DNA from: Syntrophaceae bacterium
Lineage (GTDB): Bacteria > Desulfobacterota > Syntrophia > Syntrophales > Smithellaceae
Assembly: GCA_009773315.1 (NCBI GenBank)
Contig: WRPE01000006.1
Location: 94,296 to 147,987, forward strand
DNA: 53,692 nt
Reading direction: 5' to 3'
Part shown: positions 1 through 53,692 of the stretch, one piece after another
How positions within the stretch are numbered: the first letter of the stretch is position 1
How the letters are laid out: every line of letters starts with the position of its first letter
Position numbers and translations under genes: made by a program
Notes under the pieces: generated by a model
What the model was told of the DNA's origin: nothing
The model's database searches: none
Seen by the model: the letters and a program-made list of their open reading frames with translations, nothing else

Positions 1-59
1 CTTCCCGTTTCATATCCGTAGACGGGATCTGGCAGACGGGGTATTGCCCAAACAAATAA

Positions 60-90
60 AGCCCTGAACATCCTTACGATGCTCAGGGCT
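60..90 (-). terminator. Intrinsic terminator after the lemA-family gene
   Basis: Perfect 8-bp arms AGCCCTGA and TCAGGGCT flank a partly paired loop. Read on the minus strand the hairpin is followed by TTTATTTG. It lies about 25 bases after the LemA stop codon, so it should end the three-gene minus-strand operon. Folding was judged by eye. Confidence 0.75.
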
Positions 91-114
91 CAAGCTGTCG
101 AAATTTAATCTGAA

Positions 115-687
115 TTAGAACTTTACTTTAGGCACCGCTTTTGCCGCTTCTTCGACTTGGAAGAAGGCTGCCTCTTTAAAACCGAACATACCGGCGACAA
201 AGTTTGCCGGGAACGTTCTGATGGCTTGATTGTATATTTTCACCGCGTCATTGTATCTCATTCTTTCCACGGCAATCCGGTTTTCTGTTCCGGCCAGTTC
301 ATCCTGCAGCTTCATGAAGTTTTGATTCGATTTCAAATCAGGATATCGCTCCACCACCACCATCAAACGGCTGAGCGCGCCGGATAATTGATTATTGGCC
401 GCGATCTTTTCGGGCACCGTTCCGGCACCGCCTACTTTAGAACGCGCATTGGTCACTTCCACCAGAACATCTTTTTCCTGTTTGGCGTAACCCTTAACGG
501 TTTCCACCAAGTTCGGTATTAAGTCATAACGGCGCTGCAGCTGATTTTCCACCTGAGACCAGGCCGCCTTTATCCCAACGTCCATTTGCACAAATTTGTT
601 GTAGTTACCGGCAAATATTGAATATACAGCAATGACCAGAACAGCAATAACCGCTACCACAATGAGAATTTTCTTTCCTGTCGACAT
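115..687 (-). CDS. LemA family protein
   Basis: A 190-residue membrane-anchored protein of the LemA family. Residues 5-27 form one strongly hydrophobic segment (ILIVVAVIAVLVIAVYSIFA), followed by a long helical domain. Family marks are the RRYDLIPNLVETVKGYA stretch near residue 52 and the C-terminal NQAIRTFPANFVAGMFGF motif. Length is normal for the family (about 185-200). LemA proteins have no firmly known biochemical role and often sit beside TPM-domain proteins. Here the TPM gene is two genes upstream on the same strand, with a nucleotidyltransferase between them, and a terminator follows. The ATG has a GGAGGGG ribosome site just upstream. Confidence 0.93.
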   Translation of the reverse strand: MSTGKKILIVVAVIAVLVIAVYSIFAGNYNKFVQMDVGIKAAWSQVENQLQRRYDLIPNLVETVKGYAKQEKDVLVEVTNARSKVGGAGTVPEKIAANNQLSGALSRLMVVVERYPDLKSNQNFMKLQDELAGTENRIAVERMRYNDAVKIYNQAIRTFPANFVAGMFGFKEAAFFQVEEAAKAVPKVKF

Positions 688-714
688 TTCCCCCTCCTCT
701 ATTATGTTAAATTA

Positions 715-1449
715 TTATAAACTATCGATGATGTGACACGCCTTTTCCACTTCCCGCAGATACTTTTTAAAAACGTCTATTACTTCGGTGCTGGAAAGTT
801 TATCGACGCCTTCTCTTATATCGAAGCACAGCATAAAAACCGCTGCGTCGATTGCAAAAACCTTGTTTATCTCTATGATCGTTTCGCGTTTGTTCCGCGG
901 CGCCTTTGCCTGCTTTAGATAAAGCATCGCATTAAAAATAGAAACAAATGCCATCACTGACCTACTAATCAGTTGCCTGACGGGGCGCGCCGACCCTTCA
1001 GACTCCAGATACCCTTCACGAAGCAGAAGAATCTTCCCCTTGAACTCGCGCTCAATTTGCAGGCGCAGGTCTTCCGGGTTGAAGACTAACGACTCAAGAA
1101 CATTTTCGCCATGAATCAAAATCGAATTGTTTTTCATATTAAGAAATTCAATGGGGTACGCATCCAGCGATGACTCAATAAAGGCTTTCGTCATCACCCG
1201 CGGCATAGCCACATTGCGTTTTTTCCAGTTCTTGACCAGAGCAAATCCATCTTCCAGGCGGTTGATGCCTTCCGGCGTCAGAACAATCAGGATATTAATA
1301 TCCGATTTTCCTTTCACATAGGCCCCGCCGGCAGCACTTCCATATAGCATCAGCGAAATCAGATCTTTGCCGAACGCTTTCAGATAGTCCTTCGTTAAAG
1401 GAACGAAAATGTCTTGAGGTTGATCCGGTATTTTTGCCATGCTCTCCAC
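715..1449 (-). CDS. Nucleotidyltransferase-domain protein
   Basis: A 244-residue soluble protein. The N-terminal third carries the nucleotidyltransferase-fold signature LYGSAAGGAYVKGKSDINIL (about residues 36-55): GS followed by an acidic SDIN motif that would bind metal. The rest is largely helical, like the helical domains attached to stand-alone nucleotidyltransferases, and contains a hydrophobic stretch near residue 165 (SVMAFVSIFNAMLYLKQA). It starts 9 bases after the TPM gene stop and ends 27 bases before LemA, so all three are probably one transcript. The substrate cannot be told from sequence; antibiotic adenylation, nucleotide transfer to a protein and a MNT-type antitoxin role are all open. 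No HEPN partner gene is adjacent. Confidence 0.8.
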   Translation of the reverse strand: MESMAKIPDQPQDIFVPLTKDYLKAFGKDLISLMLYGSAAGGAYVKGKSDINILIVLTPEGINRLEDGFALVKNWKKRNVAMPRVMTKAFIESSLDAYPIEFLNMKNNSILIHGENVLESLVFNPEDLRLQIEREFKGKILLLREGYLESEGSARPVRQLISRSVMAFVSIFNAMLYLKQAKAPRNKRETIIEINKVFAIDAAVFMLCFDIREGVDKLSSTEVIDVFKKYLREVEKACHIIDSL

Positions 1450-1458
1450 CCTTATTGT

Positions 1459-2256
1459 TTAATAATCGCCACCTGCTCCGCCGCCGCCACTTCCACCGCC
1501 GCCGAAACCGCCAAACCCGCCGCCGAAACCGCCAAACCCGCCGCCGCCACGACCACTGCTGCTGACCAGCAACAATAATAGCCAGGGCAGCATGGACCGG
1601 CCGGTTTTGGTTCCCAGAAGCACCACGGCAGCAATGAAGAAAATGATTAATCCGACAATATTAAAGCCCTTTTTCTCCGGACGAGCTTTTGTCCCGTAGG
1701 GCGATGCAACACCCGTTAATTGAACACCCGCATCCTTGGCAATATAAGTGCCGCAGGCAAACATAGCATTATAAAGAGCTTTGCCCGTCTCACCTTTTTT
1801 GAGGTGCGGCACTACATACTTGTCCCGTATTTCGCCCACTAACCCATCCGGCAGTATTCCCTCAACACCATAGCCGGTTTCAATGCGAATTTTCCGCTCT
1901 TTGACGGCAAGGAATATTAGGACGCCTTTATCTTTGCCTTTTTCCCCAATGCCCCAGGCTTTGTATAACCCATTCACATAAAGCGTAATTTCTTCCGTTG
2001 GTCCAATTTCCGGCATCGTGACCACGACAACCGCTGTTCTTGTTTTCTGCCATATCTCATTCGCCAGCGATTCCATTTTAGCGGCGTTGGCCTGATCAAT
2101 CACGTTGGCAAAGTCATTGACTGCCGTTCCCTTCGATGGTGGATATTTTTCTGCCGCAAAAACAGCACCCGCCGCCAGAGCAATAAAGATTGCCGCGCAC
2201 AGGACTATTAATATTTTGCATCCGTGATTTAAAGGCTGAATATATTTACTTCCCAC
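1459..2256 (-). CDS. TPM domain protein with glycine-rich tail (YgcG type)
   Basis: A 265-residue envelope protein. It has an N-terminal signal sequence (about residues 14-34, ending AGAVFAAEKY), a TPM domain (about 45-170) with the family motifs TRTAVVVVTMPEIG, KGVLIFLAVKERKIRIETGYG and EGILPDGLVGEI, one transmembrane helix (about 197-215), and a C-terminus made almost only of Gly, Phe and Ser. That layout is typical of YgcG-like TPM proteins paired with LemA. The start is GTG. It is the first gene of a three-gene minus-strand operon. The GGFGG tail is encoded by a short GC-rich tandem repeat (about 1478-1550), a place where slippage and length variation would be expected. Confidence 0.9.
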   Translation of the reverse strand: MGSKYIQPLNHGCKILIVLCAAIFIALAAGAVFAAEKYPPSKGTAVNDFANVIDQANAAKMESLANEIWQKTRTAVVVVTMPEIGPTEEITLYVNGLYKAWGIGEKGKDKGVLIFLAVKERKIRIETGYGVEGILPDGLVGEIRDKYVVPHLKKGETGKALYNAMFACGTYIAKDAGVQLTGVASPYGTKARPEKKGFNIVGLIIFFIAAVVLLGTKTGRSMLPWLLLLLVSSSGRGGGGFGGFGGGFGGFGGGGSGGGGAGGDY

Positions 2257-2437
2257 AGAATACCCTTAACGTTCTTCTGATTGAGCAACAACATGCCATA
2301 CTTTCTAGTAGGTTGACTATTGCGTAAAGCTCATTCCCTGTCAAGGCGGAAATATAAGCAGCAGATACTGCTTGCGCAAGAGGCTGTTAGATACTAAAGA
2401 TAAGCAATTCTGAACATGTTTGTAATATTTGTAACTT

Positions 2438-3973
2438 ATGACTGCAAAAATAATTTTAATTCATCCACCCGTCGCAAAACCCTCTGAACCGCCGGCAGGA
2501 ATTGCCAAACTGTCTTCTTGTCTGCAAGCGAACGGCGTTGACCATCGGGTGATCGACGCCAATCTGGAAGGCATTCTCCATCTGATGCGAGTCTTCGCCC
2601 AGGCCGGCGCGCCTTCCGGCCGCTGGAACGTCCGCGCCTGCAAAAACCTGGAAGCCAACCTGGCCGCCCTGCAAAACCCTGACACCTTCGGCAACAAAAG
2701 CCGCTACTCCCGCATCGTGCTGGATGTCAATCACGTTTTGAATTTAGCTGGGAAACCCTACGGCGTAAACCTTTCCTTGTCCGACTATACAGACAACAAA
2801 CTATCCCCGGTGAAAAGCGGCGACTTGATCCGGGCTGCCGAAAATCCCGAAACCAACCCTTTCTATCCTTACTTTTCCGGACGTCTGACGCAAGTGTTGG
2901 CGGAGTCTCCAGAGTTTATCGGCTTTTCGCTTAATTTTTTAAGCCAGGCGATTTGTACGATGGCCATGATCGGCTTTATCAAAACAATTCACCCCCGGCA
3001 GAAAATTATTCTGGGCGGGTCCCTGACAACATCCTGGGTCCAGAGAACCGGCCGGACCAATCTTTTTTCCGGCCTTGTGGAGGAAATCGTGGCCGGCGCG
3101 GGAGAAGATAAATTGCTGGAACTTTTGGGAGTAAAAGATATCCAAAGACGCGCCTCAACAGATTACCGTCTCCTGATCGAGCATCGCTATCTTTCTCCAG
3201 GTTTTATCATGCCTTACAGTTCGGCGCGCGGCTGCTGGTGGCGAAAGTGCGCGTTTTGCCCGGAGAAAGCCGAAGCTAATCCCTATCTGCCCCAGCCCGT
3301 CACAGAGACCATCGGAGAATTGCAGACGCTGACGCAGCAGACGCATCCATCGCTGATTCACCTTCTGGATAGTTCCATCGCTCCGGCGCTTTTAAAGGCG
3401 CTGGCGGAACAACCACCGGGTGCGCCCTGGTATGGTTTTACCCGCGTTACCCGGCATTTAGCCGATGAGGATTTTTGTCGGGCGTTGAAAGCCGGCGGCT
3501 GCGCGATGCTGAAACTCGGCATGGAGTCCGGCGATCAGACCGTCCTTGATCATTTGAACAAAGGCATTGATCTTCAAACAGCCTTGGCGGCGCTCAAGGC
3601 TCTGAAGAATGCCGGTATTGCCACCTATTGCTATTTTCTCTTCGGTACGCCACCGGAAGACGAAGCGGCCGCGTTGAAAACGCTGGATTTCGTCTCCCGT
3701 CACGCCGACTGCATTGACTTTCTGAATCTCGCGATCTTTAATCTACCCGCTACCAGTATGGAGGCGGAAAGACTCGCCACACAGGATTTTTATGAAGGCG
3801 ATTTATCATTATACAAAAATTTCCATCATCCCGGAGGCTGGCAACGCCCCAAAGTCCGCAATTTCCTAGCTAAAACATTCAAGAAGCATCCCGCAATAGC
3901 GCCGATTGTCAAGCGCGTCCCGGAATTTTTCACCTCCAACCATGCGCCGTTTTTTACTTTTCCAAATAAATAA
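2438..3973 (+). CDS. B12-binding domain radical SAM protein
   Basis: A 511-residue radical SAM enzyme. The first half resembles a cobalamin-binding domain: it opens IILIHPPVAKPSEPPAGIA and contains EFIGFSLNFLSQ and KIILGGSLTTSW, but the DxHxxG motif for base-off B12 is not obvious. The radical SAM core follows the cluster motif RGCWWRKCAFC (about residues 266-276), spaced C-x4-C-x2-C rather than C-x3-C-x2-C, a spacing also seen in some B12-type radical SAM enzymes. The C-terminal part has LKLGMESGDQTVLDHLNKGI, usual for this group. The reaction is unknown. The start has no clear Shine-Dalgarno sequence. It precedes nrdJ with a 110-base gap, and both are B12-linked by family. Confidence 0.85.
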   Translation: MTAKIILIHPPVAKPSEPPAGIAKLSSCLQANGVDHRVIDANLEGILHLMRVFAQAGAPSGRWNVRACKNLEANLAALQNPDTFGNKSRYSRIVLDVNHVLNLAGKPYGVNLSLSDYTDNKLSPVKSGDLIRAAENPETNPFYPYFSGRLTQVLAESPEFIGFSLNFLSQAICTMAMIGFIKTIHPRQKIILGGSLTTSWVQRTGRTNLFSGLVEEIVAGAGEDKLLELLGVKDIQRRASTDYRLLIEHRYLSPGFIMPYSSARGCWWRKCAFCPEKAEANPYLPQPVTETIGELQTLTQQTHPSLIHLLDSSIAPALLKALAEQPPGAPWYGFTRVTRHLADEDFCRALKAGGCAMLKLGMESGDQTVLDHLNKGIDLQTALAALKALKNAGIATYCYFLFGTPPEDEAAALKTLDFVSRHADCIDFLNLAIFNLPATSMEAERLATQDFYEGDLSLYKNFHHPGGWQRPKVRNFLAKTFKKHPAIAPIVKRVPEFFTSNHAPFFTFPNK

Positions 3974-4083
3974 TTTCCTCCTATTGACAAGGCCTAGATG
4001 TTGTGGTTAATGATTTCCATCATACCACATATAGTGTTTTTTATTTAACAACCTTCTTACCCTATTCAAAGGAGTTCAGCCTA

Positions 4084-6315
4084 ATGGAAAAAAAGACTTA
4101 TACCCCCATCATTCCGGAATTAACGAAAAACGCAATTACCGTTTTGGAGCGGCGCTATTTGAAGCGCGATAAAGAGGGGAAGGTGCTGGAGACTCCTGTT
4201 CAAATGTTTCGGCGCGTGGCGGATACCATTGCTGCCGCAGATAAGAAGTTTCATGAAAAGGCTGATTCGACCCTGATCGCTGAAGAATTCTATCATATGA
4301 TGACCCATTTAGAATTTCTTCCCAACTCCCCTACCTTAATGAATGCCGGGCGTGAACTGGGACAACTGTCGGCTTGTTTTGTCTTGCCGGTCGGCGATTC
4401 CATGGAAGAAATATTCGACGCTGTTAAGTTCACGGCGCTAATTCATAAATCCGGCGGCGGCACCGGTTTTTCCTTTTCCCGATTGCGTCCGGCCAATGAT
4501 GTCGTTCTAACCACCACCGGCATTTCCAGCGGCCCGATCTCTTTCATGCGTGTTTTCGATGTGGCCACTGAAACAATCAAGCAGGGCGGAACCAGACGGG
4601 GCGCCAACATGGGCATCCTGCGCGTCGATCATCCGGACATCATGAATTTCATCATGTGCAAGGCCGACAAAAAGCAGCTTAATAATTTCAACATTTCCGT
4701 GGGTCTGACCGAAGCCTTCATGAAGGCTGTGGAAAAAGATGAAAATTACGACCTTATCAATCCCCGCGACAGACAGGTTTCCGGGGCCCTCAATGCACGT
4801 AAAGTTTTTAATCGGATTATCACGCAGGCCTGGGAAAACGGCGAACCGGGCATTGTCTTTCTCGATCGGCTCAACCGTGACAACCCGACACCCCATGTCG
4901 GCATAATCGAATCGACTAATCCGTGCGGAGAACAACCGCTTCTGCCCTATGAATCGTGCAATCTCGGCTCCATCAACCTGAGTAAGATGGTTCAAGACGG
5001 CAAGATCAATTGGAAACGGCTTAGCGACGTTGTTCACCTGGCCGTGCATTTTCTGGATAATGTCGTGGAGGTCAATAACTATCCCCTGCCCCAGATTGCC
5101 GAGATGACCCTGGGCAACCGCAAAATTGGACTGGGTGTCATGGGCTGGGCGGATATGCTGATTAGGCTTCGCATTCCTTACAACACCGAGGAAGCTATTG
5201 AACTGGCCCATAAAGTCATGGGGTTCATCAATGAACAGGGGCACGCCGCATCGCAGGCACTGGCCAAGGCTCGCGGCGCATTCCCGAATTTTAAAGGATC
5301 CGTCTATGATAAAAAAGGCGAACCGCTGATACGCAACGCCACCGTGACCACCATCGCGCCCACCGGAACGATTTCGATTATGGCCAATTCCTCTTCCGGC
5401 GTGGAACCGCTCTTTGCCGTATCTTACGTCCGTCAGGTGATGGACAACGATATCCTGTTGGAAGTTCATCCCTATTTTGAAGCCATCGCCAAAGAAAGAG
5501 GGTTTTACTCAACCGAACTCATGCAGCGCATTGCCGAACACGGCACGCTTCACGCTCTTACCGAAATCCCGGAAGACATCCGCAGTTTGTTTGTGACCGC
5601 GCACGACATTTCACCGGACGTGCATATCCGGATGCAGGCCGCCTTTCAGAAACACACCGACAATGCCGTCAGCAAAACGGTCAACTTCACCAACGGGGCC
5701 ACCATTGCCGATGTCGCCCGCGTCTATGAGCTGGCCTATCAGCTCGACTGCAAGGGCGTCACAATTTACCGCGACGGTTCCCGCGATCAGCAGGTGCTGA
5801 GTGTCGGGAAAAAACAGGAAGCGGCTGTGCCCACCGATGTGGATAAAGACCAATCAACGACCAAACGCGAACGGCCCAAAATCCTTAAAGGCTGGACCTA
5901 TCAGATGCAGACCGGCTGCGGACCGCTTTATGTGACGGTTAACGAGGACGCCACCGGTTTATTTGAACTCTTCACCACGATGGGGAAGGCCGGCGGATGC
6001 GCTGCATCCCAGAGCGAAGCCATTGGACGCATGGTGTCGCTCGCGTGGCGCAGTGGACTTCAGGCGCGCCAGGTCATCAAACAGCTACAGGGCATTTCCT
6101 GTCACTCGCCGTCCGGCTTCGGTGAAAATAAGATCATGTCCTGCGCCGACGCGGTGGCCAAGGCAATTCAGGCTCACGTAGAGGCCAACGGCGGCAAGGT
6201 GCAGCATGAAAAACGCGCCTTCCGCAAAGGCGCCTGCCCCGACTGCGGGGGCATTGTCGAGCACGAAGGCGGCTGCGCCGTCTGCCGCCTTTGCGGCTAC
6301 AGCGAGTGCGCGTAA
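4084..6315 (+). CDS. nrdJ: Vitamin B12-dependent (class II) ribonucleotide reductase
   Basis: Adenosylcobalamin-dependent reductase that makes deoxyribonucleotides, 743 residues, normal for the compact NrdJ family. Key features are the early Cys in LSACFVLPVGDSMEEI, the active-site loop NPCGEQPLLPYESCNLGS with the N-x-C-x-E triad, the phosphate-binding region ATVTTIAPTGTISIMA, and a C-terminal Cys-rich tail (CPDCGGIVEHEGGCAVC, then CGYSEC) that probably relays electrons. The ATG at 4084 is preferred over an in-frame GTG at 4003 because AAAGGAG lies at 4068-4074 and because a possible -35 (TTGACA, 3984-3989) would put the promoter over the longer N-terminus. No cobalamin riboswitch was recognised upstream. 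An oxygen-independent enzyme suits an anaerobe. Confidence 0.97.
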   Translation: MEKKTYTPIIPELTKNAITVLERRYLKRDKEGKVLETPVQMFRRVADTIAAADKKFHEKADSTLIAEEFYHMMTHLEFLPNSPTLMNAGRELGQLSACFVLPVGDSMEEIFDAVKFTALIHKSGGGTGFSFSRLRPANDVVLTTTGISSGPISFMRVFDVATETIKQGGTRRGANMGILRVDHPDIMNFIMCKADKKQLNNFNISVGLTEAFMKAVEKDENYDLINPRDRQVSGALNARKVFNRIITQAWENGEPGIVFLDRLNRDNPTPHVGIIESTNPCGEQPLLPYESCNLGSINLSKMVQDGKINWKRLSDVVHLAVHFLDNVVEVNNYPLPQIAEMTLGNRKIGLGVMGWADMLIRLRIPYNTEEAIELAHKVMGFINEQGHAASQALAKARGAFPNFKGSVYDKKGEPLIRNATVTTIAPTGTISIMANSSSGVEPLFAVSYVRQVMDNDILLEVHPYFEAIAKERGFYSTELMQRIAEHGTLHALTEIPEDIRSLFVTAHDISPDVHIRMQAAFQKHTDNAVSKTVNFTNGATIADVARVYELAYQLDCKGVTIYRDGSRDQQVLSVGKKQEAAVPTDVDKDQSTTKRERPKILKGWTYQMQTGCGPLYVTVNEDATGLFELFTTMGKAGGCAASQSEAIGRMVSLAWRSGLQARQVIKQLQGISCHSPSGFGENKIMSCADAVAKAIQAHVEANGGKVQHEKRAFRKGACPDCGGIVEHEGGCAVCRLCGYSECA

Positions 6316-6665
6316 ACACTGAATTTGTTATACTAGCATCGCCAAATGATATAAAATTGATATTTCGAGACTTGGCTCCATTAACTTGAGGCAACAAAAG
6401 AACATTGTTAGCTTCTTACCTTTCTTCTCTACAGATCCCCTCAGCGTTTCTTCTGCTCTTGCGACGCAGTCAGTTAAGAAAGGGGGAAAGCTGCGCCTGG
6501 ATTTTCAGTAATTCCTGGATATACCCTAAGGGGCACACCGCCGGCCTGCGCCAGAATGTACGTCGTTTCTCTTATGTAATATCGGGGCTTGCTTTTTTAC
6601 ATAGAGGTATGACGAAGTTTGCATAATTTATTGCCGGAATAATAAATAAAATATGGAGGTCACTC
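6316..6665. other. 350-base gap without a recognisable gene
   Basis: Between nrdJ and the 4Fe-4S gene. The only open frame of note (73 codons from 6405) has no ribosome site and an implausible composition. The last bases hold a good GGAGG (6655-6659) for the next gene. The middle (about 6400-6570) is richer in GC than the ends and could be a degraded gene, but nothing identifiable was seen. Confidence 0.5.
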
Positions 6666-7310
6666 ATGAGTGCTGCACTGAAAGAAAAAATAAAAAATTA
6701 CGCCATGACTCTCGGAATAGACGATTTCGGTTTTGCCGCGGTGGCAGATTACCAAAGCCCCCAGGGACCGAAGATTGAGACGATATTCCCTGAGGCGAAA
6801 TCAATTGTTGTGGCCTGCGTTAAAGAGATGTCTCATGTGGAGAGCCCCAATCCTCAGATTGCCATGAATGGGCGACTCGACATTATGGAATACGCACGGT
6901 CAACCAATTACAAGATTTCACGGTTTCTGGAAAAAGAATGTGGCGCCCGCGCGATGAGCGTGCCTCTTTCTTATCCCCTGGAGCTGACCCCGCAAAATTC
7001 CCGTAGTGTCGCCGATGTATCGCTTCGGCATGCCGCCGTGGCGGCAGGCCTCGGCGTTTTTGGCCGTCATAACCTGGTGATTCATCCACGTCTGGGACCA
7101 CGTGTTCTCTTCATAGCGGTGCTCACCGATCTGGCGCTCCCATCGGATCCCCAGGTCACCGAGGACCTCTGCACCCACTGCAACCTTTGTAGTGATACCT
7201 TTCATTGTGCAGAGGGGAACATAATGGATTCTGATCTGAGACAATTTCTCAACGACAAAATGGCCTACAGAGAAACCATCGGTGCCGATAACCGCATCCC
7301 CATTCGGTGA
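6666..7310 (+). CDS. Epoxyqueuosine reductase-like 4Fe-4S protein, probably 3'-truncated
   Basis: A 214-residue frame resembling the QueG-like/4Fe-4S double-cluster family that lacks a proven function. The N-terminal part (IKNYAMTLGIDDFGFAAVADY) and the central RHAAVAAGLGVFGRHNLVIHPRLGPRV block (about 118-144, given in shortened form: AAVAAGLGVFG, HPRLGPRV) are typical. Only one partial cluster motif, CTHCNLC, is left near residue 174; the second ferredoxin motif and the usual C-terminal region are missing. The frame then runs into the 3' end of a CoA-transferase remnant on the other strand, so the gene probably lost its end in a deletion. GGAGG sits 6 bases before the ATG. It may still be expressed, but a complete electron-transfer unit is unlikely. 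Confidence 0.65.
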   Translation: MSAALKEKIKNYAMTLGIDDFGFAAVADYQSPQGPKIETIFPEAKSIVVACVKEMSHVESPNPQIAMNGRLDIMEYARSTNYKISRFLEKECGARAMSVPLSYPLELTPQNSRSVADVSLRHAAVAAGLGVFGRHNLVIHPRLGPRVLFIAVLTDLALPSDPQVTEDLCTHCNLCSDTFHCAEGNIMDSDLRQFLNDKMAYRETIGADNRIPIR

Positions 7311-7644
7311 CAACGTAAAAAGCCCAGGCCCGTGGTATCGACGTGATTCCCTGGAGATCGGGGACAATCCTGGAGACGACCTGATCACCGACCCTGCGGG
7401 TCGATTTGAGGCAGATAAAAGCTTTGCCCCCTTTCGATTTCGCCGCACCGGCAACAAAATCGCCCTGGCCGCCCGACCCGGAGATCTGCCTGTCGCCGAC
7501 CCTTTTGGCCAGAGCACTGTCCAAGGTCACAGGGGTCATGACGAAATGGCTGTAATAGACCCAGTCCACCGATTTGACGACCTTAACGGCATCATCGGCA
7601 GTTCTGAGCTTGTTGCGATATTGATCCCAGATGGTTTTTCTCAT
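7249..7644 (-). pseudogene. Internally deleted acetyl-CoA hydrolase/CoA-transferase remnant
   Basis: The first 51 codons look like the N-terminus of a butyryl-CoA:acetate-type CoA-transferase (MRKTIWDQYRNKL, then ADDAVKVVKSVDW and TLDSALAKRVGD) with a good ribosome site (AAGGAGCGG) before the ATG at 7644. The frame then jumps directly to C-terminal family sequence: SGGQGDFVAGAAKSKGGKAF, SRIVPDLQGI and YVVTEWG. A family member has about 430-460 residues, so roughly 300 residues, including the catalytic Glu region, are missing without loss of frame. After TEWG the family sequence ends and an unrelated tail runs to a stop, opposite the end of the 4Fe-4S gene. The gene is almost certainly dead as a CoA-transferase. 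Confidence 0.75.
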
Positions 7645-7731
7645 GTCGGCCGCTCCTTGACAAGTTTTATCGAAGACTTCAGGGAAATAATTTTCTTGCA
7701 ATTTTTCAAATAGGATTTTATGTGAAAGACA

Positions 7732-7759
7732 TTGGCTTACTTTCGGGCGTTCTTATAAT
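7732..7759 (+). promoter_or_regulatory. Probable sigma-70 promoter of the acyl-CoA synthetase gene
   Basis: TTGGCT (7732-7737) and a consensus TATAAT (7754-7759) are separated by 16 bases, 37 bases before the acyl-CoA synthetase ATG. The -35 matches four of six consensus bases. The region also separates this gene from the divergent CoA-transferase remnant. Confidence 0.55.
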
Positions 7760-7796
7760 ATAGATATTTTTTAGCAAATGGAAAAGCAGGGGAATA

Positions 7797-9479
7797 ATGC
7801 CAAGCAAAGTCATTGTTGTAAAAGATCGCCGCTGGTTCAGGTGCTGGCCCAGGTTGTTGCCCAAATCTCTGGATTATCCAGAAGTCCCGGTCTTTGAGAC
7901 ACTCGAAGTGACCGCCAAACGTTACCCGCATAAAGCCACTGTCATTTATTACGGAAGCGAAATAACCTATCAGGCTTTATGGGATTCCAGCCTGAAGTTA
8001 GCCAGCTACTTAAAGGATATCGGCATTCAAAAAGGGGATAGAGTTGCCATTCATCTGCCCAATACCCCGCATGCTGTCATTGCCTATTACGGTATTTTAA
8101 GGGCGAATGCGATTGTCGTTTCCATAGACCCGATGGTGAGTGCCGATGGTTTAAAGGCGCTCCTTAATGATAGCGGGAGCAAGGCAATCTTGACCATGGC
8201 GTCTTCCCTTGCCATGATCAATGGTATCCGGAGCGAGACGTCGCTGCAAAAAGTCGTCGCCTGCCAATATGAAGACTACCTTCCCGAGAAACCTGCTCTG
8301 CCCGTGCCTGCGCAGATGTTAACGCCGGCAGAAATCGATACCTCGGCTCAAAGCTGGAAGGACGTCATGGGCGTGAGCATTGATCCTCCGGCGATCAAGG
8401 TGGGGCCGGACGATAATGCGTTAATCATGTACACATCGGGAACCACGGGCGAGCGCAAGGGCGCTCTGCATACCCACTGGAACCTGATTGTCAATACCCT
8501 GCGGGCGGCCGCCTGGAATTACAATTATTCATCTTCGGTTCATCTCACCGTATTGCCGTTATTTCATATCACCGGGATGCACTATTGTATGACGGCGCCG
8601 GTTTATACGGGGGGGACGATTGTTCTGCTTTCGCGCTGGGACAGAGAGGCGGCGCTCGAGGCCATTGAAAAATATTCCTGTACGCATTTTTCCAATATTA
8701 CAACCATCGTCGTCGATCTTTTGTCAGTGCCCGACATTGACAAAAGGAATTTGAGCTCATTGATTGTTTTCGGCGGCGGCGGCGCTGCTGTGCCCGATGC
8801 GGTCGGGAATAAGCTGGCGGCAATGGGTTTGCTTTATACGGAGGGGTACGGGCTTACAGAGGCCGGTTCCGGAACGCACGTCAATCCGCGGGACAGGGTC
8901 ACAGTGAAGTGTGTAGGCCTCCCCTTATTCGACATCGATTCCATGATCATTAACCCTGAAACCCTTCAGGAGATGCCGATCGGCCAATCCGGCGAATTAC
9001 TTATGAGAAGCCCGAGTATGTTTAAAGAATTCTGGAACAAGCCTAAAGAAACAGCACAAGCATTTGTGGAGATCAATGGGGTGAAATGGTTTCGGACCGG
9101 GGATATTGTCCGCATGGATGAAGACGGTAATCATTACTTTGTGGATCGCTTAAAAAGACTGGTCAACAGGGCGGGGCTGAAGGTATGGCCCGCAGCAATC
9201 GAAGGAGAATATTACAAGCACCCCGCCATCAAAGAAGCCTGCATAATCGGTACAGCGGATGAAAGAGTAGGTGAAGAGGTGAAGGTGTGTGTTGTTCTGA
9301 ACCAGAGTTACCAGGGGAAGATCACGGAAAAGGAGATGCTGGCCTGGGGCAAGGAAAGATTCGCGGCCTATGAATATCCCCGTATCGTTGAATTCGTCAA
9401 TGAACTGCCCAAGAATGCGTCCGGCAAAATTCAGTGGAAGCTTCTGCAGGAACAGGAGAACGCAAAAAAAAAGCAATGA
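7797..9479 (+). CDS. Acyl-CoA synthetase (AMP-forming, FadD-like)
   Basis: A 560-residue ANL-superfamily ligase that activates a carboxylic acid with ATP and CoA. Motifs in order: the P-loop MYTSGTTGERKG (about residues 210-221), the adenine-binding GYGLTEAGSGTH (about 351-362), the hinge region WFRTGDIVRMDEDG and KRLVNRAGLKVWP, and the C-terminal NASGKIQWK whose Lys would be catalytic. All core motifs are intact. Substrate range (medium or long chain, or aromatic) cannot be assigned. An AGGGGA ribosome site precedes the ATG. It is followed by a complete TAXI-TRAP transporter on the same strand, so it may activate the imported acid. Confidence 0.92.
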   Translation: MPSKVIVVKDRRWFRCWPRLLPKSLDYPEVPVFETLEVTAKRYPHKATVIYYGSEITYQALWDSSLKLASYLKDIGIQKGDRVAIHLPNTPHAVIAYYGILRANAIVVSIDPMVSADGLKALLNDSGSKAILTMASSLAMINGIRSETSLQKVVACQYEDYLPEKPALPVPAQMLTPAEIDTSAQSWKDVMGVSIDPPAIKVGPDDNALIMYTSGTTGERKGALHTHWNLIVNTLRAAAWNYNYSSSVHLTVLPLFHITGMHYCMTAPVYTGGTIVLLSRWDREAALEAIEKYSCTHFSNITTIVVDLLSVPDIDKRNLSSLIVFGGGGAAVPDAVGNKLAAMGLLYTEGYGLTEAGSGTHVNPRDRVTVKCVGLPLFDIDSMIINPETLQEMPIGQSGELLMRSPSMFKEFWNKPKETAQAFVEINGVKWFRTGDIVRMDEDGNHYFVDRLKRLVNRAGLKVWPAAIEGEYYKHPAIKEACIIGTADERVGEEVKVCVVLNQSYQGKITEKEMLAWGKERFAAYEYPRIVEFVNELPKNASGKIQWKLLQEQENAKKKQ

Positions 9480-9585
9480 CATGATCCATTCTTTTCAAGA
9501 CGATTATATCTGCATTGCAGTTTTTTTATTGACACACAAATAAGAACAGAAGGAATCCGAAAAACAGAAAGAAAGGGGAGGACAA

Positions 9586-10554
9586 ATGAGAAACAAGAAA
9601 AGCATTTTCATCGTCGCGTTGTTTGTCATGGTGGTTTTCTGTGTTATGGGGACGTCGGTTCAGGCTGCCGAGAAACGCCTGATCATTGCTACTGCATCCA
9701 CGGGTGGAACCTGGTACCCGCTGGGGGGCGGTATTGCCAACCTGATCAGTAAGTACATTCCCAATACTTCTGCATCGGCCAGACCGTCGGGGGCTTCGGT
9801 GGAAAACATCCGCAACGTCGGGACCGGGCGTGTGGACCTGGCCATTGTCATGCCGGATGCCGCCTACTTCGCTTATAAGGGCGAGGCGGATTTCAAGGCC
9901 GATCGGAAGTGGGAAAATATTCGCGGCCTCTTTGCCACATTTCCCATTGACGCCTATTTCTATTCGGTTGAAGGCACCGGCATCAAAACGCTTGCCGATC
10001 TGAAGGGGAAGAAGGTGGCGGTAGGCGCGGCCGGATCCGGAACAGAGGTCTTCAATCGCATGATCCTGGAAATGTACGGCATCAACTACGATAATATCGC
10101 AGAGCAGTTCCTCTCCGCGCCCGAAGCGACGGAGGCCCTGAAGGACGGAACGATCCATGCCGCCATGTACCTTTTGGGAACACCAGCCCCTACAATTATG
10201 GACCTTGTTACACAGCGGAAGACAAACTTTTTGAGCATGGAGCCCGACAAGATCCAGGCCTTCTGCAAGAAGTATCCCTTCTATACGCCTTCCAACATCA
10301 AGGCGGGAACCTACAAGGATCAAAAGACGGATTTTACCACAGTCCAGTACTACGGCATTTTCATTTGCAATAAGGACATGGACGAAAAACTGGTTTACGA
10401 CATCATGAAGACCGTTTTCGATCATCAGCCCGAACTGGCCCAGATCCACGTGGCCTTCAAGGATATCAAGCTGGCGACGGCGACCAAGAGTATTGCCATT
10501 CCGCTTCATCCAGGGGCAGAGCGCTTCCTGAAGGAGCGGGGAATAATCAAATGA
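9586..10554 (+). CDS. TAXI-family TRAP transporter solute-binding protein
   Basis: A 322-residue periplasmic binding protein with a signal peptide ending at SVQAAEK (about residue 26). The mature start IIATASTGGTWYPLGGGIA is the hallmark of the TAXI family, as are RPSGASVENIRNVGTGRVDL and LKGKKVAVGAAGSGTE. TAXI proteins deliver organic acids or amino acids to a fused TRAP permease; the ligand here is unknown. AAAGGGGAGG precedes the ATG. It is the first of three genes with DUF1850 and the permease, the usual order of TAXI-TRAP operons. Confidence 0.95.
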   Translation: MRNKKSIFIVALFVMVVFCVMGTSVQAAEKRLIIATASTGGTWYPLGGGIANLISKYIPNTSASARPSGASVENIRNVGTGRVDLAIVMPDAAYFAYKGEADFKADRKWENIRGLFATFPIDAYFYSVEGTGIKTLADLKGKKVAVGAAGSGTEVFNRMILEMYGINYDNIAEQFLSAPEATEALKDGTIHAAMYLLGTPAPTIMDLVTQRKTNFLSMEPDKIQAFCKKYPFYTPSNIKAGTYKDQKTDFTTVQYYGIFICNKDMDEKLVYDIMKTVFDHQPELAQIHVAFKDIKLATATKSIAIPLHPGAERFLKERGIIK

Positions 10555-10585
10555 GGGCCGTGCGAAAGGACTTCGTTGGTTTGAA

Positions 10586-11140
10586 ATGCGCAGGATTTTG
10601 AAGCGTTCAGAGTTGATGGCATGCCTGATCTCGATGGTAGCCCTGTTGATCCTGACCTGCGGGAGATGGCCTGCTGTGGGCTGGTCTGCCCAGCTCAACC
10701 TGATTGTGGGGGATGAGCTGGGTGGACGGCCCTTTTACTGCCTTCCTGTTTCTCCGGGCGAGGTATTCCAGATCGAGTTTCTTCATTCCTATGATCGATT
10801 TCCTTTCAAAGAACTATACAGGATTGAGGGGCATCAAGAGATACGGCTTTTAAAGATGGTTTTTCGGTCCATGCTTAACGGCCAGGGATTTGTGCATCCG
10901 GGTGTTCGAATCCGCCCGGATGGGTGGGGTGAAATTGACAATATTGCATCGTTTGACGAAAAAGTGGAGTTCATTATGGGCGCACGCCAGCACGCCAATC
11001 ATCGGTTGACGCTCCGGGGGACTGAATATACGCTTTCAGATACCATCGAGCCGGGAACGCTGGTGGTGATCCGTGTGCAGCAGGCACCCTGCAACGGTTC
11101 TTTTTCTATGGAAAAGGGGGATTTTGATGATGCCAGATGA
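10586..11140 (+). CDS. DUF1850 domain protein of the TRAP operon
   Basis: A 184-residue exported protein with a hydrophobic N-terminus (about residues 12-35). The DUF1850 signature follows: FQIEFLHSYDRFPFKELYRI, where the HS-x-x-x-x-P-F-x-E pattern is typical, and later RIRPDGWGEID. DUF1850 genes are almost always placed between TAXI binding protein and TRAP permease genes; their role is not established. The end overlaps the permease start by 14 bases, so translation is probably coupled. An alternative start at codon 11 (MACLISMVALLIL) would give a shorter signal segment; the ribosome site at either start is weak. Confidence 0.85.
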   Translation: MRRILKRSELMACLISMVALLILTCGRWPAVGWSAQLNLIVGDELGGRPFYCLPVSPGEVFQIEFLHSYDRFPFKELYRIEGHQEIRLLKMVFRSMLNGQGFVHPGVRIRPDGWGEIDNIASFDEKVEFIMGARQHANHRLTLRGTEYTLSDTIEPGTLVVIRVQQAPCNGSFSMEKGDFDDAR

Positions 11141-13037
11141 TCATGCTGAACAGGAAACAGGGAAAAAACTTTTGGGCTGGATCGTGACAATTGTGGCCCT
11201 GGCCATGTGTGCTTTTCACCTTTACACCGCCCAGTTCGGATTGCAACCGGCCATTATCCAAAGGGGTATTCATCTTTTGTTTGGTGTAATGCTGGTTTTT
11301 CTGCTCTTTCCGTCGGGTAAGGGGACACGGTGGGAAAAATGGTTCCGGGTGCTCGACTATTTACTGATGGCGGCGGGAGTTATAGGCCTGGCCTATCTCG
11401 TGAGCGAGGACAGAAACATCGTTATGCGCGGCGGGGCGGCAAACACCACTGATCTGTTTTTCGGGTCCATCGTCTTGGTCGTGACCATGGAGGCGACCCG
11501 CAGGGTTCTGGGGCCGGCCCTCACCATCATTGCCGGCGTTAGTGTGCTTTACGCACTGTTCGGCCAGTATATCCCCGGGGCCTGGGGCCACCGGGGCATG
11601 TTTTTCGACGACCTCATCAGTTATCAATTTCTGACCACCGAAGGGCTTTTTTCCGTGCCCCTGGGGGCCTCGGCCAATTTCATCTTTCTATTCATTCTCT
11701 TCGGCGCCTTCCTGGTGGGATCGGGGACGGGAGAGTTCTTCATAAAATTTGCCAATGCCATTGCGGGTCACCTGCGCGGCGGGCCGGCCAAGGTGGCGGT
11801 TATCGCATCGGCTTCCTTCGGCACGATATCCGGGTCAGCGGTTGCCAACGTTGTCTCTACCGGCTCGTTTACGATTCCACTGATGAAAAAGATTGGTTAC
11901 CGGCCCGTATTTGCGGGCGCCATTGAGGCCGTTGCCTCCACGGGCGGCCAGTTCATGCCCCCGGTTATGGGTGCGGGCGCCTTTATCATGGCGGACATGC
12001 TGGGGATTTCATACCTCCGGGTCTGCCAGGCGGCCTTGATTCCCGCCATCCTGTATTTTTTTGCACTCCTTTATATGGTTCACATGGAAGCTCTGAGAAA
12101 GGGTCTTCAAGGGATTCCGCGACATGAACTTCCAATACTTTCCAAGGTGATGAAAGAGGAAGGCTATCTCCTTATTCCCGCCCCGTTTCTGGTTGCTCTT
12201 CTGGTCATGGGGTATTCCCCGATGAAGGCGGGATTCTGGGGCATCGTGGCCGTACTGATAGTGAGCAGCTTCAAGAAAGCCAGCCGCATGGGATTCAAGA
12301 AAATCATCGAGACCTGTGAGCGGGGCGCAAAAGGATCACTGGAGGTTTTGGCGGCCTGCGCCACAGCCGGGATCGTCATCGGTGTGGTTACGCAGACGGG
12401 ATTGGGGTTGAAGTTTGCCAGTCTCGTGATTGAGGCGGCCAGCGGTTATCTCTTCCTCGCGCTGGTTTTGGTCATGATAACTTCTCTGATCCTCGGCATG
12501 GGACTTACCACTTCAGCAGCTTATATTCTGACGGTGATCCTGGGAGGCCCGGTTTTGACCAACCTGGGGGTTGACCCTTTGGCAGCACATATGTTCGTAT
12601 TCTACTATGCATGCCTCTCCACTATCACGCCACCTGTTGCCCTGGCGGCTTTTGCCGGAGCAGGGATCGCCGGAGCGCCGCCCTTTCGAACCGGTTTTGA
12701 AGCCATGCGCTTGGCCATCATCGCCTATGTGGTGCCTTTCATCTTTGTGTATCATCCCGTCCTGATCTGGTCCGGCAGCGGCTGGCAGATTGCTCTGGCT
12801 ACCGTAACGGCAGTTCTGGGATGTATGGCCATCGGCTCGGCGCTCATGGGTTTCATGATCGCCAAGCTCAACTGGCCGATGCGTATTGCCCTGCTTGTTG
12901 CGGCCTTCGCACTCCTGATACCCGGGGTGAAAACGGACATTGCGGGTTTTGCACTTCTCGTGGGCATATGGCTTATCCAGTATTTCCAATCGCGTTCTAT
13001 GTCAAAAACAAAGAAAGAAACCGCCCCTGATCCATAA
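11127..13037 (+). CDS. TRAP transporter fused permease (DctQM-type)
   Basis: A 636-residue multi-spanning inner-membrane protein of the fused TRAP permease family, the partner of TAXI binding proteins. The N-terminal part holds the small-subunit-like helices and the rest is the DctM-like large domain. Visible family motifs are ASASFGTISGSAVANVVSTG (about residues 229-248), GGQFMPPVMGAGAFIMAD and TITPPVALAAFAGAGIAG. The ATG at 11127 is chosen because AAAAGGGGG lies 7 bases upstream and an upstream in-frame ATG at 11073 would add an unlikely 18 residues inside DUF1850. A second ATG follows directly at 11130. The transporter should use a sodium or proton gradient. Confidence 0.93.
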   Translation: MMPDDHAEQETGKKLLGWIVTIVALAMCAFHLYTAQFGLQPAIIQRGIHLLFGVMLVFLLFPSGKGTRWEKWFRVLDYLLMAAGVIGLAYLVSEDRNIVMRGGAANTTDLFFGSIVLVVTMEATRRVLGPALTIIAGVSVLYALFGQYIPGAWGHRGMFFDDLISYQFLTTEGLFSVPLGASANFIFLFILFGAFLVGSGTGEFFIKFANAIAGHLRGGPAKVAVIASASFGTISGSAVANVVSTGSFTIPLMKKIGYRPVFAGAIEAVASTGGQFMPPVMGAGAFIMADMLGISYLRVCQAALIPAILYFFALLYMVHMEALRKGLQGIPRHELPILSKVMKEEGYLLIPAPFLVALLVMGYSPMKAGFWGIVAVLIVSSFKKASRMGFKKIIETCERGAKGSLEVLAACATAGIVIGVVTQTGLGLKFASLVIEAASGYLFLALVLVMITSLILGMGLTTSAAYILTVILGGPVLTNLGVDPLAAHMFVFYYACLSTITPPVALAAFAGAGIAGAPPFRTGFEAMRLAIIAYVVPFIFVYHPVLIWSGSGWQIALATVTAVLGCMAIGSALMGFMIAKLNWPMRIALLVAAFALLIPGVKTDIAGFALLVGIWLIQYFQSRSMSKTKKETAPDP

Positions 13038-13227
13038 CGATATCTTTTGGACAACTGCACAAGAGAGCGGAAAAAAAGGTAATTGGGGCGGTTGTTAACC
13101 CGTAGGCTTTTCGGACGATATAGATAAGTGAGTCAGGCATGAACAGAGTATGAGGGATTCCTCGAAGAGGAATCAAGGAAATTCTTATCAAAAAAATTTG
13201 ACCATTCAGGCCATTGCAGGAAAACTT

Positions 13228-13740
13228 ATGACCGCATATCCTTTTCAGCCTGTAGCCCCCTCAGCGATTCGTGATCGCTATTTCATGGCAATCCCATTGG
13301 CTATTCTGCTTCTTTTTCTATGTCCCTTTATGATGACGCAGGCCTATGCTCAATCCTGCGAGAAGATCGTGCGGGACATAAACGGGCGGCTTTCGCCCAA
13401 GATCGACGAGCAGGAATTGATTGAGGTTATTCGTTATCTGAATAATACGAACAACAGAAAACTTCCGGCCAAGTTTGTGAACAAGCAGGAAGCACGATCA
13501 CAGGGATGGAAACCCGGAAAGGATTTGTGGTCGGTTGCCGCCCTCAGAGGTTCAAGCATCGGCGGCGACCGGTTCCAGAACCGGGAGGGACGGCTGCCCG
13601 ATCAAAAATGGCGCGAGGCCGACCTGGATTACAAGGGCGGGCGCCGGGGCGGCAAACGTCTTGTCTTTTCGCAGGACGGAAAGCGGTTGGTCACCGTGGA
13701 CCATTACAAAACTTTTATGGCGGTGCCCCCATGCCGATAA
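13228..13740 (+). CDS. Secreted barnase-type ribonuclease
   Basis: A 170-residue pre-protein whose C-terminal half aligns with barnase from memory. Shared blocks are LPAKFVNKQEARSQGW (barnase Lys27 kept), SSIGGDRFQNREGRLP, KWREADLDY (general base Glu73 kept), two Arg in GGRRGGKR matching Arg83 and Arg87, and DHYKTF with the catalytic acid His102. Position 69 is Gln instead of Arg. A hydrophobic segment (LAILLLFLCPFMMTQAYA) before QSC looks like a signal peptide, so the enzyme should be exported. Two Cys, one near the mature N-terminus and one three residues from the end, could form a disulfide. Start 13228 has AGGA upstream; an ATG at 13285 (right at the hydrophobic core) and one at 13150 are alternatives. 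The stop overlaps the inhibitor gene. Confidence 0.88.
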   Translation: MTAYPFQPVAPSAIRDRYFMAIPLAILLLFLCPFMMTQAYAQSCEKIVRDINGRLSPKIDEQELIEVIRYLNNTNNRKLPAKFVNKQEARSQGWKPGKDLWSVAALRGSSIGGDRFQNREGRLPDQKWREADLDYKGGRRGGKRLVFSQDGKRLVTVDHYKTFMAVPPCR

Positions 13741-14012
13741 AACGATGTGCGTTAAACGGTCTGGCCATCCATTCACTTGATGATCTCTACGATCAGCTCT
13801 CAAATCGGCTTTCCTTACCTGCGCATTTCGGCCGCAATCTGGATGCGCTCTGGGATGTCCTTTCCACGGATGTTGCAGGTCCGTTCAAAATCGTCTGGAA
13901 GCACAGCGACGATTCAAAGAAGTCAATGGGCATGGATTTTGACAGTGTCGTGAAGCTGCTCCAGGAGTTGGAAGAAGAACGGGACGATTTCCAACTGATC
14001 ATCGAGCCGTAA
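13731..14012 (+). CDS. Barstar family ribonuclease inhibitor
   Basis: A 93-residue cytosolic acidic protein. The block LSLPAHFGRNLDALWDVLST matches barstar, including the two Asp equivalent to Asp35 and Asp39 that plug the barnase active site, and the Trp between them. The C-terminal helix and strand (LLQELEEERDDFQLIIEP) also fit. Its ATG lies inside the last codons of the RNase gene (10-base overlap, ATGCCGATAA), so inhibitor and enzyme are made from one message. Order enzyme-then-inhibitor and the overlap support a cognate pair protecting the producing cell. Confidence 0.92.
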   Translation: MPIKRCALNGLAIHSLDDLYDQLSNRLSLPAHFGRNLDALWDVLSTDVAGPFKIVWKHSDDSKKSMGMDFDSVVKLLQELEEERDDFQLIIEP

Positions 14013-14063
14013 TGTCTTTTTCTTTCAGTGGGCTGTTTGTCTTCAGGCTTTTTAAAAGCTTTT

Positions 14064-14276
14064 TTATCTTTTTTGATTAAAGTCCGTCTTGATTCCGAGT
14101 TCTTGAGCGCGTTGGCTCGCCAGCCTTTCCAGTCGCCGCGCTTGTGTAAGAAGAGTGCGCCGCAGTCCAGCAGAAACATCGCGTTCGCTTATGACACGCG
14201 CAAGGTTGGCAATGGTTGTAGCTCGTCGCGCAATACGGATATCAGGATGCTTTCTTTGTTGGTAAATGGCTTCAGG
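14064..14276 (-). pseudogene. Coding-like 70-codon extension after an in-frame TGA
   Basis: Directly after the TGA of the small upstream gene, the same minus-strand frame stays open for 70 sense codons to a TAA. The predicted peptide looks like real protein: basic, helical, with RIARRATTIANLARVISER and LTQARRLERLASQRAQELG. It has no ATG, GTG or TTG near its beginning. It is therefore either the tail of a longer gene cut by a nonsense change (TGG to TGA is one step), a read-through extension, or a gene whose start lies in another frame. No family was recognised. Confidence 0.4.
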
Positions 14277-14546
14277 TCAGTCCCAGGCAATTTCAAAATC
14301 CCGGCACTTTAGTCTCCTACATACACGGGATATCGTGTCACTAGCTTCATCGAGATCATATGCGCCAATCTCAATCGCAATGGTGCCATCATTTGCGAGA
14401 GATGTACCGGAACCCAATACGCGACCACATTTAGTCGTTTTAAGCGCTTTATTGATGGCTTCTGAAATGGTTGCCTTATCTAAATTTCGTGGAAGCGCGA
14501 ACAGGCACAACAACCCTTCAATCATTCGACGACGTTTGCAGTCCAT
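14277..14546 (-). CDS. Small hypothetical protein next to nuclease gene
   Basis: An 89-residue protein starting at ATG 14546, which has AAAGGAG 11 bases upstream. It overlaps the end of the DUF3883-type gene by 25 bases and should be translationally coupled to it. The sequence has a short basic start (MDCKRRRMIEGLLCLFALP), then SEAINKALKTTKCGRVLGSG and a C-terminal alpha-beta part (DEASDTISRVCRRLKCRDFE). The pattern reminds of small partner or immunity-like proteins, but no family was recognised. The frame continues after the stop (see the neighbouring entry), so the product may originally have been about 160 residues. Confidence 0.55.
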   Translation of the reverse strand: MDCKRRRMIEGLLCLFALPRNLDKATISEAINKALKTTKCGRVLGSGTSLANDGTIAIEIGAYDLDEASDTISRVCRRLKCRDFEIAWD

Positions 14547-15283
14547 GAGAGGCGTATCTCCTTTCGTTCGACCTTTGTAAACCGCATCGTACAATCCATC
14601 GGATTATTGATCACTGTGTGGAAGGGTTCTTCCATAAAATTGCGGACAAGCACCAGATAATATTTTTCGCGGAGCGCATCCGCCATCTCGTGTTCAAGAT
14701 CAGTCAACTGAATTTGTCCGAACTTTGTGCGTAAACCTTTAACCTCAACAGCACAGAACGACTCACCATCCGGCTTCGCGAGTTTAAAGTCAAACCCACA
14801 TCCCCAATCAGTAGTATTTGTTAATGTCAGTCCGGAAAACTCTGCTATCGCAGAACAGTTGGCCACAAAATACTGTTCTGCGGCCTTTCCTGTAATGAGC
14901 CTCTTGGCAAACGAGGAAGATGATTCCACATCGTGAATGCTCAAGACCCGCTTGACCTCGGGCATAGAATCCACTTCCTTGAACGGCATTAAGAAACTTT
15001 TGATGAGTTCGCCCAGTTGACCAATGTCATAGTCTTGGTAATTGTTCAAAACTCGTTGGCAATGCTCTCTTAGCGGACGCTTATGCCAACCCTTTCTGGC
15101 ATTTGGAAAGTAAGGATCAATTTCATCGCGGTAGTTCTTGATAGAAGCTGGCCGAGCTTGTAGGCTGTATCCAAGGGCATTAAACGCTTCGGTAAAACCT
15201 TCGAATCCGAGGTAAGCGAGACCTTTCTGGTCAAATTTGGAAAGGAATAATCCACACAATATCTGACGATCACGATGATTCAT
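14522..15283 (-). CDS. DUF3883-type protein with nuclease-like fold
   Basis: A 253-residue soluble protein. The C-terminal half has the layout of DUF3883/PD-(D/E)xK nuclease-like domains: GKAAEQYFVANC (helix with conserved Glu), then TDWGCGFDFKL (Asp) and FCAVEVKGLR (E-x-K), then a strand-helix unit ending REKYYLVLVRN. The N-terminal half (GFTEAFNALGYSLQARPASI, KGWHKRPLREHC) resembles the N-termini of some DUF3883 proteins and putative type II restriction enzymes. No methyltransferase is adjacent, so a classic restriction-modification pair is not supported. It lies beside the barnase/barstar genes on the opposite strand. Function is inferred only from fold motifs. Confidence 0.65.
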   Translation of the reverse strand: MNHRDRQILCGLFLSKFDQKGLAYLGFEGFTEAFNALGYSLQARPASIKNYRDEIDPYFPNARKGWHKRPLREHCQRVLNNYQDYDIGQLGELIKSFLMPFKEVDSMPEVKRVLSIHDVESSSSFAKRLITGKAAEQYFVANCSAIAEFSGLTLTNTTDWGCGFDFKLAKPDGESFCAVEVKGLRTKFGQIQLTDLEHEMADALREKYYLVLVRNFMEEPFHTVINNPMDCTMRFTKVERKEIRLSWTANVVE

Positions 15284-15416
15284 GTCCTGCGTACCATTAG
15301 TCCATAAAGTAAATGCTGAGGGTAATTAATAACACAACCTCTTTTTTCTTGAAAGAATAATGTTCCCTAATTTTCCGCAAATAGACGGAACTCTGTTTCG
15401 ATACCGTCGCTGAAAA

Positions 15417-16733
15417 TCACAACGTTTTTCGGATAAAATGATAATGGGAGCCGAAACGTTCAAACGCTGCCTGATCCAGCGCATCCTGATGTTTGGGGTG
15501 AGCAATGCTGATGATCAGCCGCGCCCGCTCCTGCAAGGATCGGCCGTAAAGATTCACTGCGCCGAATTCCGTCACCAGCCAATGCGCATGGGCGCGTGTT
15601 GTCACCACGCCCGCGCCGGGCAGCAATACAGGAGCGATCTTGCTGACCCCTTTATCCGTAACCGACGGCATGGCGATAATGGCCTTGCCACCCCGGGAAC
15701 GCGAAGCGCCATACATAAAATCGATCTGTCCACCTACACCGGAGTAAAATTTCATGCCTAACGAGTCGGCGCAAATCTGGCCGGTCAGATCAACTTGCAG
15801 CGCGGAATTGATGGCCGTGACCTTCGGATTTCTGGAAATAATAAACGGATCATTGGTATAGCCGACATCCTTCATCAGCACTTGTGCATTGAGGTGCGTG
15901 TAATCATATAATTGTTTTGAACCCAGAAGAAACGTCGCCACCATCTTGCCCTGATCAATCGCCTTCATCGCGCCGTTGATAACGCCTTTTTCCACAAGCC
16001 CGATCACACCGTCGGCAAACATTTCCGTGTGGATACCCAGGTTTTTATGCCCGTCCAGTTGATCCAGCACCGCGTTGGGAATGGCGCCGATGCCCATCTG
16101 CAGGGTGGCGCCGTCTTCGACGAGCACCGCGCAATGCTTGCCGATGGCCGCTTCCAGAGCATCGGGTTTCGCGAAATGGCCCGTCTCCAGCGGGGTATCA
16201 TCTTCGACAAAAATATTGATTCTGCTTACGGGAATGACGGCATCGCCGAATGTGCGGGGAACATGCGGATTGATCACCGCAATCACGGTATCCGCTATTT
16301 CCATGGCAGCCAGTGTCGCGTCAACCGATGTCCCCAGGGACACCGTGCCTTGCTCATCCGGCGGACAGACTTGCACCATGGCTACATTACAGGGCAGATA
16401 ACCTTCGCGATAAAGACGCTGGGTTTCGCCTAAGAACACCGGAATGTAATCAGCATATCCCTGCTGGGTATGCTTACGAACATTCGATCCGACAAAAAAA
16501 GAATCCAGCTGGAAAATACCTTCAAACTCCGGATCGGCATAAGGCGCCGGGCCTTCCGTATGGAGATGATGAATATGAACATCGCGCAATTCACCCGCAC
16601 GCCCGCGGCGGCACAAGGCAGAAACCAGACACTGGGGGGAACTGGCCACGCTGCTCAGATGGATGTGGTCACCCGATTTGATGACCCCAACCGCTTCATC
16701 AGGCGTTACAATTTTGAGGTTTTTTGTTTCCAT
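15417..16733 (-). CDS. Acetyl-CoA hydrolase/4-hydroxybutyrate CoA-transferase family protein
   Basis: A 438-residue family I-like CoA-transferase that moves CoA between acetyl-CoA and another acid. Visible marks are the CoA-binding region GATLQMGIGAIPNAV, the catalytic Glu in LGIHTEMFADG (about residue 237), YSGVGGQIDFMYGASRS and WLVTEFGAVNLYGRS. All motifs are intact. The start METKNLKIV at 16733 is preferred to an upstream in-frame ATG at 16805, because the added 24 residues are encoded by the intergenic repeat and hairpin. The gene is followed on the same strand by the nuclease region and preceded by hydrolase and thiolase genes, a plausible acyl-CoA set. Confidence 0.93.
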   Translation of the reverse strand: METKNLKIVTPDEAVGVIKSGDHIHLSSVASSPQCLVSALCRRGRAGELRDVHIHHLHTEGPAPYADPEFEGIFQLDSFFVGSNVRKHTQQGYADYIPVFLGETQRLYREGYLPCNVAMVQVCPPDEQGTVSLGTSVDATLAAMEIADTVIAVINPHVPRTFGDAVIPVSRINIFVEDDTPLETGHFAKPDALEAAIGKHCAVLVEDGATLQMGIGAIPNAVLDQLDGHKNLGIHTEMFADGVIGLVEKGVINGAMKAIDQGKMVATFLLGSKQLYDYTHLNAQVLMKDVGYTNDPFIISRNPKVTAINSALQVDLTGQICADSLGMKFYSGVGGQIDFMYGASRSRGGKAIIAMPSVTDKGVSKIAPVLLPGAGVVTTRAHAHWLVTEFGAVNLYGRSLQERARLIISIAHPKHQDALDQAAFERFGSHYHFIRKTL

Positions 16734-16755
16734 ATAGCCAATAGTCTGAAGGCTG

Positions 16756-16790
16756 AAGGCCGAAGGTTTATTTTGTAGGCCTTCGGCCTT
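16756..16790. repeat. Inverted repeat in the CoA-transferase leader
   Basis: Perfect 11-bp arms AAGGCCGAAGG and CCTTCGGCCTT are separated by 13 bases, with a T-rich run on the plus side. It lies 23 bases before the CoA-transferase ATG, so it would fold in that gene's leader. On the plus strand it would look like a terminator, but no plus gene ends nearby. The left flank is a simple repeat, CTGAAGGCTGAAGGCCGAAG. Confidence 0.6.
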
Positions 16791-16840
16791 TTTATATTTT
16801 AACATGACGGCGCGCTAGCGCCTTTCATCATTAACCTTCA

Positions 16841-16877
16841 GCCTCGCGCCCCCTCGTGTGACCTTCAGGTCATTAGG
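16841..16877 (-). repeat. Dispersed intergenic repeat, copy 1
   Basis: Read on the minus strand it contains CCTAATGACCTGAAGGTCAC followed by ACGAGGGGGCGCGAGGC. Related copies lie near 17725-17769, 35391-35493 and 38561-38607, with a partial copy near 19290-19314. All are between genes. Alignment was made by eye. Confidence 0.6.
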
Positions 16878-16896
16878 GGGGCGGCCTTCGGTCTAA

Positions 16897-17694
16897 TTAC
16901 CCTTTTAAAAACTCCCGAATATCGTGATTGAGCTGGTCTGGTTTCTCCAGCAGAATCGCGTGACCGCAATTTTCGTAAATAATCATTTTCGCTTCCGGCA
17001 GTGTTTTTTGATAATCCTCCGCCAGCGGAATCGGAAAAAGCGGATCGTCCTTGCCTAAAATAATCAAGGTGGGCTGCGTAATATTCTGCGCCCGGCTGTT
17101 GATATCAAAAACACTGGCTGCGGCAAACTGCCTCAAAAAGGCATGCAGCGGCTGCGGGTTCTTCATCCGCAACTGGACTGCCTGATCCAAAATATCCGGG
17201 TGCTTTTCAACAAATCCCGGCGCCGTCATCAGTGTTAAATCGATACGATATATCTGCTCGGCCGGTTTACCAGAGATGGCTGCGGCCGCTTTCTCCCAGA
17301 AAGGCTTGCCCAGCTCCTGGGATCGAGAACCGCCCATACCCGTCGCCACCAGAATCAGATGGTTGACTCTGTCCGGATAAGACAGAGCCATTTCCTGCGC
17401 AATAAAACCGCCCATGGAAAGCCCAGCCACGTGAGATTTTTCAATGCCCAGCGCCTTTTGCAACCCCACCGCATCCGCCGCCATCATGGCAATGCTGTAT
17501 TCTTCGTCGGGCTTGTCGCTTTGGCCGATGCCGCGGTTATCGAGCGCAATCACCCGGAAATATTTGGATAGTTCCCGTATCTGTGCAAACCATAAATCCA
17601 TGGGAAAAGCCAGACCGTTAATGAGCATCAGCGGCTCGCCCTTTCCCTGCTCTTCGTAATAAATTTTGATTCCGTTGACTGTTTGATGCGGCAC
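16897..17694 (-). CDS. Alpha/beta hydrolase
   Basis: A 265-residue alpha/beta-hydrolase fold protein. The catalytic set is visible: nucleophile Ser in AGLSMGGFIAQ (about residue 94), Asp in LGKDDPLFP, and His in YENCGHAILLEKP. The opening TVNGIKIYYEEQGKGEPLML and LDNRGIGQSDKP are typical of the 3-oxoadipate enol-lactonase-like branch, but substrate assignment is not possible. The GTG start at 17694 is chosen because the longer frame from an ATG at 17745 would run through the terminator and repeat between this gene and the thiolase. Placed between a CoA-transferase and a thiolase, it may be a thioesterase or lactonase; this is inference. Confidence 0.85.
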   Translation of the reverse strand: MPHQTVNGIKIYYEEQGKGEPLMLINGLAFPMDLWFAQIRELSKYFRVIALDNRGIGQSDKPDEEYSIAMMAADAVGLQKALGIEKSHVAGLSMGGFIAQEMALSYPDRVNHLILVATGMGGSRSQELGKPFWEKAAAAISGKPAEQIYRIDLTLMTAPGFVEKHPDILDQAVQLRMKNPQPLHAFLRQFAAASVFDINSRAQNITQPTLIILGKDDPLFPIPLAEDYQKTLPEAKMIIYENCGHAILLEKPDQLNHDIREFLKG

Positions 17695-17711
17695 AAGAAA
17701 CTCCCAAAAAC

Positions 17712-17780
17712 AGGGAACGGTCTTGTGACCTCGTGTGACCTCCATGTCATCAGGTCATTAGGTTATCACGACCGTTCCCT
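17712..17780 (-). terminator. Long hairpin terminator of the thiolase gene carrying a repeat copy
   Basis: Perfect 11-bp arms AGGGAACGGTC (17712-17722) and GACCGTTCCCT (17770-17780). On the minus strand the structure is followed by GTTTTTGG, a terminator-like T run, shortly after the thiolase stop. The 47 bases between the arms are a copy of the dispersed repeat and can pair further inside (GACCT with AGGTC). Confidence 0.65.
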
Positions 17781-17792
17781 ACAGTAACTGAT

Positions 17793-19082
17793 TTAAACAG
17801 CCTCCAGCGCCAGCGCCATGCCCTGGCCGCCGCCGATGCACAGGGATGCGAGCCCTAATTTAACATTGCGGCGCTTCATTTCATTGGCCAGCGCCAAAAC
17901 AATGCGCGCGCCCGAACAGCCAACCGGATGCCCGATGGAAATGGCCGAGCCGTTGACGTTGGTGATATCCCAGGGAATATTCAGTTCGCGCAGGCAGGCC
18001 ATGGCCTGAGAGGCAAACGCTTCGTTGAGTTCAAACAGGCCGTAGTCTTTAATCGACGTGCCGGTTATGCGCAACAGCTTGCGAACGGCAGGAACAGGAC
18101 CCAGTCCCATATAAGCGGGATCAACGCCGCCTGCGGCATAGCCTTTAATCCGCACCAGGGGTTTCAAACCCATCTGTTTGGCCTTGTCTTCGCTCATAAT
18201 CAGCATAGCCGCTGCCGCATCGTTGATGCCGGAGGCATTGCCGGCTGTGACCGTGCCGTCCTTCTTGAAAGCCGTGCCCAGTTTGGCCAGTTTCTCCATG
18301 CTGGTATCCATCGGACGTTCGTCCGTATCGAAAATTATCGGGTTGCCTTTCTTTTGGGGGATGGTGACCGGAACAATTTCACCTTTCAGGAGGCCGTTTT
18401 TAATCGCGTTGCGGGCGCGGGTGTGGCTCTCGAGGCTCATCTTGTCCTGCTCCTCGCGGGAGATGTTGTAGCGCTGGGCGATGTTTTCGGCCGTAATACC
18501 CATGTGGTAACCATAGAAAATTTCATACAGAGCATCAAATACCATCAGGTCAACGGTTTTACCGAAAGGCATATCCATCCGGTGGCCCCAGCGAGCCTTG
18601 GGCAGGCCAATCGGAACATCGCTCATGTTTTCCATGCCGCCCGCGATGACAACCTCGTTGTCACCCGCCTTGATGGAGGCCGCGGCAAGCGCGATGGCTT
18701 TCATGCCGGAGGCGCAAACTTTGTTGATGGTAAAGGCCGTGGTTTCTTTGGGAAGACCGGCACGAATCATGGCCTGGCGTCCGACATTTTGTCCCTGACC
18801 GGCTCCGATGACGTTGCCCATGATCACTTCATCCACGGCGATGTCCTTGAGATTGCCGTCCCACTGGCAATACTGCTGCTCAATGGGCGAAAGGCCTTCG
18901 TTCTTTGCGGTATCCGGCGCATCTTCTTTGGCGTAGGCCGGCAACACGGGTTTGAAACCGGCTTTGATTAAAGTTTCGTGAATGACGAGTGCTCCCAGAT
19001 CTTTGGCTGGGACGTCTTTCAGGGAACCGCCGAAAGCGCCGACCGCGGTGCGTGCACCGCTGACAATGACTGCATTTGACAT
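17793..19082 (-). CDS. Acetyl-CoA acetyltransferase (thiolase)
   Basis: A 429-residue thiolase for reversible condensation or cleavage of acetoacetyl-CoA and longer 3-ketoacyl-CoAs. The acylated Cys is in NKVCASGMKA (about residue 120), the His in GHPVGCSGAR and the second Cys in LCIGGGQGMA. It is about 30-35 residues longer than usual because of an insertion near residues 43-80 (PAYAKEDAPDTAK, SPIEQQYCQWDG) ahead of the conserved DEVIMGNV. The insertion is in frame and not low in complexity. CCTCCTTG upstream on the plus strand reads as AAGGAGG for the start. A palindrome lies just before the start. Confidence 0.95.
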   Translation of the reverse strand: MSNAVIVSGARTAVGAFGGSLKDVPAKDLGALVIHETLIKAGFKPVLPAYAKEDAPDTAKNEGLSPIEQQYCQWDGNLKDIAVDEVIMGNVIGAGQGQNVGRQAMIRAGLPKETTAFTINKVCASGMKAIALAAASIKAGDNEVVIAGGMENMSDVPIGLPKARWGHRMDMPFGKTVDLMVFDALYEIFYGYHMGITAENIAQRYNISREEQDKMSLESHTRARNAIKNGLLKGEIVPVTIPQKKGNPIIFDTDERPMDTSMEKLAKLGTAFKKDGTVTAGNASGINDAAAAMLIMSEDKAKQMGLKPLVRIKGYAAGGVDPAYMGLGPVPAVRKLLRITGTSIKDYGLFELNEAFASQAMACLRELNIPWDITNVNGSAISIGHPVGCSGARIVLALANEMKRRNVKLGLASLCIGGGQGMALALEAV

Positions 19083-19123
19083 AATACGACTACCTCCTTG
19101 ATCTCGATATATTGATAATTTTT

Positions 19124-19141
19124 ATGTCATTTCCATGACAT
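19124..19141. promoter_or_regulatory. Candidate operator palindrome upstream of thiolase
   Basis: ATGTCAT and ATGACAT are perfect inverted 7-bp arms around TTCC, about 42-59 bases before the thiolase start codon. Position and symmetry suit a dimeric repressor such as a TetR-type fatty-acid regulator, but no regulator gene is adjacent and no second copy was seen. Confidence 0.35.
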
Positions 19142-19317
19142 TTTTAAAGTCCAAAAGCCTGTGACAATGGACAATGCATCAAATTTGCGAGGGAGTATTT
19201 CATAATTGAGACGCTAAGGCAAGAATGATTTACCGCGCCGGTCGGGCAGAACGGGAATGGTTTGTCGTGGTCGTGTCTCGTTTTTTTCGCTTCACGCTCG
19301 CGCCCTCTGCAAGGGGG

Positions 19318-20781
19318 TCACGAACGACGCTTCACGAGATACGGATCTTCATGCTTTACGATCTCAAAGCTGAATCGTTTTCCCTCAAATAACCGCAGGC
19401 AGGCATCCACAACTTCAGCATCATAGAAAATGCCTCTGTTTTTAAAAATCTCATCCCTTGCCTCATTAAATCCCAGAGACGGGCGATAGGGGCGGTGCGA
19501 CACCATAGCTTCTACGACATCTGCAACGGCCAATATTTTTGATTCCTGCAAAATATCATTTCCGGTTAATTGGTTGGGATAACCCGAGCCATCCAGCCTT
19601 TCATGATGCTCTATGACCATCCGGGCAATAGGCCAGGGAAAGTCAATGTCCTTCAAAATATCATACCCGGCCTGGGCATGCATTCTCACGATCTGAAGCT
19701 CAATGTTCGTCAGTTTTGTCGGTTTGGTAAGAATCTCGGAAGGAATGGATATCTTCCCGAGATCGTGAATCATACAGGCCAGACCAAGTCCGTCAACCCG
19801 TTTATCTTCAAGGTGCATTTCCACAGCAATAGCCTGGGCAAGATCGGCCACCCTGCGCTGATGACCTGCGGTGTATGGGTCTCTCGTTTCCACCGTTATG
19901 GCCATGGCATTAATTGTGGCGCCGAGTGATTTCCGCAACCGGTCAACACCTTCCTGGCGTTCTATTTCCAGTATTTTGAGTTTGGTAATGTCCCGCGCAA
20001 CGCCACTGAAGCCCGTCGGAAGACCTGCTGAATCTTTTATTAATGTAAAAGAGGTCTGAACATACCTGGTGGTCCCGTCTTTTCGGAAAATTTCATAATC
20101 AAATAATCTCCCGGGCTCCCCTGTCCGGTAAGTTTGATTATGAGCCGAATATATTTTTTGGGCTGTCTCCTGATCCGTAAATTCCCGGCTGTTCATGCCC
20201 ATGAGTTCTTCCGGAGGATAACCCCATATCCGGCACAATGCGGTATTGAAAAAAGTAAATTTGCCGGCGATGTCTGTTTCATAATAACCGTCCTCAATCC
20301 TCTCCAGAATCGTCCGATATTTTTCCTCACTTTGACACAACGCTTCTTCGGCCTGGATACGCTTGGTTCTTATTTCTTTCTTTTCCAGTTCCCGGGCAAT
20401 GGCTACGCCAAGACGCGCCAAATTATCCTTCATGATATAATCATGCGCCCCGCGGTGAATACAGTCCAGAGCCGTCTCCTCTCCAATGGCTCCGGAAACA
20501 ATAATGACCGGGACATCGATGTTCAATTTCTCGATCATCGCAAGGGCGTCAATAGCACTGAAACGCGGCAGGTGATAATCACACAAAATGACATCCCAGT
20601 GTTTGCCGGACAAAGCATTGGCCATATCTTCCGGCGTCTCCACCCGTTCATATTCAGGAGCGTAGCCGTTTTTCTTCAGCTCCCTGAGGATGAGCAGAAC
20701 GTCATCTTCCGAATCCTCCACCACTAAAACCCGGAGGAATTGAGGATTGCCGATTTTAGATTCAGTTTTTTTTGTCATCAT
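19318..20781 (-). CDS. Response regulator with PAS and HD-GYP output domains
   Basis: A 487-residue signalling protein. Residues about 16-135 are a receiver domain (VLVVEDSEDD, phospho-acceptor in VILCDYHLP, VSGAIGEE). Residues about 155-275 are a PAS domain (DGYYETDIAGKFTFFNTAL and FSGVARDITKL). Residues about 300-470 are an HD-GYP domain with YTAGHQRRVADLA, CMIHDLGKISIP and HHERLDGSGYPNQL, which in this family hydrolyses cyclic di-GMP. All catalytic motifs are intact. It is the last gene of the minus-strand signalling cluster, about 120 bases after a single-domain receiver, with a GATTAC repeat array between them. Confidence 0.95.
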   Translation of the reverse strand: MMTKKTESKIGNPQFLRVLVVEDSEDDVLLILRELKKNGYAPEYERVETPEDMANALSGKHWDVILCDYHLPRFSAIDALAMIEKLNIDVPVIIVSGAIGEETALDCIHRGAHDYIMKDNLARLGVAIARELEKKEIRTKRIQAEEALCQSEEKYRTILERIEDGYYETDIAGKFTFFNTALCRIWGYPPEELMGMNSREFTDQETAQKIYSAHNQTYRTGEPGRLFDYEIFRKDGTTRYVQTSFTLIKDSAGLPTGFSGVARDITKLKILEIERQEGVDRLRKSLGATINAMAITVETRDPYTAGHQRRVADLAQAIAVEMHLEDKRVDGLGLACMIHDLGKISIPSEILTKPTKLTNIELQIVRMHAQAGYDILKDIDFPWPIARMVIEHHERLDGSGYPNQLTGNDILQESKILAVADVVEAMVSHRPYRPSLGFNEARDEIFKNRGIFYDAEVVDACLRLFEGKRFSFEIVKHEDPYLVKRRS

Positions 20782-20808
20782 AGCGTATCTCGTACCTCGA
20801 TACTTAAA

Positions 20809-20904
20809 GATTACGACAATTCGAGAAGACGATTACAGCGATTCAGGGACACGATTACTACGATTACAACATCGCCGTAATCGTTCTTTGTTATCGCTGT
20901 AATC
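20809..20904. repeat. GATTAC repeat array 1
   Basis: GATTAC occurs at 20809, 20831 and 20853 (pitch 22) and again at 20862, followed by the inverted form GTAATC at 20877 and 20899 (pitch 22). The consensus unit is GATTACaGCGATT. The right end overlaps the stop codon of the response regulator gene. The two halves can pair into a long hairpin. Confidence 0.85.
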
Positions 20905-21346
20905 ATTTTGAAGCCGGTGGCGGCTCATTCCAAATCAACCAGAACAGACCCAGAGATTTAATCGCTTCCACAAACTGATTAAAGTCAACCGGTTTACGGA
21001 CATAACTATTGGCGCCCAGTTTATATCCATTGACCAAGTCTGCCTCCTGCGATGAAGACGTGAGGATGATCACCGGCAGTAGTCTTGTGGCCTCATTTTG
21101 GCGGATAGTCTTCAGCACTTCCATGCCGTCAATTTTGGGGAGTTTCAGATCCAGCAGGGTAACCACGGGCAAATCCGTCACATCCCGTTTTGCGTAAATC
21201 CCCCTCCCCAAGAGGTAATCCAAGCCTTCCACGCCATCTTTGGCCACGATCACCTTATTGAAGATATTGTTTTGCTTGAATGCCCGTAACGTCAACTCGA
21301 CATCATCAGGATTGTCTTCCACCAGTAAAATAATTTTGTTATCCAC
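20903..21346 (-). CDS. Single-domain response regulator (Rcp1-like)
   Basis: A 147-residue receiver-only protein. The acidic pair is in LLVEDNPDDVELT, the phospho-acceptor Asp in TLLDLKLPKIDGMEVL, Thr/Ser in VIILTSSSQEADL and Lys in YVRKPVDFNQF. The extra loop after helix 2 (GRGIYAKRDVTDLP) is typical of the Rcp1 group that partners bacteriophytochrome-like or PAS/GAF kinases. The start is GTG with AGGAGG upstream. It is most likely phosphorylated by the histidine kinase upstream in the cluster. Its TGA lies inside a repeat unit. Confidence 0.95.
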   Translation of the reverse strand: MDNKIILLVEDNPDDVELTLRAFKQNNIFNKVIVAKDGVEGLDYLLGRGIYAKRDVTDLPVVTLLDLKLPKIDGMEVLKTIRQNEATRLLPVIILTSSSQEADLVNGYKLGANSYVRKPVDFNQFVEAIKSLGLFWLIWNEPPPASK

Positions 21347-21365
21347 AATTCTCGCCTCCTCGAAT

Positions 21366-21480
21366 GATTACTGCGATTAGGGAAAGCGATTACGGCGATT
21401 TAATGGCACGATTACAACGATTCAAATATCGCTGTAATCTTTCCCCCATCGCTGTAATCTTGTTTTTTATCTCTGTAATC
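21366..21480. repeat. GATTAC repeat array 2
   Basis: Direct units at 21366, 21388 and 21410 (pitch 22) are followed by inverted GTAATC units at 21434, 21454 and 21475 (pitch 20-21). It fills the gap between the single-domain response regulator and the GxxExxY gene. Confidence 0.85.
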
Positions 21481-21488
21481 GTTTCTCT

Positions 21489-21938
21489 TTATAACATTAA
21501 TCGTCTCACTTCACAGCTTCTATTACCAAAATTAACAAGCAGTCCCACTTTTATATCAGACGCTTTTAAATAAGAAATTATCTGGCTTTCAAATATCTTG
21601 GGCATCTTACCTTCTACTGCTTTCAATTCAACTATTACTTTATTTTCTACTAAAAGATCTGCCCTGAATTTACCAACGGGTTTTTTATCGTATCTTACAA
21701 CAAATTCCGTCTCCGCTGTAAATATCAATTTTCGATCCGCTAATGCAATCTTCAAAGCATTCGTATAGATACGTTCGACAAACCCTGGTCCCAGTTCATT
21801 ATGAACATGATAGCAGGCCTCAATAATCTTTCCCGTTAAAGGGTCCCTCTCCCCGCTTTTATCGCTGTAATCGTTTTTATTAATCGCAGTAATCATATTT
21901 TCATCTTTGTAATCTTGCTTTCTAATCTCTGCAATCAT
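21489..21938 (-). CDS. GxxExxY family protein with repeat-encoded N-terminus
   Basis: A 149-residue protein of the GxxExxY family, named for the motif seen here as GFVERIY (about residue 53). Other family marks are LTGKIIEACYHVHNELGPG, FRADLLVENKVIVELKAV (nuclease-like strand pattern D-x-x-x-x-x-x-V-x-E-x-K) and a C-terminal LLVNFGN. The function of the family is not established; the strand pattern suggests a PD-(D/E)xK-like fold. The first 30 residues (MIAEIRKQDYKDE, MITAINKNDYSDK) are a translation of GATTAC repeat units. A normal family member begins near DPLTGK, so the true start is uncertain: ATG 21938 and ATG 21896 are both in frame and neither has a strong ribosome site. Confidence 0.85.
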   Translation of the reverse strand: MIAEIRKQDYKDENMITAINKNDYSDKSGERDPLTGKIIEACYHVHNELGPGFVERIYTNALKIALADRKLIFTAETEFVVRYDKKPVGKFRADLLVENKVIVELKAVEGKMPKIFESQIISYLKASDIKVGLLVNFGNRSCEVRRLML

Positions 21939-21956
21939 TTTTTTATCTCTGTAATC
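21861..21956. repeat. GATTAC repeat array 3, partly coding
   Basis: Inverted units at 21867, 21889, 21909, 21931 (GCAATC) and 21951, with pitches 22, 20, 22 and 20. The pitch sum of 84 is a multiple of three, so the array stays open on the minus strand and encodes the start of the GxxExxY protein. The far end touches the stop of the histidine kinase gene. Confidence 0.85.
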
Positions 21957-24702
21957 ATCGCTCTGGAAGCGTAAAATAAAAAACCGCTCCCTTCCCTATT
22001 TCTCCTTCCGCCCAGACCTCACCCCCGTGGCGGGTTATAATCCTTTTTACCGTCGCCAGACCTATTCCCGTTCCCACAAATTCATTCTTTGGATGGAGGC
22101 GCTGGAAAGTGCCGAATAACTTGTCCACATAAGCCATGTCAAATCCCACACCGTTGTCCCGGATAAAGACAACTTTCTTGCCCGCCAGATCAGTGGCGCC
22201 GAATTCAATCTTCGGCCGCGCCTCCTTGCCGGTAAATTTCCACGCGTTATCTATCAGGTCCGTCAGGGCAATGCGCAGCAATGCGGAATCGCCATCGACG
22301 ACAATGTCTTTCTGGATAATGACATCGATGATTCGAGCAGGATCATCCATTTGAGTGTTTTTTGCAATTTCCCGGAACATTTTACTCAAATCAACCGATT
22401 CACGACGAAGTTCAAAGCGGCTTATCCGGGAGAGTTTCAGCATATCATCAATGAGCATCCCCATATTCTGCGTTGCCGCACGAATCCTTGCCAGATAATT
22501 GCGCCCGGTGTCGTCAAACTTTTTCTGGTAGTCCTCCAGCAGGGCCTGGCTGAATCCGTCTATGCTCCGGAGGGGCGCGCGCAAATCGTGGGAAACGGAA
22601 TAACTAAACGACTCCAGCTCTTTATTGGTTGCTTCCAGGGACTGGTTGATGAAAGCAACTTTTTGATTGCTGGCGTTGAGATCCTCCACGATGCTCAGCA
22701 GGGCCAATTGGCTATTCCGCAGATCATGGGTTCGACTGAGCACCTTCTTTTCCAGTTCCACGTTCAAGCCGATAATTTCCTCTTCCGCCCGTTTGCGGTC
22801 ATTGATGTCGATGATGAAACCTTCAAAATAATTCGCGCCGGACTGATTTTCGGTAAGTATTGCATTGATAAGCGCCCAAAAGGTCGTGCCGTCCTTGCGT
22901 CGCATTTGACATTCGAATTTTTTAAGATATCCCTTTTCTCTGAGAACGTTGGTTGCTTTTTTCCTTTCAGCAGAATTGGCGTACAATTGGCCGGCAATAT
23001 CGTGAACCGCTCCGATCATTTCTTCAGGACATTCGTAGCCGAATATTTTGGCAAGGGCCATATTGGCACTGATTAACTTGCCTTCCGGGGTCGTCTGAAA
23101 AATTCCCTCCATCGAGTTCTCAAACAAATTTTTATATTGCCGTTCGCTTTCCCTCAGCGCATCTTCCGCCTGCTTGCGATCGGTAACTTTCCAAACGGCC
23201 TCCATCAGTAGCGAGGCCTGAAGGATATCCGTTTCATTATAATCGTTTTCTTTGTTCGCCACACCAACCACGCCGACAATGCTTTCGCCTCTGAAGATTG
23301 GAATTGTCATGAACTTTAAGAGTTGAGCATGGCCTGCGGGATAACCCTTTTTCAGAGGGTGAGCGTCTTGAAAATCATTGACGATAATCGACCGACGCTG
23401 CCGGACCGCCTCGCCCCAGATCCCAGTCTTGTCCAACTCGTAACGGGTTTGCGGGTTGGCAATGGTGCATTCCGCCATTACGCCCTTGGACCACGTGTTC
23501 AAGACAAACTCCTTACGATCTTCGGCGTAATGGTAAATATAACCAATCTTGCTTTCAGTCAGTTCAATGGCCTGTTCCAGCGCATAATCGAGGAAGCCCT
23601 GGATCGTTTCGGATGGGTGTTGCAGAATATCCAACAGCTTTCTCAACCGCAATTCGTTCCGCTGGATCGCTTTCTCGGCCTCCTTGCGCTTGGTAATGTC
23701 ATTAATGCTGGCCAGGATGCATTTTTCATTGTTGATCGTAATGATCTCTGCCGAGAAAAGCCCCGTGATTCTCTTGTCTGATTTTATTCGGAATTGAAAC
23801 TCGCGATCATACACCTTACCTTTGCTTGCTAATTCGCCGATGACAAAGGCGCGATCTTCTTCCCTGTCCCAGAGATGCATACCAATCGTACTATTTCCTT
23901 TAACATCCGCCAATTGGTATCCGGTGATGTTCAGAAAGCCTTCGTTAACTTCAATAATCTGTCCGTCGGACATCCGGGTAATCGTTACGGCATAAGGAGA
24001 AGAATGAAACGCTTTGGAAAATTTTTCTTCCTGCGTTGCGATCTCCAACATCAGGCGCTTATTGAACATCAGCGCCAAGCTATACGTCAGAAGAATAAAC
24101 CATATCTGATAAGAGACCATCACCAGTGGTTCAAATAAGCCGGGCTGAAAATAATCGTTGCTTACGTGTTGCGTGATGAAAAACTCGGCAATCCGAATTA
24201 CACTCATCACGCAGTAACCTGTAAAAACAATACCCACGCCCCAAGTCAACTGGCGTATGCCGGGTTCGACTCCGCGCAACAGGAGCCACGCGCATTGAAA
24301 ACAAATAATCAGTAAAACCACAGAAATATTGAGGTTTCTTACCGCCAGATCGGGTTGAACAAGTGCAAAATAAGCATGAATAAGGACAAACGCGGCCAGC
24401 AGAATATAATTATGAATCTGAGCGCTTTTCTTCCCGAAAAAGCGCAAAAGGCCCAAATAGCCCAAAAGCGCCCCGGTCATGGCCAGGGCATTGGCCAGCA
24501 CCATCGACATCCAGTCCGGAATTTGGCCGCGCAAAACAATCAGAAATAGCGCCGTCGTTTGCAGGGCAAAATCAAAAACAAAAAAGACCGTGCCCGCAAA
24601 GCGGCGACGCGTCTGCTGCCACAAAAGAACCATAACCACCAGGCAAACGATATCGGTGATTACATAACTGAAAATAATGGTGCGCATATCCAGCAGCATC
24701 AA
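21955..24702 (-). CDS. Membrane sensor histidine kinase with PAS and GAF domains
   Basis: A 915-residue histidine kinase. The N-terminal 215 residues hold about seven hydrophobic segments (for example VITDIVCLVVMVLLW and ISVVLLIICFQCAWLLL). Next come a PAS domain (about 230-345), a GAF domain (about 365-510, WSKGVMAECTIANP and LLKFMTIPIFRGESIVGVVG), a second PAS domain (about 520-645), a coiled coil, then HisKA with SYSVSHDLRAPLRSIDGF (phospho-His) and HATPase_c with LTDLIDNAWKFT, IRDNGVGFD and GTGIGLATV. It is the only kinase among the three large sensors here. A receiver gene lies downstream past the GxxExxY gene. Confidence 0.95.
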   Translation of the reverse strand: MMLLDMRTIIFSYVITDIVCLVVMVLLWQQTRRRFAGTVFFVFDFALQTTALFLIVLRGQIPDWMSMVLANALAMTGALLGYLGLLRFFGKKSAQIHNYILLAAFVLIHAYFALVQPDLAVRNLNISVVLLIICFQCAWLLLRGVEPGIRQLTWGVGIVFTGYCVMSVIRIAEFFITQHVSNDYFQPGLFEPLVMVSYQIWFILLTYSLALMFNKRLMLEIATQEEKFSKAFHSSPYAVTITRMSDGQIIEVNEGFLNITGYQLADVKGNSTIGMHLWDREEDRAFVIGELASKGKVYDREFQFRIKSDKRITGLFSAEIITINNEKCILASINDITKRKEAEKAIQRNELRLRKLLDILQHPSETIQGFLDYALEQAIELTESKIGYIYHYAEDRKEFVLNTWSKGVMAECTIANPQTRYELDKTGIWGEAVRQRRSIIVNDFQDAHPLKKGYPAGHAQLLKFMTIPIFRGESIVGVVGVANKENDYNETDILQASLLMEAVWKVTDRKQAEDALRESERQYKNLFENSMEGIFQTTPEGKLISANMALAKIFGYECPEEMIGAVHDIAGQLYANSAERKKATNVLREKGYLKKFECQMRRKDGTTFWALINAILTENQSGANYFEGFIIDINDRKRAEEEIIGLNVELEKKVLSRTHDLRNSQLALLSIVEDLNASNQKVAFINQSLEATNKELESFSYSVSHDLRAPLRSIDGFSQALLEDYQKKFDDTGRNYLARIRAATQNMGMLIDDMLKLSRISRFELRRESVDLSKMFREIAKNTQMDDPARIIDVIIQKDIVVDGDSALLRIALTDLIDNAWKFTGKEARPKIEFGATDLAGKKVVFIRDNGVGFDMAYVDKLFGTFQRLHPKNEFVGTGIGLATVKRIITRHGGEVWAEGEIGKGAVFYFTLPER

Positions 24703-24712
24703 AATGCTCCTT

Positions 24713-24764
24713 GATTACGGCGATTAGGAAAGACGATTACAACGATTAATACATCGCCGTAATC
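24713..24764. repeat. GATTAC repeat array 4
   Basis: Direct units at 24713 and 24735 (pitch 22) and one inverted unit at 24759. The inverted unit overlaps the last codons of the LYT/PAS sensor gene and encodes its final residues ITAMY. Confidence 0.8.
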
Positions 24765-27013
24765 TTGGCTTCCAGCTCCGCAATCTGCTCTTTGAGTTCT
24801 ATTATCCGCAACTCCCGGCCCACGAAGGCCTTGTTCGTCTCTTCGAGCAGGTCGATGGTCTCCTTGAGCTCCGCCGTCCGTTCTTTTATCCTCTGTTCCA
24901 AATTTTTATTGAGGTTACGGATTTCTTCGAGTGCAGCCTCCCTTTGAGATTCCGCTTTCCTTTGCGAGGTGATATCCACCATCGACGATTGGTATCCTGT
25001 CACTTTGCCGTTTCTATCTCGTATCACGGTCGCCACGGCATAGCCCTTAAAGGTCGATCCGTCCCTCTTCCTCGCAGTAAAATCCCCCTGCCATTGGCCA
25101 TTCACGTTGATGGCCGTGACGGCGGCAACGGCTTCGCCCATATCTTTGAAGAAATACGATATGGGATTGCCGACAACCTCGTCCTTGCTCGGATAACCCC
25201 AGATTTGGAGAAACGCATTGTTCACCTCCGTTACGACGCCTTCAAGATCTGCAATGCTGTTGGCAGCAAACGATGCGTCGAAAACAAGATTCTTGAGCTT
25301 CAACAGATCATCGGAATGCTTCAAATCCGTTACGTCTCTGAACGTGACGATAAGCTTATTGGATAGAAAAGTGGCGTATAACTCGCAAACGCGCGCCGAG
25401 CCGTCATGGCAGGAGATCCGGTATTCCCCGGTATTGACTGGCCGGCCGGACAGCCGCGCCGTCTCCAGAGAAGGTTTCCACCGGTCGATCACCTCACGCC
25501 GGTACTCAGAATCCGGGTAGGCCAGCTGATACCACTCGGGTGTCGTGGGTGCGGTATGTCCGAAAAGGGCCAAGGCGCTTTGGCTCCAATATTCGATGTT
25601 GTTATCCTGAGCATCCATTATGGCAATGGGGAATGGCGTCGCATCGAGAACAGCGCGGAGTTGTGCGTCGCTGGCCCGCAGGGCTTCCTCCGCCCGCTTG
25701 CGTTCGGTGATGTCCAGAATGGAGATGATGCCGGCGAGCCTTCCTTGCACCGTTGTTGAGGCGCCGGACAAATCGACCCACTTCTCTGTGCCGTCTTTTG
25801 CGATGATCTTGAATTCATGACGATTTGTCGTTTTTTCTCCCTGCTGGCGCTTCCGGCCGTGTTTCTGTATCACCGACTTGTAGTCGGGGTGGATGAAATC
25901 CCAGAAATGCATGGTCAGAAGTTCTTTTACGGAATAACCGCAAATGGTCTCGGCGGCCTTGTTCGCGTAAATCCAACGGTCATCCTGGTAAAGCATCACC
26001 GCCGCAGGCGTCGAGTCAACCAGCACCCGGAACTTTTCCTCGCTTTCCCGCAGCGCTTCCTCCGTCCGCTTGCGCTCGGTGATGTCTATTATTGTTGTTA
26101 TAAAGTAAAGGGGGTTACGATCAGCATCACGATGTACCACAACGCTAACATCCGTCCAGATGTATGAGCCGTTTTTATGCGTATATCGTTTATTGAACCG
26201 GGCTGAATCTTCCTTGCCCTGCAGGAGCGAATCTACAATTTTCTGAGTTGCTTCAATACCATCTGCAGGAGTAACGTCCTGCCATTTCTTGTTTTTTAGT
26301 TCTTCCTTTGTATAACCAAGCATATCACAAAACGCCTGGTTAACATTTATTTCACCTGTGAGAAGAGTAATAGATTTTCCGGCATTAGCCGCTTCGAATA
26401 CAGATTTGTACTTTTCCTCGCTTGTTCTCAAGACCTCGGCATGCTGGATGGCCGATACCTGATCCGACAGAATCTTGCCGACAAGGATCGTCGCCAACGG
26501 ATATAGCAGAATCACTGGTATGCCGACGCGTTTTATAGTACTTATGATGATACTTTCCGGCAGTGTTAGCATCAGGGCAACCATGACTAAATGGACGACC
26601 AGACCAAACAGGTAGAGATTTCGCGTGGACGGTGGCTCCGTTGCCTTGAGTAGCCGGACATGGGCAAAAAGACCGATTCCTGCCGATGAAAGAATAACCA
26701 GCACACCCATGATCGTCCCCACACCACCCACCCCGATGCGGCAGGCGATTGTCATCAAACCGGCCACAGACGCCGCCCAGGGACCAAAAAAGAGGGCACA
26801 CAGACTGACCATGACCGATCGCCCGTCAAAGATCAGACCAGGCCCCATATTAAGCGGATGCAGCATCCCAATCACGGCGGCTCCACCGAAGAGGGCGCCT
26901 TGCATCAAAACACCCAACCGGGTGCTCCGCGGCCAGCGTTTATCAATAAAACCGGAGACAACGCTAAGCGCCACCAGCAACGCCAAATTGGTAATCAAAT
27001 CAAGATAAACCAT
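24746..27013 (-). CDS. Membrane PAS sensor protein with 5TM-LYT domain, no kinase domain
   Basis: A 755-residue sensor. Residues 1-185 are a 5TMR-LYT type membrane domain (GPGLIFDGRSVMVSLCALFF and GVGGVGTIMGVLVILSSAGI), known from LytS-like sensors. Four PAS domains follow (starting about 200, 325, 450 and 570), with repeated DITERKR linkers. The protein ends in a coiled coil, FVGRELRIIELKEQIAELE, without HisKA, HATPase, GGDEF or HD output. The same tail ends the next upstream sensor, so this is probably a signal-input subunit acting through another protein. The last residues are encoded by a GATTAC repeat unit. Confidence 0.9.
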   Translation of the reverse strand: MVYLDLITNLALLVALSVVSGFIDKRWPRSTRLGVLMQGALFGGAAVIGMLHPLNMGPGLIFDGRSVMVSLCALFFGPWAASVAGLMTIACRIGVGGVGTIMGVLVILSSAGIGLFAHVRLLKATEPPSTRNLYLFGLVVHLVMVALMLTLPESIIISTIKRVGIPVILLYPLATILVGKILSDQVSAIQHAEVLRTSEEKYKSVFEAANAGKSITLLTGEINVNQAFCDMLGYTKEELKNKKWQDVTPADGIEATQKIVDSLLQGKEDSARFNKRYTHKNGSYIWTDVSVVVHRDADRNPLYFITTIIDITERKRTEEALRESEEKFRVLVDSTPAAVMLYQDDRWIYANKAAETICGYSVKELLTMHFWDFIHPDYKSVIQKHGRKRQQGEKTTNRHEFKIIAKDGTEKWVDLSGASTTVQGRLAGIISILDITERKRAEEALRASDAQLRAVLDATPFPIAIMDAQDNNIEYWSQSALALFGHTAPTTPEWYQLAYPDSEYRREVIDRWKPSLETARLSGRPVNTGEYRISCHDGSARVCELYATFLSNKLIVTFRDVTDLKHSDDLLKLKNLVFDASFAANSIADLEGVVTEVNNAFLQIWGYPSKDEVVGNPISYFFKDMGEAVAAVTAINVNGQWQGDFTARKRDGSTFKGYAVATVIRDRNGKVTGYQSSMVDITSQRKAESQREAALEEIRNLNKNLEQRIKERTAELKETIDLLEETNKAFVGRELRIIELKEQIAELEAKITAMY

Positions 27014-27029
27014 ATTTAAATCACCAAAT

Positions 27030-27089
27030 GATTAAAAGATTACAGCGATTTTTTAATCACAGTAATCGTGCTCCTAAATCGCCGTAATC
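27030..27089. repeat. GATTAC repeat array 5
   Basis: A direct unit at 27038 (with a degenerate GATTAA at 27030) and inverted units at 27062 and 27084 (pitch 22). It fills the whole gap between two sensor genes and touches the stop codon of the HAMP/GAF gene. Confidence 0.8.
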
Positions 27090-28602
27090 ATTTCTTTTCC
27101 AGTTCCGCAATCCGTGCCTTCAGCTCCCGCATTCGCAACTCCCGATCCACGAATACTTTATTGATCCGCTCCAGATCGGCGGTTCTGGCCGACAATTCAG
27201 CGGTTCTCTCTACGACTCGTCCTTCGAGCTTTTCATTAAGCAGCTTGATTTCTTTTTCCGCCTGATCACGCTTTTTTTCAATTTCCATCATCTCGAGCGC
27301 ATAGTTAATATTATCCGTAACGTCATTAAGCATGTTATTTTCCGCTTCATTGAAAAAGAACGGATCGGCATCGTAAATCGTCAATGCGCCGATTACCCTG
27401 TGCTGCAAAATAAGCGGCAGAGAGATGACGGAACGGTAACCCCGCTGTAAGGCGTCATCCCGCCAGGGAGCCATGATGGGATCATTGGCTAGATCGTTGC
27501 AGTAAAAAAGTTTTTTATTACGGATTGCGGTACCGACGGACCCCCGGCCTTCCGGTATGTCGTCTGTGGAAATTTTCTTGATTTTGGTGAGATAGCCTTC
27601 CTCGAAACCATCCCAGCTTATGGGTTTAACTATATGTTCATGTTCATCAATCAGACCAATCCAGGCCATTCGGAATTTTCCATATTCAATGGTAATACGG
27701 CAAACATCGGCAAATAATTTGTCCTGTTCGTGGGTGCGGATAACCATTTGATTGATCTGGCTGAGGACCGACAAAACACGGTTGGTTTTTTCTAGTTTTT
27801 CTTCCGCCCGCTGCCGTTTAGCTATCTCCTGTTCCAAATCTTTCACGGAGGTATGGGATTGCTTCAGTTTAGCCGCCATTTTATTGCTGGCACAGGCCAA
27901 ATCCGCCAGTTCATCATTGTCTTCAGTAACTATTTGATAATCCAGATTACCATCCCCGATAACTTTAATGCCGTCCGTGAGCGTAGCCAGGCGTTTCGTC
28001 AAAATTTTGTTGAGGTTGGTTGAATTGATGGCTATCACCATGCCGCCGCCCACCATGAAGAAGATGACCATGAAAGCCCATGTATTTCTTGCCATTTTCG
28101 CTGACCTTTCGGTTGTCTCACGCAGTCTTTCGAGGCTATCCATCAAGGCGTAAGCCTTCAGAAATAACTGGTCGGTCAGCCGCAATTCCGCTTCATCAAA
28201 AGTAAATCTCATGTCCGAACGGCGATTCTCTCGCTTATGTTTCTCCAGTATCGCTGAGAATCCGGAGCGCGTTGCATCAAAGTCCTTCCGCACGTCCTGC
28301 AACAAGGCCTTGTCCTCTGCGGTCGAAAGCCTTTCATCCGCTGTTTCCATTAATTCCCGGAGGGCTTCGGTCTTTGCCTGCCATTGAATTTTCGCCCGTT
28401 CTTCCCGATGAAGAAGATAATCGTCCCGCAATGTGATGCGCTCAAAGGCGATGTTCCGCATTTTCAAGACCAGATTTACATTCCGGTCGGCTCTTTCATA
28501 CACCCAGAATGATAAGGCCAGGGAAATTATCATCATTGTGATAACAGCCACGGAGATCAAGCTATTGAGTCTAAGTTTTGTTTTGATCTTCATGTTTTTC
28601 AC
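27088..28602 (-). CDS. Membrane HAMP-GAF sensor protein without kinase domain
   Basis: A 504-residue sensor. A first membrane helix (about residues 12-34) is followed by a periplasmic helical domain of about 135 residues (four-helix-bundle type, rich in Glu, Arg and Leu), a second helix (about 172-192, WAFMVIFFMVGGGMVIAI), a HAMP domain (KRLATLTDGIKVIGDGNLDY), a coiled coil, a GAF domain (about 285-440, CRITIEYGKFRMAWIGLID and SVISLPLILQHRVIGALTIY), and a C-terminal coiled coil with FVDRELRMRELKARIAELE. There is no kinase, cyclase or methyl-accepting output. It lies between the binding lipoprotein gene and the LYT/PAS sensor gene. Confidence 0.9.
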   Translation of the reverse strand: MKNMKIKTKLRLNSLISVAVITMMIISLALSFWVYERADRNVNLVLKMRNIAFERITLRDDYLLHREERAKIQWQAKTEALRELMETADERLSTAEDKALLQDVRKDFDATRSGFSAILEKHKRENRRSDMRFTFDEAELRLTDQLFLKAYALMDSLERLRETTERSAKMARNTWAFMVIFFMVGGGMVIAINSTNLNKILTKRLATLTDGIKVIGDGNLDYQIVTEDNDELADLACASNKMAAKLKQSHTSVKDLEQEIAKRQRAEEKLEKTNRVLSVLSQINQMVIRTHEQDKLFADVCRITIEYGKFRMAWIGLIDEHEHIVKPISWDGFEEGYLTKIKKISTDDIPEGRGSVGTAIRNKKLFYCNDLANDPIMAPWRDDALQRGYRSVISLPLILQHRVIGALTIYDADPFFFNEAENNMLNDVTDNINYALEMMEIEKKRDQAEKEIKLLNEKLEGRVVERTAELSARTADLERINKVFVDRELRMRELKARIAELEKK

Positions 28603-28606
28603 CGAT

Positions 28607-28720
28607 GATTACAGCGATTAGGAACAGTGATTACAGCGATTTAGGGGCATGATTCCTGTGATTAAAAAATCGTTGTAATCTTGTTTTTATCGCTGTAATC
28701 TTTTTGTTATCGCTGTAATC
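28607..28720. repeat. GATTAC repeat array 6
   Basis: The most regular array. Direct units at 28607, 28629 and 28651 (GATTCC) have a pitch of exactly 22, and inverted units at 28675, 28695 and 28715 have a pitch of exactly 20. The inverted units read ATCGCTGTAATC with T-rich spacers. It fills the gap between the lipoprotein and HAMP/GAF genes and could fold into a long stem. Confidence 0.88.
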
Positions 28721-28725
28721 TTGTT

Positions 28726-29739
28726 TCAACGTATAATCCTGACCGCCTCCGGTTTGACCGCCAAAAGCCCATCGAGATAAATAAAATCGAGATAATTAGG
28801 CATATCCCGACGCGGCGCTAATTGATGTTTTATTGTCCAGCGCGTCTGGTCTTCCAAGTTCACAAGCAACGCTTGGTCGAGGGTCACCCGGAACGTGAAA
28901 ATGTCCCAGATTTCATCAAGAATGCCTTTGTCCGTTTTGAGAAATTCAGCCACCAGTCGCCGGGATTCTTCGGGATGCTGTTGCACAAAGGCTTCAGCCT
29001 TGACCAGCGCTCGCAGGACTTTCTTTATCACGGCGGGATTTTTCTTTACATATTCCTGCGAGGCGACAACGCAGAAGGTCTCTGTGTAGAGTGATTCACC
29101 GAAAAATATTATCCCGTTGTGACCCAACTCCTTCTTCAGTTGGGTCACGATAGGATGCCAGGTGGAGACGGCATCAACTTTTCCCGTGGCAAGAGCGGCA
29201 GCCATCTCGTCGGGCTTCAGATCAATAATCTTGACTTGTTTTCTGTCAATACCATGCGCCAACAGAAAAGAATCCGCGAAGAAATGCCCCGTTGTCCCCA
29301 ACGTGACGCCGATTTTTTTCCCTTTCAGATCCGAGGGCTTGGCAATCCCGCGGTCTTGCCTGGCCACGATGGCTTCATTCTTGTTGGAAGTCTGGATCCC
29401 TGTCAAAATATTGATTTTCTTGCCACCCAGGACGGCAAAAACTATGGGCGTATCTCCCACTGTGGCGATATCCGCCTTCCCCTCGATTACCGCCTGAAGC
29501 GCGGGTTTCCCGAAGGCATGAGACTGAGGTGTTGCGTCCAGGCCCTCTTCCTTAAAATAATTCTTCATGAGGGCGATATGCACGAGAGTTGGGTTGAAAA
29601 TAGTTGCATAAGCTATGGTGATTTTTTCCGGCGGGCTGGCCGGTTTTTGCTGGCAGCCGTTGACGGTCAAGGTGATGAACGCAATGGCGGGAATAAGAAT
29701 AAGGCTGATGAAACGGCGCGGCGCCTGGAAATGAATCAT
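28726..29739 (-). CDS. Orphan NitT/TauT-type substrate-binding lipoprotein
   Basis: A 337-residue exported binding protein of the nitrate/taurine/alkanesulfonate (SsuA/TauA) type. The lipobox is LTVNGC (Cys about residue 29). Family motifs are YFKEEGLDATPQ, GKPALQAVIEGKADIATVGD and LKGKKIGVTLGTTGHFF. No ABC permease or ATPase gene is adjacent; instead it heads a run of sensor genes. The ligand may therefore be sensed rather than imported, or it may serve a transporter elsewhere. GGGGGA precedes the ATG. Ligand class cannot be told from sequence. Confidence 0.9.
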   Translation of the reverse strand: MIHFQAPRRFISLILIPAIAFITLTVNGCQQKPASPPEKITIAYATIFNPTLVHIALMKNYFKEEGLDATPQSHAFGKPALQAVIEGKADIATVGDTPIVFAVLGGKKINILTGIQTSNKNEAIVARQDRGIAKPSDLKGKKIGVTLGTTGHFFADSFLLAHGIDRKQVKIIDLKPDEMAAALATGKVDAVSTWHPIVTQLKKELGHNGIIFFGESLYTETFCVVASQEYVKKNPAVIKKVLRALVKAEAFVQQHPEESRRLVAEFLKTDKGILDEIWDIFTFRVTLDQALLVNLEDQTRWTIKHQLAPRRDMPNYLDFIYLDGLLAVKPEAVRIIR

Positions 29740-29858
29740 GTTCTTTTCCCCCTGTTCTATAGGGTGGCTAGGAACTGTTAGGACAAGTTTAATACCTCTT
29801 TACGCTTTTTTCCGCAAGGGGAATGCGGCTGTGTTAAGCGCAGGTAAAACCCGGCTAT

Positions 29859-31763
29859 TTATTTCGCCCTGGCTGCACCTCCGTTTTCATCAGCTTGCGC
29901 TGCCAGATTAAAGCGCAAAACCACTGCGTCAGCATCGGACGTGCGGGACATCGCAATTTTTGACTTTTCAAAGACTTTCAGCATAGCCTCATTGCGCGGC
30001 AGCACATAAGCGATAAAGCAGGCAATCCCCCGGTCGCGAGCGATCTTGATCAGATAGTTAAACATGAAAGTGGCAACGCCTTTTCCCTGAAACTCTTCAT
30101 CGACAATGAAAGCGATTTCATAAGCACCCGCTCTTTTATCGTAAGCGTAACGCGCCTCGGCGATTATTCTGTCATTGCGGCCTTTTTCCACGATGGCGAC
30201 AACCGAAAGAACCTCCTCATAATCAATGCTGACGTAGGTTTGCATTTCTTGATGCGGCATGACAGGCTTCGAGGCAAAATAGCGGAAATATTTTGATTCG
30301 TCGGAAAAATTGTAAAACAGACGGCGCATCATGTCCTCATCGGACGATTTGATCGGACGGATTTTAATCTCCAGACCGTCTCGCAGGGATTTGCGCGTTT
30401 CCAGCCCGGACGGGTAGTTGGCGGCATGACGGGTAACATAAATCTGATCCGCATAGACATAATTAAGCGCCTTGGCCTGGTTAAGCAAACTTTCGCGATG
30501 ATCGGGATGGGCAATTTCGATCATCGCAATGGCCCGCTCCCGGATGGACTTGCCGAAAAGATTCGCCACGCCGTATTCGGTGACGATATATTTGACGACG
30601 CCCAGCGTGCTGTGCGGGTTGTCAACGTCACCGTCATGCTTGATGACGATGTTGCTTCTCCCTTGTTTGTCCACGGAATTAAGCGCCACAATCGCCTTGC
30701 CTCTTTTGGAAATGGTTGCGGCCACCGCAAAGTTCAGTTTGCTTTCATAACCGGAAAGGAGATTGTCGCCGGAATGGAAAATGACCGACTCGCCGGAGAT
30801 ATCGATTTTTTTAACGTTCATGATGCCGATGAGACTTTTGATTCGCCGCACGACAAAGGGGTTGCTCAGCCGGGCAATCGGATAAAACTCAAAAACGGGA
30901 TTGCGGTCGACATACTCATACAAGGCGCGACTTCCGTAACAATAACTCGCCGTGACGAGGCCCCCGTTATAACGGCTGCGGTCCAGCGAGATTGCGCCGG
31001 AATTGATCAGATCAATAACCCAGTCGGAAAGAACATGCGTCAGAATGCCGAGATTTTTCTTATTTTTCAAATGAGCGGCCACGGCGTTGAATATCCGGCC
31101 AACATGCAGCACCACGGTTGCGCCGTCCTCAATCAGGTTTGCGATATTCCAGCCAATGCGGTCCACAATTGCATCATAGGGCTTGTTTTCCCGCTCAATA
31201 AGCGGCAAATCGCTTTCGATAATATAGTCGATGCTGCTGATATGAATGGCCGTCTCGCCGTGGGTTACCGGCATGTTTGGATTGATCTCCGCAATCGTAA
31301 GCGACGCCTGCTTAATAACGATATTGGCCACATCCACCGCCACGCCCAGAGACATAAACCCTTTGTCGTCGGGCACGGACGTCTGGATAATCGCCACATC
31401 CACCGCCACCGCGCCGCTTAAGAAAATGTAAGGCAGCTCCATCAGGTTGGCGGGAATGAAATCGACTTTACCTTCGGCGATTTCCTTGCTGATACTCTCA
31501 CCGATATTGAATGTCTTTAACCGGTATTGCCTGTATCCGTGGTGAGGCGGAAGATAATGGCCCAGCGTAATGAGCTGAATGATTTCCAGATCACGGATAT
31601 TGCGCGCGTCGGACGCGGCAATGGCCGACAGAACTTTCCCCGGGGCCGCGACAGCGCTCGAGGCAAAAATTTTCTGTCCGGGTTTTAGTTTTTCCAGCGC
31701 CTGATCCGTACTGATCACTTTGCTGCGATAATCGAACGGACCTGTCATTTTGCAATTTTGCAT
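29859..31763 (-). CDS. CoA-transferase-like domain fused to GNAT acetyltransferase
   Basis: A 634-residue two-domain protein. Residues about 10-450 are an acetyl-CoA hydrolase/transferase domain (NAVAAHLKNKKNLGI, FAVAATISKRGKAIVALNS, YIVTEYGVANLFGKSIRERA). Residues about 470-620 are a GNAT domain with FIVDEEFQGKGVATFMFNYL, the acetyl-CoA-binding Q-G-K-G-V-A loop. At the catalytic Glu position the sequence is LGILTHVLSD: His (residue 243) replaces Glu of the HTE motif seen in the intact paralogue at 15417-16733. The CoA-loop GVGGQIDF is also changed to GYESKLNF. It may bind acyl-CoA without transferring CoA and steer protein acetylation; this is inference. The gene is divergent from the biotin carboxylase gene. 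Confidence 0.9.
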   Translation of the reverse strand: MQNCKMTGPFDYRSKVISTDQALEKLKPGQKIFASSAVAAPGKVLSAIAASDARNIRDLEIIQLITLGHYLPPHHGYRQYRLKTFNIGESISKEIAEGKVDFIPANLMELPYIFLSGAVAVDVAIIQTSVPDDKGFMSLGVAVDVANIVIKQASLTIAEINPNMPVTHGETAIHISSIDYIIESDLPLIERENKPYDAIVDRIGWNIANLIEDGATVVLHVGRIFNAVAAHLKNKKNLGILTHVLSDWVIDLINSGAISLDRSRYNGGLVTASYCYGSRALYEYVDRNPVFEFYPIARLSNPFVVRRIKSLIGIMNVKKIDISGESVIFHSGDNLLSGYESKLNFAVAATISKRGKAIVALNSVDKQGRSNIVIKHDGDVDNPHSTLGVVKYIVTEYGVANLFGKSIRERAIAMIEIAHPDHRESLLNQAKALNYVYADQIYVTRHAANYPSGLETRKSLRDGLEIKIRPIKSSDEDMMRRLFYNFSDESKYFRYFASKPVMPHQEMQTYVSIDYEEVLSVVAIVEKGRNDRIIAEARYAYDKRAGAYEIAFIVDEEFQGKGVATFMFNYLIKIARDRGIACFIAYVLPRNEAMLKVFEKSKIAMSRTSDADAVVLRFNLAAQADENGGAARAK

Positions 31764-31843
31764 GATTACATCCTCAATGAATTGACTATAAGATAGAATA
31801 TTTCAACAAAATAATCAATTTATGATTGGGAAAGACTATCCGC

Positions 31844-31873
31844 TTGACAACCCACGTATATGCTAAGTATAAG
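31844..31873 (+). promoter_or_regulatory. Sigma-70 promoter of the biotin carboxylase operon
   Basis: A consensus TTGACA (31844-31849) is followed after 18 bases by TATAAG (31868-31873). It lies about 52 bases before the GTG start of the carboxylase gene, in the 161-base divergent region. Confidence 0.65.
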
Positions 31874-31924
31874 CGTCCATGATAAGAATAGTATATCACT
31901 AAACAGCATACAGGAAGGACATTT

Positions 31925-33373
31925 GTGAAAAAAATTCAAAAAGTGCTGGTGGCCAACCGGGGAGAAATCGCTCTTCGTATTATCCGCACCGTCAAGGAAA
32001 TGGGGCTTTCCACCGCCGCGGTTTATGAAAAACCGGACAGCGAAGCGTATTTTTTGCGCTTTGCCGATCAGGCCATTCTGATTGGCGACGGGCCGCGCAA
32101 GGATTACCTTAATATTGATAAAATTATCTGGGCGGCGCAAAAAGCCGGGGCGGATGCCATTCATCCCGGTTACGGTTTTTTATCGGAAAACCCTGATTTG
32201 GCCGCAGCATGTGTTGATGCGGATATCACGTTCATCGGCCCGCCGCCCAAGGTTATTCGCGATCTGGGCAACAAGGTCGTCGCCCGTGATATCATGAAGA
32301 AAGCCGCTATCCCGTTTATTCCGGGAACCGGCACGCTGGCCGACGGTGAAGAAGGCATTCGAGAAGCATTGGCCTTCGCCGCTCAGCATGGTTATCCGAT
32401 CATGTTCAAGGCGCTGGCCGGCGGCGGCGGTCGCGGCATCCGCAAAATTACCGGCGAAGAAGAACTCCGCGCGCAACTGCCGCAGGCGCGCTTTGAAGCA
32501 CGCTCCGCCTTCAATGACGACCGCATCTATATTGAAAAATGCGTGGAGTCGCCGAGGCATGTCGAAGTGCAGATTCTGGCCGACGCTTACGGTCACATCA
32601 TGCACCTGGGGACAAGGGATTGCTCCATCCAACGCCGTCATCAGAAACTGCTGGAAATCGCACCTGCCGATCTGCCGCCTTCCGTCCTCGAGGCCATGCA
32701 CCAGACGGCGATACAGGCGGCGCGCCAGGCGGGTTATGTCAACGCCGGAACGGTAGAGTTCCTGGTCGATCCCAAAACCAACCAATTCTGGTTTATGGAA
32801 GTCAACACCCGGCTTCAGGTGGAGCACACCGTCACCGAAATCCTCACGGGCATCGACATTATTCGTCAGCAGATTCTGCTGGCCGAAGGCGGCCGACTCG
32901 ACATTCCGGAAGAACGAATCCGTCTGGTCGGCAAAGCCATTCAAGTCCGCGTCAATGCCGAAGACCCCAAAAATAATTTCATGCCCGAAGGCGGCAAACG
33001 TGTGGACGTGTATCAGTCGCCCGGCGGTCCCGAAATCCGTCTCGACGGCATTGTCTATCAGGGCTACAAAATACCGACTGATTACGATTCGCTGCTCGTG
33101 AAGCTCACTGTGCGCGGCTATTCCTGGGAACAGACCATTCAGCGCCTGAAGCGCGCCCTAACAGATTTTTTAATTGTCGGCCCGAAAACCACTATTCCGT
33201 TTTATCTGGCGATTTGCGATGAAAAAGATTTCCGCAACGGTCAATTTACAACCAGTTATCTTGATTCGCATCCCGAAATATTCAGTTATCCCGACGCCGA
33301 GCGGGAAATCGCCAAGCTGTCGAGGTTGATCGCGGAAATCCATTCCAGAAAAATAAATCCCTACGCTTATTAA
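31925..33373 (+). CDS. Biotin carboxylase subunit (AccC/PycA-like)
   Basis: A 482-residue ATP-grasp enzyme that carboxylates biotin. It opens with KVLVANRGEIALRIIRT, then shows ADAIHPGYGFLSENP, the Gly-rich ATP loop KALAGGGGRGIRKI, YIEKCVESPRHVEVQILAD, RDCSIQRRHQKLLEIAP and NTRLQVEHTVTE. The last motif has Thr where E. coli AccC has Pro, as in pyruvate carboxylases. The start is GTG with GGAAGGA seven bases upstream. It is followed after 36 bases by the carboxyltransferase/biotin-carrier gene, so the two subunits form one enzyme, similar in layout to two-subunit pyruvate carboxylases. Confidence 0.94.
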   Translation: MKKIQKVLVANRGEIALRIIRTVKEMGLSTAAVYEKPDSEAYFLRFADQAILIGDGPRKDYLNIDKIIWAAQKAGADAIHPGYGFLSENPDLAAACVDADITFIGPPPKVIRDLGNKVVARDIMKKAAIPFIPGTGTLADGEEGIREALAFAAQHGYPIMFKALAGGGGRGIRKITGEEELRAQLPQARFEARSAFNDDRIYIEKCVESPRHVEVQILADAYGHIMHLGTRDCSIQRRHQKLLEIAPADLPPSVLEAMHQTAIQAARQAGYVNAGTVEFLVDPKTNQFWFMEVNTRLQVEHTVTEILTGIDIIRQQILLAEGGRLDIPEERIRLVGKAIQVRVNAEDPKNNFMPEGGKRVDVYQSPGGPEIRLDGIVYQGYKIPTDYDSLLVKLTVRGYSWEQTIQRLKRALTDFLIVGPKTTIPFYLAICDEKDFRNGQFTTSYLDSHPEIFSYPDAEREIAKLSRLIAEIHSRKINPYAY

Positions 33374-33409
33374 CGGGTTAAGCGACAAGCATCGAGGAGA
33401 ACATTTGTT

Positions 33410-35341
33410 ATGAAAAACTTACCGGAAGGTAGAATAACACCCCAGGAATTAAAACGCGAGGGGGCAAAATATATTCTGGACAAGATGCGCAGGCAAAAAG
33501 GGTATTATCTGACCAATACCGAAAGAGACCTTTCGCAATCGGATTTTAAAAACCGGATCATGCCGCATACGCAGATTCTGGTGGCGCAGGAACGAAATGC
33601 GGCCGGTTACTTTTCTCTGGAGATTACGGGCGGAGCGTCGGTGCATGTTGATATGCTGCGCAAGCAGATGAACCCGCTGGAAAAACTCGAGGTCTTGAGC
33701 GGCTATATGCCCGACACGCTTTTCCAGACGCTGTGCCGCGGCATCAATCTGTTCGGCTACCGGCCCTATCCGGAAAACGTGATCCGCCTGACCATTGAAT
33801 CCTTTGCCCGTTACGTGCATGTCTGGCGTGTTTTTGATTTTTTAAACCACATTCCCAACATGATTGCCGTTTTCGAAGAAGTTAAAAAGGCGGGGCAGAT
33901 TCTGGAGGCGGGATTGTGCTTTTCCACGGGGCCGGAGCACACCAACAAGTTCTACGTCAAAAAAGTCGGGGAAATCCTGGACGTGGCCGGACCGGATATT
34001 CTGCTGGCCATCAAGAATCACGGGGGGCTCGGTTCACCCAAACGCATCGGCGAGCTGGTGCACGCGATCCATTATAAGTACCCCGACCTATTGATTCACT
34101 ATCACGGCCATAACACGGACGGCCATGAAGTTGGCCGCGTCGTGGCCGCGGTGCAAAACGGCGCGAAAATTGTGGACGCCAGCGACCACGCGTTTACCGG
34201 ATTTTACGGCCCGCCGCCGCTGTTGACCGTCGTCAACACGCTGGAAGAATACGGACATGAGGCGATCGGCCTCAACAAGCAGGCCGTGATTGACACGTCC
34301 AATAAGCTGCGCCACGAGCGCCAGCATTATCGTGATTTTGAATCGCAGTTTTTCGGTTTTGACCCGACGGTGCAGACGCATAAACTGCCTGGCGGCGCGA
34401 CAGGCTCGAGCTTTGAGCAGGCGGTCAAAGGCGGTTTTCTCGACCAAATGCCGGAAATTCTGCAAAACGAGCTGCCGAGAGTGCAGATCGAGCTGGGCAA
34501 TTTCTGGAGCGTGACGCCCGGATCGCAGATTCTGTGGACAACCGCCGCCAACAATGTCGTGAAAGGCGCGCGCTATAAAGATGCGAGCGACGATTTGAAA
34601 AACCTGCTTCTGGAACGCTACGGTAAATTTCCGTTTTACCGTCCCGCCGACGACATTTATGCAGCGGTCTTTGGTAAGGATTGGAAGAAAATTCTCAAAA
34701 GCGAGGGCGGCTACCAGAAAATTGAGGACATTGATCTGGCCATTGAAAAACGCATGCTGGAACACAGCCTGGGCAGGCCCGCTTCAGACGACGAACTGGT
34801 TTTGTATCTCCAGCATCCCCATGACGCGGTAAGCTTCTTTAAATTCGAGGAAAAATTCGGCAAGACCTGGGCGCTGCCGCCTGAGGTCTGGCTCAGGCGC
34901 GGCGGTTTTAATATCGGCGAAAAATTTGAATTCCCCGACGCCTTAGGCAAATTGCATACCATTGAAATCGGTCCTTCGCGCCGCACCAAGGACGGCTCTT
35001 TTATGACGATCCTGGGGATTGATTATCATCCCGAACCGATTATCACGCTGGTTGAAAATGAAGACGGAGAAAAACTCAAATCCAAAGTCACGCTAACACC
35101 CAAGGAAATCGAGGCACTGGCCAGAGTGGGCGACATTCGCGCAACGATGAAAGGCGTGGTCAATCAGATTCCCGTGGCTGTGGGCGAAGCGGTAAGCGAC
35201 GGAGATCCACTGGTCGTCCTGGAAGCCATGAAAATGCTGACCAATATCGTAGCCGAATTCAGCGGCAAAGTGACGGAGATTCTTGTCTCGCCCGGTTCAT
35301 CCGTGGAAATCGGCGATAAGCTGATGATGATTGAGATATAG
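33410..35341 (+). CDS. Divergent carboxyltransferase subunit with biotin carrier domain
   Basis: A 643-residue partner of the biotin carboxylase. The N-terminal TIM barrel resembles the pyruvate carboxylase/oxaloacetate decarboxylase alpha domain (FSLEITGGASVHVDMLRKQM, VWRVFDFLNHIPNM, LLIHYHGHNTDGHEVGRVVA). Metal ligands HYHGH and the carbamylated-Lys position (AIKNHGG) are present. Two hallmarks differ: LRDAHQS is replaced by TERDLSQSD, and the K-D-M-A-G motif by K-N-H-G-G. A PYC_OADA-like middle region follows, then a biotinyl domain with VLEAMKML (biotin on Lys, about residue 607). Pyruvate is the default guess, but the changed motifs make another acyl acceptor possible. A terminator follows. 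Confidence 0.85.
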   Translation: MKNLPEGRITPQELKREGAKYILDKMRRQKGYYLTNTERDLSQSDFKNRIMPHTQILVAQERNAAGYFSLEITGGASVHVDMLRKQMNPLEKLEVLSGYMPDTLFQTLCRGINLFGYRPYPENVIRLTIESFARYVHVWRVFDFLNHIPNMIAVFEEVKKAGQILEAGLCFSTGPEHTNKFYVKKVGEILDVAGPDILLAIKNHGGLGSPKRIGELVHAIHYKYPDLLIHYHGHNTDGHEVGRVVAAVQNGAKIVDASDHAFTGFYGPPPLLTVVNTLEEYGHEAIGLNKQAVIDTSNKLRHERQHYRDFESQFFGFDPTVQTHKLPGGATGSSFEQAVKGGFLDQMPEILQNELPRVQIELGNFWSVTPGSQILWTTAANNVVKGARYKDASDDLKNLLLERYGKFPFYRPADDIYAAVFGKDWKKILKSEGGYQKIEDIDLAIEKRMLEHSLGRPASDDELVLYLQHPHDAVSFFKFEEKFGKTWALPPEVWLRRGGFNIGEKFEFPDALGKLHTIEIGPSRRTKDGSFMTILGIDYHPEPIITLVENEDGEKLKSKVTLTPKEIEALARVGDIRATMKGVVNQIPVAVGEAVSDGDPLVVLEAMKMLTNIVAEFSGKVTEILVSPGSSVEIGDKLMMIEI

Positions 35342-35390
35342 AATATAGAACATAGGCTATAGGCTGAAGACTGAAGACCGACCCCTTGCT

Positions 35391-35493
35391 GAGCTGATGA
35401 CCTGATGACCTGAAAGGTTATGACAAAATTGTTTGTTTTATGTGGTTGTGCAAAGCTCTCACCCTGAAGGGGTGGCAGGTACGAGGGGCGCGA
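35391..35493 (+). repeat. Dispersed intergenic repeat, copy in opposite orientation
   Basis: GCTGATGACCTGATGACCTG (35393-35412) followed by AAAGGTTATGACA, and, after about 45 bases, GGGGTGGCAGGTACGAGG with GGCGCGAG. These are the same modules as the copies at 16841, 17725 and 38561, here read on the plus strand and split. The preceding bases (35357-35381) hold the simple repeat AGGCTGAAGACTGAAGACCG. Confidence 0.55.
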
Positions 35494-35511
35494 GACTGTT
35501 AGGTTGTAAGG

Positions 35512-35540
35512 AAAGGGAACGGCGTCTGCCGTCCCCTTTT
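35512..35540. terminator. Bidirectional terminator between carboxylase operon and cstA
   Basis: GGGAACGGC and GCCGTCCCC form a GC-rich stem around GTCT, flanked by AAA and TTTT. Two genes converge here, and the hairpin could serve both. Confidence 0.65.
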
Positions 35541-35561
35541 GCATTCTAAATCCTTAAGATT

Positions 35562-37313
35562 TTATGCGGCTGCGGCCGCGCTATTCTTCCTTAATTCCTG
35601 CCATTTCTTATAGGCCAGAATAATGACGCCGATGGCCAGAATGATCAGCAGGACATCCACCAGTGCCAGCGCGACATTGTTCTTGGGAATATATTTGTTG
35701 ATGAGCAGAGAAATCAGCGAATAAATGGTGGTGACCATCATAAAGATGGCCGGCAATACAGTAAACCATGCTGTTTTCTTTCTTTTGGCCAGCCACGCGG
35801 ACACGGCAATCAGTGCCAGCGACGCCAGCAATTGATTGGCGGAGCCGAAAATCGGCCAAATCGCCGCAAACGCGTTGGTGTAAGCCAGAATATACATCAA
35901 AACCACACACAGGAGGGCATTGAAAAGATAGGATTTCATCATTTTCGGAACGTTTTTGAAAATCACCTGCCACACCTCTTCTAAAAGATAACGATTCAGA
36001 CGGACGGCCGTATCCAGCGTCGTGACGACAAAACCTTCCACCAGCAAAATGCCGAAAATGGTTCCATAAATCGGAGCGATTCCCATAGATTTATCCAGCA
36101 GTCCGCCGACACCGGCGGCAAACGCCAGAATCGGGTTGGCTTTTACGCCGGCAACGGTCGGAAAGGCAATGCTGATGTAATCACTAAACATGATGCCGCA
36201 ACCGACCGCAATCATCACGCCGATAGCCAGCAATCCCTCCAGCAGCATCCCGCCAAAAGCAATCGGCTTGATATGCGATTCTTTGGCTATCTGCTTGGAG
36301 GACGTTCCTCCGGCAACCAGTGAATGGAACCCGGAAATGGCGCCGCAGGCCACTGTAATGAACAGGAAAGGCCAGATGGGCCCGAGTTTACTGGTTCCTT
36401 CCGCCATATTCAAAACGGGTGCAGAAAAAGTAACCCCTTTAAACCCTGCCACAAGACCGCCAATGAACAGGGCGGCAGCGCCAACGTAGAGCAAAAAGGA
36501 ATTGGTAAAATCCCGGGGCTGCAGGATAATCCAGACGGGAATTCCTGCCGCGAACAGCGTATAGATGCAAAGAATAATCATCCAAGTGCTGGGCTCAAAA
36601 GTTATCGGGAAATTCATTCCCACAAAAATAGAAACGATACAAACGATGATTGCCAGGGCAGCCGCCAGATAAACATTGATGTTCAGTTTATACACCAGCC
36701 AGCCGATAACCGGCGCAAAACCCGTAATAAAAATGACGGACGTCGAGGCGATGCCGCCGATCTGCGCTTTTTCCACGCCTCCAACCATTATAGTTCTCAC
36801 CACGGTCTGGTTGGGATCCAGTCTCAGGATATCCAGTGAAATTGTGGATGTGAGAGCCGTTGCCGTCAACCCCAGAAATGCGGAGGTTAAAAGCAGGAGC
36901 ATCAGAATGGCAAAACTGATAAATAAAAAGAATCCTGTGTTACCCAGAGATTCTTTGGCGATCTCGGCTATGGACTTGCCCTTTTCCCGGACGCTGGCAA
37001 ACAAAACGGTCATATCGTGAACCGCGCCGATAAAAATGGCGCCTAAAACCGCCCATAACCACAGGGGTAGAAATCCAAAAAGCAGCGCGACGGTGGGGCC
37101 GATAATGGGCCCGCCGCCGGCGATGCTCGCAAAATGATGGCCAAACAGGACAATTGGTTTTGTCGGCACATAATCACAATCATCCTTCATGGCACAGGCC
37201 GGTGTCGGGTTGTTGTCATTTTCGCCAAAGAGCCTGGCAATAAACCGCGCATAAAAACGATACGCTAAAAAGAATAAAACAGCTGTGACGATCAATAGTA
37301 CCGCGACATTCAT
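35562..37313 (-). CDS. cstA: Carbon starvation protein CstA family transporter
   Basis: A 583-residue membrane protein of the CstA family, which imports pyruvate or peptides in characterised members. Family blocks are VLFGHHFASIAGGGPIIGPT (about residues 55-74), LGAIFIGAVHDMTVLFASVR, FHSLVAGGTSSKQIAKESHI and VVTTLDTAVRLNRYLLEEVW. Around 14-16 hydrophobic segments are visible. It has an AAGGAGGG ribosome site. Located beside the carboxylase operon, import of pyruvate for carboxylation is conceivable but unproved. Confidence 0.95.
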   Translation of the reverse strand: MNVAVLLIVTAVLFFLAYRFYARFIARLFGENDNNPTPACAMKDDCDYVPTKPIVLFGHHFASIAGGGPIIGPTVALLFGFLPLWLWAVLGAIFIGAVHDMTVLFASVREKGKSIAEIAKESLGNTGFFLFISFAILMLLLLTSAFLGLTATALTSTISLDILRLDPNQTVVRTIMVGGVEKAQIGGIASTSVIFITGFAPVIGWLVYKLNINVYLAAALAIIVCIVSIFVGMNFPITFEPSTWMIILCIYTLFAAGIPVWIILQPRDFTNSFLLYVGAAALFIGGLVAGFKGVTFSAPVLNMAEGTSKLGPIWPFLFITVACGAISGFHSLVAGGTSSKQIAKESHIKPIAFGGMLLEGLLAIGVMIAVGCGIMFSDYISIAFPTVAGVKANPILAFAAGVGGLLDKSMGIAPIYGTIFGILLVEGFVVTTLDTAVRLNRYLLEEVWQVIFKNVPKMMKSYLFNALLCVVLMYILAYTNAFAAIWPIFGSANQLLASLALIAVSAWLAKRKKTAWFTVLPAIFMMVTTIYSLISLLINKYIPKNNVALALVDVLLIILAIGVIILAYKKWQELRKNSAAAAA

Positions 37314-37702
37314 AGCACCCTCCTTGTTTTCGTATTTTGAAGAAACGTCATGGCCACATCTTCAAGTTGTATCTGCTCAATACTTAAAAACTTTTCATCG
37401 CCTCCTTTCCGTACTGATTCAATACACGAAACATAGATACGTCATCTTTTTAACGAATCACAAAAACATTTTCCCGGAATCTTTTTTGAAGTATTATGAT
37501 ATTGAGTGTTCATGGTAGAATAAAACCACTGTTGAGATTTGGGATAATATACAATATTTTATAGGATGCAAGACAAAAAAACGATATTGCTGTTTCCTCT
37601 TGACACGCTTTCACGTTCTTTCTATACTGTCAGGGGTAAGGAAGAAAATATCGATATTCAATAAATTTAGTAAAAAAATTCAATACCTAAGGAGGAATAA
37701 AG
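37314..37702. other. 389-base divergent control region between cstA and enoyl-CoA hydratase
   Basis: No gene is supported here. The right part holds a strong promoter and ribosome site for the hydratase (TAAGGAGG at 37688-37695). The left part, AT-rich with several runs like TCAATAC, should hold the cstA promoter, but no clear -10/-35 pair was found on the minus strand. Confidence 0.6.
37600..37628 (+). promoter_or_regulatory. Strong sigma-70 promoter of the enoyl-CoA hydratase gene
   Basis: TTGACA (37600-37605) and TATACT (37623-37628) with the ideal 17-base spacer. The start of transcription would be near 37635, giving a leader of about 68 bases. Confidence 0.75.
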
Positions 37703-38485
37703 ATGGCTTTTAATTACGAGAAGTTAACGGTGGAACAAGACGGCATGGTTGTCGTTGCGGCAATCAATCATCCGCCGGCGAATTCGATGGGGCAAGGTGT
37801 TTTGAGAGATCTCAATGACTTGCTGGATACGTGCGAAAAAGACGACAATGTGCGCGTCATCGTGATTACCGGTTCCGGCGCAAAACTGTTTTCCGCAGGC
37901 GCGGATATTACCGAATTTGCCGACCTTCAGGCGGGCAAAGTTCCTAAATACGACGGTAATGAAATTTATTTCAAAATCGAAAACTATCCCAAAGTTATCA
38001 TCGCGGCCATGCAGGGTGGCGCTTATGGCGGCGGTCTGGAACTGGCCTGCTGCTGCCATTTGAGAATCATGGCTGAAGAAGCAACGCTGGGGCTGCCTGA
38101 AGTTAAACTGGGCCTCAACCCCGGTTGGGGCGGAACCCAACGCCTGCCCCGTTTTATCGGCAAGACCAAAGCCCTTGAACTCATGTTGACAGGCGATTTT
38201 ATGCCGGCCAAAGATGCTTTAACATTGGGTCTTTTAAACAAAGTTGTTCCGGCAGCTGAAGTGCTGGCAACCGCCAAAAAGCTGGCCAAGAAACTGGCCG
38301 GCGGCGCACCGGTTGCGCAACGCGAAATCATGAAGGCGGTGAGACTTGGTTTGGAAAGCAATTTGCACGATGGTGTCACCAAAATCGAAAGAGCAGCAAG
38401 CCAGGCGTTGGTATTCACCGAAGATTTCAAAGAAGGCGCAAAGGCCTTCCTGGAGAAAAGAGCGCCCAATTTCAAAGGCCGCTAA
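37703..38485 (+). CDS. Enoyl-CoA hydratase/isomerase family protein
   Basis: A 260-residue crotonase-fold enzyme that hydrates enoyl-CoA in beta-oxidation. The CoA oxyanion-hole region is SAGADITEFAD, and both catalytic Glu are present: GGGLELACCC (about residue 114) and LPEVKLGLNPGWGGTQRLPR (about residue 134). Length is normal. It has a consensus promoter, a perfect TAAGGAGG and a strong terminator, so it is a highly expressed single-gene unit. Unlike most beta-oxidation genes it has no adjacent dehydrogenase. Confidence 0.95.
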   Translation: MAFNYEKLTVEQDGMVVVAAINHPPANSMGQGVLRDLNDLLDTCEKDDNVRVIVITGSGAKLFSAGADITEFADLQAGKVPKYDGNEIYFKIENYPKVIIAAMQGGAYGGGLELACCCHLRIMAEEATLGLPEVKLGLNPGWGGTQRLPRFIGKTKALELMLTGDFMPAKDALTLGLLNKVVPAAEVLATAKKLAKKLAGGAPVAQREIMKAVRLGLESNLHDGVTKIERAASQALVFTEDFKEGAKAFLEKRAPNFKGR

Positions 38486-38504
38486 TCAGGGTTTGTGAAA
38501 CACA

Positions 38505-38545
38505 AAAAGGGGCGGCATTCTTTCGAATGCCGCCCCTTTTCTTTT
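38505..38545. terminator. Strong bidirectional terminator after enoyl-CoA hydratase
   Basis: A perfect 16-bp stem (AAAAGGGGCGGCATTC at 38505-38520 with its complement at 38525-38540) and TTTC loop. T-rich tails occur on both sides, so it may also end the minus-strand transporter operon. Confidence 0.9.
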
Positions 38546-38560
38546 AGTCTTTCGAGCTTG

Positions 38561-38607
38561 GCCTCGCGCCACCTCGTGTGGCCTCGAGTGACCTTTAGGT
38601 TATCAGG
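38561..38607 (-). repeat. Dispersed intergenic repeat, copy 3
   Basis: On the minus strand: CCTGATAACCTAAAGGTCAC, then TCGAGGCCACACGAGG and TGGCGCGAGGC. It shares ordered modules with the copies near 16841 and 17725 and lies between two terminating genes. Confidence 0.6.
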
Positions 38608-38619
38608 TGTTCAGCCTTT

Positions 38620-39975
38620 TTACTTCCTCAACTGCGCCGGTGTCTTGTAGCGTTTCGGATCAACCCATTTGGCTACATGTGCTTCGTTTTCCGGACAGGA
38701 CTCATGCAGATAGGCAACCTTGCCGAGTTCCTGGAACTGGGCGATCAACTGATAAAAATAACCGGGATATGTTTTATAAGGATTGTTCGGATCAACTCTC
38801 ACACGGGAGTGATAAAAAGGAGACACTTTCTTGGTTTCATATTTCATCTTACCCAGGGAATAGACGGTTTCCACATCTTCCATTGCTTTGATCAATTTTT
38901 TAATGTCACCGGTTCCCTTAGCCTTTTCGATGGCTGCCTTGAAATGATAAATATCAGCATAGGCAATGTGAACGTGAATCTGCATGGGGATTTTACGCGC
39001 TTGCGCTTTTTTCACCAGCGGAATGGTTTTGTCCGTCAGGGGAACGTCATCAAGATCCGTGAAGGAGCTGATAACGCTTAAGCCCTTTCCACCCGTCATC
39101 TTCCAGAAATCCTTGGTCTGGGCAACGCCACCGTACATCATAACCTGAATGTCCTTTGCCGCCGAATCGTTCCACTGTTTGGTAAAAGATTCCACATCGG
39201 TAAACCAGGAGCTGACGAAAAAAATAAGATCGGCATCGGCTTTCTTGATGTCCTGAAGAATTGGCAGAAACATGGTGCCGCGGGGTTTCACCAACTTGCT
39301 GTAGACAATTTCCAGACCGCATTCCTGAGCCATTTTCTCCCAGGTCGGCAAATTGAGATCAGGGATGCCTTTGCGCCATTCCTGCGTCCAGGTCAGATCT
39401 TCCCATAGAATGGCCAGCTTACGTGCTTTTATATATTCGGGTATCGTCTTGCAGAAGAAATATTTCTGCTGGGCGTAATGAGCCGGTTCCGCATCCCAGT
39501 CGCGGAAGTTATGGTCATATTTCGGCGCTTCTTTGAGGATGCGCGCCGTCAGTTCTGAACCCATCGGCCCGTTGAAAACCAGAATATGAGGATATTCCTT
39601 GGCCAGCTGTCCGGAGGCTTCCTGCACAGCCAGACAGATTTCCGTACGGCCTTCCACTGAAATAAACTTGGCCTTGTCATCGATGACTAATTTACGAAAC
39701 GCTTCCACAGACAGAGACGTATCGCCCTTGTTATCCATAACCACATACTTGACCGGCCGTCCCAGAATGCCACCGGCAGCATTGACTTCCTCTACCGCCA
39801 TTTTCTGGATGTCCATACACGGCCTGGTACCGGGTGACGCTACCATGCCTATGTAGCCGATCACAAACGGCTCGCCTTTCGGCTGCGCCATTGAGATGGA
39901 CGGTGCACTGATTGCAATGGCAACCAGTAGCATCAACGTTGTAAAAACGATAACACCTCTTGATCGCTTCATCAT
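38620..39975 (-). CDS. Liv-type ABC transporter substrate-binding protein
   Basis: A 451-residue periplasmic binding protein of the LivK/type 1 family. The signal peptide ends near ISMAQPKG (about residue 30). The mature start FVIGYIGMVASPGTRPCMDI and AVEEVNAAGGILGRPVKYVV are typical. It is longer than classic LivK (about 350-370), with an extended C-terminus. It ends an operon with Liv-type permeases, ATPases and two CoA-transferases, so the ligand is more likely an organic or aromatic acid than a branched-chain amino acid (inference). Confidence 0.92.
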   Translation of the reverse strand: MMKRSRGVIVFTTLMLLVAIAISAPSISMAQPKGEPFVIGYIGMVASPGTRPCMDIQKMAVEEVNAAGGILGRPVKYVVMDNKGDTSLSVEAFRKLVIDDKAKFISVEGRTEICLAVQEASGQLAKEYPHILVFNGPMGSELTARILKEAPKYDHNFRDWDAEPAHYAQQKYFFCKTIPEYIKARKLAILWEDLTWTQEWRKGIPDLNLPTWEKMAQECGLEIVYSKLVKPRGTMFLPILQDIKKADADLIFFVSSWFTDVESFTKQWNDSAAKDIQVMMYGGVAQTKDFWKMTGGKGLSVISSFTDLDDVPLTDKTIPLVKKAQARKIPMQIHVHIAYADIYHFKAAIEKAKGTGDIKKLIKAMEDVETVYSLGKMKYETKKVSPFYHSRVRVDPNNPYKTYPGYFYQLIAQFQELGKVAYLHESCPENEAHVAKWVDPKRYKTPAQLRK

Positions 39976-40049
39976 GTTACCCTCCTCATAAAAAAAGCTT
40001 TTAAAAAATTAATGATCAAATTTTGCTGAATATTTGATCCTTCCAGTTA

Positions 40050-41372
40050 CTAATCGTTCAGATATTTTTTGCTGATATACTCATTATCCTTACCGATCTC
40101 ACTTGAGACCCATTTGACCCGGGGAGGCGACTCGGACATTTTCACAAAATTGGCGCTGATGGTGTATTTCCCCAGTTTTTCGTCCTCGACTTCCTGAAAG
40201 GCCTTACGGATCTGCCACTGCTTATTTTTCATCGCCTCTTCCGGTGTCATAAGCTTCATGACAATCGGCACACCGCCGCCCCGCCACTTGGACCGTGCGG
40301 ATCTTTTGCTGTAATTGAGCGCCATTTTAACCAGCTCATCGCTGGTGAATTGAAGCGTTTTTCCCTCGATAATCTTATGCAAGTGCAGCGCCTGTTCCAG
40401 AATGTCGGGGATGCGGTCCGACGAATAGCGCCAATCGTCTTCCTGTTCCCAGAGACCGAGAATTTTTAAGAGTGCGCGAAAATCATGATCACGGGGCGCG
40501 GCGATCGCTACAAAGCCGTCTTTGCATTTCCAGTGTCCATAAGGATACAAAATGAAATCCAGGACGCCGATACGCGGGCGCGCTTTTTCCCAGGTATAAC
40601 CGATGGTGGCCGGCATGCCGACCATGGAAGAATAGGCGTCCATGCCGGCGACGTCCACCATCTGACCCTGGCCGGTGTTTTGCCGGTGGATCAGGGCGAC
40701 CGTGCCGCCGAGGACTGCAGAAAGTCCGGAGACATACCAGCCCGCCCACATGCCGCCGCGCAGAGGCCAGCTATTCGGTTCGGGTTCATTGGGCGTCCCG
40801 CCCATTTGCGCAGGTAGTCCGGAACCCGCCTGTGAGGTAATATCCGTATCCGGCATGTTAGCGGATTCTTTGGCTTTATCCGTGTATTGCCCATACGCGG
40901 AAAGCGCGATATAAACCAATCCCGGGTTATCCACGCTTAGTTGACGGTAGCCGATTCCCCAGCTGTCCATCTCGCCGGGCGGGAAACTTTCGATGACCAC
41001 CGCCGCTTTTTTGGCGAGTTTGGCAAAAATTTTCCTGTCTTCGGGATTGTTTTTAATGTCGAGCGTCATGTATCGTTTGTTGCGTCCCTCGAACATAAAC
41101 GGGATGCCCACCCCCTTGACCGTGACGCCGAAGGGTGTAATCTGGCGCGCCGGATCGCCATCCGCCGGCTCAATTTTGATGACTTCCGCTCCAAACTCGG
41201 CCAGAAAACTTGCGCAGATAATACCTGCGAAGTTGGCCGAACTGACATCGAGCACCAAAATGTCATCGAGCACTTCCGGCTTTCCTTCGGCGTTCATAAT
41301 TTCGGCCAGGATTTTCCCCCGGTCACTGCCCTTGGCCGCGTGTCGAGTATAAATTTCTTCCTTCGGGCTCAT
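40050..41372 (-). CDS. Class III CoA-transferase (CaiB/BaiF family), second subunit
   Basis: A 440-residue family III CoA-transferase. Marks are LVLDVSSANFAGIICASFLA, FGAEVIKIEPADGDPAR, MTLDIKNNPEDRKIFAKLA, VVIESFPPGEMDSWGIGY and GQGQMVDVAGMDAYSSM, where an Asp of the D-x-x-x-x-D-A stretch is the likely catalytic residue by analogy. Its start overlaps the stop of the preceding CoA-transferase by 4 bases (ATGA), typical of coupled subunits. The N-terminal 35 residues precede the usual fold start. Substrate unknown; probably the acid imported by the same operon. Confidence 0.92.
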   Translation of the reverse strand: MSPKEEIYTRHAAKGSDRGKILAEIMNAEGKPEVLDDILVLDVSSANFAGIICASFLAEFGAEVIKIEPADGDPARQITPFGVTVKGVGIPFMFEGRNKRYMTLDIKNNPEDRKIFAKLAKKAAVVIESFPPGEMDSWGIGYRQLSVDNPGLVYIALSAYGQYTDKAKESANMPDTDITSQAGSGLPAQMGGTPNEPEPNSWPLRGGMWAGWYVSGLSAVLGGTVALIHRQNTGQGQMVDVAGMDAYSSMVGMPATIGYTWEKARPRIGVLDFILYPYGHWKCKDGFVAIAAPRDHDFRALLKILGLWEQEDDWRYSSDRIPDILEQALHLHKIIEGKTLQFTSDELVKMALNYSKRSARSKWRGGGVPIVMKLMTPEEAMKNKQWQIRKAFQEVEDEKLGKYTISANFVKMSESPPRVKWVSSEIGKDNEYISKKYLND

Positions 41373-42724
41373 TTTCTAACCTCTTTTCCGTAGTTATAGA
41401 TGGGGTCCTCGCTCAGATTATAATAGACAGGTGGTTTCAGTCCCGGCCTGTCGTCAAATGTCCCGATGACTTTTTTCTTTTCCAGGTCCTGAATTTCCTC
41501 TTCCGACATCCCCAGAAACTTCTTGAGCACAAGGCGGTTATGATAACCGAGCGGCCGCGCCAGCCACTTGGTGCGCGAGGGCGTGCCGGAGAGCTGAGCG
41601 GATGGGCCGGCAATCACCAGATTGCCGTAAACATCGTCCTTGAAAAGAACGACACTGCCCCGCTTACGTCGCCACTCGTCATAAGCGATGGAATAGTCGT
41701 CCGCCACTTCAGCTGCCGGGAATCCTTTTTCATCGGCCAACTTGACGATATCGGCGCAGGATTTTGACTTGATCCAATCGACCGCCATCGCGGTCAGCGC
41801 TTTGGCGTTTTCAGGCTTTAATCTTTCCAGCGTGCTGGCAAAACGCGGATCCGTGGCCCATTCGGCCTTGCCTATGGCACCGGCAAAGTTTTTGAACTGA
41901 TCAGCCGTCGCGCAGGCCAATGCCAGAAACTTGTCGTCGGCTGTTTTAAAGATGGATGCCGGCATCATGGTAGGATCTGTGTTTCCCGTGCGCCCAATCG
42001 CTTCTTTTGTTACCGAATGATACGTGTAATGATACAGAAGACGCATCAGACCCTCGGTTTGAGCCATATCAATATATTGCCCCTTGCCGGTTTTCTTGCG
42101 GTGATAAAGGGCCATTAAGATCGCCAGAGCGCCGAAATTGCCGGGAACGAAATCACCGACGTAGTCCGGCAGCTTGTAATAAATATCCGTATCCGGATAG
42201 CCGTTTAAGGTCAGCACACCGCTGGCACCCTGGGCCAGCAAATCCCAGCCGGGGAAATAGCGCATCGGACCAAACTGGCCGTAAGTGGAACAGCTTAAGA
42301 AGACGATTTTGGGATTAATCTGTGATATCTTTTCATAACCGATGCCCCACGCATCTGCCGTGCCGGGCGCAAAGTTTTCAATGACCACGTCCGCTCCTTC
42401 GGCCATTTTATAGATGAGCTCCTTGGACTGTTTCAACTGGAGATTAACCGAAAGAAAATACTTATTTTTTGTGATATTGTGCCAGATTGGATTCGAGTGC
42501 TTCCAGTATTTTCCCCAGTAGGTCGCCGGTCGCCAGAGATCGCCGTAAAAAGGCAACTCCAGTTTAATGACTTCTGCGCCGTAATCCGCAAGCAGCCTTG
42601 CCGCAATCGGTCCGAAAATCACGTGAGAGAAATCCAGCACCCGAATGCCTTTGAGCGCTTCGGGCTTTTGGTTTGCCTCGTCGGGATTGAAAAGTTTTGC
42701 CGTATAAGAAAAATAATCTTCCAT
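41369..42724 (-). CDS. Class III CoA-transferase (CaiB/BaiF family), first subunit
   Basis: A 451-residue family III CoA-transferase. Marks are IRVLDFSHVIFGPIAARLLA, DYGAEVIKLELPFYGD, VVIENFAPGTADAWGIGYEK and GKGQYIDMAQTEGLMRLL. In the last motif the second acidic position is Glu, while the partner subunit has Asp. Both genes overlap by 4 bases. Adjacent, non-identical class III genes are known to form heteromers in benzylsuccinate and succinyl-CoA:malate CoA-transferases; a similar heteromer is inferred here. The gene begins 3 bases before the LivF-type ATPase end on the same transcript. Confidence 0.92.
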   Translation of the reverse strand: MEDYFSYTAKLFNPDEANQKPEALKGIRVLDFSHVIFGPIAARLLADYGAEVIKLELPFYGDLWRPATYWGKYWKHSNPIWHNITKNKYFLSVNLQLKQSKELIYKMAEGADVVIENFAPGTADAWGIGYEKISQINPKIVFLSCSTYGQFGPMRYFPGWDLLAQGASGVLTLNGYPDTDIYYKLPDYVGDFVPGNFGALAILMALYHRKKTGKGQYIDMAQTEGLMRLLYHYTYHSVTKEAIGRTGNTDPTMMPASIFKTADDKFLALACATADQFKNFAGAIGKAEWATDPRFASTLERLKPENAKALTAMAVDWIKSKSCADIVKLADEKGFPAAEVADDYSIAYDEWRRKRGSVVLFKDDVYGNLVIAGPSAQLSGTPSRTKWLARPLGYHNRLVLKKFLGMSEEEIQDLEKKKVIGTFDDRPGLKPPVYYNLSEDPIYNYGKEVRK

Positions 42725-42726
42725 TG

Positions 42727-43431
42727 CTATCTCCCTAAATATGCCTTTTTCACCAGATTGTTCTTCATCAGATCCTTACCGCTTCCCTCCAGCACAATTC
42801 TTCCTTCCTGAATAATGTAGCCGCGATCAGCCAGCTGCAGGGCACGCAGCACGTTTTGTTCGGTAAGTAAAATCGTCAGCCCCGTTTCCCTGAGTTTGCC
42901 AAGGGTTTCGTAAACACTATCGACGATCAGCGGAGCCAGACCAATCGAGGGTTCATCGACCATTAAAAGATGCGGGATGGCCATCAGTCCCCGGCCAATT
43001 TTCAGCATCTGCTGCTCGCCGCCGGAAAGCAGACGCGCGGCCATGTTGCATCGCTCCTTGAGAATCGGAAACAGACTATAGACATATTCCATGGTTTTTT
43101 TTCTTTTGGACCAGGCTGTTTTCCGATAAGCGCCCAGCAGAAGATTTTCCCTGACGGTCATAAAAGGAAAGCTTTTCGTGCCTTCCGGAACCTGCACAAT
43201 GCCTCGATCCACAATTTTATGCGACGGCAAACCCTGAATGGCTTCATCACGAAAAATTACTCTGCCGCTGGTAGGCTTCATCATGCCCTGAATCACATTC
43301 AGAATCGTACTTTTCCCGGTGCCGTTGGAACCCAGGATGGTCACAATTTCCGATTGCCGGACATTGAAACTGACGCCATGCAACGCCGGAATGACACCGA
43401 AAGACGCGCTTATTTCATTAACTTCAAGCAT
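42727..43431 (-). CDS. Liv-type ABC transporter ATP-binding protein (LivF-like)
   Basis: A 234-residue ABC ATPase. Walker A is LGSNGTGKST, the signature is LLSGGEQQMLKIGRGL, Walker B LLMVDEPSIGLAP, and the C-terminal GYIIQEGRIVLEGSG is typical of LivF. Start overlaps the LivG-like stop by 8 bases. It pairs with the LivG-like ATPase to energise the LivH/LivM-like permease. Confidence 0.95.
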   Translation of the reverse strand: MLEVNEISASFGVIPALHGVSFNVRQSEIVTILGSNGTGKSTILNVIQGMMKPTSGRVIFRDEAIQGLPSHKIVDRGIVQVPEGTKSFPFMTVRENLLLGAYRKTAWSKRKKTMEYVYSLFPILKERCNMAARLLSGGEQQMLKIGRGLMAIPHLLMVDEPSIGLAPLIVDSVYETLGKLRETGLTILLTEQNVLRALQLADRGYIIQEGRIVLEGSGKDLMKNNLVKKAYLGR

Positions 43432-44170
43432 ATTCCCTCCACCCTCTACCCAGGTACGCTTCGATCACATCATCATTATTGACCACCTCATCCGGTGTGC
43501 CTTCCGCTAATTTGGCGCCGTAATTGATGGCGACAATCCGGTCGGCTGCTTCCATTAAAACCGCCATGACATGCTCAATCCAGAAGATGGTGACGCCGAA
43601 TTGCTCTTTGGCCCGGGCGATCATATGGATGGCCTTATTGGCTTCGCCGGGGTTGAGGCCGGCCATGACCTCGTCGATAAACAGCAGTTGGGGCGTGGTA
43701 GCCAGAGCGCGCGCCAGTTCCAGCATTCTCAGTTCGTAGAAGGTCAGATCGCGTGCCAGGATATTGCGTTTGCTGAAGAGGCCGACAAATTCCAGATAAT
43801 GCGTTGCATCGTACATGGCGTCCTGAAAACTCTGATTGATCCTTTTTTTGCCGGCAATGGAACTGGCCAGAACACTGGTCAGCGCCGTCAATTCCGGGAA
43901 GGGACGCGGAATCTGATAGGTGCGGGCAAGCCCCATATACGCTCTTTGATGCGGCTTCATATCCGTGATATCCACACCGTTCATCTCAATTTTACCGGAT
44001 GTAGCGGGAAGATAACCCGTCAAACAATTGACCACTGTGGATTTACCAGCGCCGTTAGGACCGATAAATCCCAGCGTTTCTCCTTTGTGAATTTCAAAGG
44101 AGACATTGTTCACCGCCACGATCCCTCCGAAACGTTTGACCAGATTGCTCACTTTAATTAATGGAGTCAT
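43424..44170 (-). CDS. Liv-type ABC transporter ATP-binding protein (LivG-like)
   Basis: A 248-residue ABC ATPase. Walker A is FIGPNGAGKST and Walker B LLFIDEVMAGLNPGE, with the LivG-like extended loop RAYMGLARTYQIPRPFPELT. The signature region reads DLTFYELRMLELARAL, without the usual Gly pair of LSGGQ. The ATG at 44170 with GGAGGTAACC is chosen; an in-frame upstream start at 44476 would add 102 residues lying over the permease gene in another frame. Confidence 0.94.
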   Translation of the reverse strand: MTPLIKVSNLVKRFGGIVAVNNVSFEIHKGETLGFIGPNGAGKSTVVNCLTGYLPATSGKIEMNGVDITDMKPHQRAYMGLARTYQIPRPFPELTALTSVLASSIAGKKRINQSFQDAMYDATHYLEFVGLFSKRNILARDLTFYELRMLELARALATTPQLLFIDEVMAGLNPGEANKAIHMIARAKEQFGVTIFWIEHVMAVLMEAADRIVAINYGAKLAEGTPDEVVNNDDVIEAYLGRGWREYA

Positions 44171-44172
44171 GG

Positions 44173-45213
44173 TTACCTCCGCACATGAATGGTTGGCAAA
44201 TATTCGCGATAACGGCGCTTTCGATAAAGGCCAAATAAACCTTCCGGAAGAGCAAACAACAGAGCCAGCAGAATAATAGGGAACACCACCGGCTGGATGG
44301 GCCCCATATATCGAATCAGCAGCATCTCCAGGAAAGAGACAAAATAGCCGCCGACCACGCAGCCGAAAATCTGGGCTCGTCCGCCGATCATCAGCACCAG
44401 CAGAATCTTCAGCATAAACGTCAGCGGCAAATAAGTAATGCCGGCAAACGAACTGAAATAATGGGCGTAAAACCATCCGATGATGCCGACCATGGTCGAG
44501 GCGGCAACAAACGCGATAATTTTAATCTTGTTGATATTGATGCCGATGGAATGGGCGACGTCCTCATCATCATTAATCGACGCCATTAAAAGGCCGTAGC
44601 GCGACTTAAGCACTTTGTTGATAATCCACAAGTAGGCAAACATGATGACCGTGGAAAGATAGCCGATGATCAGAAAATTGTTTTTGGCGTTGCCGGTGTC
44701 CAGGAGCGGCACAATGCCGAAGAGACCGGTATCCCCTTTGAATATATCGGTATAGATGAAGGTCACTTCCAGGAAAACCAGCGGCAAAAGCAACGTCAGG
44801 AGGACATAGTAAAGACCCCGCGCCATGATGACCAGCGGGCTGAATAAAAAAGCCGCGATCATCGTAATCAGAATGGCAAACGGTAGGGTGGTCAGCGGGC
44901 CCCAGCCGTAAGCGATGCTGAGCAGAGCAGCCGCATAGCCTCCCACGCCGATGTAAAATTGAGGGCCGAAGTTCATGCGTCCCGTACCGATGGTCATCAG
45001 CGCCAGGGGCATCGCGATGGCGGCGTAGATATTGGCCGAAATCATCGTATTGATCAGGCCGGGGCTGACAAAGTAGCATACCGTTGGAGCAATAAAAAGG
45101 AGGGCGACCCAGATCAGTGTGTTGCGCCAATAGCGCGGCTCCAGAACCCATTCCCATTTTTTCGTTCCAAGCCGGATAACAATGCGGTCTCGCTTTAATT
45201 CCATTTCTACCAT
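44173..45213 (-). CDS. Liv-type ABC transporter permease (LivM-like)
   Basis: A 346-residue inner-membrane permease with about nine hydrophobic segments. Family marks are ALMTIGTGRMNFGPQFYIGV and GRAQIFGCVVGGYFVSFLEM, and the cytoplasmic loop SRYGLLMASINDDEDVAHSI with the conserved E/D-A-A-like motif. The end lies 2 bases before the LivG-like start codon, with the GGAGG ribosome site inside its last codons. Its start overlaps the LivH-like gene by 7 bases. Confidence 0.93.
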   Translation of the reverse strand: MVEMELKRDRIVIRLGTKKWEWVLEPRYWRNTLIWVALLFIAPTVCYFVSPGLINTMISANIYAAIAMPLALMTIGTGRMNFGPQFYIGVGGYAAALLSIAYGWGPLTTLPFAILITMIAAFLFSPLVIMARGLYYVLLTLLLPLVFLEVTFIYTDIFKGDTGLFGIVPLLDTGNAKNNFLIIGYLSTVIMFAYLWIINKVLKSRYGLLMASINDDEDVAHSIGININKIKIIAFVAASTMVGIIGWFYAHYFSSFAGITYLPLTFMLKILLVLMIGGRAQIFGCVVGGYFVSFLEMLLIRYMGPIQPVVFPIILLALLFALPEGLFGLYRKRRYREYLPTIHVRR

Positions 45214-46082
45214 AACGACTCACTCCTTGCTAAGCCTTGGGGTCGAATAACCAAAATGACCATGACAAGAATCAACGCCGACAAATTCATAAAGCGCGGC
45301 TCTCCAATAACAAAACAGATGATGGCGTGGGTAAATCCGATTAAAAAACTGGCCATGATCGTGCCTTTAATGTTACCCAAACCGCCTAAAACTGCGATGA
45401 GGATCGCGGTAACCATGTACATCCAGCCCATGCCCGGCTCGACCGACCAGACCGGTGAGACAATGAGCATCCCGATAATGACGGGCAACAGGACGATCAT
45501 CATCGTAAACATATAGAGCGTTTCAACATTGATGCCGACAATTTTCGACGAGTAGATGTCCTGGGATAAAGCCCGGATGGCCATACCGGTTTTTGTTTTA
45601 ACAAAGAAGAAAACGAACGCACCGGTCAGCGCGAGAGCGATCACGGCGCCGACCATCAGCTGCTTGGGCACCACCACGTCCCAGAATTGGAACGTGCCGG
45701 CCATCAGCGTTGTCTCCAGATAAACACCAGCCTGAACCGGATAAAAATAATTGGCCGCCTGCTCAACAATCAACGCCACCAGGAGCAGCGCCGTCAGAAG
45801 AACATCCTCGGTTGCGAGATATTTTTTAATCATGCCTTTGTAAATGAGAATGGCTACAATAAATTGAACCACGACCATGCCTAAAATGGAAGGGATCAGA
45901 GGCCAATCGAGCGCTGACATAAACATCCAGGTGCCGTAAACCGTGAGAGGAAAGATATAAGCGTATCCGAGATGAAAAATCCGCAGCACCCCGCAGATCA
46001 GAGAAAAACCAAGAGCAATCAGAAGATAAATTGAACCCAGCACAAAAGTAAAAACGACAACACTCTGAATATAAGTCCACAT
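45207..46082 (-). CDS. Liv-type ABC transporter permease (LivH-like)
   Basis: A 291-residue inner-membrane permease and the first gene of the operon. Marks are IYLLIALGFSLICGVLRIFH (the LivH G-L-x-L-I-x-G-V motif), KTGMAIRALSQDIYSSKIVG and VLGGLGNIKGTIMASFLIGF. About eight hydrophobic segments. GAGGGTG precedes the ATG. The following order is permease, ATPase, ATPase, CoA-transferase, CoA-transferase, binding protein. Confidence 0.94.
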   Translation of the reverse strand: MWTYIQSVVVFTFVLGSIYLLIALGFSLICGVLRIFHLGYAYIFPLTVYGTWMFMSALDWPLIPSILGMVVVQFIVAILIYKGMIKKYLATEDVLLTALLLVALIVEQAANYFYPVQAGVYLETTLMAGTFQFWDVVVPKQLMVGAVIALALTGAFVFFFVKTKTGMAIRALSQDIYSSKIVGINVETLYMFTMMIVLLPVIIGMLIVSPVWSVEPGMGWMYMVTAILIAVLGGLGNIKGTIMASFLIGFTHAIICFVIGEPRFMNLSALILVMVILVIRPQGLARSESLW

Positions 46083-46636
46083 GCCTTTTCACCCTCTATG
46101 AATAGATCTAAAATTTTTTCATAACAACGATCATGAAAAGTTCCCGAAATTCCCGGAAACCACTTCTTGCGCTTCGATCAGCGCTGGATAACATCGAATC
46201 CAGCACGCCGGGTAAAGACACAAAAAACAATCGTAACCGAACGGAGCCGGTGCAATTGTTGTCGAAAAAATCGTAACAATGATCTTTGATGCTTGTTGAA
46301 AGATTGAAAATGTTTGGAAATATCTTTGGCTGGCGTCAAACCCTGGCGGGAATCACGCGGATTGACTTCGGCATGGACGATACTACGTTGAGGCAAAAAA
46401 TATATCGCGAACACAAGGCCTCCAAAGCTTTCAGTTTTTGAATCTGTTCCCTTTTCAGGAAAACCGTTTGGCAATAAATTCTGCAAGTCGGCTTCCAAGG
46501 ATCATTCGTTTTTCAGCTGCTTTGAAATGGTTCACATAAAATATTTGCATCATGTTAAAAAATGCGAAAGCGGTTTAATTACTAAAACATGTAATTTTAT
46601 TTGTCAACGAAAAAATAGCTTAGAAAATATTTTTTT
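46083..46636. other. 554-base gap without a recognisable gene
   Basis: Upstream of the transporter operon and downstream of the DUF3343 gene. A 106-codon minus-strand frame at 46178-46498 has no ribosome site and no recognisable family, and was rejected. The left part should contain the livH promoter, but no clear -10/-35 pair was seen. The right part (46520-46636) is AT-rich. A transposase or regulator remnant could be hidden, but none was identified. Confidence 0.5.
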
Positions 46637-46864
46637 TCAAAGCGACATTATTTCAAAGAAATCCAGCTTGCCTTGCAGAATATTTTCCAACAGATTTCTG
46701 TCGGACAGATTGAAACGCAAGCAGACGCCGCAGTCGGAACTGAGATGACGTGGCACGGGAATGAGCTTGCAGGAAATATTTTGAGCCTTGATGATCTTTT
46801 CGGCACGCAGCGCGTGACTTATGGATGCAAACAAAACGACAGCCTGGGATGAGGGATCGGTCAT
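46637..46864 (-). CDS. DUF3343 domain protein
   Basis: A 75-residue protein with the DUF3343 pattern: VVLFASISHALRAEKIIKAQ, then KLIPVPRHLSSDCGVCLRF. The C-G-V-C-L pair of Cys is conserved in the family and may bind or carry a chalcogen. DUF3343 genes commonly sit beside cysteine desulfurase-like, TusA-like and YedE genes in selenium-related operons. It is the last gene here, 27 bases after the desulfurase. Confidence 0.9.
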   Translation of the reverse strand: MTDPSSQAVVLFASISHALRAEKIIKAQNISCKLIPVPRHLSSDCGVCLRFNLSDRNLLENILQGKLDFFEIMSL

Positions 46865-46891
46865 CGACGAAACGTTTATCCTTTCAAAAGA

Positions 46892-48049
46892 TCAGCGATT
46901 TATAAGCCCTATAATAGCCTCAGCGGCGTAATCCGCATCCTCGCTTGTATTGAGAAAACCGAAACTGAAACGAACCGTCCCTTGTGGAAATGTCCCGATG
47001 GTCCGGTGGGCCGACGGCGCGCAGTGCAAACCCGGCCGACACAGAATGCCCCATTTTTCTTCAAAGTAAAGAGCAGCATCCGACGGCGTGATATTCCGGA
47101 CGTTAAACGACACAACCGCGGTTTGTATGGCGGCATTATTCAGACCATAAACGACGACACGATCTCTTAATGCTATCATGTGATCCAGAAAACGGGCCGT
47201 TAGTTGTTCTTCTTTCGCCCGGATCACTGCGATGGTCTTTCCGCTAATGAAGTTCGCTCCCGCGCCCAGACCGGCAATGCCTATGGTGTTAGGTGTGCCG
47301 CTTTCATACTTGTCCGGCATAAAATCCGGCTGCTTTTCAAATTCAGAGCGGCTGCCCGTTCCGCCCATCATAAGCGGTGGAATTTTTTTCTCCAGCCCTT
47401 TGCGGATATAAAGCCCTCCTGTGCCCTGTGGCCCATAGAGTGATTTATGGCCGGTAAAAGCCAAAATATCAATTTTCATTCTCTGCACATCGACCGGCAA
47501 AGCGCCCGCTGTTTGCGCTGCGTCCACACAAAAAATAATGTCGCCTTGCTCCTTAAGCCGTAAACCAACCGCTTCAATCGGAAAAATCGTTCCCGTCACA
47601 TTGGAAGCATGCGTCAGAACAACCATTCTGGTGTCATTCCGAACGGCTTTGCTGATGTCATCAGGATCAAGTTCGCCGCGCGGAGAGCAGGGAATCACCG
47701 ATACTTTCACGCCTTGCGATTCAAGAAATCGCAACGGCCTCATCACGGAGTTATGTTCCATGGCGCTGGTGATGATATGGTCGCCCGGTTTCAATGTTCC
47801 CTGCAGGGCTATATTGAGCGCCTCCGTGGAATTTTTCGTCAGAGCGAGGCACAGCGGGTCATCGATGTTGAAAAGGCGAGCCAATATTTCACGCGTTTCG
47901 TAAACAATGCGCCCGGCGTCGATGCAAAGTCCATGTCCGGAGCGGCCGGGATTGGCGCCAATGGTCTGCTGATAAGAAATCATCGCCGCAAGCATCGCAT
48001 CCGGTTTGGGAAACGACGTTGCGGCGTTATCCAGATAAATTGTTTTCAT
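46892..48049 (-). CDS. Cysteine desulfurase-like class V aminotransferase
   Basis: A 385-residue PLP enzyme. It opens with IYLDNAATSFPKPDAML. The PLP Lys is in AFTGHKSLYGPQGTGGLYI (about residue 202), preceded by CVDAAQTAGALPVD. The likely catalytic Cys is in RPGLHCAPSAHRTIGTF (about residue 341). This branch, often found with YedE, TusA-like and DUF3343 proteins, probably removes sulfur or selenium from (seleno)cysteine. It follows the TusA-like gene after 27 bases. Confidence 0.92.
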   Translation of the reverse strand: MKTIYLDNAATSFPKPDAMLAAMISYQQTIGANPGRSGHGLCIDAGRIVYETREILARLFNIDDPLCLALTKNSTEALNIALQGTLKPGDHIITSAMEHNSVMRPLRFLESQGVKVSVIPCSPRGELDPDDISKAVRNDTRMVVLTHASNVTGTIFPIEAVGLRLKEQGDIIFCVDAAQTAGALPVDVQRMKIDILAFTGHKSLYGPQGTGGLYIRKGLEKKIPPLMMGGTGSRSEFEKQPDFMPDKYESGTPNTIGIAGLGAGANFISGKTIAVIRAKEEQLTARFLDHMIALRDRVVVYGLNNAAIQTAVVSFNVRNITPSDAALYFEEKWGILCRPGLHCAPSAHRTIGTFPQGTVRFSFGFLNTSEDADYAAEAIIGLINR

Positions 48050-48076
48050 TGAAACTTTCTGTCCAACGGCGATCTT

Positions 48077-48292
48077 TTATGCTTTGGCCGTCCGAATGAT
48101 GATATCCGCCCCGTTTTGGCTGATGTCCACCTTCAGGCCGCGCCGGTTGATCAGGCGTGAGACATTTTCACGCGCGACTTCATTATCCACCAGAATTTCC
48201 AAATCCGCATAGCCGTCCGCCAAAGCCCGGTCGACTAAAACGACGGGCTGCGGACAGGACAACCCTCGGGTGTCAACTTGTTTTGCGCTCAT
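48077..48292 (-). CDS. TusA/YedF-like sulfurtransferase
   Basis: A 71-residue protein of the TusA family. The acceptor Cys13 is in DTRGLSCPQPVVLVDRALA. The C-terminal half (DNEVARENVSRLINRRGLKV) fits. It has no C-terminal extension as in full YedF. It lies between YedE and the desulfurase-like enzyme, so it probably carries a persulfide or perselenide between them. Confidence 0.95.
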   Translation of the reverse strand: MSAKQVDTRGLSCPQPVVLVDRALADGYADLEILVDNEVARENVSRLINRRGLKVDISQNGADIIIRTAKA

Positions 48293-48314
48293 GTATTATT
48301 CTCCTCCTCGAAAA

Positions 48315-49394
48315 TCAAGCAACTATTTTGTCTCTCTGCGTAAATCCAATCACCAGACAGAAAATCAATCCGGTGATCACGGCAGCAGGACCGAAAGCGG
48401 CCACGCCTTTGGGCGAACTGGCAATGGCAAAATTGTGAGCAAACGCCGCGCCGACAATCATGCCCGTTGCAAAAATGGCCGCGTCCATGTCGCCTTCCCC
48501 GGACAAAAAGAGTTGACGTCCCGGACATCCGCCCGCCAGAACAAACGCCAGTCCCGCAAGCGTCATACCCAGAAAATTCCAGAGATGGTCGGTATGCGCA
48601 ATCGGCTGCCCCTCAAAGCCGGGTTTGAACTGACCGAGAAACAAATTCATCACAAATGCAAAAACCAAGAGCGCGGCCACACCGCTCACCAAATGAAAAT
48701 CCCGAATCAGTATCATATCGCGAAACGCACCCATCGTACAGAATCGACTGCGCTGCGCCAGCGCGCCGATAATCAAACCGGCAATGATGCTGATGATAAT
48801 AGGCGCGTGCTGAGAACCAGGTCCTTTCACACTGGAAAAGATCGGACCGCCCGGCGTGAAGGAAACCTGAAAGACCAGCAAAAGAAAAAGGCCAACCATC
48901 AGCGCCGGGAAAATCCAGCCGCTGGCTTTCCTTTGCGGATAGGACCGCCCGAGGCTGAAACCGTTTTTTAAAAGCAGAACGCCGATAAAAATTCCGAAAA
49001 CCAGTCCCACCAGTCCCAGGACAGCATTGCCGTCGCCGCCGGCCAGGCGTAAAAGCGTCCGCCAGGGACAACCTAAAAATACCAGCGCGCCCAACATCGC
49101 AAAAATGCCGAGGAAGAAACGAATTAAGGGTGAAGAACCGCCGCGCGGTTTGTACTCTCCGGCAAAAAGAGCCGCCGCAAAAGCCCCCAAAACAAATCCC
49201 ATGATTTCGGGCCGGAGATACTGGACAACGTCCGCCCGGTGCAACCCCAGCGCTCCGGCAATGTCTCGTTCAAAGCAGGCCACGCAAATGCCCATATTGG
49301 GAGGATTGCCGAAATACTGCAGCAGCGCCGCACCGATGCCGATCACCGCTCCGACGACAATAATCCCCGTGCGGGTTGCAAAAATATTTTTCAC
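48315..49394 (-). CDS. yedE: YedE-family putative selenium transporter
   Basis: A 359-residue membrane protein of the YeeE/YedE family with about ten hydrophobic segments in two similar halves. Conserved Cys motifs are VFLGCPWRTLLRLAGGDGNA and LAGGCPGRQLFLSGEGD. Other marks are SRFCTMGAFRDMILIRDFHL. With TusA-like, desulfurase-like and DUF3343 genes downstream, it matches the known selenium-associated version. AGGAGGAGG precedes its ATG-equivalent GTG start. Two palindromic operators lie upstream. Confidence 0.93.
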   Translation of the reverse strand: MKNIFATRTGIIVVGAVIGIGAALLQYFGNPPNMGICVACFERDIAGALGLHRADVVQYLRPEIMGFVLGAFAAALFAGEYKPRGGSSPLIRFFLGIFAMLGALVFLGCPWRTLLRLAGGDGNAVLGLVGLVFGIFIGVLLLKNGFSLGRSYPQRKASGWIFPALMVGLFLLLVFQVSFTPGGPIFSSVKGPGSQHAPIIISIIAGLIIGALAQRSRFCTMGAFRDMILIRDFHLVSGVAALLVFAFVMNLFLGQFKPGFEGQPIAHTDHLWNFLGMTLAGLAFVLAGGCPGRQLFLSGEGDMDAAIFATGMIVGAAFAHNFAIASSPKGVAAFGPAAVITGLIFCLVIGFTQRDKIVA

Positions 49395-49482
49395 TTTAAA
49401 ACCTCCTCCTGAAAAAGTTAAAACCGTATTAACAGGATGATCACAGTAAAATCAAATTCATAATAGTGATATTGTTATGGGT

Positions 49483-49488
49483 ATTATA
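49483..49488 (-). promoter_or_regulatory. Candidate -10 box of the selenium operon
   Basis: TATAAT on the minus strand, about 90 bases before the yedE start. The -35 region (TTATGT at 16 bases) is poor, which would fit an activator-dependent promoter. The two palindromes would be centred near -55 and -90. Confidence 0.4.
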
Positions 49489-49525
49489 ACGATAAGGTAT
49501 GCCGACATAACCACTACCCACAGGG

Positions 49526-49572
49526 GTTGTATACAACTTTTACGAAATTCAATTATGAAAGTTGTATACAAG
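49526..49572. promoter_or_regulatory. Paired operator palindromes upstream of yedE
   Basis: GTTGTATACAAC (49526-49537, a perfect 12-bp palindrome followed by TTT) and GTTGTATACAAG (49561-49572, preceded by AAA). Start-to-start distance is 35 bases. The same pair with the same pitch occurs before the neighbouring regulator gene. Confidence 0.85.
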
Positions 49573-49579
49573 TCGTCTA

Positions 49580-50599
49580 CTAGGTTTGGCTGCGCTTGAT
49601 CATAAGCCCTATATTTTCGTGGGTGTTTTTCACCGTCAGATTGATATCTTTGTGCGCGTTCTGCCAGACGCGGAAGATTTCATCGGCAAAGGCCTGTCCT
49701 ACGGTTGCCACGTCCTTGAAGTCAAACTCTATGGTCTTGAACTTCTCCAGTCCGGCCAGAATTCTGCGGGCCTGCGACCGGGATACATAATCGACATCCT
49801 GATGATACAGTTTCACCTTCACACCGGTCTTACTGAACTGGAAAGATTCATCGGTATATTGATTAAACAGATCGGGGAGTGTCTTTTTTGATTTCAATCC
49901 CAGGGCAAATTCAACTCTTGTGCCCTGGGTGGATTGAATATCCTTTATATAAATATCCTGGGCGACATTGTCGAAAAAGATTTTTTTTTGAAAGCTTTTG
50001 ATGGTCAGTTGATCCGCTATTTTTGATGTAAAAAAGATTCCCTCGCCACTGTGCGCCTCCGGCGCCGTAGTTTCTTTCCCTTTGAGCAGATCCTGAATGG
50101 CATCCATGGTTGAGACCAGCCGCTTCCTTTTCATGATATTGTTAAAGATGCCGACGCCCCAATCCGCAACGGTAAAGCGGATGTCCGTAGAGGTTTTCAT
50201 GAGAACAACATCAATTTTCTCCGATGCGGAATGTTCAATGGCGTTGTTGAGCATTTCAGTAAAGGCGTAATCGACAATGGAAGACACATTGCCGGATATT
50301 CCTTGAAAGATGGAGCTTTCCTCCTTGATGGCGCTTAGCACCTTGTCTTCAGCCAGATTCTTGTTATTTATTATCTTTCTGACTCTTGTGGGTCTTGCCG
50401 GCGCCGTACCCTTTTTAGAAGCCTTAACATAATGCGCCTGATTGGCCTTGCCCACCCGAATAATGGCGCCATCATCGGCAAGGTTTTTCAGAAACATCTG
50501 TGCGTAGGCCCTTGAAAACCCCGTTTTATCCACAAGATCAGCCGTTGTCACCCGGCCTTTTTTCTTCAGAAAATCAAATATAAGGTCTTTTAAGTCCAT
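49580..50599 (-). CDS. HTH, HATPase and DUF4325 regulator
   Basis: A 339-residue soluble protein. Residues 1-60 look like a winged-helix DNA-binding domain (RVTTADLVDKTGFSRAYAQM). Residues about 95-235 are a GHKL-type ATPase domain of anti-sigma/histidine-kinase type: FTEMLNNAIEHS, ADWGVGI and HSGEGIFFTSKIAD. Residues about 260-335 match DUF4325, a STAS-like fold (DYVSRSQARRILAGLEKF). Such proteins are predicted transcription regulators without proven ligands. Paired palindromes lie just upstream of its ATG and just downstream of its stop in front of yedE, so it probably controls itself and the selenium operon. GAGG precedes the ATG. Confidence 0.85.
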   Translation of the reverse strand: MDLKDLIFDFLKKKGRVTTADLVDKTGFSRAYAQMFLKNLADDGAIIRVGKANQAHYVKASKKGTAPARPTRVRKIINNKNLAEDKVLSAIKEESSIFQGISGNVSSIVDYAFTEMLNNAIEHSASEKIDVVLMKTSTDIRFTVADWGVGIFNNIMKRKRLVSTMDAIQDLLKGKETTAPEAHSGEGIFFTSKIADQLTIKSFQKKIFFDNVAQDIYIKDIQSTQGTRVEFALGLKSKKTLPDLFNQYTDESFQFSKTGVKVKLYHQDVDYVSRSQARRILAGLEKFKTIEFDFKDVATVGQAFADEIFRVWQNAHKDINLTVKNTHENIGLMIKRSQT

Positions 50600-50616
50600 C
50601 GCTTATGCCTCGAATT

Positions 50617-50663
50617 GTTGTATACAACTTTATTGTAAACTAATTTTAAAAGTTGTCAACAAG
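50617..50663. promoter_or_regulatory. Paired operator palindromes over the regulator promoter
   Basis: GTTGTATACAAC (50617-50628) and GTTGTCAACAAG (50652-50663), start-to-start 35 bases. On the minus strand a promoter TTGACA (50659-50654) and TACAAT (50637-50632) with a 16-base spacer lies across them: one palindrome covers the -35, the other the start of transcription. This geometry suggests autorepression. Confidence 0.8.
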
Positions 50664-50700
50664 TTGTATGCAATCATGGGATTGATGTGTTTGAAATTTT

Positions 50701-52578
50701 CTAATTGGATTTGTCCGCCAGTTCTTGTTTCTTCATCATGATTAAAACCGCGGAGATGGCGCCTTCGGTCATGCCGGGGATGCGTTCCATCTGGCCGATG
50801 GTGCCGGGGGCGACGCGGGTGAGCTTGGTGCGCAGTTCGTTGGAAAGGCCGGGGACCACCGAGTAATCAAAATCCGGCGGGATTTTCTTTTTTTCCTGAT
50901 CTTTTAATTTTTTCGTCGCTTCGAACTGGCGCTTGATATAGCCTTCATACTTAATTTCTATTTCAATCTGCTTTTTAATGAAGAGATCGCTTTGCGCCTC
51001 CCAGCCGGGGAAGCCGTTTAAATCGTCATAAGCGATTTCATGTCTTTTCAAAAGGCCGTACAGGTTTGTGGCCTGTGTAATCGGCGCTGATTGCAGTTTG
51101 GTCAACGCTTCATTCACGTCCGGCGAAGGTTTAACGGACACGGACTTGAGATGGGCAATGCCCTCAGCGATACGACTCATCTTATCCTGAAGATCAACAT
51201 AATGATCGCGCTCGATCAGCCCCAATTCGCATCCCTTGCCCATCAGGCGGATGACGGCGTTGTCTTCCCGCAGAATCAGCCGATATTCGGCGCGCGAGGT
51301 AAACATGCGGTAAGGTTCATCCACGCCTCGTGTGACCAGATCGTCGATCATCACCGCCATGTAGGCTTCGGAGCGATCCAGAATAAATGGCGGAGCGCCC
51401 TGAAAGGCACGGGTGGCATTGATGCCTGCCCAAAGGCCTTGCGCCGCCGCTTCTTCATAACCGGAGGTGCCGTTGATCTGACCGGCCAGATACAAGCCGG
51501 AAATTAATTTTGTTTCCAGCGTAAGCTTGAGCTGGCTGGGCTGCACAAAATCATATTCAATGGCGTAGGCCGGGCGCATAATCTCGGCCTGTTCCAAGCC
51601 CCGCACGCTATGAACAATCTGATATTGCAATTCCAGCGGCAGAGAGTTGCCCAGTCCCTTGGCATATATTTCCTGTGTGTCGAGACCTTCGTGCTCCAGC
51701 ACCACCGGATGACTTTGACGGTCGCCGAAGCGCATGACTTTATCTTCCAGCGACGGGCAATAACGGGCGCCGACGCCCTTGATAGCGCCGGAATAAAGCG
51801 GAGACTGCTGAATATTGTCCCGAATCAAGCGATGCGTTTCGGTGGATGTGGCCGAAAAATAGGAGGGCAGGCGTTCGGACCGCAAAGCCTTGGTGGTAAA
51901 TGAAAAAGGCGCAGGTTCCGGATCGCTGTCCTGGCTCTCCAGACAGGAAAAATCAATGGAGGAGGCTTTGAGCCGGGGCGGCGTGCCTGTTTTCATCCGG
52001 CCCACTTCAAAGCCGAGTGTCTTAAGTTGATTGGCCAGGCTAACGGAGGCCAGTTCGCCTGCGCGTCCGGATTGTGTTTGCGACGTACCGATATGCACCA
52101 GGCCGTTTAGAAACGTTCCGGTGGTGATAATAACTTTTTGGGCGCCGTAAAAAAATCCGCTCGAATCCAGCACACCTTTAATTTCATTGTTCTCGATGAC
52201 AAGGCTTTCGACCATGGCCTGACGGATATAGAGATTTTTCTGATTTTCCACGGTGGCTTTCATGGTCAGGCGGTAGAGTTGTTTGTCGCACTGCATGCGC
52301 GACGATTGAACAGCCGGACCTTTGGAGGCGTTGAGCAGCCGGAAATGGACAGCGGTTTTATCGGTGATCTTGCCCATCTCGCCGCCGAGGGCATCGATTT
52401 CTTTCACGAGCTGTCCTTTGGCCAGTCCACCAATGGCCGGATTGCACGACATCAAGGCGATCGAATCCAGATTGATATTAAACAAGAGTGTCCTTACGCC
52501 CATGCGCGCCGAAGCCAGCGCCGCTTCGCAGCCGGCGTGACCGCCCCCGATGACTAATATGTCGTAAGAATCGGACAA
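50701..52578 (-). CDS. mnmG: tRNA uridine-5-carboxymethylaminomethyl modification enzyme MnmG (GidA)
   Basis: A 625-residue FAD enzyme that, with MnmE, modifies the wobble uridine of certain tRNAs. The FAD loop is [19 protein letters not shown] at the N-terminus. Other marks are [54 protein letters not shown] and [17 protein letters not shown]. The C-terminal helical domain is complete. The TTG at 52578 is chosen, because GAAGGAG lies 8 bases upstream; the longer frame from TTG 52599 would overlap that ribosome site. No rsmG, parA or parB follows. Confidence 0.96.
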
Positions 52579-52668
52579 ATTCGTTGCTCCTTCAATCAAG
52601 CACTTGCGCTTGTTTCAAATCAATAGTATTCCAGCAGAAAAAACACAACATAAAAAAAGAGGATGCAC

Positions 52669-53625
52669 TTGACCAAACCGTCATTCTGGAAAAACAATAA
52701 ACGATATTACGATCTCAAAAGTTACTGGCGTAACCTGTTCGGCTGTAATGTCCATAAACTGGCCATTGACGCGGGCTTTACCTGCCCCAACCGTGACGGT
52801 CACGTGGCCACGGGCGGTTGCATTTACTGCGACGGCAGAGGTTCGACGTTGCGCCAGCACGGCGAATTGCCCTCCATTGCCGATCAGATCGCTTCCGGCA
52901 AAAAATATTATAAGCCGTCCGCTTCTAAGTTTATAGCTTACTTTCAGACCTTTACTAATACTTACGCGCCGGTGGCCGGATTGCAGGCGCTCTATGATGA
53001 CGCGCTGGCCCAGGAAGACATCATCGGCCTTTCCACCGGCACAAGGCCGGACTGCCTGGGGTCGGATGTGATTGAGCTTTTGAGCGGCTATGCGAAAAAA
53101 CATCACATCTGGATCGAATTGGGTTTGCAGTCCATCCACGATAAAACATTGCAGCTCATTAATCGGGGGCATAATTTTCAGCAGTTTCTGGATGCGGTCA
53201 CTGCTCTTTCGGGACGGGGCCTGAATATTTGTGTCCACATTATTATCGGATTGCCGGGTGAAAGCGACGAAGATGTACTAAAAACAGCAAAAACTCTGGC
53301 GGCCCTGCCGATTCAGGGTATCAAGATTCATTCATTATTGGCCCTTGATGGTACACCTATGGGCGAACTATACAAAAATGGGTCAATCCCCATGATCAGC
53401 AAGGAAAAATACGTGGCGCTTACGGCTGATGTACTGGAAGTTTTGCCGCCGGAGATGGTCATTCAGCGCCTGACCGCCGACGGCTATCGCGATATCTTTC
53501 TGGCCCCCGTCTGGGCCGGCAATAAATTGGATGTGCTTAATTCTATTAATAAAGAATTGGAGAGAAGGGACTCCTATCAGGGCAAAAACTACTTAGTCGT
53601 CCCTGAAAAAGTCACTTTTTTCTAA
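52669..53625 (+). CDS. TIGR01212 (YhcC-like) radical SAM protein
   Basis: A 318-residue radical SAM protein of the YhcC/TIGR01212 family, function unproven. The cluster motif is FTCPNRDGHVATGGCIYCDG, with the family-specific long first spacing. Other marks are GRGSTLRQHGELPSI, FQTFTNTYAPV, STGTRPDCLG and VIQRLTADGYRDIFLAPVW. TTG at 52669 is favoured over ATG at 52663, because AGAGG ends only at 52662, giving a 6-base spacing to TTG and none to ATG. It is divergent from mnmG. Confidence 0.93.
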   Translation: MTKPSFWKNNKRYYDLKSYWRNLFGCNVHKLAIDAGFTCPNRDGHVATGGCIYCDGRGSTLRQHGELPSIADQIASGKKYYKPSASKFIAYFQTFTNTYAPVAGLQALYDDALAQEDIIGLSTGTRPDCLGSDVIELLSGYAKKHHIWIELGLQSIHDKTLQLINRGHNFQQFLDAVTALSGRGLNICVHIIIGLPGESDEDVLKTAKTLAALPIQGIKIHSLLALDGTPMGELYKNGSIPMISKEKYVALTADVLEVLPPEMVIQRLTADGYRDIFLAPVWAGNKLDVLNSINKELERRDSYQGKNYLVVPEKVTFF

Positions 53626-53630
53626 AGAGC

Positions 53631-53666
53631 ATGAGCGGGGATCATTTTCAAGTGATCTTCGCTCAT
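53631..53666 (+). terminator. Stem-loop after the radical SAM gene
   Basis: A 14-bp stem with two G-T pairs (ATGAGCGGGGATCA with TGATCTTCGCTCAT) and an 8-base loop, starting 6 bases after the stop codon. No T run follows, so it may be a processing or stability hairpin rather than an intrinsic terminator. Confidence 0.6.
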
Positions 53667-53692
53667 ACTCAGACCGATAAATCCGGTCGAAT

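Follow-up and report, generated by a model that had tools for sequence, protein, structure and literature searches.

What does a solitary HTH/ATPase/DUF4325 gene, here called REG, control when paired palindromes flank it on both sides and one of the pairs fronts a selenium operon? The initial annotation of this locus answered with a dedicated regulator that represses itself and controls the selenium genes. We compared the window, the whole stretch of 53,692 nucleotides that was analysed, with related genomes, and find that self-regulation of REG is well supported by sequence comparison and that control of selenium genes is not. We favor, with a probability of about 0.6, a solitary, horizontally spread, self-regulating gene whose product would bind two multi-site modules at its own gene.

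Two multi-site modules bracket the REG gene

We re-find the paired palindromes that had been described, with a pitch of 35 bp and mirrored flanks in both pairs (starts 49526/49561 and 50617/50652; TTT after the first copy, AAA before the second). GTTGTATACAAC is present at 49526 and 50617 with 0 mismatches at either, and its partners GTTGTATACAAG at 49561 and GTTGTCAACAAG at 50652 carry 1 and 3 mismatches to the palindrome, respectively. A third site overlooked in the initial annotation, GTTGTATGCAAT, is found at 50663, 11 bp beyond 50652; the corresponding site at the stop-codon end of REG (49572-49584) is weaker. Read on the minus strand, the resulting 59-bp modules (Table 1) consist of O1 (..TACAAC), O2 (TTGTTGACAAC or TTGTATACAAC) 11 bp further on and O3 (GTTGT..AC) after another 35 bp; the outer two sites form an inverted repeat in each pair, and the modules themselves are direct repeats 1091 bp apart. 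As had been claimed, the pair ahead of REG covers its promoter, with 50617-50675 spanning TTGACA-16-TACAAT, and most Smithellaceae relatives show a similar promoter sequence by eye; the other pair does lie 132 bp ahead of the yedE start codon. The downstream module holds the REG stop codon within its first bases, its spacer has no promoter, and no T-run terminator is found there.

Table 1. Coordinates of features in the window
Feature	Position	Strand	Description
yedE	48315..49394	-	putative selenium transporter (TIGR04112); heads the neighboring yedE-tusA/yedF-csd-DUF3343 group
5' region of yedE	49395..49500	-	conserved in relatives having neither REG nor module; outside the REG unit
Downstream 59-bp module	49526..49584	-	same orientation as upstream module; 71.5 bits
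REG	49580..50599	-	339 aa; HTH/ATPase/DUF4325 gene
Upstream 59-bp module	50617..50675	-	O1 GCATACAAC, O2 TTGTTGACAAC, O3 GTTGTATACAAC; steps of 11 and 35 bp; 86.7 bits, a value that is not independent, since relatives and this very site were used to train the position matrix
REG promoter, sigma-70-like	50632..50659	-	TTGACA-16-TACAAT, 11/12 matches; inside upstream module
mnmG	50701..52599	-	3' side is the REG location in several Smithellaceae

When the window was shuffled 100 times, 4 matches with no more than 2 mismatches were reached twice (mean 1.0). The spaced pattern TTGTNNACAAC-N22..25-GTTGTNNAC occurs at just two places in the home genome, both flanking REG, and its reversed control gives 0 matches in all 59 genomes compared; the home genome shows no further match to this strict pattern, and the only further one-mismatch copies of GTTGTATACAAC there are two single sites, which do not exceed the level of the reversed control. 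TTGTATACAA resembles what we take to be a GntR-type operator, a candidate that we rejected as a Pfam scan of REG gave no GntR domain. In a search for RNA elements, only four tRNAs attained their gathering score among 11 loci, and window positions 46000-53692 gave a single match, far under its gathering score.

REG joins a winged helix, a GHKL ATPase and DUF4325

REG is laid out as a winged helix (residues ~1-60), a SpoIIAB/RsbW-like GHKL ATPase (~70-238) and a STAS-like DUF4325 domain (276-329), and is the sole DUF4325 protein found in the home genome. Pfam recognizes DUF4325 (51.3 bits, cut-off 23) and HATPase_c_2 (35.6 bits, cut-off 27.4); winged-helix matches are weak, the best above its own cut-off being FaeA at 24.3 bits, and the DIP2311 C-terminal domain stays under its cut-off (25.5 bits versus 27). 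Two AlphaFold2 models have mean pLDDT values of 76 and 80. Fold searches with the first of these models only match the winged helix 1-60 to DIP2311 (Z 10.4, rmsd 1.4, 60 aligned) and the ATPase ~70-238 to SpoIIAB (Z 13.6, rmsd 3.4, 133 aligned); a sequence search of solved structures gives three weak matches. The DUF4325 part is weak in both models, with pLDDT 46-68 at residues 251-290 and a weak stretch at 253-268. Residues of the GHKL N, G1 and G2 boxes (E115, N119, D146, G148, G150, G185, G187) are invariant in 51 sequences (alignment A4, without L115 and L121). At what we take to be the usual phospho-serine position of SpoIIAA, REG reads G301-Q302, as judged by eye in alignment A1 and in a region where the C-terminal model is weak.

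Pfam and PHROGs scans of REG return no transposase or recombinase domain among their matches; the PHROGs matches comprise unknown families, Ren-like exclusion proteins, a helicase profile, and profiles of DNA-binding proteins and regulators. A known defence gene was considered and dropped, PADLOC having no match for REG, as was a phage or plasmid origin, with no match in phage and plasmid collections or in IMG/VR, a search that reaches close relatives only.

The modules are inherited together with REG

The closest named relatives of the source genome are Smithellaceae/Syntrophaceae MAGs, and REG is present in 11 of the 59 genomes, the home genome counted. Both modules are present at each of the 13 full-length REG loci in the family and order (the window, L022, L023, L025, L031-L033 and L035-L040), one of them directly ahead of REG in 13/13, with a distance between module starts of 1091 bp in 10 and of 1087, 1092 and 1104 bp in the other three. 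The weakest pair, at 38.5 and 46.3 bits, belongs to L033 of G053, a genome from another family of the order; the same locus, as L015, fails a matrix-free repeat test (19 versus a shuffled maximum of 27). A truncated REG in G010 (L034) retains only a decayed promoter module of 21.7 bits. The strict pattern is found in 11 of the 59 genomes, at the REG flanks in 9 and as one solo copy each in G021 and G031; across 8 further REG genomes it is confined to the REG region in 7 and has no match in the eighth.

Recognition helix and half-site change together

Profile A1 extends the family to 17 of 395 genomes of the phylum (E 1e-40) and to 28 of 384 genomes of the phylum of L026, whose record reads Candidatus Omnitrophota (E 1e-50), for an overall 53 distinct positive genomes with one REG match apiece (cut-offs 1e-3, 1e-40 and 1e-50). 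Half-sites of the promoter module in this wider family are GTTGACAAC, GTTGACAAT, GTTTACAAT or CCTTACAAT, and some distant homologs have none. Inspection by eye pairs a recognition helix that mostly reads SRAY..RF with GTTGACAAC or GTTTACAAC, [ST][RK]Q...KH with GTTGACAAT or GTTTACAAT, and [ST]RQT..QHF with CCTTACAAT, such that helix and half-site covary across phyla. Upstream and downstream modules of the same genome also match each other better (mean 46) than do mixed pairs (24), a difference reached by 0 of 20,000 permutations over 13 loci that were mostly chosen for having a downstream copy and of which some are related. This covariation and the matching within genomes give the strongest indication that it is REG that reads the modules and, with the upstream module at 13/13 loci, are what the self-regulatory part of the original proposal now stands on.

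The second module is less fixed in place. A downstream copy above shuffled controls lies within ~60 bases of the stop codon in 5 of 41 testable loci (19 + 22), namely L108, L212, L215, L219 and L220; L119, L122 and L223 fall outside this test because a contig end is too near, and L221, L224 and L226, which are partial or contain a stop, were left out. The repeat extends 5-17 bases into the gene end, with the stop codon inside, in L212, L215 and L220, L213 and L218 carry an exact half-site at a distance of 14 bases from the first base of the stop codon, and L202-L210 show no downstream half-site in 9/9 loci. By a spacing pattern, type I loci such as these have at least two upstream modules in 8 of 11 cases and one in the other 3. 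An 11-bp lattice among the upstream modules is weak and post hoc (p ~0.02-0.05, 8 loci, one pick doubtful), and at most suggestive of helical phasing. At L029 a second module lies ~1.7 kb downstream (3071-3114), after the next gene, as if bracketing REG and that gene.

yedE has its own control region

We find yedE in 22 of the 30 genomes checked (30 of the 59; E 1e-60), at 23 loci besides the window. The module is absent at 21 of these 23, with no position above -8.6 bits in the flanks, a few of which are short; the two that bear it, in G004 and G007, belong to near relatives that share the local gene order. The initial annotation had itself named a mismatch between yedE operons, element and regulator genes as evidence against it; a dedicated selenium regulator would have the module ahead of yedE-type operons generally, and 2 of 23 is what we find. 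REG and yedE occur together no more often than chance predicts, as 8 of 10 REG-positive and 14 of 20 REG-negative genomes have yedE (Fisher p 0.68, in the same 30 of 59 genomes), and G020 and G030 have REG and no yedE match. Conversely, yedE lies 3' of REG in 3 of the 13 loci, and another gene or ORF in 9, with the contig ending in L022; the downstream module is also present where the next gene is convergent.

Among the 18 module-free yedE loci that we aligned (L128, L143 and L144 left out), 16 keep, by eye, the block directly ahead of yedE (~49500-49395), and DNA homology to the window extends into it in 9 of these module-free loci. Conservation of this block in the absence of REG argues that yedE brings its own control region, and makes the block a candidate site for the real regulator of yedE. 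A dedicated role of REG in selenium regulation, in which it would repress its own gene and govern yedE along with the Se/S genes, appears very improbable: the adjacency of REG and yedE in G000, G004 and G007, with a module 132 bp before the gene, speaks for it, as does a yedE gene ~5.5 kb from REG in G033 and from the solo module in G021, which we take for coincidence; the module-free yedE loci, the chance-level co-occurrence, the yedE block and the modules ahead of convergent genes speak against it, and on the first three of these we reject a selenium regulon. An accidental local effect on yedE in G000, G004 and G007 is possible, and the position of REG beside selenium genes here looks accidental.

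Four minor features of the selenium genes were recorded. The conserved block (49395-49500) holds a TTATGAATTTGCTTT-like sequence. In G007, an insert of ~128 bp (L123 2616-2742) separates the block from yedE at window 49426-49431; its ends resemble inverted repeats by eye, and it is perhaps a small mobile repeat (MITE). The TusA-like gene at 48077-48292 matches the YedF model only at 1-67 of 194 (54.2 bits, cut-off 110), the first third of the model, and so encodes a short YedF/TusA protein. In G033, the gene for a selenocysteine tRNA is located between DUF3343 and yedE (L032 15194-15287).

REG occupies changing sites

A quick tree of 53 REG sequences (SH-aLRT only, midpoint root; truncated REG of G010, L034, and incomplete L118 left out here and in the pair counts) places the 13 family and order sequences in one group (support 99) within a group of 27 (support 100), which adds 11 sequences from the phylum of L026, two from Parcubacteria/Paceibacterota and L028. 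Support is weak (85-89) for where exactly the 13 fall inside the 27. Phyla are mixed in the tree, where the L026-phylum label has to change 4 times or more along branches with strong support, and G030 and G033, of the same genus, are separate. REG occupies several different sites within one family, and the 95 REG pairs that are at least 60% identical share an upstream neighbor in 22 cases, a downstream neighbor in 6 and both in 4, with some flanks short. No Pfam family occurs more than twice among 47 of 50 downstream ORFs or 50 of 52 upstream ORFs, and hence we find no conserved partner gene in these counts, which rest on ORFs of at least 70 aa called mechanically, some of them spurious. The downstream count omits the 80-aa ORF of L038 and yedE of L039 and L040 (yedE would total three, all in the nearest-relative trio), and the upstream count omits short overlapping ORFs of L108 and L113. 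Downstream, recurrence is limited to yedE of that trio and two tadA genes; upstream, mnmG recurs within Smithellaceae, and toxin-antitoxin genes are found in several loci.

In six diverged loci (L031, L032, L035-L038), homology to the window runs from ~50674-50668 to 49530-49526, which are the module edges; in near relatives L039 and L040 it runs on into yedE. Such sharp edges fit a mobile and a functional unit alike, because intergenic DNA is barely alignable at such divergence anyway. G021 and G031 each have a solo module with no REG found, located where the sister genome (G033 and G034, respectively) has module-REG-module. Both flanks match between G021 and G033, the latter having an extra ~970 bp with one gene before its upstream module; G031 and G034 share the right flank, with a pseudouridine synthase gene, and on the left only the more distant mnmG. 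The solo module of G031 is well kept, which needs either recent loss of REG or another use. A copy of the mnmG 3' end in G027 is followed by bases resembling the REG C terminus (by eye) and then by a decayed module, an example of how a lone module can be what is left of a decayed REG; weak module matches after mnmG score 35.9 bits in G017 and 18.6 bits in G016.

The left flank of G012 matches G008 up to the last base ahead of the module (by eye), and the gene preceding the unit of G012 belongs to a toxin-antitoxin-like pair, intact in G008, which we take, by eye, to be BrnTA. Some 28 bp resembling the REG 3' end precede the upstream module of G028 (score 36 versus a shuffled maximum of 31; 1 of 13 loci), and L025 has a 76-bp direct duplication of its flanks (1 of the 13 family and order loci tested). 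In L207, REG lies between the two copies of a 213-bp direct duplication (75% identical; 3-214 and 1433-1649); the duplicated stretch occurs at full length only twice in that genome, with its last ~55 bp in three more partial copies, and a search for it among Rfam families gave no match.

A model of self-regulation and its rivals

We propose that REG binds both modules and, from the one over its own promoter, would repress its own transcription. The second module, which here sits at the REG stop codon and in part of the family ahead of the promoter, would most likely allow cooperative repression by bridging or looping, and the ATP state of the protein may switch repression; the selenium operon would be a chance neighbor. 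With no other target found in the home genome, any further output of REG would pass through protein contacts, and is probably not exerted via other promoters with the strict module. Some results count against this model: the placement of the second module varies, as the loci lacking a downstream half-site and those with multiple upstream modules reveal; a downstream copy rises above controls in few matrix-free tests, and that of G053 fails; the 11-bp lattice is weak; and G031 keeps its solo module well.

Two other readings of the paired modules bear on these same results. REG might be a one-gene mobile cassette in which the modules are operators and unit ends at once, and recombination or transposition between them moves, deletes or inserts the gene, with spread across phyla and sites by no known recombinase and a lone module left upon loss. 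We consider this unlikely, even if it would account for homology that runs from module edge to module edge beside different neighbors, the several REG sites within one family, the solo modules at the sites where G033 and G034 have the full unit, the stretch like a REG 3' end in G028, the flank duplications of L025 and L207, the few common downstream neighbors (6/95) and the mixture of phyla in the tree. Against it stand the lack of a transposase or recombinase domain among the Pfam and PHROGs matches, the single match per genome in 53/53 positive genomes, the absence of any clean module-free empty site among those seen, the untidy solo sites (the additional ~970-bp gene region of G033, the differing left side of G031), the relic in G027, the several distant relatives with no downstream module and the lack of matches in phage, plasmid and viral collections. 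Alternatively, REG could be an autorepressor acting from a single site, with the second module serving only to block or terminate transcription where the gene ends, or left over from a tandem duplication. A downstream copy with no promoter that overlaps the stop codon would suit this, and many distant relatives do without such a copy; where it is present, however, it retains the geometry and a half-site type that follows the protein, and no T-run terminator is found at it. We consider a single site quite unlikely and retain self-regulation through two modules as the favored reading.

Relation to known systems

REG has in common with the anti-sigma kinases SpoIIAB/RsbW and their partners SpoIIAA/RsbV a GHKL ATPase and a STAS-like domain; in contrast to these, both domains reside in one chain with a winged helix, the gene is solitary, and G-Q apparently replaces the usual phospho-serine of the partner (by eye). 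DIP2311-like regulators, presumably of the COG2865 type, combine an HTH with a GHKL-type ATPase and have a winged helix like that of REG, whereas REG has DUF4325 and no AlbA/Schlafen domain in the Pfam scan. The lac and gal repressors are autoregulated and act through two operators and DNA looping. The likeness to REG lies in a distant second operator with the same binding geometry; the difference is that the REG operators bracket their own gene, one of them overlapping the stop codon. In selenium metabolism, LysR_Se is a predicted regulator of selenium genes proposed from genomic context (Lin et al. 2015, PMC5322559); it is unrelated in protein family to REG, and the main text of that article does not mention DUF4325.

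In the literature searched, DUF4325 ("STAS-like domain of unknown function") is rarely mentioned, searches for PF14213 and for a STAS-like domain with a histidine kinase-like ATPase or with HATPase and a winged helix found no literature, and a search on autoregulation and looping found nothing relevant. Our analysis gives a DUF4325 family a concrete, testable role as a patchy, horizontally moving and putatively self-regulating gene. The DNA sites can be read from the ends of the REG gene and change together with the protein, which offers ready protein-DNA pairs; REG is also a candidate one-gene mobile unit, and a false lead in selenium regulation is removed.

Genes beside the REG loci

REG adjoins tadA in three loci (L027, L205 and L212), and tRNA genes are present at 7 of the 54 REG loci scanned. 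Copies of the mnmG 3' end are found away from mnmG in L105 (7789-7889), L031 (10843-10890) and L035 (11500-11575). The region 3' of mnmG has the appearance of a hot spot for integration, and toxin-antitoxin genes accompany some of the regions with stray mnmG 3'-end copies.
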